A DNA stretch of 42,520 nucleotides from Trichocoleus sp. FACHB-46 (GTDB taxonomy: Bacteria > Cyanobacteriota > Cyanobacteriia > FACHB-46), in NCBI RefSeq assembly GCF_014695385.1, contig NZ_JACJOD010000077.1, positions 1-42,520 of the forward strand, read 5' to 3'. Positions 1-42,520 of the stretch are shown here, in pieces. A program made the position numbers and the translations under genes. Position 1 is the stretch's first letter; every line of letters begins with the position of its first letter. The notes under the pieces are model-generated. The model made no database searches, was not told where the DNA came from, and was given only the letters and a program-made list of their open reading frames with translations.

Positions 1-132
1 CGCTTGCGGCACTATCTGGCTCGTCTGCATCGTCAGAGCTTCTGTTATTCCAAGTCACAAGAGATGCTGGAAGCCTCTATCTGCTTATTGACCTACTATC
101 TGAGACATTGGAAAGTACTGATTCCTGTCTAA
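1..132 (+). pseudogene. IS1-like transposase, C-terminal end (cut by window edge)
   Basis: Frame 1 reads 43 residues to a TAA at 130-132, including RLRHYLARLHRQSFCYSKSQ and then LTYYLRHWK. The pattern 'R-L-R-x-x-L-A-R-L-x-R-x-[ST]-x-x-Y-S-K-S' followed by a Leu/Tyr-rich end is typical of IS1-type transposase C-termini. The fragment at the right window edge ends in a related sequence (CYSKSVEMLKCSLRLLLHYL). The two differ clearly, so they are related but distinct IS copies. Only the 5' cut is imposed by the window; whether the full gene is intact cannot be judged. Confidence 0.65.
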
Positions 133-157
133 ATCATTCGCTCTTTGTGCAACGCCC
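1..157 (+). mobile_element. 3' end of an IS1-family-like insertion sequence
   Basis: The window opens inside an insertion sequence. It holds the last codons of a transposase, then a short non-coding tail ending in GCAACGCCC at 149-157. The IS fragment at the other window edge ends in the same nine bases (seen there as GGGCGTTGC from 42417), so I take this as the terminal inverted repeat and 157 as the boundary. Relaxase coding sequence starts directly after it. The left part of the element lies outside the window. Confidence 0.7.
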
Positions 158-917
158 CTCCTTGAGCCTGCCCCATTCTGAGCATCTAGAAAATGATATC
201 TGGCACGAAATTGCCAAAAAATACCTCCAGGCCATGGGCTTTGATATGAATCAGTATGCGGTAGTACGACATCGCGATCGCGACCACGATCATGCCCATA
301 TTGTTGCGAGTCGAGTGCGGCTGGATGGCACAACGGTTTCGGATAGCTGGGACTATCGTCGGAGTGAGGAAGTAATTCGCCAGTTGGAACGGGACTATGG
401 CTTGCGTTCACTCCACTCAAGTCATGAAAAGGACAACCGCAGCCCCACGACTGGAGAGCGCCGGTTACTGGCTCGCACGGGTGAGGAGAGTGTGCGAGTG
501 CAGCTTCAGCGATCGCTTGATCAAGCGACCCAAAATTCTGCCACCTTGCCGCAATTGGTTGAGCAATTGCAGCAGCAGGGAATTCGTGTTCGAGTGAGTT
601 ATCATCAGACGGGAGAAATAAAAGGCATTAGCTATGAATCCAACGGGATTGCTTTCAGTGGGACTCATTTAGGAAAAGCCTACACTTTCATCGGCTTGCA
701 GAAATACCGGGGGGTGAATTATGACTCATCCAAAGATGCTGAATTAATCAGAACACTGATAGAACCACCCATCCATTCATCAACCAAAATGAATAGCAGT
801 TCAGGCGCGCTTGTGCACGTGTCAAATATAGAAGAGAACCAACGAAACGAGCACGTAGCCAAGGATTGCCAAAAATCAAAATTGCCAAAACACCCACAAC
901 GAGAATTAGAACTTTAG
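158..917 (+). pseudogene. MobA/VirD2-type relaxase, 5' end removed by IS insertion
   Basis: The reading frame from 158 begins SLSLPHSEHLEND and contains the relaxase metal-binding motif as HRDRDHDHAHIV (three-histidine motif, about 270-305). It continues SDSWDYRRSEEVIRQLERDYGL, a typical MobA-family stretch. A second conserved block (TTGERRLLARTG, then QLVEQLQQQGIRV and GIAFSGTHLGKAYTF) follows. The N-terminal ~60 residues with the catalytic tyrosine are missing, because the IS1-like element ends at 157. The frame is open into the IS, so a TTG-started fusion from 108 is possible, but it would lack the nicking residue. A DNA-nicking relaxase starts conjugative transfer, so this replicon was once mobilisable. 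Plus-strand stop at 915-917. Confidence 0.85.
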
Positions 918-1213
918 ATCGCCAGAGTAGCTAACGCCACCAAGAAAAGTAATTCTTGTGACTTAACTGTAATGTCTGCCAATTTACGACAAATGACGAT
1001 TCAATTTCTTAGGCACATTGCCTTTGTGCTGGGTGCTAAGATTTGGCTACGGATCTCCTGGGATCTTACTCTAGAACTGATTCCCGATAATTGGAGTAAT
1101 TGCCATAGGTTCATTGGAATTGACCTTCACGCTCAAGGGTTAAGCGTCTTATAAATCAGTCTGCGAAATTGTCCTACATTTCACCACTTAAGATCCGCCA
1201 GTTAAACGCCAAT
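918..1213. other. Intergenic, no gene recognised
   Basis: A 60-codon open frame at 972-1154 has no recognisable motif, and I do not regard it as a gene. The spacer ends in a 28-bp sequence that recurs near 4.7 kb (annotated separately). The converging relaxase remnant and DUF5996 gene both end here, so a bidirectional terminator might be expected, but I see no strong GC stem followed by T residues. Confidence 0.4.
1178..1205 (+). repeat. 28-bp dispersed repeat, copy A (copy B at 4724-4751)
   Basis: The core is CACTTAAGATCCGCCAGTTAA here and CACTTAAGCTCCGCGAGTTAA in copy B, each preceded by ATTTC plus one variable base. Three of 28 positions differ. The two copies are in the same orientation and bracket the minus-strand gene block 1214-4561. 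Copy B is nearly a palindrome (CTTAA-GCTCCG / CGAG-TTAAG). It is either a remnant of a duplicated border or a protein-binding site. Confidence 0.5.
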
Positions 1214-2167
1214 TTAGGAATGCAGTTGCGACTTAAACGTCAACTGCTGAAGTTCCTTTTGATTCCAGTTGCCTAACCTGGCGGCAGCTTCGTAGGTGCT
1301 TTGCAAGAACTCTAACAACATCTGATCCGGTGATTCTGCCTCGCGGACAGCGTCATAGGGCAAAATAAATTCACCCAACTCCTTACTGTAAAATGCAGCA
1401 TCAGGGCGAACCTCAGCCTGCTTAAACCCATCGGGTTCTGGGTACGCATAGGAATAAAACGCTGGGTATGATAACCCGGCTCCGGGCCAAAATCCGGCGC
1501 TACTGACTTCCTGGGAATAGGCTTCCTTTGCCACTACATCTGGCAAATTCGGCACCCCTCCCGGATGCTCAGGAGCCGATCGCCCCGAAAAACGAGTCAC
1601 TGCTAAATCAAAACTCCCCCAGAAAAAATGAACCGGACTAACCTTGCCGGAAAAATGTGAACGAAATTCTCGAAAGACTCGATCGGACTGTAGCAGCACT
1701 CGCCAGCATCGATTGGCATAATCTGCATCATAAGCAGCATGGGTTTCATCCTGCTCAAATCGAATCGGATCTGGAACTTCATTCGGTTTGGTGTTAATCG
1801 TGATGTGAAGATCTAATTCTCTCAGAGTTTCCATCACAGTCTGATAAAAATCAGCAACAGAGCGAGGGTAGAGGGCGATCGCCCGTCTTGCCCCTTCGCT
1901 GGTTTGAATCAGCAGCTCATGATCAATGAAATCGAAGTCGATTTGGAAGATCCGGCTGCCGTAGGGAATCGTGGAAGTGGTCAGTCCCCGAACGGTTAAA
2001 TAGAGGGGAATATGCCAGGAATGATTAATCCACGGAGTTTTGGCAAATCGGATTTTGCCGATGATTTGCGTCCACATGTGTAGGGTGACATAGGTATCCT
2101 GCCATGCGTCCAAGGGTAAACTCGGCCAAATATCCGTTGAGGTCAGAGTAGGCTGATTTGACATCAT
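1214..2167 (-). CDS. DUF5996 family protein
   Basis: The 317-residue product begins MMSNQPTLTSTDIWPSLPLD and has the family's features: WPSLPLDAWQDTYVTLHMWTQ near the N-terminus, a central VHFFWGSFDLAVTRFSGR, an aromatic stretch with GFWPG, and the C-terminal FLQSTYEAAARLGNW. The function of the family is not established. I chose the first ATG of the ATG-ATG pair at 2165-2167 because GAGG lies about 7 bases before it; an in-frame ATG at 2203 would overlap the upstream gene and has no such site. It probably shares a transcript with the UBP zinc-finger gene 32 bases upstream. A C-terminal fragment of a second DUF5996 gene lies on the plus strand at 31522-31620. Confidence 0.88.
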   Translation of the reverse strand: MMSNQPTLTSTDIWPSLPLDAWQDTYVTLHMWTQIIGKIRFAKTPWINHSWHIPLYLTVRGLTTSTIPYGSRIFQIDFDFIDHELLIQTSEGARRAIALYPRSVADFYQTVMETLRELDLHITINTKPNEVPDPIRFEQDETHAAYDADYANRCWRVLLQSDRVFREFRSHFSGKVSPVHFFWGSFDLAVTRFSGRSAPEHPGGVPNLPDVVAKEAYSQEVSSAGFWPGAGLSYPAFYSYAYPEPDGFKQAEVRPDAAFYSKELGEFILPYDAVREAESPDQMLLEFLQSTYEAAARLGNWNQKELQQLTFKSQLHS

Positions 2168-2199
2168 GGTTTCCTCGCGAGTAGAAAAGGGGCGCGTGA

Positions 2200-2475
2200 T
2201 CAATAGTTCTTCTGTTGTTCATCGTCAAAGCACCACAGCCATTGTTCTCCCAATTCGGCTGAAGTGATTACCGCATGTCCACTTTCTTCATAATGACGGC
2301 GTGCGTGCTGATTTTTAGACGAGTCGCAGCACAGTATTTTGCCGCAGGTTTGACAAATTCTCAAGTGAACCCAGCGATCGCCAACTCGAAGGCATTCCTC
2401 ACAGCGGAATACCGGGTAATTGGCTTTTGAAATCATGTTCTCTAGCGTCAGTTCGTCCAGGTGTTGACAAGACAT
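2200..2475 (-). CDS. UBP-type zinc finger domain protein
   Basis: A 91-residue protein that is essentially one ZnF-UBP domain. It starts with CQHLDEL, then CEECLRVGDRWVHLRICQTCG, CCDSS, HARRHYEESGH and a C-terminal WLWCFDDE. The spacing of Cys and His pairs matches the ubiquitin-carboxyterminal-hydrolase zinc finger found as a stand-alone domain in many bacteria. There it cannot be acting on ubiquitin and its role is unknown. No clear ribosome site precedes the ATG at 2473-2475. It lies 32 bases upstream of the DUF5996 gene on the same strand, a likely two-gene operon. Confidence 0.9.
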   Translation of the reverse strand: MSCQHLDELTLENMISKANYPVFRCEECLRVGDRWVHLRICQTCGKILCCDSSKNQHARRHYEESGHAVITSAELGEQWLWCFDDEQQKNY

Positions 2476-2511
2476 GGAAGATTTCTGTGAATGTGCAAGA
2501 TATGTACTTGA

Positions 2512-3087
2512 TCAAGTGGGATAAAGCCATGTGCGAAAGAGTTGAGTGAGGCGCGGCATAATCACGTAGGTCAGCAGGGCAACCGTTAGACCTGTAACCA
2601 ACAAGGTTCTGAGCAATACCGGAAGCCCAGCTAGGAGTGGTACTAGCAAACGATTGAGAATAGATATTGTGAAAAACACTGCCAGCCATGTCACGATCGC
2701 CATTTTGTAGCGCGGAGGTGGAGCCTTCATGGGTTTGTTGGGAAGCGTAAACCAAGTTTCCAGACCCGTTAGAGTTTGAATGGTTTCAGGCTTTTCAATT
2801 AAGGGCTGCAACCGCTCCAGCCAGTCTTGCCGCACACTGGATTCCAGCCAGGTTTTAAGGTTGTTGTAATGATCAAACTTGACAATTGCCACATATTCAG
2901 GATGAGCGGGGTTACAGGGGCGAATCACATTGACCCCTAAATGTCCCTGAAATTGATGAGCAGCCGTCGCAATTCCATGCAACCATTCCTCATATCCTTG
3001 CTCACGCCCAGGTCGAATGAAGTGAGAAATGATGGCGGTTACCTGGTGAATTTCTTCATCTGTACCCACGACTAGTGGATCCTGCAT
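2512..3087 (-). CDS. Antibiotic-biosynthesis-monooxygenase-like (ABM) membrane protein
   Basis: The first ~100 residues form an ABM-type ferredoxin-like fold (VTAIISHFIRPGREQGYEEW, then HLGVNVIRP and a WLESSVRQDWLERLQPL helix). After a linker ending KAPPPRYK come two hydrophobic helices (about 135-155 and 160-180) and a basic tail. This ABM-plus-two-helices build matches a bacterial group whose members are annotated only by the ABM domain; no substrate is known. I start at the ATG ending at 3087, preceded by GAGG; an ATG 30 bases upstream is also in frame. It lies between the UBP gene and the azoreductase on the same strand. Confidence 0.82.
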   Translation of the reverse strand: MQDPLVVGTDEEIHQVTAIISHFIRPGREQGYEEWLHGIATAAHQFQGHLGVNVIRPCNPAHPEYVAIVKFDHYNNLKTWLESSVRQDWLERLQPLIEKPETIQTLTGLETWFTLPNKPMKAPPPRYKMAIVTWLAVFFTISILNRLLVPLLAGLPVLLRTLLVTGLTVALLTYVIMPRLTQLFRTWLYPT

Positions 3088-3131
3088 TACACATGACCTC
3101 AAAAACTCTAGCTGCAAGGAAGTGATGATGG

Positions 3132-3749
3132 TTAATGAGCGATCGCTGCTTTTAAGGCAGCTTGGGCATTAGCGATCGCCAGATTCCGGGCTTCATCCCC
3201 AAGATTAAGGCTATCGGCATAGACGAACTCAATATCCGTTATCCCAATAAACCCGAAAATGTGTTTTAGATAGGGTGTTTGTAAATCATAGGTATGGGTT
3301 GGGCTACCTTCGGGGTAGGCTCCTCCCTGCGCTATAATGATCGTCATTTTCTTGTTGTGAACTAGTCCCTTGTAACCTGTTTCATCAACGGAGAATGTAC
3401 GTCCCGCTCGCACAATCTGGTCAAGATAAGCTTTGAAGTTAGCAGGAATGCTGAAGTTATACATGGGGATACTGAAAACGTAGCGATCGGCTGATAAAAA
3501 CTCGTCGATCAATTCGTTGGAAACTTGAATTGCAGCGGCTAACTCAGGTGTATGTTGATCGGACGGAGTAAATGCAGCCGCGATCCAGTCTTCGCTCACA
3601 AAAGGAACAGGGTCATGCCCAATATCACGGTAAGTGATGGTGTCGTTGGGATGAGTGGTTTTCCACTGGTTAATGAACTCTTTAGAGAGTGTGCGGGAGA
3701 TGGAGCGATCGCCACGCGGACTCGCATCTAAATGGAGAATGTGGGTCAT
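3132..3749 (-). CDS. azoR: FMN-dependent NADH-azoreductase / quinone reductase
   Basis: The product of 205 residues starts MTHILHLDASPRGDRSISR, the phosphate-binding loop of flavodoxin-like azoreductases. It has SIPMYNFSIPANFKAYLDQI (the conserved P-M-Y-N-F motif contacting FMN) and IIIAQGGAYPEG. Such enzymes reduce quinones and azo dyes by two electrons with NADH in the cytoplasm, avoiding semiquinone radicals. An in-frame ATG at 3798-3800 is further upstream but adds residues before the normal N-terminus, so I chose 3749. The gene fits the quinone/electrophile theme of the rest of the window. Symbol assigned by family only. Confidence 0.9.
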   Translation of the reverse strand: MTHILHLDASPRGDRSISRTLSKEFINQWKTTHPNDTITYRDIGHDPVPFVSEDWIAAAFTPSDQHTPELAAAIQVSNELIDEFLSADRYVFSIPMYNFSIPANFKAYLDQIVRAGRTFSVDETGYKGLVHNKKMTIIIAQGGAYPEGSPTHTYDLQTPYLKHIFGFIGITDIEFVYADSLNLGDEARNLAIANAQAALKAAIAH

Positions 3750-3898
3750 AGGATAAATCTTAGATTGTGAATGAAGAATGTAGCGGAGACAAATGAGCAA
3801 CCGCTGGCGATCGCCCCTATTTTATGCACGAAATCATCCAGTGCTGCTGCAATGCCGCAAATGAACTGGATCACTGAGCAATGACAACATTCACTTAG

Positions 3899-4561
3899 TT
3901 ACACACGAGTCATGAGGCGTTCGCGATTGGCAGAGCCAGCATTTGATGTTGCTGCATAGCTCGTCATTAGATTTTTGTAGTCAGGACTAAACCCTGCAAG
4001 GAGATTACCTAGCCCTTCAATATCGTTACGCCAATCACGGTGCAATTCACCCACAACGCTATACCAATTGACCAACTGAGCGCCAGCACGAGACATCCGA
4101 TCCCAAGCTGCATCGCGACAGGTTTCATTGAAGGTGCCAGAGGCATCGGTGACAACAAAAACGTCATACCCTGCCTCCAATGCTGAAAGTGTGCAAAAAG
4201 TGACACAGACATCCGTGACAATTCCGGCAATAATCAATTGCTTCTTACCAGTTGCTTCTACGGCTTTAATAAATTCCTCGTTGTCCCAAGCATTGATCTG
4301 TCCGGGGCGCGGAATGAAGGTAGCATCAGGAAACTTCTCCTTCAGTTCCGGCAGGATGACTCCATTGGGACCGTCCTCAAAGCTAGTGCTCAAAACAGTA
4401 GGCAGGTTGAAAAACTTGGCTACACTTGCTAGCGCTAGCACATTATTTTTGAAGTCGGCAGCACCAATATCACGCACAAGCGAGAACAGTCCAGTTTGGT
4501 GATCCACTAGTAGAACCGCAGCATTATTCTTATCTAGGCGATTGTACTTGAATGTAGACAT
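3899..4561 (-). CDS. Isochorismatase-family cysteine hydrolase (YcaC-like)
   Basis: The 220-residue product has the cysteine-hydrolase triad pattern: Asp20 in VLLVDHQTGL and Cys119 in GIVTDVCVTFCTLSAL, with the cis-peptide region just before the Cys. The length and the DRMSRAGAQLVNWYSVVGELHRDWR segment are close to the YcaC subgroup, whose substrate is uncertain, rather than to nicotinamidases. GGAG about 9 bases before the ATG supports the start. It is the first gene of the minus-strand block. The spacer to the azoreductase is about 150 bases, so separate transcription is possible. Confidence 0.9.
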   Translation of the reverse strand: MSTFKYNRLDKNNAAVLLVDHQTGLFSLVRDIGAADFKNNVLALASVAKFFNLPTVLSTSFEDGPNGVILPELKEKFPDATFIPRPGQINAWDNEEFIKAVEATGKKQLIIAGIVTDVCVTFCTLSALEAGYDVFVVTDASGTFNETCRDAAWDRMSRAGAQLVNWYSVVGELHRDWRNDIEGLGNLLAGFSPDYKNLMTSYAATSNAGSANRERLMTRV

Positions 4562-4723
4562 TAGGTAATTCTCCTATTTGAGTGATTAGTGAATGAGGAA
4601 TTGCAGAATGAAATCAAAAGCTAAACATCTCTGCTTGTGCTTTTAAGTGAAACGTCTGTTTACCCTCAAGGGTTGATGACGTAAGCGATCGCGCCATGAA
4701 CTGAGGCTGCAAGACAACGCCAA

Positions 4724-4751
4724 ATTTCGCCACTTAAGCTCCGCGAGTTAA
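4724..4751 (+). repeat. 28-bp dispersed repeat, copy B
   Basis: Same-orientation partner of 1178-1205 with three differences in 28 bases. It sits upstream of the isochorismatase gene. CTTAAGCTCCGCGAGTTAAG is an imperfect palindrome and could form a small cruciform or bind a dimeric regulator. Confidence 0.5.
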
Positions 4752-4761
4752 GCACAGAGTA

Positions 4762-4800
4762 AAGGCATTCGCGTCGCGTGCCCAAAGGGCATTCGCTTCA
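4762..4800. repeat. Short cyanobacterial dispersed-repeat-like hairpin
   Basis: The stretch contains GGCATTCGCGTCGCGTGCCC, AAA, then GGGCATTCGCTTC, so ATTCGC is repeated and GCCC/GGGC face each other. GC-rich, internally repetitive units of this kind are common in cyanobacterial spacers. It overlaps the stop codon of the remnant frame that follows. Confidence 0.45.
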
Positions 4801-4989
4801 CTGTGCGATCGCTCCTAATGCTTTCAACGTCGCTGCTTGAGTGTGCGTTAATCCAGTTGCGCCTTGAATATTCATGCCTTCAAGCATGGAACCGTGCAAT
4901 TCCCTTGCTCGATCAAATTGCATGACTGTTTGCACAAACTCAATATAGGGGGTCGCCTTGAAGCTGTCGCCTATAGCAAGTTGAATTTT
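4798..4989 (-). pseudogene. Unidentified gene remnant, possibly the C-terminus of a pentapeptide-repeat-like protein
   Basis: Read on the minus strand from 4989, an open frame gives KIQLAIGDSFKATPYIEF, then MQFDRARELHGSMLEGMNIQ and GATGLTHTQAATLKALGA, ending at the TGA complementary to 4798-4800. The LHGSM-LEGMN-IQGAT pattern followed by GLT is reminiscent of the end of pentapeptide-repeat proteins, but it is too short to be sure. No start codon is visible and a stop lies just upstream. About 50 bases of it fall inside the left 149-bp inverted repeat; the right repeat encodes a degenerate version (LAVEDDLKAISYIECMQ). Confidence 0.4.
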
Positions 4990-5088
4990 TTACAGTGCAA
5001 ATTGATAGATTAACCATGCCATCGCAGAGTAGAAGGCTGGCTCTAACTTAAGTTAGAATCCGAATTTGATCGAAAGTACATTCGTACA
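4940..5088 (+). repeat. ~149-bp imperfect inverted repeat, left copy
   Basis: This segment matches the reverse complement of 13174-13322 over its whole length, at roughly 75-80% identity by eye. Matching blocks include TCGCCTT, AGCAAGTT, TTTTACAGT, CAAATTG, AGTAGAAGGCTG and TCTAACTTAAGTTAGA, followed by CGAATYTGATCGAAAG. The two copies enclose the sensor kinase and response regulator genes. Homology ends near the response-regulator stop codon on the right and about 380 bases before the kinase start on the left. Confidence 0.75.
5042..5057. promoter_or_regulatory. Perfect 16-bp palindrome TCTAACTTAAGTTAGA (operator candidate)
   Basis: It is identical in both inverted-repeat copies although the flanks have diverged, which suggests selection on the site. 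It lies 414 bases before the kinase start. A dimeric regulator such as the LuxR-type response regulator encoded in this block is a reasonable but untested binding partner. Confidence 0.5.
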
Positions 5089-5470
5089 ACCGATCGACTA
5101 TCAATGTCTGAATGCAAAATCCGGTAGCGATGTCCCACACCTCTGATGCGGGCGACCACCTGTTTGCCTCCCGAATGAAGCGGTTGTCACTACGAGCTAT
5201 TGCCGTGAACCGACGACGACAGACCCTGGCTGCCTTAACGCTTCAGCAATACGGCTCTCGATTCCGAGGCAGCCTGTGGGAGATCTTGAATGTATCTCTG
5301 CCTTCCAGGCTATTTCCCATGCCCTTGTCTCACACCAGCCTGATTGGCTACTGAGTTGAGCAATTACAAGTCAGGATATAAAGGATCTACACAAGGAGCT
5401 TTATATTCTGAAGTTTGGCAAGCGATATACTTTGGGAAACGGATGACAGTCCTTCATGGGGGAGCGTTCA
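5089..5470 (+). other. Long leader upstream of the sensor kinase, no gene supported
   Basis: About 380 bases separate the left inverted repeat from the kinase start. An 80-codon frame at 5112-5354 is open, but its Arg/Leu/Ser-rich product has no recognisable motif and no ribosome site. The last 100 bases are AT-rich (TATAAAGGATCT, TTTATATTC, GATATACTT) and could hold the kinase promoter. No terminator or riboswitch fold is evident by eye. Confidence 0.4.
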
Positions 5471-8400
5471 ATGATTACCCTGCCTGGAATTATTATCCAC
5501 AGCAAAATCTATGAGAGCTTAGCTTCTTTAGTGTATCGGGGCATCAGAGAGCAAGATAACTGTGCAGTGATTGCCAAAGTTCTCAAGCAGGATTATCCCT
5601 CTCCTCAGGATTTAACTCGTTATCGGCAGGAATATGAAATCACTCGCTTTCTCAATATTGAAGGCGTAGTCAAGGCATACAGCCAGCAAGACTACCAGCG
5701 CACGCTGGTTATTCTTTTGGAAGACTTTGGTGGAGAGTCTTTAGAATGCTGGATGCGGCAACAATTAGACTTCTCTCCCATGCCGCTGTCGGTTTTTTTG
5801 AATATGGCGATCGCCATTACGGATACTCTAGGCAAAATCCATGCGGCTCATGTCATCCATAAAGATATTAATCCTGGCAACATTGTCTTTAATCCGAGGA
5901 CTAGCGTTGTCAAAATCATTGATTTTGGCATTGCCACTCGCTTCAGTCGCACCAATCGCACATTCAAAAGTCTCCATCTTCTAGAAGGAACCCCCGCATA
6001 CCTGTCGCCAGAGCAAACCGGGCGAATGAACCGGATGCTCGACTATCGCACTGATTTCTACTCACTGGGTGCAACCTTCTACGAACTGTTGACGGGACAA
6101 TTGCCGTTTCCCACTAACGATCTCCTAGAGCTAGTCCACTGCCACATTGCCAGACCGCCGGCTCCCCCGCATGAATTGAACGCAACGATTCCCCAACCTG
6201 TTTCAGATCTTATTTTGAAACTGATGGCAAAGAACGCGGAGGATCGCTATCAAAGTGCTTGGGGCATCAAAGCAGATTTAGAACGCTGTGCGCAGCAACT
6301 GGCAGAAGTGGGTTTAATTGAACCTATGCCATTGGGTCTGCAAGATGTTTCTGAACAGTTTTGCATTCCTCAAAAACTGTATGGGCGAGAAGCGAAGATT
6401 GAAGCATTATTGGCGGCGTTCGACAGAGTGGCAGGGAATGAGGGAGTAGGGGAATGGAGAAGTGGGGGAGCAGAAGAAGACATTACCCTACTACCGCATC
6501 GTGAAATGATGCTGGTCTCCGGTTATGCTGGCATCGGCAAAACAGCATTGGTGCAGGAACTCCATAAACCGCTCACAGCAAACCAAGGCTATTTTATCTC
6601 TGGCAAATTTGACCAATTTGGGCGCAACATTCCCTACAGCGCCATTGTGAATGCCCTGCAAAAGTTAGTGCAGCAACTCTTGAGCGAACCGGATGAGCAG
6701 GTGGAAGTGTGGCGATCGCGCCTGCTCACTGCTTTGGGCAGCAACGGACAAATCATCATTGATGTCATCCCTGAAGTTGAGTTTATTGTTGGTGAGCAGC
6801 CACCCGTGCCCGAAGTTGGAGCAACTGAGGCACAGAATCGCTTCAATCTCACGTTTCAAAGATTTGTGCGGGCGTTTTGTGCAAAAGAGCATCCCCTAGT
6901 CATTTTTTTAGACGATTTACAGTGGATTGATTCTGCAACGTTGAAGTTAATCGAACTCATCTTACTTGATGAGCAAATCCAGTATCTGTTTTTGATCGGA
7001 GCTTACCGAAATAACGAACTGACTCCAACGCATCCGTTGGTCTTAACGCTAGAGAGCCTGCGAAACCAGGGAGCAGTGCTTCAGGAAATCATCCTGACCC
7101 CCTTAACCCTGGAACCGTTGAGTCAACTGATAGCTGAGACATTACATCACAATCCTGATACCGTTCGTTCTTTAGCCCAAGTCGTGTTGCGTAAAACCGA
7201 GGGCAACCCTTTCTTTGTTGGTGAATTTTTGAAGCTGCTGCATAGCGAAAACCTGTTGACCTTTGATGCCCAACAGTTGAGTTGGCAGTGGAATTTAACT
7301 GAGATTGAAGCTCAAGATATCACCGATAATGTGGTGGAGTTACTGCTGCGTCAGTTGCAGAAATTGCCGGAAGCAACACAGCAAGTTCTCTCCATCGCTG
7401 CTTGTGTTGGGTCTGAGTTTGATTTGGAAACGTTGGCGATCGTTTGCGAAAAATCACCGAAAGCAATTTTTCAGGATTTATTAGAAGCAATACAAGCAGG
7501 ATTAATTCAACCTCTGTCTGAATTGGACGAAGATTTGTTGGTTCAAGAGTATAAGTTTCTGCACGATCGCGTTCAGCAAGCGGCTTATGCCCTAATTGAT
7601 GAGTCGTGCAAACAAGTGGTTCATCTCCAAATTGGTCGCAATCTCCTCAAAAAAACGTTGCCAGAACAGCTATCAGAGCGGTTGTTTGAAATTGTCGATC
7701 ATCTTAATCATGGAATTGAGCTTGCCTGTGATCAGGCAGAGCGAGATGAAATTGCCAAACTGAATCTATTGGCAGGTCAGAAAGCAAAAGGAGCGATCGC
7801 GTATAGTACGGCAGGAAACTATTTAGCTACAGGGAGACAATGGTTAGAAGACTTTAGCTGGCAAACGAACTATGACTTGACCTTAGAGTTATATGTAGAA
7901 GCAACAGAAGTTGCTTACTTGTGTGGTGAGTTTGAACAGGTAGAATACTGGGCAGCGATCGTCCTGCAAGAAGCTAAAACGGTTCTCGACACTGTAAAAG
8001 TTTACGAAGTCAAAATTCAGACCGATATTGCACAGAATCAGCCATTAAAAGCAACCAATACAGCATTACAAGTGTTGCCGCAACTAGAAATTAATTTCCC
8101 TACAACGCCCAGTCAATCGGATATTCGTCTTGAACTAGATACGATCGCCGCTCTCTTCAATGAGAAAGAGGTTGAGAGCTTGATCGATTTGCCAGAGATG
8201 ACTGAACCGAGCAAGCTAGCGGCGATGCGAATCTTATCTAGTATTACGATCGCTGCCCAAATTGCTGCTTCTAATTTGATACCTCTGCTTGCGGCTAAAC
8301 AAGTCAACTTATCGATCCAGTATGGTAATGCGTTTGTGTCTCCCTTTGCCTATGCCACCTTTGGGTTAATCCTTTGTGGAAGGTTCGGAAACATCGAGAC

Positions 8401-11400
8401 TGGCTATCAATTTGGACAGCTTGCTCTAAAGCTATTGTCACAGTCTCATAATCACGTACTCAAAGCTAGAACATTGCTGATTGTCAATAACTTCATCATT
8501 CACTGGAAAAAACATACTAGAGAATTATCGCAGCCATTACTTGAAGGCTATCAAATTGGGCTAGAAACTGGAGATTTAGAGTCTGCTGCCTACTGTGCTT
8601 ATACTCACTGTTCTCAATCCTACATCAATGGAAAAGAACTCGTAGAGGTTGAACGCGATCTGGTGACCTATGGCGAAGCAATCCATCACATCAAACAAAA
8701 AACAGCACTCACTTGGAATCAGATCCTTCGACAAGTCGTCATCAACTTAATGGGAGGTTCGATCGACTCAACCCGCCTCGTCGGCGAATTCTACAATGAG
8801 GAAATTGAACTGCCACAGTATGAAATTGCAAATGATGAAAGCACTATTTTTAGTGTACGTTCCAAAAAACTTTTCCTATGCTACCTTTTTTCTGATTATG
8901 CTCAAGCCGTTGAAAACGCAGCCCTAGCAGAAACTTATTTGATCCGATTAACTGGCGCAACCCCTGAGCCTTTGTACTATCTCTATGATTCTTTGGCAAG
9001 ACTGGCAACCTATTCTGAAAGCAGTACTCAAGTGCGGTCAGAAATTCTCAAAAAAGTTGCTGTCAGCCAGGAAAAAATGAAGCACTGGGCATATCATGCA
9101 CCGATGAATTATTTGCACAAATATCATCTAGTCGAGGCAGAGAAAGCACGAGTCTTAGGGCAATTTCTTGAGGCTGAAGAGTTTTATGAACGGGCGATCG
9201 CAGGTGCTGCTGAAAATGAGTATATCCAGGAAGAAGCATTAGCTTATGAATTAGCGGCTAAACATTATCTGGCGCGAGGTCGGGAAAAGATTGCTCAAAC
9301 CTATATGAAAGAGGCGCACTACTGCTACGACCGCTGGGGCGCAACCGCTAAAGTTAAAGACTTAGAAAACCGCTATCCACAGTTCTTTTGTCAGTCGCCT
9401 AAAGCCGCTTCCACATCAATTCCTATTACTGCTGAAACTATCACTAATCCCTCCCATACTGCTTTCGATTTAGCAGCAGTGATGAAAGCTTCACAGGCGA
9501 TTTCTCGTGAAATTGAACTGAAGCAACTGCTGCGATCACTGATGCAAACTGTAATTGAGAATGCTGGCGCACAAACCGGATATCTGATTTTAGAAAACTC
9601 AGGAGAATGGTCGATTGAAGCGGCTTGTGAAGTCAATGCCGATGAGAATGCTTGTGCGACTCAGGTGTTACAGTCTATTCCAATTGCCGATCAATTGCCA
9701 GAGTCAATCATTCAATATGTGATTCGGACTCTGGAGCCTGTCACCTTAAATGATGCGACTCGTGAAGGTGCTTTTATTAATGAGCCATACATTCAACAGA
9801 ACCAGCCTCAATCTATTTTCTGTTTGCCGCTGCTGAATCAAGCCAAGCTGGTCGGTGTATTGTATTTAGAAAATCGGTTAGCCACTGGAGTCTTTACACC
9901 AGAGCGATCGCAGGTCTTGCAGCTATTATCGACTCAAGCAGCGATCGCCATCGAAAATGCCAACCTTTACTCAGAACTGCAGGCTAAGGAAAGCAAGATC
10001 ACCCAGTTCCTCGAAGCGATTCCGGTGGGAATTGCGATCGTGGATGCGACGGGTTGCCCTTACTATACCAACCAATGCGGCAATCAACTCATGGGCAAAG
10101 AAACTGATACTTCCATAGCACCGGAGCAGATCTCAGAGGCTTATCAGCTTTATATAGCGGGAACGGATCAAATCTATCCAGCGGAGAGTTTGCCTGCACA
10201 GCAGGCATTAAGGGGCGAACGCATCAGGACTGAAGATATAGAAATTCGTCGAGATCATGTCTCAATTCTAGTTGAGGCACGGGGAACACCAGTTTTTGAT
10301 CAACAGGGCAATATCACTCATGCGATCGCTACCTTTCAGGACATTACAGAGCGCAAACAAGCCGAGAAACTCCTAGCCGACTACAACTGCACTTTAGAGC
10401 AACAGGTCGCAGAACGAACTGCTGCGTTACGACAAAGTGAAGCAAATTACCGCAACCTGCTACAAACCGCGAATTCCGTCATCATTTGCTATGACACGCA
10501 AGGACGAATTCGATACATCAACGATTATGGGGTAAAACTTCTTGGCTATGAAGAACATCAGATTGTAGGGCGAACCTTATTTGAAACCATCATTCCAGAC
10601 ATCGAAACCTCTGGACGCGATGTGAGACCCATGGTCCACGATTTACTTCGTAATCCTCAATTGTACCCGCAAGGCGAGGGTGAAAACCTGTGTCGAGACG
10701 GTCGGCGAGTTTGGATGGCCTGGTCGAATCAAGCCATCTTCAATGACCAGGGAGATGTCGTTGAAATCTTATCGGTGGGCAACGACACTACCCAGCGTAA
10801 ACAAGCAGAAGAGGCTTTACAACGCAGTGAAGCCAAGTTCCGAGCTATCTTTGAAAACTCGCAGGTTGGCATCTACCGAACCCGCCTCTCGGATGGATTA
10901 ATTCTCAATGCCAATCAACGCTATGCCAATCTGCTTGGCTTTGATTCACCAGAAGAAATCATTGGGCTGGAACACACCATCGACTATTTTGTAAATCCCA
11001 GCGATCGCCAAAAAGCCATTGAGGTGATGAAGCGGGATGGGGAAGTGCGAAACTTTGAAACTCAGCTGCGAAAACGAGATGGGACATTGTTCTGGGGACT
11101 TTCCTCTGCTTATCTGAATGCAGACGATGGCTACCTCGAAGGGGTGACTGCGGATATTAGCGATCGCAAACGAGCAGAAGTCGCTCTACAAATGAGTGAA
11201 GAACGACTGCGCTTAGCCTTAACCGCTTCAAATCAGGGACTCTACGATATGAATCTCAAAACTGAAGAAATCGTGGTTAACCCAGAATACGCTTTAATGC
11301 TGGGCTACGATCCAGCAACATTTCACGAGACCAAATCTAGGTGGGTTGAGAGTTTGCATCCTGATGACAGAGAAGCAATGTTTGCAGTTTACAATGGTTT

Positions 11401-12559
11401 TATGACCGGAGAAGCCCCCAACTATCAAGCAGAGTATCGCCTGCGTACCCGAGATGGTCAGTGGAAATGGATTCTTTCTGTCGGCAAAATTGTTGCCTGG
11501 AATGAATCCGGTGAACCTCTCCGAGCGTTGGGAGTTTATACGGATATTGATGATTGCAAACAGGCAGAAGCCGCGCTGCAAGCCTCTGAAGCAGAACTGC
11601 GGGCACTCGTTTCAGCCATTCCCGATCCGCTGTTTGTCCTTACTGCTGAAGGGCGGGTGATCGAAGCAGTCGAAGTGAAACCGAATCAGTTGTATCGACC
11701 TATTGAGGAGCAGATTGGTCAAACACTGCACCAGATTTTTGAAAAAGAACAAGCCGATGAATTCCTGGGTTACGTTCGGCAAGTACTGAGAACCCAACAA
11801 ATGCTCACAGTTGAGTACAGCTTGCAGATAGCTGAACAAGAAGCTTGGTTTTCGGCTCGCATTGCCCCAATCAGCCTCGATCAGGTGATTTGGTTGGCGC
11901 GAGATATTACGCCGCAAAAGCAAGCAGAAGCAGCCTCAATTTTAGAGGAGCGCAACCGCATGGCGCGTGAAATTCACGACACACTCGCTCAGGCGTTTAC
12001 GGGCATTCTGGCTCAGGTGGGAGCAGCAAAACAGGTGCTAACAGATGATTTAGAAGCAGCTCAAGCACACCTAGACCTGATCAAAGAATTGGGGCGAACT
12101 GGACTGACTGAAGCACGGCGATCGGTCGTCGCACTCCGTCCTCAGCTTCTAGAGGAGGGCAGTTTACAGAGCGCTCTGCACCGTCTCGTCGCTCAACTCA
12201 GAACTGCCGCAATGGATACCACTTTGTATTATGAGATTGAGGGTGCAGTGTATTCTCTACCGGCTGAAGTCGAGAATAACCTACTACGGATGGGGCAGGA
12301 AGCATTAACCAATGCGATTAAACATGCCAATGCTGACGAAATTCGAGTTGAGCTAGTCTACGATCGCGATCAGTTTTGCTTGCGCGTGAAAGACAATGGA
12401 CAGGGCTTTGGAGTTGGAAGTATTTCAGCCTCTGAGGGGTTTGGCTTACTCGGCATGAGCGAACGAGCAGAGCGCATCGGTGCACAACTCACGATTCGGA
12501 GTCAACCTGGAGAAGGAACAGAGATGATTGTCACCATCGATCGGGAGGCATCACAATGA
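5471..12559 (+). CDS. Giant hybrid sensor: Ser/Thr kinase - AAA ATPase - GAF - PAS repeats - HisKA_3 histidine kinase
   Basis: The 2362-residue product has, in order: a protein-kinase domain (about 1-270, catalytic HKDINPGN near 130, DFG near 150, then LSPEQTGRMNR); an AAA/STAND-like ATPase (LYGRE near 302, Walker A GYAGIGKTAL near 352, Walker B VIFLDDLQWID near 478); a long helical repeat region (about 600-1300); a GAF domain (about 1335-1500); about five PAS/PAC units (1505-2150, several ending 'D-I-T-x-R-K-Q-A-E'); HisKA_3 with REIHDTLAQ, phospho-acceptor His2169; and HATPase_c (NAIKHA, DNGQGF, GFGLLGMSERA) to the end. I chose ATG 5471 because GGGGGAG lies 7 bases before it; ATG 5456 is part of that site. 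Its stop overlaps the response regulator start by 4 bases. The signal sensed is unknown. Confidence 0.95.
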   Translation: MITLPGIIIHSKIYESLASLVYRGIREQDNCAVIAKVLKQDYPSPQDLTRYRQEYEITRFLNIEGVVKAYSQQDYQRTLVILLEDFGGESLECWMRQQLDFSPMPLSVFLNMAIAITDTLGKIHAAHVIHKDINPGNIVFNPRTSVVKIIDFGIATRFSRTNRTFKSLHLLEGTPAYLSPEQTGRMNRMLDYRTDFYSLGATFYELLTGQLPFPTNDLLELVHCHIARPPAPPHELNATIPQPVSDLILKLMAKNAEDRYQSAWGIKADLERCAQQLAEVGLIEPMPLGLQDVSEQFCIPQKLYGREAKIEALLAAFDRVAGNEGVGEWRSGGAEEDITLLPHREMMLVSGYAGIGKTALVQELHKPLTANQGYFISGKFDQFGRNIPYSAIVNALQKLVQQLLSEPDEQVEVWRSRLLTALGSNGQIIIDVIPEVEFIVGEQPPVPEVGATEAQNRFNLTFQRFVRAFCAKEHPLVIFLDDLQWIDSATLKLIELILLDEQIQYLFLIGAYRNNELTPTHPLVLTLESLRNQGAVLQEIILTPLTLEPLSQLIAETLHHNPDTVRSLAQVVLRKTEGNPFFVGEFLKLLHSENLLTFDAQQLSWQWNLTEIEAQDITDNVVELLLRQLQKLPEATQQVLSIAACVGSEFDLETLAIVCEKSPKAIFQDLLEAIQAGLIQPLSELDEDLLVQEYKFLHDRVQQAAYALIDESCKQVVHLQIGRNLLKKTLPEQLSERLFEIVDHLNHGIELACDQAERDEIAKLNLLAGQKAKGAIAYSTAGNYLATGRQWLEDFSWQTNYDLTLELYVEATEVAYLCGEFEQVEYWAAIVLQEAKTVLDTVKVYEVKIQTDIAQNQPLKATNTALQVLPQLEINFPTTPSQSDIRLELDTIAALFNEKEVESLIDLPEMTEPSKLAAMRILSSITIAAQIAASNLIPLLAAKQVNLSIQYGNAFVSPFAYATFGLILCGRFGNIETGYQFGQLALKLLSQSHNHVLKARTLLIVNNFIIHWKKHTRELSQPLLEGYQIGLETGDLESAAYCAYTHCSQSYINGKELVEVERDLVTYGEAIHHIKQKTALTWNQILRQVVINLMGGSIDSTRLVGEFYNEEIELPQYEIANDESTIFSVRSKKLFLCYLFSDYAQAVENAALAETYLIRLTGATPEPLYYLYDSLARLATYSESSTQVRSEILKKVAVSQEKMKHWAYHAPMNYLHKYHLVEAEKARVLGQFLEAEEFYERAIAGAAENEYIQEEALAYELAAKHYLARGREKIAQTYMKEAHYCYDRWGATAKVKDLENRYPQFFCQSPKAASTSIPITAETITNPSHTAFDLAAVMKASQAISREIELKQLLRSLMQTVIENAGAQTGYLILENSGEWSIEAACEVNADENACATQVLQSIPIADQLPESIIQYVIRTLEPVTLNDATREGAFINEPYIQQNQPQSIFCLPLLNQAKLVGVLYLENRLATGVFTPERSQVLQLLSTQAAIAIENANLYSELQAKESKITQFLEAIPVGIAIVDATGCPYYTNQCGNQLMGKETDTSIAPEQISEAYQLYIAGTDQIYPAESLPAQQALRGERIRTEDIEIRRDHVSILVEARGTPVFDQQGNITHAIATFQDITERKQAEKLLADYNCTLEQQVAERTAALRQSEANYRNLLQTANSVIICYDTQGRIRYINDYGVKLLGYEEHQIVGRTLFETIIPDIETSGRDVRPMVHDLLRNPQLYPQGEGENLCRDGRRVWMAWSNQAIFNDQGDVVEILSVGNDTTQRKQAEEALQRSEAKFRAIFENSQVGIYRTRLSDGLILNANQRYANLLGFDSPEEIIGLEHTIDYFVNPSDRQKAIEVMKRDGEVRNFETQLRKRDGTLFWGLSSAYLNADDGYLEGVTADISDRKRAEVALQMSEERLRLALTASNQGLYDMNLKTEEIVVNPEYALMLGYDPATFHETKSRWVESLHPDDREAMFAVYNGFMTGEAPNYQAEYRLRTRDGQWKWILSVGKIVAWNESGEPLRALGVYTDIDDCKQAEAALQASEAELRALVSAIPDPLFVLTAEGRVIEAVEVKPNQLYRPIEEQIGQTLHQIFEKEQADEFLGYVRQVLRTQQMLTVEYSLQIAEQEAWFSARIAPISLDQVIWLARDITPQKQAEAASILEERNRMAREIHDTLAQAFTGILAQVGAAKQVLTDDLEAAQAHLDLIKELGRTGLTEARRSVVALRPQLLEEGSLQSALHRLVAQLRTAAMDTTLYYEIEGAVYSLPAEVENNLLRMGQEALTNAIKHANADEIRVELVYDRDQFCLRVKDNGQGFGVGSISASEGFGLLGMSERAERIGAQLTIRSQPGEGTEMIVTIDREASQ

Positions 12560-13179
12560 GCCAAGCCATTCGGGTTCTGATTGCAGACGATCATGCCATT
12601 TTTCGGCAAGGATTAGCCACGATTATTAATCGTGACCCAGATATGCAGGTGATTGCACAAGCCGAAAATGGGGAACAAGCGATCGCTCTATTTGGGGAAC
12701 ACCAACCGGATGTCACGCTCATGGATCTGCGAATGCCTGAAGTGGAGGGAGTTGCCGCCATCGGTGCAATTCGTGCTACGGCTAAATCTGCTCGGATTAT
12801 TGTACTGACCACGTATGATAGTGACGAAGATACCTATCGGGGATTGCAGGCAGGCGCAAAAGGATACCTGTTGAAAGAAACTGAACCTGACGAGCTTCTA
12901 AATGCCATTCGTACCGTTCATCGGGGTCAGAAGTATATTCCGCCTGACGTGGGAGCAAAGTTGGTACAGCGGCTCAGCAATCCAGAACTGAGTGAAAGAG
13001 AACTGGCGGTACTCCGCTCACTCGCACAGGGGATGAGTAACGCTGATATTGCGGCTGCTTTGAGTATCGGTGAAGGTACGGTTAAATCCCATGTCAATCG
13101 GATTTTGAATAAGCTAGATGTTAGCGATCGTACTCAAGCTGTGATTGTTGCCGTCAAACGCGGCATTGTGAATTTGTAG
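12556..13179 (+). CDS. NarL/FixJ-family response regulator (receiver + LuxR HTH)
   Basis: The 207 residues comprise a receiver domain (acidic pocket Asp11-Asp12, phospho-acceptor Asp57 in VTLMDLRMPE, switch Thr in IIVLTTYDSDEDT, Lys in YLLKETEPDE) and a LuxR-type helix-turn-helix (LSERELAVLRSLAQGMSNAD, then GTVKSHVNRILNKLDVSDR). ATGA overlap with the kinase gene indicates translational coupling, and HisKA_3 kinases normally pair with NarL-type regulators, so these two are almost surely partners. Targets are unknown; the palindrome present in both flanking repeats is the obvious candidate operator. The stop codon lies at the start of the right inverted repeat. Confidence 0.96.
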   Translation: MSQAIRVLIADDHAIFRQGLATIINRDPDMQVIAQAENGEQAIALFGEHQPDVTLMDLRMPEVEGVAAIGAIRATAKSARIIVLTTYDSDEDTYRGLQAGAKGYLLKETEPDELLNAIRTVHRGQKYIPPDVGAKLVQRLSNPELSERELAVLRSLAQGMSNADIAAALSIGEGTVKSHVNRILNKLDVSDRTQAVIVAVKRGIVNL

Positions 13180-13322
13180 GATGTGCTTTCGATCAGATTC
13201 GGCTTCTAACTTAAGTTAGAGTCAGCCTTCTACTTTGCGATCGCATCGTTACTCTACCAATTTGTACTGTAAAAGTTTTAACTTGCTGTAGAAGACGACT
13301 TAAAGGCGATCTCCTACATTGA
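13174..13322 (-). repeat. ~149-bp imperfect inverted repeat, right copy
   Basis: Reverse-complement partner of 4940-5088. It begins at the response-regulator stop codon and ends about 100 bases before the peptidoglycan-binding protein gene. On the plus strand both it and the complement of the left copy can be read as LKLE-[SP]-AFY with a hydrophobic run ending YQF-[VA]-L-stop, so the repeat may derive from a short membrane-peptide frame or the edge of an old gene. Confidence 0.75.
13205..13220. promoter_or_regulatory. Perfect 16-bp palindrome TCTAACTTAAGTTAGA, second copy
   Basis: Identical to 5042-5057. It lies 200 bases before the gene at 13420 and just after the response-regulator gene, so it could serve as an operator for the downstream gene in either orientation. 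Confidence 0.5.
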
Positions 13323-13419
13323 ATGTATGCAATAAAAGTGCATCCAATCAGACAAATCATACTCCTCTAAAGCGGTAAACCTGATCGAATTTTCAATCCT
13401 AATTATTGGAGATAAATCT

Positions 13420-13794
13420 ATGACTTCTACCCCCACAGCCACAGCGACAGACCCAACGCTACGCCAAGGCGATTCTGGTGCTGCTGTCAGTGAGCTACAA
13501 CAATTGTTGAATACCAAAGGAATCAACATTGCAGTCGATGGAATCTTTGGCAGTGCGACTCGCGCCGCGGTGGTTCAGTTTCAACAGCAAAGTGGACTTG
13601 CTGTAGATGGCATCGTTGGACCTAAAACCTGGCAAGCCCTTCGTCGAGGTGGCCCCATTCAACTGACTGATGCAGCCATTTACTACGAGCCATCGAAATA
13701 TCCCTATCAAAAAGAGGCGTTTGAATGGTTGCAATCCCAGATTTCTAGATCAAATCTAGAGGAATTTGCTCGCCGTTGGCGGAACCTACGCTAA
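13420..13794 (+). CDS. Small peptidoglycan-binding (PG_binding_1) domain protein, no signal peptide
   Basis: The 124-residue product contains one PG_binding_1 repeat: LRQGDSGAAVSELQQLLN, then VDGIFGSATRAAVVQFQQQ and VDGIVGPKTWQAL. A C-terminal helix-rich tail (EAFEWLQSQISRSNLEEFARRW) follows. GGAG lies 9 bases before the ATG. There is no signal peptide, unlike the similar protein at 34421, so either it stays in the cytoplasm or the domain is used for something else. A hairpin-like stretch at 13771-13795 covers the last codons. A different C-terminus could be read if those 25 bases were removed, but I cannot show that they are an insertion. Confidence 0.85.
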   Translation: MTSTPTATATDPTLRQGDSGAAVSELQQLLNTKGINIAVDGIFGSATRAAVVQFQQQSGLAVDGIVGPKTWQALRRGGPIQLTDAAIYYEPSKYPYQKEAFEWLQSQISRSNLEEFARRWRNLR

Positions 13795-13920
13795 CGCAGC
13801 CATCACCGATTTCAAAGTTATTCAGCCTAGGTTCAAATTGCTGACGCTGGGAATGCCTAAATCATAGGGTTTTTCCCAGCTTTCGTGGCAATGTTCTAGG
13901 TTTGATACAGATGTAGAAAA

Positions 13921-14478
13921 ATGAACGACGATCGTAGCCATAGTTCCTTACTTGTACCTCCTTCAACCCAAGATTGGATGCAAGGTGTGCTGAGTGCTAA
14001 GGTCGTGCTGGTGATGTATGGAGACTATCAATGTCCTAGAAGTGCAGACGTTTATAAGCTGATTAAAGCGATCAAACGAGAGCTTAGTGCTGCTTCTGGA
14101 GGGGATGATTTATGTTTTATCTTCCGTCATTTTCCACAAACAAAGATTTATCCCCATGCTCAACGGGCAGCCCAAGTCGCCGAAGCCGCCGCCGCCCAAG
14201 GAAAGTTTTGGTTAATGAGCGATACTTTATTTGACCATCAACAAAGGTTGGAGAACGGTTATCTTGTCGAGTACGCCAATGATTTAGGGCTTGACATTCC
14301 TCAGTTTCTCAAAGAGTTGTCTAAACAAGTGCATATCGATCGCATCAACGAAGATATTGAAGGCGGAATGCAGAGTGGAGTAACGACTGCTCCAGCCCTA
14401 TTCATCAATAACATTCGATATACCGGACGCTGGAAGATGACAGAGTTAATAACAGCCATTGTTGCTGCAAGTCATTAA
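13921..14478 (+). CDS. DsbA-family thioredoxin-fold protein with CPRS active site
   Basis: The 185-residue product reads VVLVMYGDYQCPRSADVYKL at the position of the DsbA active-site strand. It then has FIFRHFPQTKIYPHAQRAAQ, an all-helical insertion and GVTTAPALFINNIRYTG containing the cis-proline loop. The usual CxxC is CPRS, so only one active-site cysteine remains. There is no signal peptide. A cytoplasmic monothiol reductase, isomerase or glutathione-linked role is therefore more likely than disulfide formation. The ribosome site is weak. It stands alone between the peptidoglycan-binding gene and a stretch of regulator fragments. Confidence 0.85.
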   Translation: MNDDRSHSSLLVPPSTQDWMQGVLSAKVVLVMYGDYQCPRSADVYKLIKAIKRELSAASGGDDLCFIFRHFPQTKIYPHAQRAAQVAEAAAAQGKFWLMSDTLFDHQQRLENGYLVEYANDLGLDIPQFLKELSKQVHIDRINEDIEGGMQSGVTTAPALFINNIRYTGRWKMTELITAIVAASH

Positions 14479-14525
14479 GCTTCCCAACCTTTGCTTGCCA
14501 TCCATTTTTGACTGAGGACAATTTT

Positions 14526-14894
14526 ATGAAATTCAGTCCACGATCGACCAAAAATGATTTCAAGCAATCGAGGTTTTCAACTCAGACTCATTTTCCCACT
14601 GCGCGCTCTCCTAATCATGCTCTTGTTACGGTTGCCCAAGAGGTCGCTGAGCGGCTCCAATAAGCCTATCCTCTTTCATCTGATGACAGTAACTCGGTTG
14701 AGGCGATCGATATTCGCGCAGTTGATTCAGACTTGAGGCAAATGATTCTCGCTGAATCACTCACAGATCGGGAGTTGGAGGTGTTGCAATTGATTGTTGA
14801 TGGAGACAACAGTATCGCGATCGCTCGGAAGCTTAATATTTCTGTGGGTACGGCAAAAACTCATATTCGCGACATTCTGAAGAAGTTCAGATGA
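14526..14894 (+). pseudogene. LuxR-type regulator remnant with in-frame stop, joined to an AraC fragment
   Basis: From ATG 14526 the frame reads MKFSPRSTKNDFKQSRFSTQ and then AEVAERLQ-like sequence up to a TAA at 14661-14663. It continues in the same frame through ESLTDRELEVLQLIVDGDNS and KLNISVGTAKTHIRDILKKF, a LuxR/NarL-type DNA-binding helix-turn-helix. The end of the normal domain is missing: at 14892-14894 the frame stops and the next bases encode the C-terminus of an AraC regulator in register with AraC genes elsewhere. I read this as a recombinational fusion of two broken regulator genes. Confidence 0.7.
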
Positions 14895-15114
14895 GCATTC
14901 AAACAGGCGATCGACATTTCTCCACACCAGTATGTGATTCAACAACGAGTGGAACAAGCAAAGTTAATGCTGTCGAAAACGGATTTGGCGATACGTGCTA
15001 CGCACAGGCTACGCCAACGCAGATATTGCTTTACAAGTCGGTTTCTCTAGCCAGAACCATTTAAACCAACAGTTTAAGCGCCGCACTGGAATGACCCCAA
15101 AACAGGTGCGCTAA
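14895..15114 (+). pseudogene. AraC-family regulator, C-terminal fragment interrupted by a 25-bp insert
   Basis: The frame reads AFKQAIDISPHQYVIQQRVE, QAKLMLSKTDLAI, then is broken at 14993. After 25 foreign bases it resumes ADIALQVGFSSQNHLNQQFK, RRTGMTPKQVR, stop at 15112-15114. These are the two helix-turn-helix motifs of AraC/XylS proteins in the cyanobacterial group that ends 'TGMTPKQ-[IV]-R'. No ligand-binding N-terminus is present. Related fragments lie at 16047-16112 and 24234-24613. Directly downstream is the first of the 21-bp-spaced repeat promoters. Confidence 0.85.
14993..15017. repeat. 25-bp insert (type 1) inside an AraC gene
   Basis: Bases ACGTGCTACGCACAGGCTAC plus GCCAA separate GCGAT from CGCAGATATTGC. 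Removing exactly 25 bases restores both a HIP1 octamer (GCGATCGC) and the AraC reading frame. The insert holds two copies of GCTACGC. It resembles the very small mobile repeats described in cyanobacteria. Confidence 0.75.
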
Positions 15115-15118
15115 CAGG

Positions 15119-15160
15119 AAGAATCTGACGAGTTAGGTTAAGAATCTGAAAGAAGTCGAG
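15119..15160 (+). promoter_or_regulatory. Tandem AAGAATCTGA repeats 21 bp apart (AraC operator candidate) upstream of an SDR gene
   Basis: AAGAATCTGACG begins at 15119 and AAGAATCTGAAAGAAGTCGA at 15140. The 21-bp step places both on the same DNA face. The same pair with the same step occurs at 17365/17386 and 24620/24641. Downstream of the second motif GAACTCAGAACACT and TAGATAGAAC are shared with the 17.4-kb promoter. Two direct half-sites two turns apart are the usual AraC/XylS arrangement. Confidence 0.65.
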
Positions 15161-15206
15161 CACAAGAACTCAGAACACTCAGAACATTCAAAATAGATAG
15201 AACGGC

Positions 15207-15230
15207 AGGATTAATATCTCCATTAATCCT
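15207..15230. promoter_or_regulatory. Perfect 9-bp inverted repeat in the SDR leader
   Basis: AGGATTAAT, a six-base loop ATCTCC, and ATTAATCCT. It lies about 44 bases before the SDR start codon and is followed by ATTTAG. It could be a leader hairpin or a second operator; it is AT-rich and not a convincing terminator. Confidence 0.45.
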
Positions 15231-15273
15231 ATTTAGAAGTACGCCTGATCGTCTTTCATGGAGAAATAAGGCA

Positions 15274-16062
15274 ATGACACAAGATAAACCAAAAATTGCT
15301 CTAGTGGCAGGAGCGAGTCGAGGACTGGGAAAGAATACTGCTTTAGCAGTGGCAAAGAAAGGAGTGGGCGTAATTGTGACCTACCTCAACGGTGAAGCGG
15401 AAGCAAAATCCGTTGTTTCTGAAGTTGAGGCAATTGGCAATAAAGCAGTGGCATTGCAGCTCGATATCGGCAAAATCGAAACCCTTGATGCGTTTGTAAT
15501 AAAAGTCAAGCAAGCCCTGCAAAACACTTGGGACATCGAGCAGTTTGATTTCCTCATCAATAACGCCGGAATTAGTAGCGGCTCACTGTTTGCAGAAACA
15601 ACAGAGGAAGAATTTGATCGAATATTCAACATTAACTTCAAGGGTGTCTTCTTTCTCACTCAGAAGTTGCTGCCATTGCTCAAAGATGGTGGACGAATCG
15701 TGAATGTTTCATCGTTTCTGACCCGCACCATAAGCCCAGGACGAGCGATCTATGCCAGCACGAAGGGCGCGATCGAGGTTCTGACTCGCTCCTTAGCGAA
15801 GGAACTAGGACAGCGGCAAATCACAGTGAATGTAGTCGCTCCAGGAGCGATCGCAACCGAGGGCAGTGTCGTGCAGGACAATCCAGAGATCAATAAGTAC
15901 GTCGCGTCCCAAACTGCTTGAGGTCGGGTGGGTGAACCTGATGATATTGGAGGGGCGATCGCGCTGTTGCTGTCGGAAGAGAACCGATGGATTACTGGAC
16001 AGAGAATCGAAGTCTCCGGGGGCAGTCTCTCTAGCTCGAACTCGCCAGTCAAAGCCATCTGA
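15274..16062 (+). pseudogene. SDR-family oxidoreductase with a TGA stop at codon 216
   Basis: The product has the Rossmann glycine motif (VAGASRGLG), NNAG, the catalytic Ser of VNVSSFLTR and YASTK. It stops with TGA at 15919-15921 after YVASQTA, but the same frame continues GRVGEPDDIGGAIALLLSEE, NRWITGQRIEVSGG, the normal SDR C-terminus. So one nonsense change, or TGA readthrough, separates a 215-residue truncated form from the full enzyme. The last codons (after EVSGG) run into an AraC tail, replacing the usual two or three terminal residues. GGAG precedes the ATG. The promoter carries the 21-bp repeat pair. The truncated form would lack the C-terminal dimer and substrate-loop part. Confidence 0.85.
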
Positions 16063-16112
16063 CGCAACAGTTTAAGCGCCTGACTGGAATGACCCCAAAA
16101 CAGATTCGCTAA
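16047..16112 (+). pseudogene. AraC-family regulator, last 21 codons only
   Basis: SQSHLTQQFKRLTGMTPKQI plus R and a TAA at 16110-16112, in a frame different from the overlapping SDR readthrough frame. It matches the end of the other AraC fragments. It shows that a recombination joined the 3' end of an SDR gene to the 3' end of an AraC gene just before the protease gene. Confidence 0.8.
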
Positions 16113-16142
16113 CTCTATGACGCACGAGTTAAGGAGACAAAG

Positions 16143-17111
16143 ATGAGGATCAAAGCAATCAAAGGACATCTGGGAATCGGACCGGAAGTGAAAGACGCGA
16201 CTTACGTAGAGGCTGCGAGGTGGGGTAAGTATCGGGGGTGGCGGTATGTTCTGGGGCTGGTGATCATCCTCTTTGCGTGGCTGGTGGTCGGGACTGGTGC
16301 CAGCGTACTCGTCGTGATCATCGGCCAGCCGGATTACTTCGTGCTTGATTACCTCGTGCTTGATCCTTTCGAGAAGTTCCTGTTTGTTATGGCAGGTTTC
16401 CCATTTTTCCTCGCGGGGGTTCTCATCGCCGTTACCCTTATCCACCGCCGTCATCCCCTGACGCTAATTACGGCGCGGAAGAAGATAAGCTGGCGTCGCA
16501 TCGGTCAGGGGTTTGTGGCGTGGTCCGTTCCAGCGTGTCTGATAGGCGTGCTGGGACAGTACCTCTTCTACCCCGACACCTTTACCTTCAACTTCGACCT
16601 GGCGACATTCGCGCTCTTCGTGCCACTGGCACTGGTCTTCACCGCGATCCAGACGACCACTGAGGAGCTGTTCTTTCGCGGATACATCGTGCAGGGTGCG
16701 AGCCTCATCTGGAGCAACCGCGTTTTTCTGGCGCTCGTGGCAGCCGTGGTATTCACCCTGCCGCACCTCTTAAACCCGGAGGTGAGCGCAGGCGGCTGGC
16801 TCACGGTCTTCTCCAACTACTTCCTCGTTCCGGGTCTGTTGTGGACCGTGGTCTCGTTGATTGACGGAACCACTGAACTCGCCATCGGCGCACATTTCGC
16901 GAACAACATCGGTAGCATACTCCTGTTTAACATCACTGGAAGTGCTGTGACCACACCGGCTCCGTTCACAATCAGCGAGTATCACGCCACCTACGGGGCG
17001 CTATCGGTGCTGGTTGCAATACCCATATTCCTGGCGATCGCCTACAAGGTGTTCAAACACGACGAGGCATCCAAACCCGTTTTCCAGGGTGGTCGGATTG
17101 GTCGTCGGTGA
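16143..17111 (+). CDS. CPBP-family intramembrane glutamic protease
   Basis: The 322-residue multi-pass membrane protein has the three CPBP motifs: TTTEELFFRGY (EExxxR), VVFTLPHLLN (FxxxH) and LAIGAHFANNIG (HxxxN). About eight hydrophobic helices are visible. Members cleave or modify proteins or prenylated peptides in the membrane; the substrate here is unknown. AAGGAGA lies 6 bases before the ATG. The gene is clearly richer in GC than its neighbours, suggesting separate origin. A paralogue sharing ATYVEAAR near the N-terminus and most of the sequence lies at 35649 but is cut by an IS. Confidence 0.9.
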   Translation: MRIKAIKGHLGIGPEVKDATYVEAARWGKYRGWRYVLGLVIILFAWLVVGTGASVLVVIIGQPDYFVLDYLVLDPFEKFLFVMAGFPFFLAGVLIAVTLIHRRHPLTLITARKKISWRRIGQGFVAWSVPACLIGVLGQYLFYPDTFTFNFDLATFALFVPLALVFTAIQTTTEELFFRGYIVQGASLIWSNRVFLALVAAVVFTLPHLLNPEVSAGGWLTVFSNYFLVPGLLWTVVSLIDGTTELAIGAHFANNIGSILLFNITGSAVTTPAPFTISEYHATYGALSVLVAIPIFLAIAYKVFKHDEASKPVFQGGRIGRR

Positions 17112-17161
17112 TTTCGTCAGTTCGTTGCTGAAGGTCATTTAATTACAACAGGAGAAACAAA

Positions 17162-17344
17162 ATGATACTGCAAGATAAAGTAGCGTTAGTCACTGGTGGA
17201 ACTTCAGGAATTGGTCATACAACCGCGGTCGCCTTCGGTGCTGCTGGAGCAAAGGTTGTATTCTCAGGCAGACGCGACGCAGAAGGTGAAAAAACCGCCA
17301 AACTGATTCGCGAAACAGGCGCTGAATGCTTATACGTCTATTGA
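17162..17344 (+). pseudogene. SDR oxidoreductase, N-terminal 60 codons only
   Basis: The sequence [18 protein letters not shown] continues with [20 protein letters not shown] and ends ECLYVY-stop. It is nearly the same as the first 59 residues of the intact SDR at 32567, including the leader AACAGGAGAAACAAAATG. Homology ends abruptly at 17340, where a new promoter region begins. The rest of the gene has been lost by recombination, and a 60-residue product would lack the catalytic residues. Confidence 0.9.
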
Positions 17345-17364
17345 AACAAGTTCACTAACATCAC

Positions 17365-17406
17365 AAGAATTTGACAAATCATTTTAAGAATCTGAAAGCA
17401 GTCAAG
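17365..17406 (+). promoter_or_regulatory. Tandem AAGAAT(C/T)TGA repeats 21 bp apart upstream of an NTF2-like gene
   Basis: AAGAATTTGACA starts at 17365 and AAGAATCTGAAAGCAGTCAA at 17386, again a 21-bp step. GGAACTCAAGACACT and TAGATAGAACCAGGAG follow, ending in the ribosome site of the gene at 17452. TAGATAG is a possible -10 region. Confidence 0.65.
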
Positions 17407-17451
17407 CATTGGAACTCAAGACACTTTAGATAGAACCAGGAGTATTTAATC

Positions 17452-18033
17452 ATGGTCAAAGAGCAAACTGTAGACGGACAAACAAATTTACAAGCAACTG
17501 CCAATTTGACACCAGCCCAGGAGTCTTTGCAAGCACTTTGGGAAGAGCACTTACAGTACGAGTTTGGCACTCACAGTACTGAAGATGCCCTCGCTACGAT
17601 GGTTGAAGATGCTTACGTTAACCACATTCCGGTAATGATTGGGGGAGTCGGGAAACCAGCACTGCGCGAGTTTTATTCCAAATACCTCATTCCACAGATG
17701 CCGCCGGACATGGAGTTGACCCCAATCTCGCGCACGATCGGGACAGATCAACTCGTGGATGAAATGGTGGCTAAGTTCACTCATACTGTTTGGATGGAAT
17801 GGATATTACCCGGCGTTGCTCCCACCGGAAAACGGGTAGAAGTGCCAGTAGTAGCGATTATTCGGTTTTGTGACGGCAAGTTAGCCCACGAACACATTTA
17901 CTGGGATCAGGCAAGTGTATTGGTTCAAGTCGGCTTGCTCGATCCGAGTACACTTCCCGTCGTGGGCATTGACAGTGCGCGTAAGGCGATCGATCCCAAC
18001 TTACCTTCAAACACACTAATCGATCGCGACTAA
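17452..18033 (+). CDS. NTF2-like (SnoaL-type) protein
   Basis: The 193-residue protein has the SnoaL/ester-cyclase look: a helix-rich start (LQALWEEHLQYEFGTHSTED), AYVNHIPVMIGGVGKPALRE, a central WMEWILPG and the β-strand VPVVAIIRFCDGKLAHEHIY, with WDQASVLVQVGLLD at the end. Such cone-shaped folds act as small hydrolases, cyclases or isomerases on polyketide-like or cyclic substrates; the specific reaction cannot be assigned. CAGGAG lies 10 bases before the ATG. It is expressed from one of the three 21-bp repeat promoters, so probably co-regulated with the SDR at 15274 and the pirin at 24770. Confidence 0.85.
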   Translation: MVKEQTVDGQTNLQATANLTPAQESLQALWEEHLQYEFGTHSTEDALATMVEDAYVNHIPVMIGGVGKPALREFYSKYLIPQMPPDMELTPISRTIGTDQLVDEMVAKFTHTVWMEWILPGVAPTGKRVEVPVVAIIRFCDGKLAHEHIYWDQASVLVQVGLLDPSTLPVVGIDSARKAIDPNLPSNTLIDRD

Positions 18034-18048
18034 GTGTAGGAGCCAGCA
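18034..18048. repeat. 15-bp inverted repeat GTGTAGGAGCCAGCA (partner 18944-18958)
   Basis: The partner is its exact reverse complement. The pair encloses the NQO1-like gene and the small remnant before it (about 0.9 kb), like the ends of a small inserted cassette. I see no target duplication. Confidence 0.5.
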
Positions 18049-18083
18049 GATATCAATGCCTAAACCCGCCATTTTGCAACCAG

Positions 18084-18167
18084 GATCGCAACTCGCCTGA
18101 CCCAGCCACGTTCTATACCCATGGTGAAAAAGGCTATCTGGATTATCCAGCCCTAGCAAAAGTTTAG
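18084..18167 (+). pseudogene. Short C-terminal gene remnant, family not recognised
   Basis: Twenty-seven codons, DRNSPDPATFYTHGEKGYLD then YPALAKV and TAG, read like a genuine protein end but with no upstream coding sequence. I cannot name the family. It lies between the NTF2-like gene and the NQO1-like gene, inside the 15-bp inverted repeats. Confidence 0.35.
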
Positions 18168-18192
18168 AAACTTAGAAAACGAAATAACTCAC

Positions 18193-18861
18193 ATGAAAGT
18201 TTTGATTGTTCTTGCACACCCAGAGTCGAAAAGCTTTAACGGAGCAATGTTCCAGACAGCAATTGACACTTTCAAAGACTCTGGGCATGATGTTCAATAT
18301 TCAGATCTCCATACCATGAGATTTGACCCTGTATCCGATCGCCGCAACTTTACGTCTGTCAAAGATCCTGACTACTTTAAGCAGCAACTTGAAGAGATGT
18401 ATGCAACTGAAGTTGGAGGATTCATTCCAGAAATTGAAGCTGAGATCCAAAAACTGGAATGGTGCGATCTGATGATTTGGCAATTCCCTTTGTGGTGGTT
18501 CAGTGTCCCTGCAATTTTGAAGGGGTGGGTCGATCGTGTCTTTGTTATGGGGCGTGTTTACGGTAATAGACATATTTATGAAACGGGCAGATTTCGAGGT
18601 AAGCAAGCAATGCTCTCGTTGACCACAGGTAGCACAGAAGAGGACTATCTTGCAGGCGGTTTTAACGGTGATATCCATGCTATTCTGCGCCCAATTCAGC
18701 GAGGGATGCTGCAATTCGCTGGTTTTGACGTTCTTGCTCCGCAGATTGTTTATGCCCCCGTTCGCCAAACAGATGCAGTTCGTCAACGTATCTTGAATGA
18801 TTTTTCGCAACGATTGCGAACCATTGAACGTGAGTTGCCGATCGCCGTAGGTCAGTATTGA
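18193..18861 (+). CDS. NAD(P)H quinone oxidoreductase, flavodoxin-like fold (NQO1/MdaB-like)
   Basis: The 222 residues begin MKVLIVLAHPESKSFNGAM, the FMN/FAD phosphate-binding loop of NQO1-type enzymes, and contain LMIWQFPLWWFSVPAILKGW followed by VDRVF, then LSLTTGSTEEDY. They catalyse two-electron reduction of quinones with NAD(P)H. This is the second quinone reductase in the window after the azoreductase. Start supported by position only (ACTCACATG, weak ribosome site). Two hairpins and one arm of a 15-bp inverted repeat follow the gene. Confidence 0.9.
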   Translation: MKVLIVLAHPESKSFNGAMFQTAIDTFKDSGHDVQYSDLHTMRFDPVSDRRNFTSVKDPDYFKQQLEEMYATEVGGFIPEIEAEIQKLEWCDLMIWQFPLWWFSVPAILKGWVDRVFVMGRVYGNRHIYETGRFRGKQAMLSLTTGSTEEDYLAGGFNGDIHAILRPIQRGMLQFAGFDVLAPQIVYAPVRQTDAVRQRILNDFSQRLRTIERELPIAVGQY

Positions 18862-18902
18862 TCGGCATGGAACTGGCGGGAGTGGATTTATGGGGCACGC
18901 AG

Positions 18903-18957
18903 CCAGGATCGTACTCATCCTGGTTGTAGGAGGCGCTTCTTATTGCTGGCTCCTACA
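18903..18957. promoter_or_regulatory. Two consecutive perfect hairpins downstream of the NQO1-like gene
   Basis: CCAGGAT/ATCCTGG (18903-18909 and 18916-18922, 6-base loop), then TGTAGGAG/CTCCTACA (18924-18931 and 18950-18957, 18-base loop). They fill the spacer before the SDR at 19019. No T-run follows, so a classic terminator is not supported; transcript-end protection or a recombination remnant is possible. Confidence 0.5.
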
Positions 18958-18958
18958 C
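18944..18958. repeat. 15-bp inverted repeat, right partner of 18034-18048
   Basis: TGCTGGCTCCTACAC, the exact reverse complement of the left copy. It also supplies the right arm of the second hairpin at 18924-18957. Confidence 0.5.
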
Positions 18959-19018
18959 GTATTGCTCATTGAGTTTTTGACAAAGTGACACAGCTATTCA
19001 CAACAAGAGGTAACTATC

Positions 19019-19774
19019 ATGATGCTTAAAGACAAGGTGGCATTAGTCACTGGCGGAACTTCAGGAATTGGTCGTGCAACCGCGATCGCTTATGCCCAAC
19101 AACAGGCAAAGGTAGTGGTGGTGGGTCGTCGAATGGATGAAGGTGAAGAAACAGTTCGATTGATTCAGGAAGCTGGCAAAGAGGCTATTTTTGTGCAAGC
19201 AGATGTCACGAAAGAAGCCGATGTTGAAGCAATGCTTGATAAAGCAGTGAGTGTTTTTGGTCGGTTAGATATTGCCTTTAATAATGCAGGAATGGTCGGC
19301 GAAAACCCCTCATTGATTGAGCAAACAGAAGCGGAATATGATCGCACGATGAACGTCAATGTCAAAGGCGTTTGGTTGTCGATGAAGCATGAAATCGCTC
19401 AGATGTTGAAACAGGGAAGTGGTTCAATCGTCAATATGGCATCTGCGAATGGAGTCGTTGCATTTCCTACCCAACCCCTCTACACCGCGAGTAAACATGC
19501 AGTAGTCGGTTTAACAAAAGCTGCTGCGCTCCAATATGCCAAAGCAGGTATTCGCATCAATGTCGTTGCACCAGCAGTAATCGAAACAGATATGTTTGAA
19601 GCAGTTACAGGTGGGCAGGATGAGGTCAAAGCTTACATAACAGGACTCCACCCGATCGGACGGGTTGGGACACCGCTTGAAGTTGCAAATGCAGTCCTGT
19701 TTTTATCATCTGACCTGGCATCGTTCACAACAGGTGAAACGTTGATGGTAGATGGTGGGTATGTAGCGCAGTAG
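19019..19774 (+). CDS. SDR-family NAD(P)-dependent oxidoreductase (copy 1 of a duplicated pair)
   Basis: A classical 251-residue [13 protein letters not shown] near residue 12, NNAGMVGENPSLIE, a Ser in SIVNMASANGVV, catalytic YTASK and a C-terminal SFTTGETLMVDGGY. The arginine pair of VVVGRRMDEGEE suggests NADP preference. It is nearly the same as the gene at 23389, with differences spread along the length (for example MASANG against TSSGAG at the catalytic Ser region). An ATG-ATG pair opens the gene, preceded by AAGAGGTAA; either ATG may be used. The substrate is unknown. Confidence 0.93.
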   Translation: MMLKDKVALVTGGTSGIGRATAIAYAQQQAKVVVVGRRMDEGEETVRLIQEAGKEAIFVQADVTKEADVEAMLDKAVSVFGRLDIAFNNAGMVGENPSLIEQTEAEYDRTMNVNVKGVWLSMKHEIAQMLKQGSGSIVNMASANGVVAFPTQPLYTASKHAVVGLTKAAALQYAKAGIRINVVAPAVIETDMFEAVTGGQDEVKAYITGLHPIGRVGTPLEVANAVLFLSSDLASFTTGETLMVDGGYVAQ

Positions 19775-19919
19775 TCGATCGGCAGTGCGACACGTTGCGA
19801 CCAAGTCGCGATCGACCTGCATTATCTGCTCGATCACTCTCCGTGCTGTTGGTTCCTCAAGGGCATCCCGGTAATACGCGGTGTTTGATTGAGCAGTAAT
19901 ACATCTAAAGGAGTCCATC

Positions 19920-20027
19920 ATGACGACAACACTTGCAGGCATTGCACTGGTAACGGGTGGTTCTCGCGGTTTAGGAGCGGTGATCGTAGGGTATGCGAAA
20001 GATCAAAACTTTTACACTCACAATTAA
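19920..20027 (+). pseudogene. SDR oxidoreductase, first ~25 codons then frame loss
   Basis: AAAGGAG precedes ATG 19920, and MTTTLAGIALVTGGSRGLGA is a normal SDR start with the glycine motif. After that the sequence turns to VIVGYAKDQNFYTHN and stops. The remnant at 26990 (MTTLTGKVALV-stop) is a second copy of the same gene start, again located after an SDR 3' end. Confidence 0.75.
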
Positions 20028-20041
20028 CGAAAGGAAAAGAA

Positions 20042-21010
20042 ATGGCTGAAAAATTTGGTGCAAAATCGACCGCCGACGAGGTGCTTTCTGGCATTGATCT
20101 CAAGGGAAAGCGATTTCTCATTACGGGTGCATCGTCAGGCATTGGACTCGAAACCGCCCGCTCACTGGTCTCGCACGGCGCTAGTGTAATCGGCGCGGTC
20201 AGGAACCTCACTAAAGCTGAGCCAGCCACTGCATCGGTTCGTGATGCCGCGTCGCAAGGAGGTGGCAGCCTGGAGTTGATCAATCTTGATCTGGCATCCT
20301 TGCAAAGCGTTCGTGCCTGTGCGGATAAACTGTTGGCTGACGGTCAACCGTTCGATGCCATCATCGCCAACGCTGGCGTTATGGCAACTCCGTTCGGTCG
20401 GACGATCGATGGCTTTGAAGTCCAGTTCGGAACTAACCATCTTGGTCATTTCGCCCTGATCAATGGGATCGAGCCGTTGCTCGCCGATAATGGACGGCTG
20501 GTCGTCCTGTCGTCGCTCGCGCATCGCGGTGCCGATATCGACTTGGACGATCCGAATTTCGAGCAGCAGTCGTACGATCCATGGGTTGCCTATAGCCGAT
20601 CGAAAACCGCCAATTCACTGTTCGCTGTGGAGTTTGACAGACGGCATCGCGATCGCGGCATTCGGGCTGCTTCGGTGATGCCCGGAAACAGTCTGACGGA
20701 CCTACCCCGCCATTTCTCGCAGGAGGAGTTGCAGGGACTTTTACAGACCGTTGACGCAGCGCGCACCGAAGCGGGTCTGCCGCCGAAAGAGTTGAAAGAG
20801 ATTCCGCAGGCAGCCGCGACATCGGTCTGGGCAGCAGTCGTGGCGAATAAAGACGAGATCGGCGGACACTATCTTGAAGATTGCGCGATCGCGCCAATCA
20901 ATGACACACCCAACCCATTTGCTGACGGTGTCAGGTCGTATGCACTTGACGCTAACAAAGCTAAGCAGCTTTGGGCGAAAAGCGAGGAATTGATCAGCGC
21001 TGTATCTTAA
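20042..21010 (+). CDS. SDR-family oxidoreductase (WW-domain-oxidoreductase/retinol-dehydrogenase-like)
   Basis: The 322-residue product has LKGKRFLITGASSGIGLETA, IIANAGVMATPFGRT, VVLSSLAHRG and YSRSKTANSLFAVE (catalytic Tyr-x-x-x-Lys). It then has a long C-terminal part that classical 250-residue SDRs lack, placing it with the longer protochlorophyllide-reductase/retinol-dehydrogenase-like branch. I start at ATG 20042, after AAAGGAAAAG; the frame is open further upstream into the SDR remnant but without family similarity. GC content and codon use differ from the duplicated SDR pair, so it has its own origin. Confidence 0.9.
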   Translation: MAEKFGAKSTADEVLSGIDLKGKRFLITGASSGIGLETARSLVSHGASVIGAVRNLTKAEPATASVRDAASQGGGSLELINLDLASLQSVRACADKLLADGQPFDAIIANAGVMATPFGRTIDGFEVQFGTNHLGHFALINGIEPLLADNGRLVVLSSLAHRGADIDLDDPNFEQQSYDPWVAYSRSKTANSLFAVEFDRRHRDRGIRAASVMPGNSLTDLPRHFSQEELQGLLQTVDAARTEAGLPPKELKEIPQAAATSVWAAVVANKDEIGGHYLEDCAIAPINDTPNPFADGVRSYALDANKAKQLWAKSEELISAVS

Positions 21011-21083
21011 AGGTTTTCGACTTTTGTCAATAAAATTTAGATGCGTTTACCCTGGGATTTGGAATAGTCAGGAAAAACTATTC

Positions 21084-21995
21084 ATGAGAAAGTTCACTCT
21101 TCGGTTAGTTATTATCGTTCTGGTTGTCAGTGTGCTTGTTGGCTCTGGTTGGCTGAATCGCGCAACTCCTGCTTCAACCTGTGACATCGCAACTCGCTCT
21201 ACCCAAATCGGGAGTGGAACGCTCTCCTATAATCAAGCAGGGACAGGACAGCCGATTTTACTGCTGCATGGATTATTTGCCGAGAAAGAGCAGTGGAATG
21301 GCATGATGTGCGAGTTGGCTAGAGCAGGCTATCAAGCGATCGCACCCGATCTACCCGGTTATGCCAAGAGTACTGGATTTACCGTGAAAGACTATGCACT
21401 AGAGAATCAGGTAGCCCTCCTGCACCAGTTTGTCGAGCAGCTAAAGATTCAATCCCTTGATGTTGCAGGTAGCTCGATGGGGGGCACGATCGCAACCCTT
21501 TACAGCCAGCTTTATCCCAACCAAGTTCGCAGCCTCGCCTTTATCGGCTCACCGCTAGGCATAACGAATTGGGCAACTAGCGTCAGGAAATCGATTATTG
21601 AGGGCATCAATCCCTTTATTCCGATTACCAAAGAGCAGTTCGATCTAGAAATCAGTCTGCTTTTCGTGACGCCTCCTACGATTCCGGATGAGGTCAAAAC
21701 CGAGAAAGTGAACGATTATGTGAATCGTAATCGAAATTATCAGCAGACTTGGGACATTGTGAATCTTTATGATGATGTGCTTTGTCAGTTGCCTCACAGT
21801 CGGGTTCCGACCCTGGCAATTTGGGGTCAGGAAGACAAAATCTATGATATTCGGGATGTCGATCGCTCACATCGCTGTCTTTCAGGGAGCCAAATTATTC
21901 AATTACCCAAAGCAGGACATTTGCTGTTGATCGAAAACGCTCAGGAAGCAGCATCGAATTATCTTGGTTTTCTGAAAACAATCAAAAATCGATAG
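21084..21995 (+). CDS. Exported or membrane-anchored alpha/beta hydrolase
   Basis: The 303-residue product starts MRKFTLRLVIIVLVVSVLVG, a signal peptide or anchor. It continues with an α/β-hydrolase fold: ILLLHGLFAEKEQWNGM (oxyanion region), nucleophile elbow VAGSSMGGTIA, acid in LAIWGQEDKIYD and the catalytic His in LPKAGHLLLIE. The substrate is unknown. Two cysteines (early CDIATRS and late SHRCLSGS) could form a disulfide outside the cytoplasm. I use ATG 21084 with GGAAAAA before it; an in-frame start at 21024 would put 20 residues in front of the signal. Confidence 0.88.
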   Translation: MRKFTLRLVIIVLVVSVLVGSGWLNRATPASTCDIATRSTQIGSGTLSYNQAGTGQPILLLHGLFAEKEQWNGMMCELARAGYQAIAPDLPGYAKSTGFTVKDYALENQVALLHQFVEQLKIQSLDVAGSSMGGTIATLYSQLYPNQVRSLAFIGSPLGITNWATSVRKSIIEGINPFIPITKEQFDLEISLLFVTPPTIPDEVKTEKVNDYVNRNRNYQQTWDIVNLYDDVLCQLPHSRVPTLAIWGQEDKIYDIRDVDRSHRCLSGSQIIQLPKAGHLLLIENAQEAASNYLGFLKTIKNR

Positions 21996-22331
21996 ACGAA
22001 TCAAGCATTCAGCAATTAGGCTTCGGTGTCGAAGAATTGAATCTCAGCCAGTTGTTGGCTAATGACCTGAACCTTAGGCTTACAAAAGAAAGGAGATCGC
22101 TATGAGAAACAATGGAACGACATGACTATTTAGTTAAGTTGCACATCGCCTTTGGCTGGGAGCAAGAAAACTTTTTTGGTGTGCTACGAGGCTGTGATAT
22201 CTGCATTTGCTACTAAACGGTAACTACCTTACCAAATCGTGCTGACTTACGAAGTTAGGGAGAACTTACCTCCGCTGAGTGGTATCGAAATCCCATCACT
22301 GTTAATTCTAAATCAAGGAGAGTTGGCACAG
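21996..22331 (+). other. Intergenic, one possible 34-codon ORF
   Basis: A small frame at 22112-22216 reads MERHDYLVKLHIAFGWEQEN and ends after FFGVLRGCDICICY. AAAGGAG at about 22089 precedes a different short frame at 22102. I cannot tell a real small protein from a gene remnant, and nothing else is recognisable. Confidence 0.3.
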
Positions 22332-23300
22332 ATGAAATCTATGAAGGCAGCCGTATTAACTGCGTTTGGTGATGCTGAGAAGTTTGAGATTCAAACTGTT
22401 CCCATACCAACACTGAAGGCGAATCAGGTGTTAGTCAGAGTTTGTGCAACCTCGATTAACCCGGTCGATTATCAAACTCGTCGTGGTGATTACAAGGAAC
22501 TGGTTCGATTACCCGCCATCATTGGAGTTGATGTTTCAGGGGTGATTGAGGCAGTTGGAGAAGCTGTGACTGATTTCAAGGTGGGAGATGAAGTGTATTA
22601 CTCGCCGCAAATTTTTGGAGAATTCGGTAGCTACGCTCAGTATCATGTGGCTGATGCAGCGATTGTTGCATTGAAGCCTGCAAATCTATCGCACATTGAA
22701 GCAGCTTCTTTTCCGCTTGCAGGCGGAACGGCTTGGGATTGTCTAGTGACTAGGGGCAATCTACAAGTTGGGGAAACAGTTCTCATCCATGCGGGTGCGG
22801 GTGGAGTGGGTTCGATCGCAGTTCAACTCGCCAAAGCAATAGGGGCATACGTTTTTGCAACGTGTAGTTCTAGAAACCGAGATTTCGTGACAGAGCTGGG
22901 CGCAGATCGGGTGATTGATTACAAAAATGAAGATTACGTAGAAGTCATTCGTCAAGAAACAAATGGACTGGGTGTGGATTTAGTTCTAGATACGATCGGC
23001 GGAGAAACAATTCAGCGTAGTCTAGAAATCATTCGTCCCTTTGGTAGGCTTGCAAGCATTGTAGACGTTGCAATACCGCAATCGCTGCTTGAAGCATGGG
23101 GTAAGAATCTGACGATTCATTTTGTTTTTTCACCCCAGTACCGAGGAAAATTAGAGGCTTTGACAAAACTCATCGAGCGTCATCAGCTTCGCCCAGTGAT
23201 TGATTCAGTATTTTCTTGGGATCAGGTCGTTCTGGCACATCAGCGTCTAGAGCAGGGAGGAACACGGGGCAAAATTGTGCTGAAGTTTACAGAAGATTAA
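22332..23300 (+). CDS. NADP-dependent, zinc-lacking medium-chain oxidoreductase (quinone/enone reductase type)
   Basis: The 322-residue protein has the GroES-like N-terminal part (VRVCATSINPVDYQTRRGDY, then LPAIIGVDVSGVIEAVGE) and the nucleotide-binding motif HAGAGGVGSIAVQLAKAIGA. It lacks the Cys/His cluster of zinc alcohol dehydrogenases, as in quinone oxidoreductases and enone reductases. The C-terminal HQRLEQGGTRGKIVLKF is typical. I choose ATG 22332 (MKSMKAAVL), preceded by AAGGAG at about 22314; an earlier in-frame start at 22239 lacks family similarity. Confidence 0.92.
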   Translation: MKSMKAAVLTAFGDAEKFEIQTVPIPTLKANQVLVRVCATSINPVDYQTRRGDYKELVRLPAIIGVDVSGVIEAVGEAVTDFKVGDEVYYSPQIFGEFGSYAQYHVADAAIVALKPANLSHIEAASFPLAGGTAWDCLVTRGNLQVGETVLIHAGAGGVGSIAVQLAKAIGAYVFATCSSRNRDFVTELGADRVIDYKNEDYVEVIRQETNGLGVDLVLDTIGGETIQRSLEIIRPFGRLASIVDVAIPQSLLEAWGKNLTIHFVFSPQYRGKLEALTKLIERHQLRPVIDSVFSWDQVVLAHQRLEQGGTRGKIVLKFTED

Positions 23301-23388
23301 ACCAGCTTTACGGCGTTGGTAATTGCTAAACGGATCGGATTTTGATTGTGTGTTGAAGGTCAATATTAATTGGAACAGGAGAAATAAG

Positions 23389-24144
23389 ATGATACTGCAA
23401 GATAAAGTGGCTTTAGTTACTGGTGGCACAGCGGGAATTGGCAGAGCAACGGCGATCGCTTATGCACAACAACAAGCAAAGGTGGTGGTGGTGGGTCGTC
23501 GAATGGATGAAGGCGAAGAAACGGTTCGATTGATTAAGGATACTGGCGGAGAGGCGATTTTTGTGCAAGCAGATGTCACGAAAGAAGCCGATGTTGAAGC
23601 AATGGTTGATAAAGCGGTTGGCGTTTTTGGTCGGTTAGATATTGCCTTTAATAATGCAGGAATGGTCGGCGAAAACCCCTCATTGATTGAGCAAACAGAA
23701 GTTGAATACGAGCGCATTATGAACGTCAATGTCAAAGGCGTTTGGTTGTCGATGAAATATGAAATCGCTCAGATGTTGAAACAGGGAAGTGGTTCGATCG
23801 TCAATACATCATCTGGGGCTGGAGTCGTTGCAGTTCCTACCCAACCCCTCTACACCGCGAGTAAACATGCGGTAGTAGGCTTAACAAAAGCCGCCGCACT
23901 CCAATATGCCAAAGCGGGGATTCGCATCAACGTCGTTGCACCAGCAGCAATCGAAACAGATATGTTTGAAGCAGCTACAGGTGGGCAGGATGAGGTCAAA
24001 GCTTACATAACAGGACTCCACCCGATCGGACGAATTGGAACACCACTTGAAGTTGCAAATGCAGTTCTGTTTTTATCATCTGACCTGGCATCGTTCGTAA
24101 CAGGTGAAACGTTGATGGTAGATGGTGGATATGTAGCGCAGTAG
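23389..24144 (+). CDS. SDR-family NAD(P)-dependent oxidoreductase (copy 2 of a duplicated pair)
   Basis: This 251-residue SDR is the near twin of 19019: the same TGG-x-[AS]-GIGRATAIAYAQQQ start, NNAGMVGENPSLIE, YTASKHAVVG and C-terminal FVTGETLMVDGGYVAQ. AACAGGAGAAATAAGATG gives an ideal start, and the same leader precedes the SDR genes at 17162 and 32567. So leaders have been exchanged among family members: the coding sequence follows copy 1, while the 5' end [14 protein letters not shown] matches the 32567 type. This mosaic points to gene conversion. An extended start at 23323 is unlikely. Confidence 0.93.
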   Translation: MILQDKVALVTGGTAGIGRATAIAYAQQQAKVVVVGRRMDEGEETVRLIKDTGGEAIFVQADVTKEADVEAMVDKAVGVFGRLDIAFNNAGMVGENPSLIEQTEVEYERIMNVNVKGVWLSMKYEIAQMLKQGSGSIVNTSSGAGVVAVPTQPLYTASKHAVVGLTKAAALQYAKAGIRINVVAPAAIETDMFEAATGGQDEVKAYITGLHPIGRIGTPLEVANAVLFLSSDLASFVTGETLMVDGGYVAQ

Positions 24145-24233
24145 TCGATCGGCAATGCAATATTTTGCATTGATCGAATGCGCGATGGCTAGCTTTTGCC
24201 TGTTTTGTTGAGCAAATTGCCAATCTTTAAACC

Positions 24234-24613
24234 ATGCTAACAATTACAACGCCAACCCTTGAAGCCAAGCTCAAAGGCTTAACGCACAACCGATTACAGC
24301 AAGTACTCGGCTATATTCGTACTCACCTTCGAGATTTGTCACTGACTGAGCTTGCAGAAGTGATCAATAATTCGCCCGACTTACTTTGCGAGTTTGCTTA
24401 AGCAAACAATGGGAATTTCTCCCCGTCAGTACGTGATTCAACAGCGCGTGGAACAGGCGAAATTGATGCTGTCGAAAACAGATTTGGCGATAACCCTTCG
24501 GGATAGCTTCGCTTACCGCAGACATTGCCCTACAAGTAGGCTTCTCCAGTCAAAGCCATTTGACGCAGCACATCAAGCGATTCACGGGAAAGACCCCCAA
24601 GCAGATTCGCTAG
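24234..24613 (+). pseudogene. AraC-family regulator broken by a frameshift and a 25-bp insert
   Basis: From ATG 24234: MLTITTPTLEAKLKGLTHNR, then LRDLSLTELAEVINNS, after which the frame is lost by one base near 24375. In the next frame TYFASLLKQTMGISPRQYVI and QAKLMLSKTDLAI follow; a 25-bp insert at 24492 interrupts; then ADIALQVGFSSQSHLTQHIK, RFTGKTPKQIR and TAG at 24611-24613. The gene covers the two helix-turn-helices plus a short N-terminal segment, so it is the longest AraC copy here. Seven bases later the repeat pair at 24620 begins, so the gene ends inside the promoter of the next gene. Confidence 0.85.
24492..24516. repeat. 25-bp insert (type 2) at the same AraC position
   Basis: AACCCTTCGGGATAGCTTCG plus CTTAC separate GCGAT from CGCAGACATTGCC. 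Removing exactly 25 bases restores GCGATCGC and the frame. Its sequence differs from the insert at 14993, yet the length and site are the same. Confidence 0.75.
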
Positions 24614-24619
24614 CACTAT

Positions 24620-24707
24620 AAGAATCTGAAAAGTTGTCCTAAGAATCTGAAAGAAATCGAGTCTTGGCACTCATTACATTGAAGTTGAGTTAGGCAAGAA
24701 TCTGAAG
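24620..24707 (+). promoter_or_regulatory. AAGAATCTGAA repeats (24620, 24641, 24696) upstream of a pirin gene
   Basis: The first two copies are 21 bp apart like those at 15.1 and 17.4 kb. A third copy, AAGAATCTGAAG, starts at 24696. CGAGTCTTGGCACTCATTACATT after the second copy aligns with the region following the other pairs. The pirin start is at 24770. Confidence 0.65.
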
Positions 24708-24769
24708 CAGAAACCGAACTAAGGTTGTATCTTCGTCCACAACGTCAACTAAGAATGGAGCGTACAAAA

Positions 24770-25669
24770 ATGAGTATTCAGCAATTAATCACGCCTGAAA
24801 AGCATGACTTAGGTGGGTTTAGTGTACAGCGCATCTTACCGAGTGAAACCCTAAAAATGGTTGGACCTTTCATCTTCTTTGATCACTTAGGCCCAGCTAT
24901 TTTCCCGGCTGGAAAAGGCGTCGATGTTAGACCCCATCCACACATTAATTTAGCGACGGTTACCTATTTGTTTGAAGGAAGCCTTCTGCATAGAGATAGT
25001 CTAGGTACAGTACAAGAGATATTTCCGGGCGAGGTGAACTGGATGACAGCGGGCAAAGGTATTGTTCATTCTGAGCGATCGCCCGAGAGCTTTAGAGAGA
25101 AAGAATCTACTCTTCACGGCATTCAGACCTGGATTGCTCTCCCCGAAATCGCTGAAGAAGTTGAACCCAGCTTTTCACATTATCCGGCGATTGATTTACC
25201 GAGGTGGACTCAAACAGGCACCAGCGCGACCTTGATCGCCGGTAGCTATCAGTCTCACCAATCACCAGTTAAAACCTACTCTGCCACTCTTTACCTAGCG
25301 CTCGTTTTCACGGAGGGTAGTCAATTTCAGCTAGCACCAATAGAAGGTTTAGAAAGGGCAGTTTATAGCGTCACATCCGGCCTATTCATAAATGGAAAGC
25401 CGTTAGAGCCATATCGTTTAGCCGTTTTAGCGCCGGATGAATCAGTAGATATCCGTGCGGGGGCTGAGGCAAAAGCAATGATTATCGGCGGGGCACCAGT
25501 GGGCGATCGCACAAAGTACTGGAACTTTGTGTCGAGCCGCTCAGCGCGTATCGAGCAGGCAAAACAAGATTGGCAAGACCGCCGCTTCCCAGCGGTCCCT
25601 GGTGAAACTGAATTCATTCCGCTCCCTGATAATTCAGATCGCGATAGTAGCGTGACCCCTCTGAGTTGA
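24770..25669 (+). CDS. Pirin-family cupin protein, copy 1
   Basis: The 299-residue bicupin has the pirin signature: GPFIFFDHLGP, the metal ligands in VRPHPHINLATVTYLF and HSE in WMTAGKGIVHSERSPE, and a C-terminal cupin domain. Bacterial pirins include quercetin 2,3-dioxygenases (flavonol ring opening), and others act as regulators. The four metal ligands are present, so enzymatic activity is possible. GGAG lies 9 bases before the ATG at 24770. A longer frame from 24725 would read through the promoter region. It is transcribed from a 21-bp repeat promoter next to a dead AraC gene. Confidence 0.92.
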   Translation: MSIQQLITPEKHDLGGFSVQRILPSETLKMVGPFIFFDHLGPAIFPAGKGVDVRPHPHINLATVTYLFEGSLLHRDSLGTVQEIFPGEVNWMTAGKGIVHSERSPESFREKESTLHGIQTWIALPEIAEEVEPSFSHYPAIDLPRWTQTGTSATLIAGSYQSHQSPVKTYSATLYLALVFTEGSQFQLAPIEGLERAVYSVTSGLFINGKPLEPYRLAVLAPDESVDIRAGAEAKAMIIGGAPVGDRTKYWNFVSSRSARIEQAKQDWQDRRFPAVPGETEFIPLPDNSDRDSSVTPLS

Positions 25670-25782
25670 GAATGGTTAGGCGTTCTTTGCTGAGCGAGAG
25701 AACAGCAGCTTAACTCGTACAGCAAGGCTTTCTACTATTTCGGATTAAGTCTATTTCATTCGCAAAACGCTTGGGAAATGAT

Positions 25783-26805
25783 ATGGAAGTTGGAATTGAC
25801 AGTTTTGCCTCGGTTGGAACGAGTGAAAATGGTGAAACGGCGGATGCCACGCAGTCTGTCGCCGAACTGCTGGAGAGAATAGAGCAGGCGGATCGTTCCG
25901 GCTTGGATATCTTCGGTATTGGCGAGCATCATCGGCATGAATTTTTAGATTCGGCAAACGCGGTTATTCTCGCCGCTGCCGCCGCACGCACCGAGCGCAT
26001 CCGTCTAACCAGCGCGGTTACGGTGCTGAGCGCGGCTGACCCGGTACGCGTGTTTCAACAATTCGCCACGCTCGATTTGATCTCAAAAGGTCGCGCCGAA
26101 ATGGTTGTCGGGCGCGGCTCGTTCACCGAAGCCTTTCCGCTATTCGGATTTAGTCTCGGAGATTACGACGAGATTTTCGCTGAAAAGCTCGAACTCTTGC
26201 TCAAAATTCGGGACAATGAAACAGTCGATTGGTCGGGCAAATTTCGCCCCGCGCTGGAAAACCAAGCAATTTATCCGCGTCCGCTGCAAAAGCCGTTTCC
26301 CATCTGGATCGGAGTCGGCGGTACGCCGCAATCTTTCCGCCGCGCCGGAATGCTTGGACTGCCGCTCGTGGTTGCCATTATCGGCGGCGAAACGCATCGC
26401 TTTCGCTCGCTCGTAGATTTATACCGCGATGCCGGAGCGCGCGCTGGGTACGCGCCCGAAACATTGAAAGTTTCATTGCATTCAATCGGTTATGTCGCCG
26501 ACACGACTGAACAAGCCGTTGAAGAATTTTTTCCGGGCTACGCCGAAACCTTTACTAAAATTGGCAGAGAGAGAGGCTGGCCGCCTGTTACGCGCGCCGA
26601 TTTTGACGCGCAGCGCGGCTCAACCGGCGCGTTACTGGTCGGCAGCCCCGAAGAAGTGGCGGAGAAAATCCGCCGTCACAGCGAATCGCTCGGCGGCATT
26701 TCGAGAGTAACTTTTCAAATGGACAACGCGCAGATGAATCACGCCCAACTGATGCGCTCCATTGAATTGATTGGAATGCAAATGTCGCCTCTCTTAAACA
26801 ATTAA
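25783..26805 (+). CDS. LLM-class flavin-dependent oxidoreductase
   Basis: The 340-residue product begins MEVGIDSFASVGTSENGETA and has the bacterial-luciferase-like fold: GIGEHHRHEFLDSANAVILA, RIRLTSAVTVLSAADPVRVF, GRAEMVVGRGSFTEAF and WIGVGGTPQSFRRAGMLGLP. Such enzymes use FMNH2 (or F420H2) to oxygenate or reduce diverse substrates; the substrate here is unknown. An upstream in-frame TTG at 25771 is less likely than the ATG at 25783. The gene is clearly richer in GC (frequent CGCGC) than its neighbours and I see no HIP1 octamer in it, signs of recent transfer from another group. Confidence 0.9.
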   Translation: MEVGIDSFASVGTSENGETADATQSVAELLERIEQADRSGLDIFGIGEHHRHEFLDSANAVILAAAAARTERIRLTSAVTVLSAADPVRVFQQFATLDLISKGRAEMVVGRGSFTEAFPLFGFSLGDYDEIFAEKLELLLKIRDNETVDWSGKFRPALENQAIYPRPLQKPFPIWIGVGGTPQSFRRAGMLGLPLVVAIIGGETHRFRSLVDLYRDAGARAGYAPETLKVSLHSIGYVADTTEQAVEEFFPGYAETFTKIGRERGWPPVTRADFDAQRGSTGALLVGSPEEVAEKIRRHSESLGGISRVTFQMDNAQMNHAQLMRSIELIGMQMSPLLNN

Positions 26806-26858
26806 AATATGCGGGCATGGTTCAACTTAAGTTCCGTTAGGGTAACAAGACAGAGAGA

Positions 26859-27025
26859 CGAGTTGGAACACCGCTTGAAGTTGCAAACGCAGTCCTGTTT
26901 CTATCATCTGAGATGGCATCGTTCACAACAGGTGCAACGTTGATGGTGGATGGTGGGTCTGTAGCGCAGTAGTCGAACGAAAGTGCGAGATGACAACACT
27001 TACAGGCAAAGTTGCACTGGTATAG
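26859..27025 (+). pseudogene. SDR 3' end followed by an SDR 5' end (remnants)
   Basis: 26859-26972 encodes [20 protein letters not shown] and [13 protein letters not shown]-stop, the end of the 19019/23389 SDR type. After 17 bases, ATG 26990 starts MTTLTGKVALV and stops at TAG 27023-27025. The same order (SDR end, spacer, SDR start beginning MTT) occurs at 19.7-20.0 kb, so this is a shortened duplicate of that junction. Confidence 0.8.
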
Positions 27026-27118
27026 CTGTAGCCAATTAGATTAGGACACAGACTATAAGTCAAGATAGTCGCCGTAAAACAACCATCATTAATCACGTAA
27101 CTAAAAAGGAGTTTGATC

Positions 27119-27982
27119 GTGCAGAACATCACACTTGACACTATCACTGAAGCCGTCATTAATCATGGCGATCGCGGCAAATCTCACCCGCGACTCTATG
27201 AAATTTACACGAGCTTAGTTCCACATTTGCATGATTTTGTGCGTGAGGTGAATCTGACAGAATCAGAATTGCAGCAGGGACGTAATTTTCTCAACCAGGC
27301 AAGTCATCACACTCAAGAGATTCCCACTGGAGAGATCCATTTGTTGACGGATCTACTAGGGATCTCAGAGTTGGTAGAATTGCTGCACGATGCCCATCGC
27401 GGTACAGAAAGCAATTTAGAAGGACCATTGTATGTGCCGAATGCACCAGAACGGCAGATGGGCGATCGCTTGGGTATTGATACAGAAGGAGATTCGCTTT
27501 TCCTGTCAGGCAGGGTTTTAGATTTGAACAGTCAACCGATCGCCAATGCTCTGATTGATGTTTGGCAACCCAATTCCAAAGGATTATATGATGGCCAAGA
27601 GCCATCTCAGCCGTTGGGGAATTTTCGCGGACGTTTCAAAACGAACAAGAGTGGAAAGTATATGTTTGAAACCGTCGTGCCACTAGGTTACAAAGTGCCA
27701 AGCAGTGGTCCATGTGGCGAGTTGCTGGGACTCTTGGGACGGCATCCCTGGCGGCCGGCTCACATCCATTTCAAACTCAGTGCTCCGGAGTACACTCCAC
27801 TGACAACACAAATTTTTATTGCTGGCGATCCTCACCTGGATTCAGATACAACCTTTTCCGTGCGATCGACGATCGTTCAATTGCAAAAGCACGAAGTGCT
27901 AGACGAACTCAAGGCACACAATCAAAGTAAACCGTTTTACACGACTGAGTTTGATTTTGTGTTGAAACCCGCTACTCTCTAG
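27119..27982 (+). CDS. Intradiol ring-cleavage dioxygenase (catechol or hydroxyquinol 1,2-dioxygenase type)
   Basis: The 287-residue protein has the helical N-terminal dimerisation domain of catechol dioxygenases and the Fe(III) site ligands Tyr157 (SKGLYDGQ), Tyr191 (PLGYKVP), His215 and His217 (WRPAHIHFK). The spacing is close to characterised catechol 1,2-dioxygenases. It opens catechols between the two hydroxyls, giving muconates. I choose GTG 27119 because AAGGAG ends 7 bases before it; an in-frame TTG lies at 27113. No muconate cycloisomerase or other lower-pathway gene is present in this window. Confidence 0.92.
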   Translation: MQNITLDTITEAVINHGDRGKSHPRLYEIYTSLVPHLHDFVREVNLTESELQQGRNFLNQASHHTQEIPTGEIHLLTDLLGISELVELLHDAHRGTESNLEGPLYVPNAPERQMGDRLGIDTEGDSLFLSGRVLDLNSQPIANALIDVWQPNSKGLYDGQEPSQPLGNFRGRFKTNKSGKYMFETVVPLGYKVPSSGPCGELLGLLGRHPWRPAHIHFKLSAPEYTPLTTQIFIAGDPHLDSDTTFSVRSTIVQLQKHEVLDELKAHNQSKPFYTTEFDFVLKPATL

Positions 27983-28012
27983 CGGAGAATCATCAAGCAA
28001 TGGTTGCACATT

Positions 28013-28510
28013 ATGTCTACACCATCAATCCAGAACAATCTGCTAATTGGCATTTGGAAGTTAATTTCTGCAACTGCCATTTACGCTGATGGAACGGTGA
28101 CTCCAGACGTGTATGGAACTCATCCGGTTGGCTACATCACTTACACATCAGATGGTCACATGATGGTGATGTTTTCTAGGAGCGATCGCACACCGTTGAG
28201 TCAGGAGGTCAGATCACCGCTGACTCCCCAGATGCAATCTTTACCCGTGGAAGAGCTTGCTCAAGCATTTACAACATTCAATGCTTACGCTGGAACTTAT
28301 ACGTTGAGTGGCAACACAGTAACTCACCAAATTAAAATTGCATCAATTCCTAATCGCGTTGGTACAACGTTAGTTCGCACGTTTACTCTTAATGAGAGCC
28401 GACTAACGCTCGTGACGCCGCCGGTCTTGAGTGATGGTGTTGAAGCGGTTTTTGAGCTGCTGTGGGAACGCATTAGTAGCAAGGGGAGTTCGTTGTCGAT
28501 AACGAAGTAG
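28013..28510 (+). CDS. Lipocalin-like domain protein (lipocalin_5 type)
   Basis: The 165-residue protein starts MSTPSIQNNLLIGIWKLISA and contains HPVGYITYTSDGHMMVMFSR and AGTYTLSGNTVTHQIKIAS, then FELLWER. This is the pattern of the lipocalin-like β-barrel found beside small redox enzymes in bacteria. Ligand and role are unknown. It follows the dioxygenase by 30 bases and probably shares its transcript. An ATG nine bases upstream (28004) is possible, but the ribosome site is weak for either. Confidence 0.82.
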   Translation: MSTPSIQNNLLIGIWKLISATAIYADGTVTPDVYGTHPVGYITYTSDGHMMVMFSRSDRTPLSQEVRSPLTPQMQSLPVEELAQAFTTFNAYAGTYTLSGNTVTHQIKIASIPNRVGTTLVRTFTLNESRLTLVTPPVLSDGVEAVFELLWERISSKGSSLSITK

Positions 28511-28538
28511 AGGCAAGTACGATCACTTTTCACTCACT

Positions 28539-28765
28539 GAAAACGTCGCTATCCTCAGTTATCTCGACGGACGAAACTGGCTCACTGGCGAACGATCGAT
28601 TGCCGATCCCTACCTGTTTGTCATTCTGCGTTGGGCGATCAACACTCAGGTCGGACTACAAGGCTTTGAGAACCTGAGAACCTGTCACGATTTCTAGACC
28701 GCATGAATCTCGATGCTGGTGTGCGTGCCGCGCTGGCTACCGAAGCAGAATCAAAACCATCTTAG
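28539..28765 (+). pseudogene. Glutathione S-transferase, C-terminal remnant with 8-bp duplication frameshift
   Basis: ENVAILSYLDGRNWLTGERS, IADPYLFVILRWAI and GFENL resemble the helical GST C-terminal domain. GAGAACCT is then duplicated in tandem (28668-28675, 28676-28683). Past it the matching frame is SRFLDRMNLDAGVRAALATE. Removing one repeat joins the two parts as GFENLSRFLDRM. The N-terminal thioredoxin domain is missing, so this is dead. Confidence 0.8.
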
Positions 28766-28821
28766 AGGCGGCAAACGCGGTGATCGCGCTCAGGCAACAA
28801 TGAAGGATTCTTGCCGTTCTG
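28758..28821 (+). pseudogene. Fragment of an NTF2-like gene (paralogue of 35242)
   Basis: CATCTTAGAGGCGGCAAACG and GGCAACAATGAAGGATTCTTG match bases 35262 onward of the NTF2-like gene with a few changes and a small insertion. The fragment starts in the last codons of the GST remnant, so two old genes have been joined at CATCTTAGA. Confidence 0.7.
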
Positions 28822-28962
28822 AAGTGACGGTAGGCAATGGATGCTTGCCCCATCTTGAAGTCTGCTTAACGCAACATTGTTAAGACGGTGCTCGATCGCT
28901 GCATCACAATTGTGATGCAACAGACAAAAACACATCATCGATTTACAAAGGAGAAACCTCTC

Positions 28963-29652
28963 ATGTCTGACATTACCCTTGGTCAAGAAAACTCTGCAAA
29001 CATCGATATGAGTATCGGAATTATTGGTTCAGGAGCCCTCGGCTCGAACCTGGCGCGCATGTTGGCAAAAAATGGCATTGCAGCCACCATAGCCAATAGC
29101 CGCGGACCGGAATCGCTGGCTGACTTTGTAGCCGAAGTGGGCCCCTCCATAAAGGCCGGCACTGTTGCCGAAGCCGCCAGCGCCGACATCGTCATTGCGG
29201 CTGTACGCTGGGTCGATGCAGAGAAGGTATTCAGTGCCCTGCCTGCATGGAATGGTCGCATCGTCATTGACAGCACCAACCCAGTTGAATTCCTCGACCC
29301 AGATTCACCTGATGCCAAAGACCCCAGCAATCCGCTGGCAGCCTACGGTATCAGGGCTGTTGATCTAGGCGGCAAATTCTCCAGCGAGGTGTTCAAGCAA
29401 TACGTACCGGGTGCACGCGTAGTGAAAGCCTTTAATCATCTGGAGGTGAACCTATTGCAGGAGCCTAAAGTGTCTGGTGGACAGCGGGTGCTGTTCTACT
29501 CAGGTGACGACGCCGATGCCAAAACCCAAGTGCGAAAAATCATTGACGGCACGGGCTTCTTCCCTGCGGATCTAGGCACTCTGGAAGCTGGCGGCACGAT
29601 TGCGTCTTTGCCGTTTGGTTCATTGGCTGCGCACAACTTCATCAAGATCTGA
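28963..29652 (+). CDS. NADPH-dependent F420 reductase-like oxidoreductase
   Basis: The 229-residue protein has the Rossmann motif SIGIIGSGALGSNLARMLAK with NSRGPESL after the second strand, indicating NADPH use as in the NADPH:F420 oxidoreductase (NpdG)-like and pyrroline-5-carboxylate-reductase-like group. Then IVIAAVRWVDAEKVFSALPA, VIDSTNP and VVKAFNHLEVNLL follow. Many bacterial members have no F420, so the true hydride acceptor is open. AAAGGAGA precedes ATG 28963. Its GC-rich second codon choices differ from the dioxygenase next door, suggesting a separate acquisition. Confidence 0.87.
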   Translation: MSDITLGQENSANIDMSIGIIGSGALGSNLARMLAKNGIAATIANSRGPESLADFVAEVGPSIKAGTVAEAASADIVIAAVRWVDAEKVFSALPAWNGRIVIDSTNPVEFLDPDSPDAKDPSNPLAAYGIRAVDLGGKFSSEVFKQYVPGARVVKAFNHLEVNLLQEPKVSGGQRVLFYSGDDADAKTQVRKIIDGTGFFPADLGTLEAGGTIASLPFGSLAAHNFIKI

Positions 29653-29764
29653 TCGCGCAGAAGAAGTCTCCGACGAGCATCGAAACTTCATCGCGTCGGC
29701 CCTAGCTGCGGGCCATAAGCGCGCATCGGGTTTCACGACTGTGAAGCCGCTGGGCGTTGGTCCC
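29653..29764. other. GC-rich spacer, possible remnant
   Basis: The frame AEEVSDEHRNFIASALAAGH continues to VKPLGVGP and a TAG without any start. It resembles coding sequence by composition, but I cannot assign a family. It joins straight onto the hydrolase fragment. Confidence 0.3.
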
Positions 29765-30074
29765 TAGCATCAGCAATGAAGCGATTCAAGCCAGTTGGAA
29801 TGTAGCAGTAGGGGCTTCTGCTAAAGGGACTTTGGACTGTGTACCCTCCTGGCTCACCGATTTCCGCGATGATCTGCCCCGCATTGATGTACCGACTCTG
29901 ATTATTCATGGAGATAGCGATCGCATTCTGCCACTTGAGTCCACCGCAGCAAGACTCCCGAAGCTGATCAAAAACAGTCAACTGGTTGTCATTCCCGGTG
30001 GACCGCACGCCATCAACTGGACTCACGCTGATCAGGTCAATCCCGTGTTGCTGCACTTTCTTCAGCAGGAATAA
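29757..30074 (+). pseudogene. Alpha/beta hydrolase (haloperoxidase-like), C-terminal third
   Basis: SISNEAIQASWNVAVGASAK, FRDDLPRIDVPTLIIHGDSD and IPGGPHAINWTHADQVNPVL match the end of non-haem chloroperoxidase-type hydrolases: acid Asp in HGDSDRI and catalytic His in GGPHAIN. The nucleophile half is missing and only a TTG could start this frame, so it is a remnant. Confidence 0.8.
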
Positions 30075-30180
30075 TTAGTGATCTGCTGCATTTCTGGCTT
30101 GCGAAAAAACTCTGTGATTCACCCTGTTGAGTCAGGCTCAAACAATACACATATTTGTCTAGTTCTGAAGAGGCAATTCT

Positions 30181-31074
30181 ATGACTGTCCCCACTCAAAC
30201 GTCTCGAACCGTTGCCGGAGTAATCAACAGCGTTGAAACACTCGAAGGGGCCGGATTTCTTGTACGTCGGCCCTTTCCCAAAAGTAGCTTCTCTGAATTT
30301 GACCCGTTTCTCCTCCTCGACGAGTTGGGTCCGATTAATCTAAAGCCGGGTCAAGCAAAAGGTGCACCCGATCATCCGCACCGGGGTTTTGAAACCGTCA
30401 GCTATGTCTTGGATGGGCGGTTAGAACACAAAGATTCTGCGGGGCACGCCGGGCTACTAAATCCGGGTGACGTCCAGTGGATGACAGCAGGTGCCGGGGT
30501 TGTGCATTCCGAGATGCCGGAGTCAAGGTTTACCCAAACTGGTGGACGGCTCCACGGCATTCAACTATGGGTCAATCTGCCACAACGAGACAAAATGATG
30601 CCACCTCGCTATCAGGAAATTCCAGCGGCTCAAATTCCGGTCGCTCAAACCGAAGATAGGTCTGTGACAGTGCGGGTGATTGCGGGAGAAGCGTTAGGGG
30701 CAAAAGCCGTAATTCAGACGCGCACGCCGATAATTTATCTCCACTTCACACTGCAACCAGGGGCAACGATGATCCAGCCTGTACCAAAAGAGTACAACGC
30801 CTTTGTCTATGTACTGGAGGGGTCTGGGTTGTTTGGGACAGAGCCAGCGCCTGGTGATGATGGGCAGATGGTGCTCTTTTCTCAAGATGGAGAAGATGTA
30901 GTGATCTCCAACCCTGCTGATGCTCAGCGTCCTTTAGATCTTCTGCTGATTGCAGGTGTACCCCTTAACGAACCAGTCGTGCGCTACGGTCCGTTTGTAA
31001 TGAACACTGAAGCTGAAATTATCCAGGCGATCAACGACTACCAAGAAGGAAGGATGGGACAGATTTATGCTTAA
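30181..31074 (+). CDS. Pirin-family cupin protein, copy 2
   Basis: The 297-residue protein has DPFLLLDELGP, DHPHRGFETVSYVLDGRLEH and WMTAGAGVVHSEMPE with the expected His/His/His/Glu metal ligands, and a full C-terminal cupin with FVYVLEGSGLFG. It is a different branch from the pirin at 24770 (HPHRG against HPHIN), so it is not a recent duplicate. Its last 8 bases overlap the start of the next gene. A weak GAGGCAA ribosome site lies before the ATG. Possible quercetinase-like activity, not proven. Confidence 0.93.
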   Translation: MTVPTQTSRTVAGVINSVETLEGAGFLVRRPFPKSSFSEFDPFLLLDELGPINLKPGQAKGAPDHPHRGFETVSYVLDGRLEHKDSAGHAGLLNPGDVQWMTAGAGVVHSEMPESRFTQTGGRLHGIQLWVNLPQRDKMMPPRYQEIPAAQIPVAQTEDRSVTVRVIAGEALGAKAVIQTRTPIIYLHFTLQPGATMIQPVPKEYNAFVYVLEGSGLFGTEPAPGDDGQMVLFSQDGEDVVISNPADAQRPLDLLLIAGVPLNEPVVRYGPFVMNTEAEIIQAINDYQEGRMGQIYA

Positions 31075-31522
31075 CACATTTCAAGATTGGACTAGTCAAC
31101 ATCAACGCTTGAGTGAGATACGAATCAAACTACTGCATCTGTACAAGCTTTTACTAGAGACTGAGCGTCTTACCTATGAGCAAGTTCGAGGGCAAGTTTC
31201 TAGAGGTGAATTGCTACAACTGGTGATTAGTCATAAGCAGTTTGCCTGGTTGCATCGACTCTCAGAATTGATTATCCAAATCGATGAGTTGCGTCATGCC
31301 GATGAATCTGTTATATCGGAGGCAATTGAAGCGATCGACAGTGACATTCGTACACTGCTCAGCCCCGATGAATCGGGCGATGAGTTTGCCATGAAGTATA
31401 ATACGGCGCTTCAACGCCACCCCGATGTCGTGTTAGCTCATGCAGATGTCGTGATGTTGCTGACCTCTGACAGTATTCAACCTCCAAAATTCACAGATTC
31501 TGAACTTGCTCCGATTGTGTAA
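31067..31522 (+). CDS. Uncharacterised helical protein coupled to a pirin gene
   Basis: The 151-residue product (start MLNTFQDWTSQHQRLSEIRI) is mostly amphipathic helix, with no signal peptide, membrane segment or known motif that I recognise; FAWLHRLSELIIQIDELRHA is the most regular stretch. The ATG lies inside the last codons of the pirin gene (8-base overlap, AGGAAGG before it), implying translational coupling and a shared function. The stop codon is directly followed by a DUF5996 gene tail in another frame. Confidence 0.8.
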   Translation: MLNTFQDWTSQHQRLSEIRIKLLHLYKLLLETERLTYEQVRGQVSRGELLQLVISHKQFAWLHRLSELIIQIDELRHADESVISEAIEAIDSDIRTLLSPDESGDEFAMKYNTALQRHPDVVLAHADVVMLLTSDSIQPPKFTDSELAPIV

Positions 31523-31620
31523 TTGCAAACCTCCTTGCTTTTCTCCAAAGCACCTATGAGGCAGCAGCCAACTTAGGACATTGGGATCGAGTAGCCCTGG
31601 AGCGTTCCCCAGCCGTGTAA
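31522..31620 (+). pseudogene. DUF5996 gene, C-terminal 32 codons
   Basis: IANLLAFLQSTYEAAANLGH then WDRVALERSPAV and TAA 31618-31620. FLQSTYEAAA is identical to the same point of the DUF5996 protein at 1214-2167. The rest of that gene is gone. The intact gene is on the opposite strand 30 kb away. Confidence 0.85.
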
Positions 31621-31789
31621 GGCTAACAAATTGCAAATTGCTGAAGCGGATGGACTAGCGACCTTGATACAAAGTTTGAGGCGATCTGCTGCCACTTAGA
31701 GATACTGAACGGATAGTGGATAACCGGACAACAATTTTTGCAAACGGCAGTTATACAACGCGGTAAGCAAACAAGGAGCATATCCAAAA

Positions 31790-32365
31790 ATGGTTAAAGG
31801 TAGGTTAGAAGCATTCAGTGATGGGGTAATTGCTATTATTATCACCATTATGGTGCTGGAGTTAAAAACACCTCATGAGTCAGATTTAGCTGCACTACGT
31901 CAGTTGATTCCAACCTTTCTAAGCTATGTGTTGAGTTTCGTGCATATTGGTATCTACTGGAACAATCACCATCACCTGTTTCAGGCAGTCCGACAAGTGA
32001 ATGGTTCAACTTTGTGGGCAAACCTACATTTGTTGTTCTGGTTATCATTAGTTCCCTTTGTCACCGCATGGATGGGTGAAAATCACTTTGCTGCGTTGCC
32101 TGTGGCGCTTTATGGTGTGGTTCTATTGTTGGCTGCGATCGCCTACTTCACTCTGACCCGCACGCTTGTTTCTCACCACGGTCAAGATTCCACAATTGCA
32201 AATGCTCTTGGTCGAAATTTTAAAGGCAAGTTATCAGTATTGACTTATGCAGTTACAATTCCACTTGCTTTTGCAATCCCTTGGCTTGCATGTGCATTAT
32301 ACGTTCTGGTTGCGGTCCTGTGGCTCATTCCCGACCGTCGTATTGAAAAGGCGTTGAACTCATAA
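31790..32365 (+). CDS. TMEM175-family (DUF1211) potassium channel-like membrane protein
   Basis: The 191-residue protein starts MVKGRLEAFSDGVIAI, the R-x-x-x-F-S-D signature of the first pore-lining helix of TMEM175, and has about six hydrophobic helices with YWNNHHHLF after helix two. Bacterial members work as tetrameric K+ channels with a single six-helix unit. CAAGGAGC precedes the ATG. It has no obvious link with the redox genes around it. Confidence 0.9.
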   Translation: MVKGRLEAFSDGVIAIIITIMVLELKTPHESDLAALRQLIPTFLSYVLSFVHIGIYWNNHHHLFQAVRQVNGSTLWANLHLLFWLSLVPFVTAWMGENHFAALPVALYGVVLLLAAIAYFTLTRTLVSHHGQDSTIANALGRNFKGKLSVLTYAVTIPLAFAIPWLACALYVLVAVLWLIPDRRIEKALNS

Positions 32366-32469
32366 AGTTCCATGTTCGATGCAACAAAAATTAGCTAACA
32401 AACCCTCTGCACCAAAACAAATATAGGTTGTTGGTCACAGACAAAGGTGATCTGCGTCCGGTGTGCGGG

Positions 32470-32551
32470 CACGTTATGCCGCTTATGGATGTACTCACTC
32501 ATCCTGGCATTTTACGCCCCACGGGGCGGGGAATTTACCCACAGAAATTGA
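32470..32551 (-). mobile_element. IS200/IS605 left-end remnant
   Basis: On the minus strand the sequence runs TTTCAATTTCTGTGGG, a hairpin (CGCCCC/GGGGCG, 32515-32528 region), GTAAAATGC, then ATG with MSEYIHKRHNV before homology is lost. It matches the left end of the element at 37143, including hairpin position and GTAAAATGC. It ends just before the SDR ribosome site, so the IS once inserted in or recombined into this leader. Confidence 0.7.
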
Positions 32552-32566
32552 AACAGGAGAAACAAA

Positions 32567-33322
32567 ATGATACTGCAAGATAAAGTAGCGTTAGTCACCG
32601 GGGGCACATCGGGAATTGGTAGAACAACGGCGATCGCTTTCGGGGCTGCTGGAGCAAAGGTAGTATTCTCCGGTAGACGCGACGCAGAAGGTGAAAAAAC
32701 CGCCAAACTGATTCGCGAAACAGGTGCCGAATGCTTATACGTTCATTCAGATGCCTCGAATGAGGAAGACATCAAAGCATTAGTGCAAAAGACGGTTGCA
32801 ACCTACGGGCAACTCGACTGTGCCTTCAATAATGCAGGCACTAACGGCTCTTTTAAGCCTCTGCATGAACAATCAATTGAAGATTTTGACAACCTGATGG
32901 CAATCAATGTTCGGGGGCTGTTTTTGTGCATGAAGTACGAAATTCAGCAAATGTTGTCTCAAGGATCTGGTGTGATCGTGAACAATTCGTCAGCGAGTGG
33001 TCTCGTTGCGTTTCCGAAGACTTCTCCTTACGTTGCCAGCAAACATGCAGTAATGGGGCTGACGCGAGCGGCGGCGCTGGACTATGCCAAGCAAGGCATC
33101 CGGGTTAATGCGGTGAATCCTGGAGGCACTGCGACTGAACTGCTCGATCACGCCTTTGGGCAACTGGGTATCACAGCGGATGATTTAGGCTCTTTGATTC
33201 CAATGGGTCGGATCGGTCAGGCAACGGAAATTGCTCAAGCGGTTGTGTTTCTCTGCTCCGACGCTGCCAGCTATATTACGGGGCAACCCTTAGTAATCGA
33301 TGGTGGATATACAGTGAGTTGA
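32567..33322 (+). CDS. SDR-family oxidoreductase (glucose-1-dehydrogenase-like)
   Basis: An intact 251-residue classical [39 protein letters not shown], Ser in NNSSASGLVAF, YVASKHAVMGL and a C-terminal YITGQPLVIDGGY. It is the full-length version of the 60-codon remnant at 17162 and more distant from the 19019/23389 pair. AACAGGAGAAACAAAATG defines the start. The 200-base upstream spacer is occupied by the IS200/IS605 remnant. The substrate is unknown. Confidence 0.93.
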   Translation: MILQDKVALVTGGTSGIGRTTAIAFGAAGAKVVFSGRRDAEGEKTAKLIRETGAECLYVHSDASNEEDIKALVQKTVATYGQLDCAFNNAGTNGSFKPLHEQSIEDFDNLMAINVRGLFLCMKYEIQQMLSQGSGVIVNNSSASGLVAFPKTSPYVASKHAVMGLTRAAALDYAKQGIRVNAVNPGGTATELLDHAFGQLGITADDLGSLIPMGRIGQATEIAQAVVFLCSDAASYITGQPLVIDGGYTVS

Positions 33323-33462
33323 TTTTTGATTGTTGATCGTGGACTCACAGTGAATCGATCCATCAACAAATCAAACCGCGATCGCTTCTTCATGAGATGG
33401 TCAACCAATTGCTTTCAATGTATGCGTGTCTGGTACGGAGAGTAAACTCTATTGGAGAAAGA

Positions 33463-33840
33463 ATGAAACGATTTACCTGGTTTACCTTCCTGTATCTTGC
33501 GCTAGGAGTTTGCCTGACAGCGATCGCACTTGGATACCCAAACCTGCCTTCGGGTCTTCAAACTAGCCTGTTCATCAGTGCAGGAGTATCCTACTTTGTT
33601 TGTATTCTCAGTACCTTCCCTTTTTGGCGGGAGGCGACGATCCGCTTCTATCGCAGACGGAATGCAGCAATCATTCTACCCTGGTTGGGGATTGGAGTGA
33701 ACATTATTGTGACGGTCTGGGAGCTTCAGAGTCAGAACTGGACAATGGAAACCATTTTACAAGCATTTTCGCGGCTATTAGTTGTCTTACTGTTTGCAGA
33801 AATCATCGTTGTTACATGGCAAGTGAATTCTGAACATTAG
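33463..33840 (+). CDS. Small four-helix membrane protein, function unknown
   Basis: The 125-residue product starts MKRFTWFTFLYLALGVCLTA and shows about four hydrophobic segments (residues 5-22, 32-52, 65-85 and 97-117). FWREATIRFYRRRN forms a basic loop between helices two and three. I recognise no family. GGAGAAAG lies 5 bases before ATG 33463; an upstream in-frame start at 33397 would add an unlikely sequence. Confidence 0.75.
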   Translation: MKRFTWFTFLYLALGVCLTAIALGYPNLPSGLQTSLFISAGVSYFVCILSTFPFWREATIRFYRRRNAAIILPWLGIGVNIIVTVWELQSQNWTMETILQAFSRLLVVLLFAEIIVVTWQVNSEH

Positions 33841-33908
33841 TGTCTAGATCGGATGTTCCTGAAACGAACTCGCTCCGCACCATAAGAATTTGAAAGAAAA
33901 GAAACACC

Positions 33909-34310
33909 ATGAATAAGCCTGAGTTTTTTGTTACCCCCGGTTATGGGGAATACATGCTGAATAACTTGCATTACTCGCAAGCCGTAAAAATTGGCGATCG
34001 CGTGGAGATATCCGGTCAAGGTGGCTGGGATGACAATCTGCAAATTCCCGAATCGCTCGCGGACGAGATCGCTCAAGCGTTTCGGAACATAGAGCGAACC
34101 TTGGCAACTGCCGGGGCGGGCTGGGAGCATGTTGTTCATGTCAATTCTTACCATGTTGGTGGGTTGCCCCCAGAAGTTAATGAGGTGATGGTCAAGCTAT
34201 TTCGTCATTACATGCCCAACCATGCCCCCATTTGGACAGAGGTAGGAGTCGCGGCTCTTGCACTTCCAAAAATGCGGATTGAAATTCGTGTTACTGCAAT
34301 TGTTTCGTGA
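33909..34310 (+). CDS. RidA-family protein (reactive imine/enamine deaminase)
   Basis: The 133-residue protein has the YjgF/YER057c/UK114 fold: YSQAVKIGDRVEISGQGGWD, IAQAFRNIERTLATAGAGWE, VVHVNSYHV and a C-terminal MRIEIRVTAIV. RidA proteins hydrolyse reactive enamines and imines; the strictly conserved arginine is visible in the final strand (RIEIRV). AAAAGAAACACC before the ATG gives a weak ribosome site. A single AAGAATTTGAAAG lies at 33884, too close to the start codon to act as the operators elsewhere do. Confidence 0.88.
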   Translation: MNKPEFFVTPGYGEYMLNNLHYSQAVKIGDRVEISGQGGWDDNLQIPESLADEIAQAFRNIERTLATAGAGWEHVVHVNSYHVGGLPPEVNEVMVKLFRHYMPNHAPIWTEVGVAALALPKMRIEIRVTAIVS

Positions 34311-34420
34311 ATTTTGCATCAATGGCAGCGCTGCTCTACACCGATCGAAGCAAACAGATGGAGTAATAATTCTGACACGAAATTGATGCCAACTAGAACT
34401 GATCCATCAGGAGGACAATC

Positions 34421-34879
34421 ATGAAACTTCAAACCATTTTCAGCTTACTAACAATCGCTACAGGGTTGCTCGGAGGTTCATTCACTCATCCAGCGAGCGC
34501 ACACAGCCTTTCTTCACAGCAAACATCACCCGTTCTGATCGCAACTGCCTACACTGATTTAACCTTACCCACCTTGCGCCAAGGCGATCGCGGCAGAGAC
34601 GTACAATTGTTACAGCGCATTCTTCAAGACAATGGCTTTTTAGGAGCCGCAGGTGTGAGGTTAGGCAATCCAAGAGGGGCGATCGTCGATGGCATCTTTG
34701 GTGCGGTCACAGCGTCTGCGGTACGCGATCTCCAGCAACGATACGGAATCCCAGTTACAGGGCGAGTCAATCCAACCACCTGGGAAGTCCTGGATATGCA
34801 CGAAAACCCCTATCGATCGCCGCTTCCCTGGAAACAACAGAACATTAAACAACCACAAGCCACAGGAGATTTCTCATGA
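34421..34879 (+). CDS. Secreted peptidoglycan-binding (PG_binding_1) protein
   Basis: The 152-residue protein begins with a signal peptide (MKLQTIFSLLTIATGLLGGS, probable cleavage after HPASA). Then one PG_binding_1 repeat: LRQGDRGRDVQLLQRILQDN, VDGIFGAVTASAVRDLQQRY and TGRVNPTTWEVLD. No catalytic domain follows. It is expected in the periplasm or cell wall. AGGAGG precedes the ATG by 8 bases. ATGA overlap with the next gene indicates coupling. Confidence 0.9.
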   Translation: MKLQTIFSLLTIATGLLGGSFTHPASAHSLSSQQTSPVLIATAYTDLTLPTLRQGDRGRDVQLLQRILQDNGFLGAAGVRLGNPRGAIVDGIFGAVTASAVRDLQQRYGIPVTGRVNPTTWEVLDMHENPYRSPLPWKQQNIKQPQATGDFS

Positions 34880-35175
34880 ACCGAAAGATTCTTTCAACCA
34901 AAATCACAACTACAACCACAATCGCAATCACAATTCTGTTCGGCGTACTCCTACTGTTCAATTTTCCATCCCTGGCTCAAGTCAGTTCACAAGTGATTCC
35001 CAGAATCGAACTGATCGGAAGTTCTGGAGGGATTCCACCCAGCTACCGTTTAGTCATTAGCCGATCTCAGGACAATGTTTATGTCTTCTGTCCGACTGGC
35101 TTCGAGCCACAGTTGAACTATCTACGAAATGTGAAGGCGATTCAATGTAAGCCGTTTACCAGTCCCGAGAAGTAA
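34876..35175 (+). CDS. Small exported protein of unknown function
   Basis: The 99-residue product has a signal peptide (ITILFGVLLLFNFPSLAQ, cleavage likely after SLAQ) preceded by an unusual Thr-rich start (TKITTTTTIAIT). The mature part has two cysteines (VFCPTG, IQCKPF) that could pair. I recognise no family. Its start overlaps the stop of the peptidoglycan-binding gene by 4 bases, so both products are made together outside the cytoplasm. Confidence 0.78.
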   Translation: MNRKILSTKITTTTTIAITILFGVLLLFNFPSLAQVSSQVIPRIELIGSSGGIPPSYRLVISRSQDNVYVFCPTGFEPQLNYLRNVKAIQCKPFTSPEK

Positions 35176-35241
35176 ACCAGTGAGGGGCAACAGCATAACA
35201 ACTCACACCACTTTGTTGCTTTGAACAGAGGAGAGATTCAG

Positions 35242-35619
35242 ATGTCAGAGAACAATAAAGCCATCTTAGAAGCGGCAAACGCGGCGATCGCTGCAGGCAA
35301 CTATGAAGGATTCTTGTCATTCTGCACTGACGACACGAAATGGACGTTCGTAGGGGACAAGACCCTGAACGGAAAAGAAGCTATTCGCCAATATATGGCA
35401 GAGACATACATAAAGCCGCCAAAGTTTACAGTTGTCAACTTAATCGCTGAAGGTGATTTCGTCACGGCAGTTGGCGACATCACACTGGAGGACGCAGACG
35501 GGAAGGCAGCTTATTACTCGTACTGCGATGTCTGGCGCTTTCGCGGCGGCAAGATGGTCGAATTAAAGGCTTTCGTGATCAAAAACAAGGTCAAGGATGA
35601 AACCAGTAGCGCAGGGTAA
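35242..35619 (+). CDS. NTF2-like (SnoaL-type) protein
   Basis: The 125-residue product starts MSENNKAILEAANAAIAAGN and has GFLSFCTDDTKWTFVGDKTL, then YCDVWRFRGGKMVELKAFV, the usual SnoaL/NTF2 fold for small ketosteroid-isomerase-like proteins. No specific substrate. GAGGAGA lies about 8 bases before ATG 35242. A fragment of a second copy lies at 28758-28821. Confidence 0.88.
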   Translation: MSENNKAILEAANAAIAAGNYEGFLSFCTDDTKWTFVGDKTLNGKEAIRQYMAETYIKPPKFTVVNLIAEGDFVTAVGDITLEDADGKAAYYSYCDVWRFRGGKMVELKAFVIKNKVKDETSSAG

Positions 35620-35648
35620 ATCATCTGCAAAAGTCAGGATATATTCTC

Positions 35649-36343
35649 ATGAAAAATGCAACTTATGTAGAGGCTGCTCGGCGAGGTAGTCACCGCTGGT
35701 GGCGGTATCTTTTGGGCTGGTCAATCATCCTCTTTGCGTGGCTGGTTGTCGGCACCGTTGCCAGCTTACTCGTGGCGATCGCCATCGGCGGACAGGAGGG
35801 GTTTGCAGTGTTCAGGCAAGCGGATTACTCCACGCTCGGTTCTATGGGCAGCTTCCTGGTGATCATGGTGGGTTTCCCGTGCTTCCTCGGGGGAACCCTG
35901 CTCACCGTCTCCCTCATCCACCGCTGCCCTCCCCTAACGCTGATCACGGCGCAGGAGAAGATAAGCTGGTATCGCGTCGGGCATGGGTTCGTGGCGTGGT
36001 TCGTGCCATTCTGCCTAATCGGTGGGCTGGGACAGTACCTCTTCTACCCCGACACCTTTTCCTTTAACTCCGACCTGGCAGCGTTGGCGCTCCTCGTACC
36101 GATCGCACTGATCTTCACCGCCATCCAAACCACCGAGGAGCTTTTCTTCCGTGGATACATCTTGCAGGGTGCGAGCCTCATCTGGAGTAACCGTGTCTTT
36201 TTGGTGATCGTGTCAGCCGTGATCTTCACGCTGCCGCACCTCGGCAACCCGGAGGCGATCACGGGTGGCTGGCTGATGGTCTTTTCTAACTACTTCCTCG
36301 TTCCGGTTCTGTTGTGGACTGTGGTCTCGTTGATTGACGGAAC
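35649..36343 (+). pseudogene. CPBP-family intramembrane protease, cut by an IS6-like element
   Basis: The sequence follows the intact paralogue at 16143 (ATYVEAARRGSHRWWRYLLG, QTTEELFFRGYI, FTLPHLGNPE) up to SLIDGT at 36343, after which the paralogue continues TELAIGAHFANN but here the IS begins. The third CPBP motif (HxxxN) and the last helices are lost; the frame ends in the IS at 36375-36377. The truncated protein would lack part of the active site. Confidence 0.9.
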
Positions 36344-36945
36344 GTTGTGTCGCAAAAATTGGTGTGTGGTAAGGTAAATAGTCCTAACCTTCCTTCTCCT
36401 GCTCTAATGTCTACTCCTACTCTGTTCAAGTGGTGGCATTCCTTACCTGAGATCGTCTTGGTAAATGTGCGGTGGTATTGTCGCTACTCCTTGAGCGATC
36501 GAGATTTGGAGGAGATGATGGCAGAACGAGGGGTGGAAGTAGATCATTCGACCGTCAACCGTTGGGTATTGAAGTACGCACCAGAGGTGGATAAACGGAT
36601 TCGTCCGCATCTAAGTCCCACTAACGACTCCTGGAGAGTTGATGAGACGTACATCGAGACTAAAGAGAAATGGAAATATCTGTATCGTGCAGTGGGCTCA
36701 GATGGGAACACGCTAGATTTCATGTTAAGTGCGAAGCGGGATGGTAAAGCGGCAACTCAGTTTTTTTGTAAACTGCTGAAAGCTAGTCATGTAGAGAAAC
36801 CGCGCGTCATCAATGTGGACAAGAATGCGGCTTATCCCGTGGCAATTGAAGCGCTGAAGCAGGAGGAACCCCTGATGGCTGAGACCGAATTACGGCAGGT
36901 AAAGTATTTGAATCCTCTGAACTCCATCCGGCTGGTTAAACGTCC
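36344..36945 (+). mobile_element. IS6-family-like element, right part lost
   Basis: The left end GTTGTGTCGCAAAAATTGG starts exactly where homology to the CPBP paralogue ends. The transposase gene follows at 36407. No matching right end is found before the hairpin element at 36946. Confidence 0.75.
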
Positions 36946-36949
36946 CTGA
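36407..36949 (+). pseudogene. IS6-family transposase without its C-terminus
   Basis: The 180-residue frame has the IS6 start (FKWWHSLPEIVLVNVRWYCR, MMAERGVEVDHSTVNRWV) and two of three catalytic acids: Asp in WRVDETYIE and Asp in VINVDKNAAYP. The expected NNIVEQDHR-type motif with the catalytic Glu is replaced by NPLNSIRLVKRP-stop from about 36911. So the transposase should be inactive. Its stop codon lies in the hairpin element. Confidence 0.88.
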
Positions 36950-37011
36950 AGTTGACTTAGGGAATAAACTCAGCCAAGAATTCGAGACTTTATTCCCTAA
37001 GTCAACTTCAG
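36946..37011. repeat. 66-bp element: perfect 23-bp inverted repeat around a 20-base centre
   Basis: CTGAAGTTGACTTAGGGAAT plus AAA at 36946-36968 is exactly mirrored at 36989-37011. The centre is CTCAGCCAAGAATTCGAGAC. The arms look like the paired terminal repeats of a DDE transposon with almost all its inside deleted (MITE-like). It follows the point where the IS6 transposase is cut. No target duplication is visible. Confidence 0.7.
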
Positions 37012-37142
37012 AGCTACCGCTCTAAATGCTTCAAACGTTTAGCCTCAATGCGAGATGGAGCACTATCTAAATTTCAACCTGCTTGGTGAATCTCACCGCT
37101 TTCATATCAGTCTTCCCTGGAGCAATCTCTATATCGTCAATT

Positions 37143-37672
37143 TCAATCTCTGCGGGTCGATTCCCCGCTGCTCTGCGGCGTAAAATGCACAGATGAGTGA
37201 GTAGATCCACAAAAGCCATAACGTCACGGTTTTGCTATACCATCTTGTCTTTCCAGCTAAGTATCGTCGGGCGGTGTTCGATGAACAAGTTGATGCAGTC
37301 TTGCAAGAGGTGTGCTTAGAGATTGAAAAGCGCTATGAGATCAAGTTCGTGGAAATCGGGGTAGACAAAGACCATGTGCCTTTTCTCGTGCAGTCGGTGC
37401 CAAGCTACAGTGTGACGAAACTGGTGACGATGCTCAAAAGCTTGACGGCACGTGAGGTGTTCAAGCGATGCCCTCAGGTGAAACGACAGCTGTGGGGTGG
37501 AGAGTTTTGGAGTGATGGCTACTTTGCCAGCACCGTCGGCAAACATGGTGATGAAAGCATGATTGCCAAATACGTTAAAGCTCAGGGCAACGACTATCTT
37601 CGGCTACATAGAGCTGAGCAATTGACTCTTTTTTGATGCTGATACCCCGCTGCTTGCGGCGGGGTAGTTCAT
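37143..37672 (+). mobile_element. IS200/IS605-family element (tnpA only)
   Basis: A left-end hairpin (CCGC/GCGG, about 37163-37180) lies before the tnpA start and a right-end hairpin (CCCCGC/GCGGGG, 37645-37664) after its stop, followed by TAGTTCAT. There are no terminal inverted repeats, as expected. The right end is directly followed by the group II intron. Outer limits are approximate. Confidence 0.8.
37193..37636 (+). pseudogene. tnpA: IS200/IS605 transposase TnpA (Y1 type), inactivated
   Basis: The frame from ATG 37193 reads MSE-stop-IHKSHNVTVLLYHLVF and continues to a C-terminal RLHRAEQLTLF. Codon 4 is TAG, where the remnant at 32470 has TAC (MSEYIHK). The catalytic metal motif, normally His-hydrophobic-His, is H61-V-P63 in DKDHVPFLVQSVPSY. 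The nucleophile Tyr of AKYVKAQG is present. With an early stop and a lost HUH histidine, the enzyme should not cut DNA. A TTG at 37232 could still start a shorter product. Confidence 0.9.
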
Positions 37673-39541
37673 GTGTGCCGGACATGTGTACACGCTAGGA
37701 GGTGAAAGTCCTCTCCCAACCTGATGGAGGTGAAGGGTAGTGAAGCGCAAGGGCGTTATCGCGAGGTAAGGTCTGAAGGAAGCGTGGAGCAAAGGTATGA
37801 GCCGACGAATAGAAACTGGATTAGAGGCGTGAAGGTGGGACGAGTGAGCATGAGATCACAAAGTCCATATCCATCAAGCACCGGCAACGTAAATCCGGCG
37901 GTTGTGTACCAAAAGTGTGTGAACTTACTCCGGGAGGTCTGCGGCACGTCCAAACGGACTAAGAGTAGAGCAATCTGCTCTGACCCTGACGCAGAAGTCA
38001 GCAGCGGACATAGTAGGCGAGGATCGCTGAAGGTCCAAACAATCGAGAGTGGTGAATAAGACCTGGAACCTATGAGTAATTCTAAAAGGCAGATAACTTC
38101 GCAAGGAGCGTCTCCTGCATTCGAGCAGGTGAAGCCTGGCTCGAATGCGGGAACGGCTGATTTACTCATAGCGGGACAGCCTTCCCAAAGCCCGATGTTT
38201 GATGCAGCGTTAATGGAGGAAATTTGTCAACGAAGTAACTTGCTCCCAGCGCTGAAGCGTGTGATGCAGAATCAAGGAGCCCCTGGGGTAGACGGAATGA
38301 CCGTCGAGGAACTACCAAACTACCTCAAAGCTCACTGGCTCGACATCAAGGAACGTCTTCTTCATGGGGTTTACAGACCACAACCAGTTAGGAAGGTGGC
38401 AATCCCAAAACTGAATGGTATGGGAGTTCGCCAACTTTGCATTCCCACTGTATTAGATCGCCTGATTCAGCAGGCAACTTTGCAGGTTCTGCAAGCAAAG
38501 TGGGATAGAAGCTTCTCTGAACACAGCTACGGATTTCGCCCTCGGCGGTCGGCCCATCAAGCCGTAGCACAAGCGCAAAGCTATCTCAAGGCAGGGTATG
38601 AATGGGTGGTTGACCTCGATCTGGAGAAATTCTTCGACCGAGTGAATCATGACCGCCTCTTGAGTGTCCTGGCACAACGGATTAGCGATGCCCGAGTGCT
38701 TCAATTAATCCGAGCGTATCTAAAAGCTGGCGTTTTAGAGAATGGTTTAGTGAGTCCTCGCCATGAAGGAGCCGCCCAAGGTGGACCGCTTTCGCCATTC
38801 CTGTCCAATGTTGTTTTAGATGAATTGGACAAGGAATTAGAGAGACGAGGGCACCAGTTTGTGCGCTACGGGGATGATTGCAACATTTATGTGTGCAGTC
38901 AACGAGCCGGAGAACGAGTGATGGCGAGCATTAGCCGATTCATCACCCATCGCCTCAAGCTCAAGATTAATCAGAGCAAGAGTGCGGTGGCTCGCCCTCA
39001 TGAGCGCAAGTTTCTGGGATTCAGCTTCACAGCAAGCGGAGGACTGCATCGACGGAAAGTGGCTAATGAAGCCATTCGGCGATTCAAGCAACGAGTGCGG
39101 CAATTGACTCGCCGGACTCGAAGTGTGAACTGGCAGGAACGGATAGCCGAGTTATCCCAATACCTGCGAGGATGGAAAGCCTACTTTGAATTTGCCGAAA
39201 CCATCCGGCAATTCAAAGACCTCGATAGCTGGATTCGTCGTCGATTGCGTTGTGCATTGTGGAAACAATGGAAAACCTATCGGCGGCGCAAGCGGGAGTT
39301 GATAGCGTTAGGTGTTCCACCGTTGTTGGCTCATACCACTGCGTGGAGTAACAAGGGACCGTGGCGGATTTGCCATACACCTGGCGTTCAACTGGCGTTA
39401 AGCAACGATTACTTCAACAGACAGGGACTACCAAAACTTAACGACTGATTTGGCATTCAACTCGATTGAACCGCCTTGGTACGGACCCGTATGCCAGGTG
39501 GTGTGGGAGGGGGGAACTGCGAGGTTTCTCCCTATCCCGAT
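37673..39541 (+). mobile_element. Group II intron (IIC-type), complete or nearly so
   Basis: The 5' end GTGTGCCGGACATGTG fits the GUGYG intron start. The region to 38070 carries the structured 5' domains (GAGGTGAAAGTCCTC is visible). The maturase gene follows. After it, GAACCGCCTTGGTACGGACC to GGTGGT (39468-39502) forms the domain V region, and GTGGGAGGGGGGAACTGCG to TCCCTATCCCGAT (to 39541) forms domain VI with a bulged A. The intron starts eight bases after the IS200/IS605 right-end hairpin. Boundaries may be off by a few bases. Confidence 0.8.
38072..39448 (+). CDS. ltrA: Group II intron reverse transcriptase/maturase
   Basis: The 458-residue protein has the RT blocks in order: MQNQGAPGVDGMTVEEL, VRKVAIPKLNGMGVRQLCIP, FSEHSYGFRPRRSAHQAV, WVVDLDLEKFFDRVNHDRLL, GAAQGGPLSPFLSNVVLDEL, and the active site RYGDDCNIYV (YGDD instead of the more frequent YADD). 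Then comes the maturase X domain with ELSQYLRGWKAYF. The end LSNDYFNRQGLPKLND resembles class C maturases, and no HNH endonuclease is present. It should help the intron splice and copy itself. Full length and uninterrupted, so possibly active. Confidence 0.95.
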   Translation: MSNSKRQITSQGASPAFEQVKPGSNAGTADLLIAGQPSQSPMFDAALMEEICQRSNLLPALKRVMQNQGAPGVDGMTVEELPNYLKAHWLDIKERLLHGVYRPQPVRKVAIPKLNGMGVRQLCIPTVLDRLIQQATLQVLQAKWDRSFSEHSYGFRPRRSAHQAVAQAQSYLKAGYEWVVDLDLEKFFDRVNHDRLLSVLAQRISDARVLQLIRAYLKAGVLENGLVSPRHEGAAQGGPLSPFLSNVVLDELDKELERRGHQFVRYGDDCNIYVCSQRAGERVMASISRFITHRLKLKINQSKSAVARPHERKFLGFSFTASGGLHRRKVANEAIRRFKQRVRQLTRRTRSVNWQERIAELSQYLRGWKAYFEFAETIRQFKDLDSWIRRRLRCALWKQWKTYRRRKRELIALGVPPLLAHTTAWSNKGPWRICHTPGVQLALSNDYFNRQGLPKLND

Positions 39542-39689
39542 TGTCATTGACGCCCATCCAAAAAGCGTAGTGCCAGAAGCTATTTATGAACGCACGCGCA
39601 AACTTAAACCTAGCGATCGCACGTCTGAACCGCAAAGCATTGATTTTCATAGCTGGCTTCGGCAAATACAGACTAATCGGAACATTACG

Positions 39690-39890
39690 ATGAACCCCTA
39701 TCAACAAGAGCTCGTCAAGCTGATTGGTGGTCAAATTTACCAAGCTGGCTTAACTCATGAGGGTTACCCTTACCTGATTGTTAAACAATCTAATGCAGAA
39801 GCCTTCTTCTATGTGATTGTTCAGGCAAACCCAGAAGGTACTAATAGTGGGTTCCTGCATATCACTGAACGAACACAAACTCCTATTTAA
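39690..39890 (+). CDS. Small uncharacterised protein (66 aa)
   Basis: MNPYQQELVKLIGGQIYQAG, then LTHEGYPYLIVKQSNAEAFF and HITERTQTPI. It looks like a compact α/β protein, family not recognised. The frame is open upstream to the intron end (IDAHPKSVVPEAIYERTRKL and further), so this may instead be the C-terminus of a larger gene interrupted by the IS/intron insertion. A probable terminator follows. Confidence 0.5.
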   Translation: MNPYQQELVKLIGGQIYQAGLTHEGYPYLIVKQSNAEAFFYVIVQANPEGTNSGFLHITERTQTPI

Positions 39891-39915
39891 GACTACAACC
39901 CCTCTTTTATCAGTG

Positions 39916-39945
39916 CCTCCAGACCTCTGTTTGGAGGACTTTTTG
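39916..39945 (+). terminator. Rho-independent terminator candidate
   Basis: CCTCCA, a loop ending TCTGT, TGGAGG, then ACTTTTTG: a six-pair stem followed by five T residues, 26 bases after the stop codon at 39890. Confidence 0.6.
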
Positions 39946-39955
39946 TCTCTAAGTC

Positions 39956-40097
39956 ATGATTCCTCAACTACATCTTCTCAACTGGGGTATGGGAGTCGAG
40001 AGCACAGCAATTCTAGTCCGTTGGATGCTGGAACCTCAATTTCGTCCTTTCAAGAACTTGTGCAATTTGATTGTACTAACCGCGCAAACTGGTGATG
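39956..40097 (+). pseudogene. PAPS-reductase-like PP-loop protein, N-terminal fragment
   Basis: MIPQLHLLNWGMGVESTAIL, RWMLEPQFRPFKNLCNLIVL and TAQTGDE. GMGVEST is a PP-loop variant seen in phosphoadenosine-phosphosulfate-reductase-family proteins of plasmids and phage-like regions. Coding similarity ends at GGTGATGAG, where the TnpB element begins, so the gene has been cut after about 47 codons. Confidence 0.65.
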
Positions 40098-40935
40098 AGA
40101 TAGTTGACATCCTCCCACGGCTAAAGCGCGTGGGATTCCTAAACCTCACGATTTAGGTTTCTGCTTCCTCGCACCTGCCTTCCGAGATTTACTCTCCTCA
40201 GGTCTGACGGTCGCTCCACAGACTAACACCGCTTGCCCAGCAGCTAAATGGTTCAAAGCAGCATTCACATCCCGCTCATGGTGAGCTTCGCACTGAGGAC
40301 AATCCCACTCCCGAATGTTCAAAGGTAGTAAGTCTACTTTATGTCCACACTTCGAGCAAGTTTTAAAGCCAGGGAACCAGCGATCAAGCTGAACGAAGTT
40401 ACGCCCATACCAAGCAGCTTTGTAGGCCAGTTGACGCATCAACTCACCCCATGCTGCATCAGAAATCGCTCGCGCCAACTTCCGATTCTGGCCCATGTTT
40501 TTAACTGCCAGCGACTCCGCGACGATGGTTTGGTTTTCTCTCACCAATCGCGTCGTCAACTTGTGCAGAAAATCCTGACGGGCATCCCGAATCTGAGCAT
40601 GAACACGAGCCACTTTAAGCCGTGCCTGATGTCGATTGCGAGAACCTTTGTGTTTGCGACTCAGCCTCTTCTGAGCACGTCTCAACTTTTGGTAGAACTT
40701 AGCAAAGTGCTTAGGGTTGGCAACTTTCTCACCGTCGCTAGTGGTGATCAGGTTGGTAATCCCCGCATCAATTCCAATGGCTTTATCCACCTTAGGCAAT
40801 GGCTGAATCGCCTCGTCATTTATCAACAACGAAACACTCCAGCGGCCAGATGGGTCAAGCTTGACGGTGATCGTGGACGGCTCAGCACCTTTAGGCAAAG
40901 TGCGACTCCAGCGGATCGGCAATGGTTCAGAGCAC
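40098..40935 (-). mobile_element. IS605/IS1341-type element carrying tnpB, left part lost
   Basis: The end next to the tnpB stop has TTGACATCCTCCCACGGCTA and a hairpin (CCCACG/CGTGGG, 40114-40134), a common right-end form of cyanobacterial IS605-type elements. A second small hairpin (AAACCT/AGGTTT) surrounds the tnpB stop. The other end is missing: the tnpB 5' part runs straight into the parB 3' end near 40930. Confidence 0.75.
40146..40922 (-). pseudogene. tnpB: TnpB RNA-guided nuclease, N-terminal part missing
   Basis: The 258-residue frame has the RuvC-like core: Asp in KAIGIDAGITNLI, Glu in TIVAESLAVKNM and Asp in HHERDVNAALNHL, with a zinc finger (CSKCGHK, CPQCE). TnpB proteins are usually about 380-400 residues. 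The N-terminal helix-turn-helix and wedge part (about 130 residues) that holds the guide RNA and target is absent. So the RuvC site is complete but the protein should not be guided. The frame starts MPIRWSRTLPKGAEPS, already inside the conserved family. Confidence 0.9.
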
Positions 40936-41516
40936 TTAGCACTTGATGTTTAAGCCTTCGAGGATCTTAATAATGGCTTCTCCCATTGGCTGTCCTATAA
41001 CGTTATAGGACGCTCGTCGAACGTCATGATCCATTTGCTTCAGCAAAGCGATCACAGCCTCAACAGGCTTTTCCAGTTCAGCAGACAGCAGTGCCAGTGC
41101 CCCCTCAACTTCCTCAATCGGGTTCAGTTCTTCGTGATGTTTGTTTTCAATGAGTTGTAACTTGAGGATTTTTTTGGGCTCAGGTTCATCAATAATCCGA
41201 ACCGGAACTTCCGTCAACCCTGCAATTCCAGACGCACGATAGCGACGCTCGTCAAAGACTAGATGATAGTATCCTGGACGCTCTGGTGATTCATAAACGA
41301 CTAAGTCTTCTAAGATGCCTTCCTCACAATCGTCTGAGCTAAGCTATTCAATTTATCCGGGTCAAAGTACTTTCGGACCTGCTCCGGATCACGAATAATG
41401 CGATCACGGTTTAGGGATTGATGGACATCTTGTGATTTGGTTGGAGTACTTAGGGTGGGGATTGGCGTTTCTTTCTCTTCCTGCAGTGCAGACAACAGTT
41501 TATTAAATCTACCCAT
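40936..41516 (-). pseudogene. parB: ParB-type partition protein with a one-base frameshift and altered C-terminus
   Basis: The first part (from 41516) reads MGRFNKLLSALQEEKETPIP, then HQSLNRDRIIRDPEQVRKYF and LAQTIV. Near 41325 the frame shifts by one base, after which EEGILEDLVVYESPERPGYY and HLVFDERRYRASGIAGLTEV follow: the ParB nuclease-fold core, including the (G)ERRxRA-like box. EEVEGALALLSAELEKPVEA then matches the helix-turn-helix region. It ends after NIKC at the junction with the TnpB element. The missing base or a sequencing error is the simplest explanation of the shift. The start overlaps the parA stop by 8 bases. Confidence 0.82.
40992..41011. promoter_or_regulatory. Perfect 20-bp palindrome inside parB (parS candidate)
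   Basis: GTCCTATAACGTTATAGGAC is an exact palindrome, translated as part of RRASYNVIGQPM in parB. ParB-type proteins load on palindromic parS sites near their own operon, so this is the strongest centromere candidate in the window. Confidence 0.5.
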
Positions 41517-42108
41517 TCAAAATCTCCTTGCCAATGGCAACGTACTCATTCCAAGCAGTCCCCGCTCGGCGATCGCTGACTTTACGAACCACGACACCTT
41601 CAAGCGCCGCCTTCTGAAAGGCTACTAATTCCCGAATCCGACCTTGGAAGATCGGGAAACCCGCTCCTACCAACATCTCTCTAGCGTCTTCTCCATCTTT
41701 ACGAGGAGGTGGGGGTACACGAGTCAATAAAACCCGATATTGATCCGACCCCAGCTTCTTCATCAAGTGAATAGTCTGCATTAAGGCATCTAAAGATAAA
41801 ACATCAGGGGTAGTGGGCAAAATAAGCAAGTCACAACCATCGACTAAATCCTTTAAGTCTTCTTCTTCAGGGCATGCTCGTGTGTCAATCACAATATGCT
41901 GAAAATCTTTCGCGTACTTAGCTGCTTGTTGTTCACTCACAACCTTAAAGGGAAAACCAAGACCTCGCTTTGCCCATCGAGTCGCAGATCGATTGGGGTC
42001 TCCATCCACTAATAAAGTTTCCCCCTTCATTTGCAGGTAAGCAGCAACATGAACAGCTGTAGTTGTCTTACCCACTCCACCTTTAAATGATGCAGTCGTG
42101 ATAATCAT
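41509..42108 (-). CDS. parA: ParA-family partition ATPase
   Basis: The 199-residue protein is a short (type Ib-like) ParA: deviant Walker A KGGVGKTTT in MIITTASFKGGVGKTTTAVH, LLVDGDPNRSATRWAKRG, and Walker B HIVIDTRAC. It has no N-terminal helix-turn-helix, so autoregulation would depend on another protein. It uses ATP-driven binding to the nucleoid to separate plasmid copies. The parB frame starts 8 bases before its end, a typical par operon. Ribosome site weak. Located at the right end next to an IS, while the relaxase remnant is at the left end. Confidence 0.95.
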   Translation of the reverse strand: MIITTASFKGGVGKTTTAVHVAAYLQMKGETLLVDGDPNRSATRWAKRGLGFPFKVVSEQQAAKYAKDFQHIVIDTRACPEEEDLKDLVDGCDLLILPTTPDVLSLDALMQTIHLMKKLGSDQYRVLLTRVPPPPRKDGEDAREMLVGAGFPIFQGRIRELVAFQKAALEGVVVRKVSDRRAGTAWNEYVAIGKEILNG

Positions 42109-42416
42109 GTTGCTTTCAGGCTTAGGTGTCGCAGAATTAATGTTCTAATTATGCACGTTCGGAACGTTATTTCATAATCTCACAACAAATCAATTTTTCT
42201 TTTCCTAGCAGAGACCTTAAACTGCTTAAAAGATGCAGCTAGCTTGATGATAGTAGGCCTGAGCTATACACATATGGAGAGGTGATCAGGCTCCCCATTG
42301 TTAAACTGCTCAAGCCACCGCAGATTTCAAGAGCTTTTAGCAAACCAAGCACTCGAGAAATCGTTTATCAGAACATCTTTACAATGGTTTCTATGAATTC
42401 CGTAATGGGCGTTGCT
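42109..42416 (-). promoter_or_regulatory. par promoter region with 13-bp palindrome
   Basis: This 308-base spacer holds ACGTTC-G-GAACGT (42155-42167), about 50 bases before parA, a candidate par operator. GTTC also occurs at 42142. The remainder up to the IS (42168-42416) has no recognisable gene; an AT-rich stretch with AATCAATTTTTCTTTTC near 42190 is the only other feature. Confidence 0.5.
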
Positions 42417-42520
42417 GAATAGGTAATGATTTAAGCTGAGAGAGGAATTGTCCGATACTTCAAATAATGCAGCAGCAACCGAAGTGAACACTTCAACATC
42501 TCAACTGATTTGGAGTAGCA
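42417..42520 (-). mobile_element. 3' end of a second IS1-like element (cut by window edge)
   Basis: The element begins GGGCGTTGCTGAATAGG at 42417. Its first nine bases are the reverse complement of GCAACGCCC at 149-157, the matching end of the left IS. The transposase end lies at 42431. Confidence 0.7.
42431..42520 (-). pseudogene. IS1-like transposase, C-terminal end (cut by window edge)
   Basis: On the minus strand: CYSKSVEMLKCSLRLLLHYL, then KYRTIPLSA and a TAA complementary to 42431-42433. It has the same YSKS and hydrophobic-tail pattern as the left fragment but clearly different residues, so the two window edges do not belong to one IS copy. Confidence 0.65.

Follow-up and report, generated by a model that had tools for sequence, protein, structure and literature searches.

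A predicted ParB-binding centromere embedded in the parB genes of a family of cyanobacterial and Thermus plasmids

A perfect 20-bp palindrome within a broken parB gene of Trichocoleus sp. FACHB-46 is very probably a ParB-binding centromere (parS) embedded in parB itself, in the loop of the DNA-binding domain that lies just ahead of the recognition helix of the protein. From the comparison of related sequences, we put the probability of this reading at roughly 0.87. Across most of the ParB family to which the gene belongs, a dyad of about 20 bp is conserved, with a near-invariant AACGTT core and symmetric, lineage-specific arms. Taken together, the conservation in the loop, the covariation of the arms with the protein and the copies outside the gene argue for a ParB-binding site within the gene, in all likelihood parS. 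A ParB dimer would bind the dyad via its two recognition helices, would load there and would be moved by ParA, resulting in partitioning of the replicon. With the site and the residue that reads it in one gene, both would be inherited together, and a new specificity could arise and travel as a unit.

The palindrome and its broken gene

The window, i.e., the whole stretch of DNA that was analyzed, is the entire contig C77 of 42,520 bp. The features around the palindrome are listed in Table 1. On the minus strand the palindrome reads TCC TAT AAC GTT ATA GGA, which encodes S-Y-N-V-I-G of parB. Its symmetry is without mismatch, in agreement with the preliminary description. It occurs once in the window; in the whole 6.56-Mb assembly no second copy with up to three mismatches was found, and a search of viral contigs yielded no exact copies. 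The palindrome had also been described as rare by chance. This holds for simulated windows with matched neighbour frequencies, in which palindromes of at least 20 bp occur at a mean of 0.03 per window (any in 3 of 100 simulations), but the window itself contains another perfect 20-bp palindrome, TGCATCACAATTGTGATGCA, at 28900–28919. Length alone is therefore weak proof, and it is the comparison with homologs that carries the proof. The second palindrome is located near the beginning of a listed ORF (28888–29652) and is perhaps the operator of some regulator.

Table 1. Coordinates of the palindrome and of the neighboring features in the window.
Feature	Position	Strand	Basis
Predicted intragenic parS, perfect 20-bp palindrome GTCCTATAACGTTATAGGAC	40992..41011	.	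sequence and comparison
Core AACGTT (codons AAC GTT = N-V, minus strand)	40999..41004	.	codon counts across family genes
Broken parB, first part (other frame)	41310..41516	-	ORF list, L003 alignment
Broken parB, second part (frame open to ~41343)	40936..41301	-	Pfam ParB_N, L003 alignment
parA, uninterrupted ORF, 199 aa (CbiA / AAA_31, ParA type)	41509..42108	-	ORF list, domain match
IS605-type TnpB (OrfB_IS605, Cas12f1-like_TNB)	40146..40922	-	domain match, L003 alignment

The parB gene, which is adjoined by the parA-type ORF, is broken twice: by a frameshift between its two parts, and by the TnpB element, which abuts parB where the recognition helix begins in L003, the nearest homolog found. 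The second part of the gene covers the last stretch of ParB_N, a helix and the loop that contains the predicted parS, and is devoid of the recognition helix and the C-terminal part; the broken protein matches the Pfam model ParB_N with 27.6 bits and does not match HTH_ParB. A search of the assembly for the lost C-terminal part did not find it and yielded only seven paralogs with 34–48% identity. Even if the frameshift were a sequencing error, which is possible, the recognition helix would still be lost through the TnpB cut. As the TnpB profile match begins inside the model, the start of this gene may be missing. The location of the palindrome near the end of parB, as described earlier, is correct for the window, but is owing only to the truncation, since the site in the intact homolog L141 corresponds to residues 165–166 of 309. 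A group II intron reverse transcriptase/maturase (RVT_1, GIIM) is encoded near the par region, at 38072–39448. At 36946–37011, an inverted repeat with 26-nt arms that are 96% complementary and 14 nt apart sits at the end of ORF 36347–36949, which looks transposase-like by eye.

Distribution of the loop palindrome

Homologs were found in 63 of 145 related genomes and in 164 of 388 genomes of the class. The sample comprised 310 loci, in which 270 different parB frames were represented. These were divided by their score against a profile (A1) that was built from 19 sequences, mostly picked from palindrome-bearing loci: 181 family members (at least 250 bits) and 85 canonical ParB proteins (below 220), with the 4 frames in between (220–250) left out. 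Among the first 29 homologous loci, AACGTT was present at the N-V of the loop in 27; L027 has AATGTT, and no loop palindrome core was found in the examined stretch of L031. In the full family, 134 of 181 genes carry a perfect loop palindrome of at least 14 bp and 120 one of at least 20 bp; when the profile-building genes are left out, 118 of 162 genes carry one of at least 14 bp. In the whole remainder of the gene, palindromes of at least 14 bp are present in only 7 of 181 genes and those of at least 20 bp in none. The codon phase is identical in all 134 loop palindromes, and 133 have the core AACGTT. A scan of named genomes yielded mostly canonical ParB from other phyla, which served as controls; 42 of the 85 canonical genes failed to reach both alignment anchors, and none of the 43 that could be measured has a loop palindrome of at least 12 bp. 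The loop, measured from the first helix to the recognition helix, has a median length of 33 residues in the family vs. 7 in these 43 canonical genes.

Among named organisms, the loop palindrome occurs in cyanobacteria (Trichormus, Nostoc, Picosynechococcus) and Thermus, and the family proteins of Rubrobacter (L136) and of Deinococcus radiodurans (L137) are encoded without it. Both ParB_N and HTH_ParB score above the cut-off in L141, L132, L003, and L139, although HTH_ParB barely passes in L132 (22.8 vs. 22.6). The annotated neighbors of parB are a ParA family protein in L133 and L139, an AAA ATPase in L132, and in L134 a cobyrinic acid synthase, a common misname for ParA.

A loop palindrome of 14 bp is lacking in the other 47 genes of the family. 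Their surroundings were searched for a moved site (a 16-bp palindrome with an ACGT center) over 2.5 kb where flanking sequence was present, which was often little, and one clear case was found: L094, whose loop copy is decayed, has a 20-bp dyad approximately 690 bp before the frame. Two other genes without a loop palindrome, L272 and L305, have one-mismatch copies outside the gene. Additionally, the paralogs L042, L071, and L093 have long palindromes with other cores at a similar distance into the gene (CGGACACCGGTGTCCG, GGGGGAAGCGCTTCCCCC, and GTCCCGTAGCGCTACGGGAC, respectively), and the core itself may change in some lines.

Selection on DNA rather than on protein

A first question is whether residues that the loop needs simply happen to yield a palindrome. 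The conservation of the loop N-V in 158 of the 181 genes is in line with such a protein constraint or coincidence, but the adjacent residues vary widely, and of all explanations considered here this is the one to which we give the least credence. Symmetry was analyzed in these 158 genes, with the 23 genes lacking N-V excluded. The two half-sites are symmetric in a fraction of 0.90–0.98 at positions 4–10, against 0.32–0.77 for a column-shuffled null, and symmetry drops to 0.63 at position 11 and 0.50 at position 12, reaching approximately the shuffled value from position 13 onward. This loss of symmetry past position 10 indicates a site length of about 20 bp, i.e., about 10 bp per half. The letters of the arms vary strongly at most of positions 4–10, with the exception of position 5, which is an A in 142 of 158 genes. 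Restricting the analysis to a single representative of each 70% cluster (84 genes) left the result unchanged.

Codon choice at the site is similarly skewed. The N codon is AAC in 155 of 158 genes, compared to 614 of 1539 N codons elsewhere in the same genes, and the V codon is GTT in all 158, compared to 1024 of 2723. Synonymous recoding destroys the palindrome: the mean half-arm is 9.9 in the observed genes vs. 1.2 after recoding, and the difference is significant at p < 0.01 in 129 of the 158 genes taken singly. An informative single case is L003, which has 76% identity to the window parB. The preliminary description had named as refutation homologs that encode the same residues with no palindrome. 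Instead, L003 encodes SHNVMG rather than SYNVIG and still has a perfect 20-bp palindrome, as a paired change from TAT..ATA to CAT..ATG alters two residues and leaves the dyad perfect in both genes. The intragenic parS proposed earlier thus gains strong support from sequence comparison, the nearest homolog having kept the dyad despite changed residues.

A structural model of L141 (mean pLDDT 83.7, 14 sequences), the fold of which matches ParB and Noc structures, has helices at residues 145–159, 170–182, and 187–199. The N-V lies inside a stretch with a pLDDT below 50 (163–166). According to this model, the palindrome encodes a loop that is probably flexible and lies a short distance ahead of the recognition helix (187–199), and the low confidence of the model in the loop suggests that the loop residues are probably free to vary, which also argues against a protein constraint.

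Covariation of the arms with the recognition helix

Covariation was analyzed in those 145 of the 158 genes in which at least 9 of 10 pairs are symmetric. The background-corrected mutual information peaks at the combination of protein column 197, which belongs to the recognition helix, and arm position 4, the base adjoining the core (z = 13.4). The other pairs with a z above 4 involve columns that are themselves encoded by the palindrome, or columns 159, 160, 163, and 223. Base 4 is T in all 61 genes with N at column 197, C in all 24 with H and A in all 14 with T. The remaining genes combine S with A (36) or G (4), K with A (4), V with A (1), and A with A (1). On a tree that was built without the loop columns and without columns 197 and 223, residue 197 changed at least 27 times and arm base 4 at least 24 times. 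In independent pairs on supported branches, N/T agreed in 5 of 5 and H/C in 5 of 5 (p = 0.0625 each, short of 0.05), while for S/A 3.7 of 6 pairs agreed and the others did not differ (p = 0.125). For N at column 160 and A at base 9, 7.8 of 8 pairs agreed (median p = 0.0078), and for R at column 223 and G at base 6, 5.0 pairs agreed, 0.3 disagreed and 1.8 did not differ.

Profile alignment to the structure 6t1f places column 197 at N178 and column 223 at R204 of Caulobacter ParB, and a single offset of 10 between the chain index and the published numbering brings G170, K171, S172, R173, N178, T179, A184, G201, and R204 onto the correct residues. Both N178 and R204 contact parS, according to the Caulobacter study (PMC7383237). 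The covariation between the site and the residues expected to read it, which are separated by approximately 80 bp in one gene, strongly implies that ParB would bind the dyad.

Copies outside parB

Copies outside the gene were sought on 76 replicon stretches of at least 5 kb, with 69 of the 145 genes, which are on shorter stretches, excluded. With up to one mismatch to the gene's own 16-bp core, 24 further copies were found on 19 of the 76 stretches, compared to 3 matches in 2457 control tests with the cores of other genes on the same stretches. The 19 stretches are not independent, as 8 have the half-site ACCACAAC in common and 10 half-sites are represented overall. Searches of whole genomes (up to one mismatch) revealed eight exact copies on the 124-kb plasmid pAQ6 of PCC 7002. 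In G163 there are seven copies, one of them with a mismatch, and in G149 three, in both cases all on one contig with none elsewhere in the genome; G017 has the parB copy only and G177 has none. A reversed control pattern had no match in the searches of pAQ6, G163, G149, G017, and G177. Two copies in G162 and three in G317 are likewise confined to one contig each; here the control pattern had one match on each strand in G162, and the pattern is missing from G128 and G264, which both have other half-sites. The site is thus replicon-specific and close to parAB, although some copies are up to tens of kilobases away.

These copies bear on three alternative explanations. Firstly, the dyad could serve not as a centromere but as an operator at which ParB autoregulates parAB. 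Of the 24 outside copies, 14 are found 673–890 bp before the parB frame, the region expected to be upstream of parA, the position of parA being deduced from its usual length as the gene is unannotated there. However, pAQ6 with its eight copies and G163 with its seven have several copies kilobases from parA. Furthermore, 13 family genes contain two or more loop dyads, in tandem and in frame, with equal arms in 13 of 13, and this resembles a binding array. An operator in place of a centromere is therefore improbable, and the two roles are compatible. Secondly, a mobile palindromic repeat or a site-specific recombination site could have inserted in parB. The tandem in-frame copies in the 13 genes would suit such an element, but the homologous place is identical in 134 genes, the arms co-vary with ParB residues and the palindrome is not spread over the genomes searched, which makes this explanation very unlikely. 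Thirdly, the same holds for the possibility that the parAB transcript forms an RNA hairpin controlling translation or decay. A fixed six-letter center with covarying arms would equally suit a hairpin whose loop is invariant. On the other hand, the mismatches have no wobble bias (G-T/T-G 15, A-C/C-A 26), the replicon also carries identical copies outside parB, the arms track the DNA-reading residue of ParB, and no Rfam match at the gathering score was obtained for 39900–42520 of the window.

No selection for differing half-sites within one cell was found: 7 of 92 co-resident pairs share a half-site vs. 3.5 expected. Six of the seven sharing pairs lie in G128, where four parB genes (L070, L073, L075, and L124) on four contigs share the half-site GGAGAAAC. 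This sharing is at odds with simple plasmid incompatibility.

Comparison with known partition systems

The family resembles the ParABS systems of the Spo0J/Noc/ParB family, such as Caulobacter ParB and Bacillus subtilis Noc, in having ParB_N and HTH_ParB domains, a ParA-type neighbor, the same recognition helix and a palindromic site that likewise has an ACGT center. With the contact residues taken from PMC7383237, N178 of canonical ParB would pair with the T at the equivalent base of TGTTTCACGTGAAACA, similar to the combination of N with T found here. Unlike canonical parS, the site is located inside parB, in a long loop, and its arms vary among plasmids. The loop site does not match the consensus of the canonical chromosomal parS, TGTTNCACGTGAAACA, as given in PMC4409726, and only the ACGT center is common to both.

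The closest precedent is the parABSm system of the megaplasmid of Thermus thermophilus HB27, which is of the same kind in that parS lies within the parB gene and is bound by ParBm in vitro. As described in PMC4409726 and PMC10085754, parSm is a 14-bp palindrome inside parBm, and the support presented for it consists of gel shifts that included competitors and of foci that tagged ParBm formed in E. coli. This sequence, AAGGACGCGTCCTT, differs from the loop site in being 61 codons downstream of the loop and outside the residue-base rule. It is present in L135 (strain HC11) at 3442–3455, a gene that scores 332 bits against the family profile. The loop of L135 holds TAGGGACAACGTTGTTCCTA, with 9 of 10 pairs symmetric, and, column 197 being H, the C found in the loop dyad is the base expected from the rule; L135 is one of the 24 H-C genes. 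These sequences suggest that the loop dyad may be the main site in T. thermophilus. An observation on another plasmid concerns L138 of Deinococcus aetherius, with TTATCTTTCCGGAAAGATAA before parA (at about 1872) and TATCTTTCCGGAAAGATA inside parB at another position in the gene (at about 3505), which may mean that a parB-internal site has arisen independently there.

In the open-licence papers searched, neither the family-wide loop site nor a parS of cyanobacterial plasmids was described, and no experiment on binding or partition with the loop site was found for any member of the family. The passages of PMC12207404 and PMC3899335 that name the parB gene together with parS concern cloning only, and the cyanobacterial passages of the review PMC9178275 do not treat plasmid parS.

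A broader reading that joins these elements is plausible, though held with clearly less confidence than the centromere itself. A large plasmid ParB family would carry its centromere beside its own recognition helix as a short heritable cassette, in which a residue-base rule (N:T, H:C, S/T:A) would govern the innermost variable base and new specificities would arise by paired changes in arm and helix; the published parSm may then be secondary and the loop dyad the true site. Centromeres could be proposed from the sequence alone for many cyanobacterial and Thermus plasmids, and plasmid compatibility in these hosts becomes testable. The more than 100 matched protein-site pairs (145 were used here) constitute a natural data set for protein-DNA co-change, and the loop would be a case in which a DNA signal, and not the protein, dictates the amino acids.

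Fate of the site in this genome

The preliminary description had suggested that the site is kept for a ParB encoded elsewhere. This receives no support from the six other parB genes of the genome with an AACGTT palindrome, which have six other half-sites, or from the seventh paralog (L087), which has no loop palindrome; the single-copy state of the window palindrome in the assembly argues in the same direction. As judged from these half-sites, no matching ParB is evident among the ParB proteins found in the genome, although a matching one could be encoded by a plasmid that the assembly lacks. Over 118 codons compared between the window parB and L003, 32 are the same, 58 differ silently and 28 change the residue. 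Since the changes are still mostly silent, the window parB was probably broken recently, and a recent breakage suffices to explain why the palindrome is still intact. The window site is therefore probably an orphan relic that is now idle rather than kept for a ParB acting in trans, and its use in trans in this cell is unlikely.

Two further palindromes were observed near other parB loci. L087 and L118 (2174–2193, G000:C43) concern a ParB without a loop dyad, with the 20-bp palindrome TACCCACACGCGTGTGGGTA located 68 bp before the open frame. Near position 373 of L123 (G000:C67), there is a perfect 48-bp palindrome with the center GCGATCGC, the HIP1 octamer of cyanobacteria.
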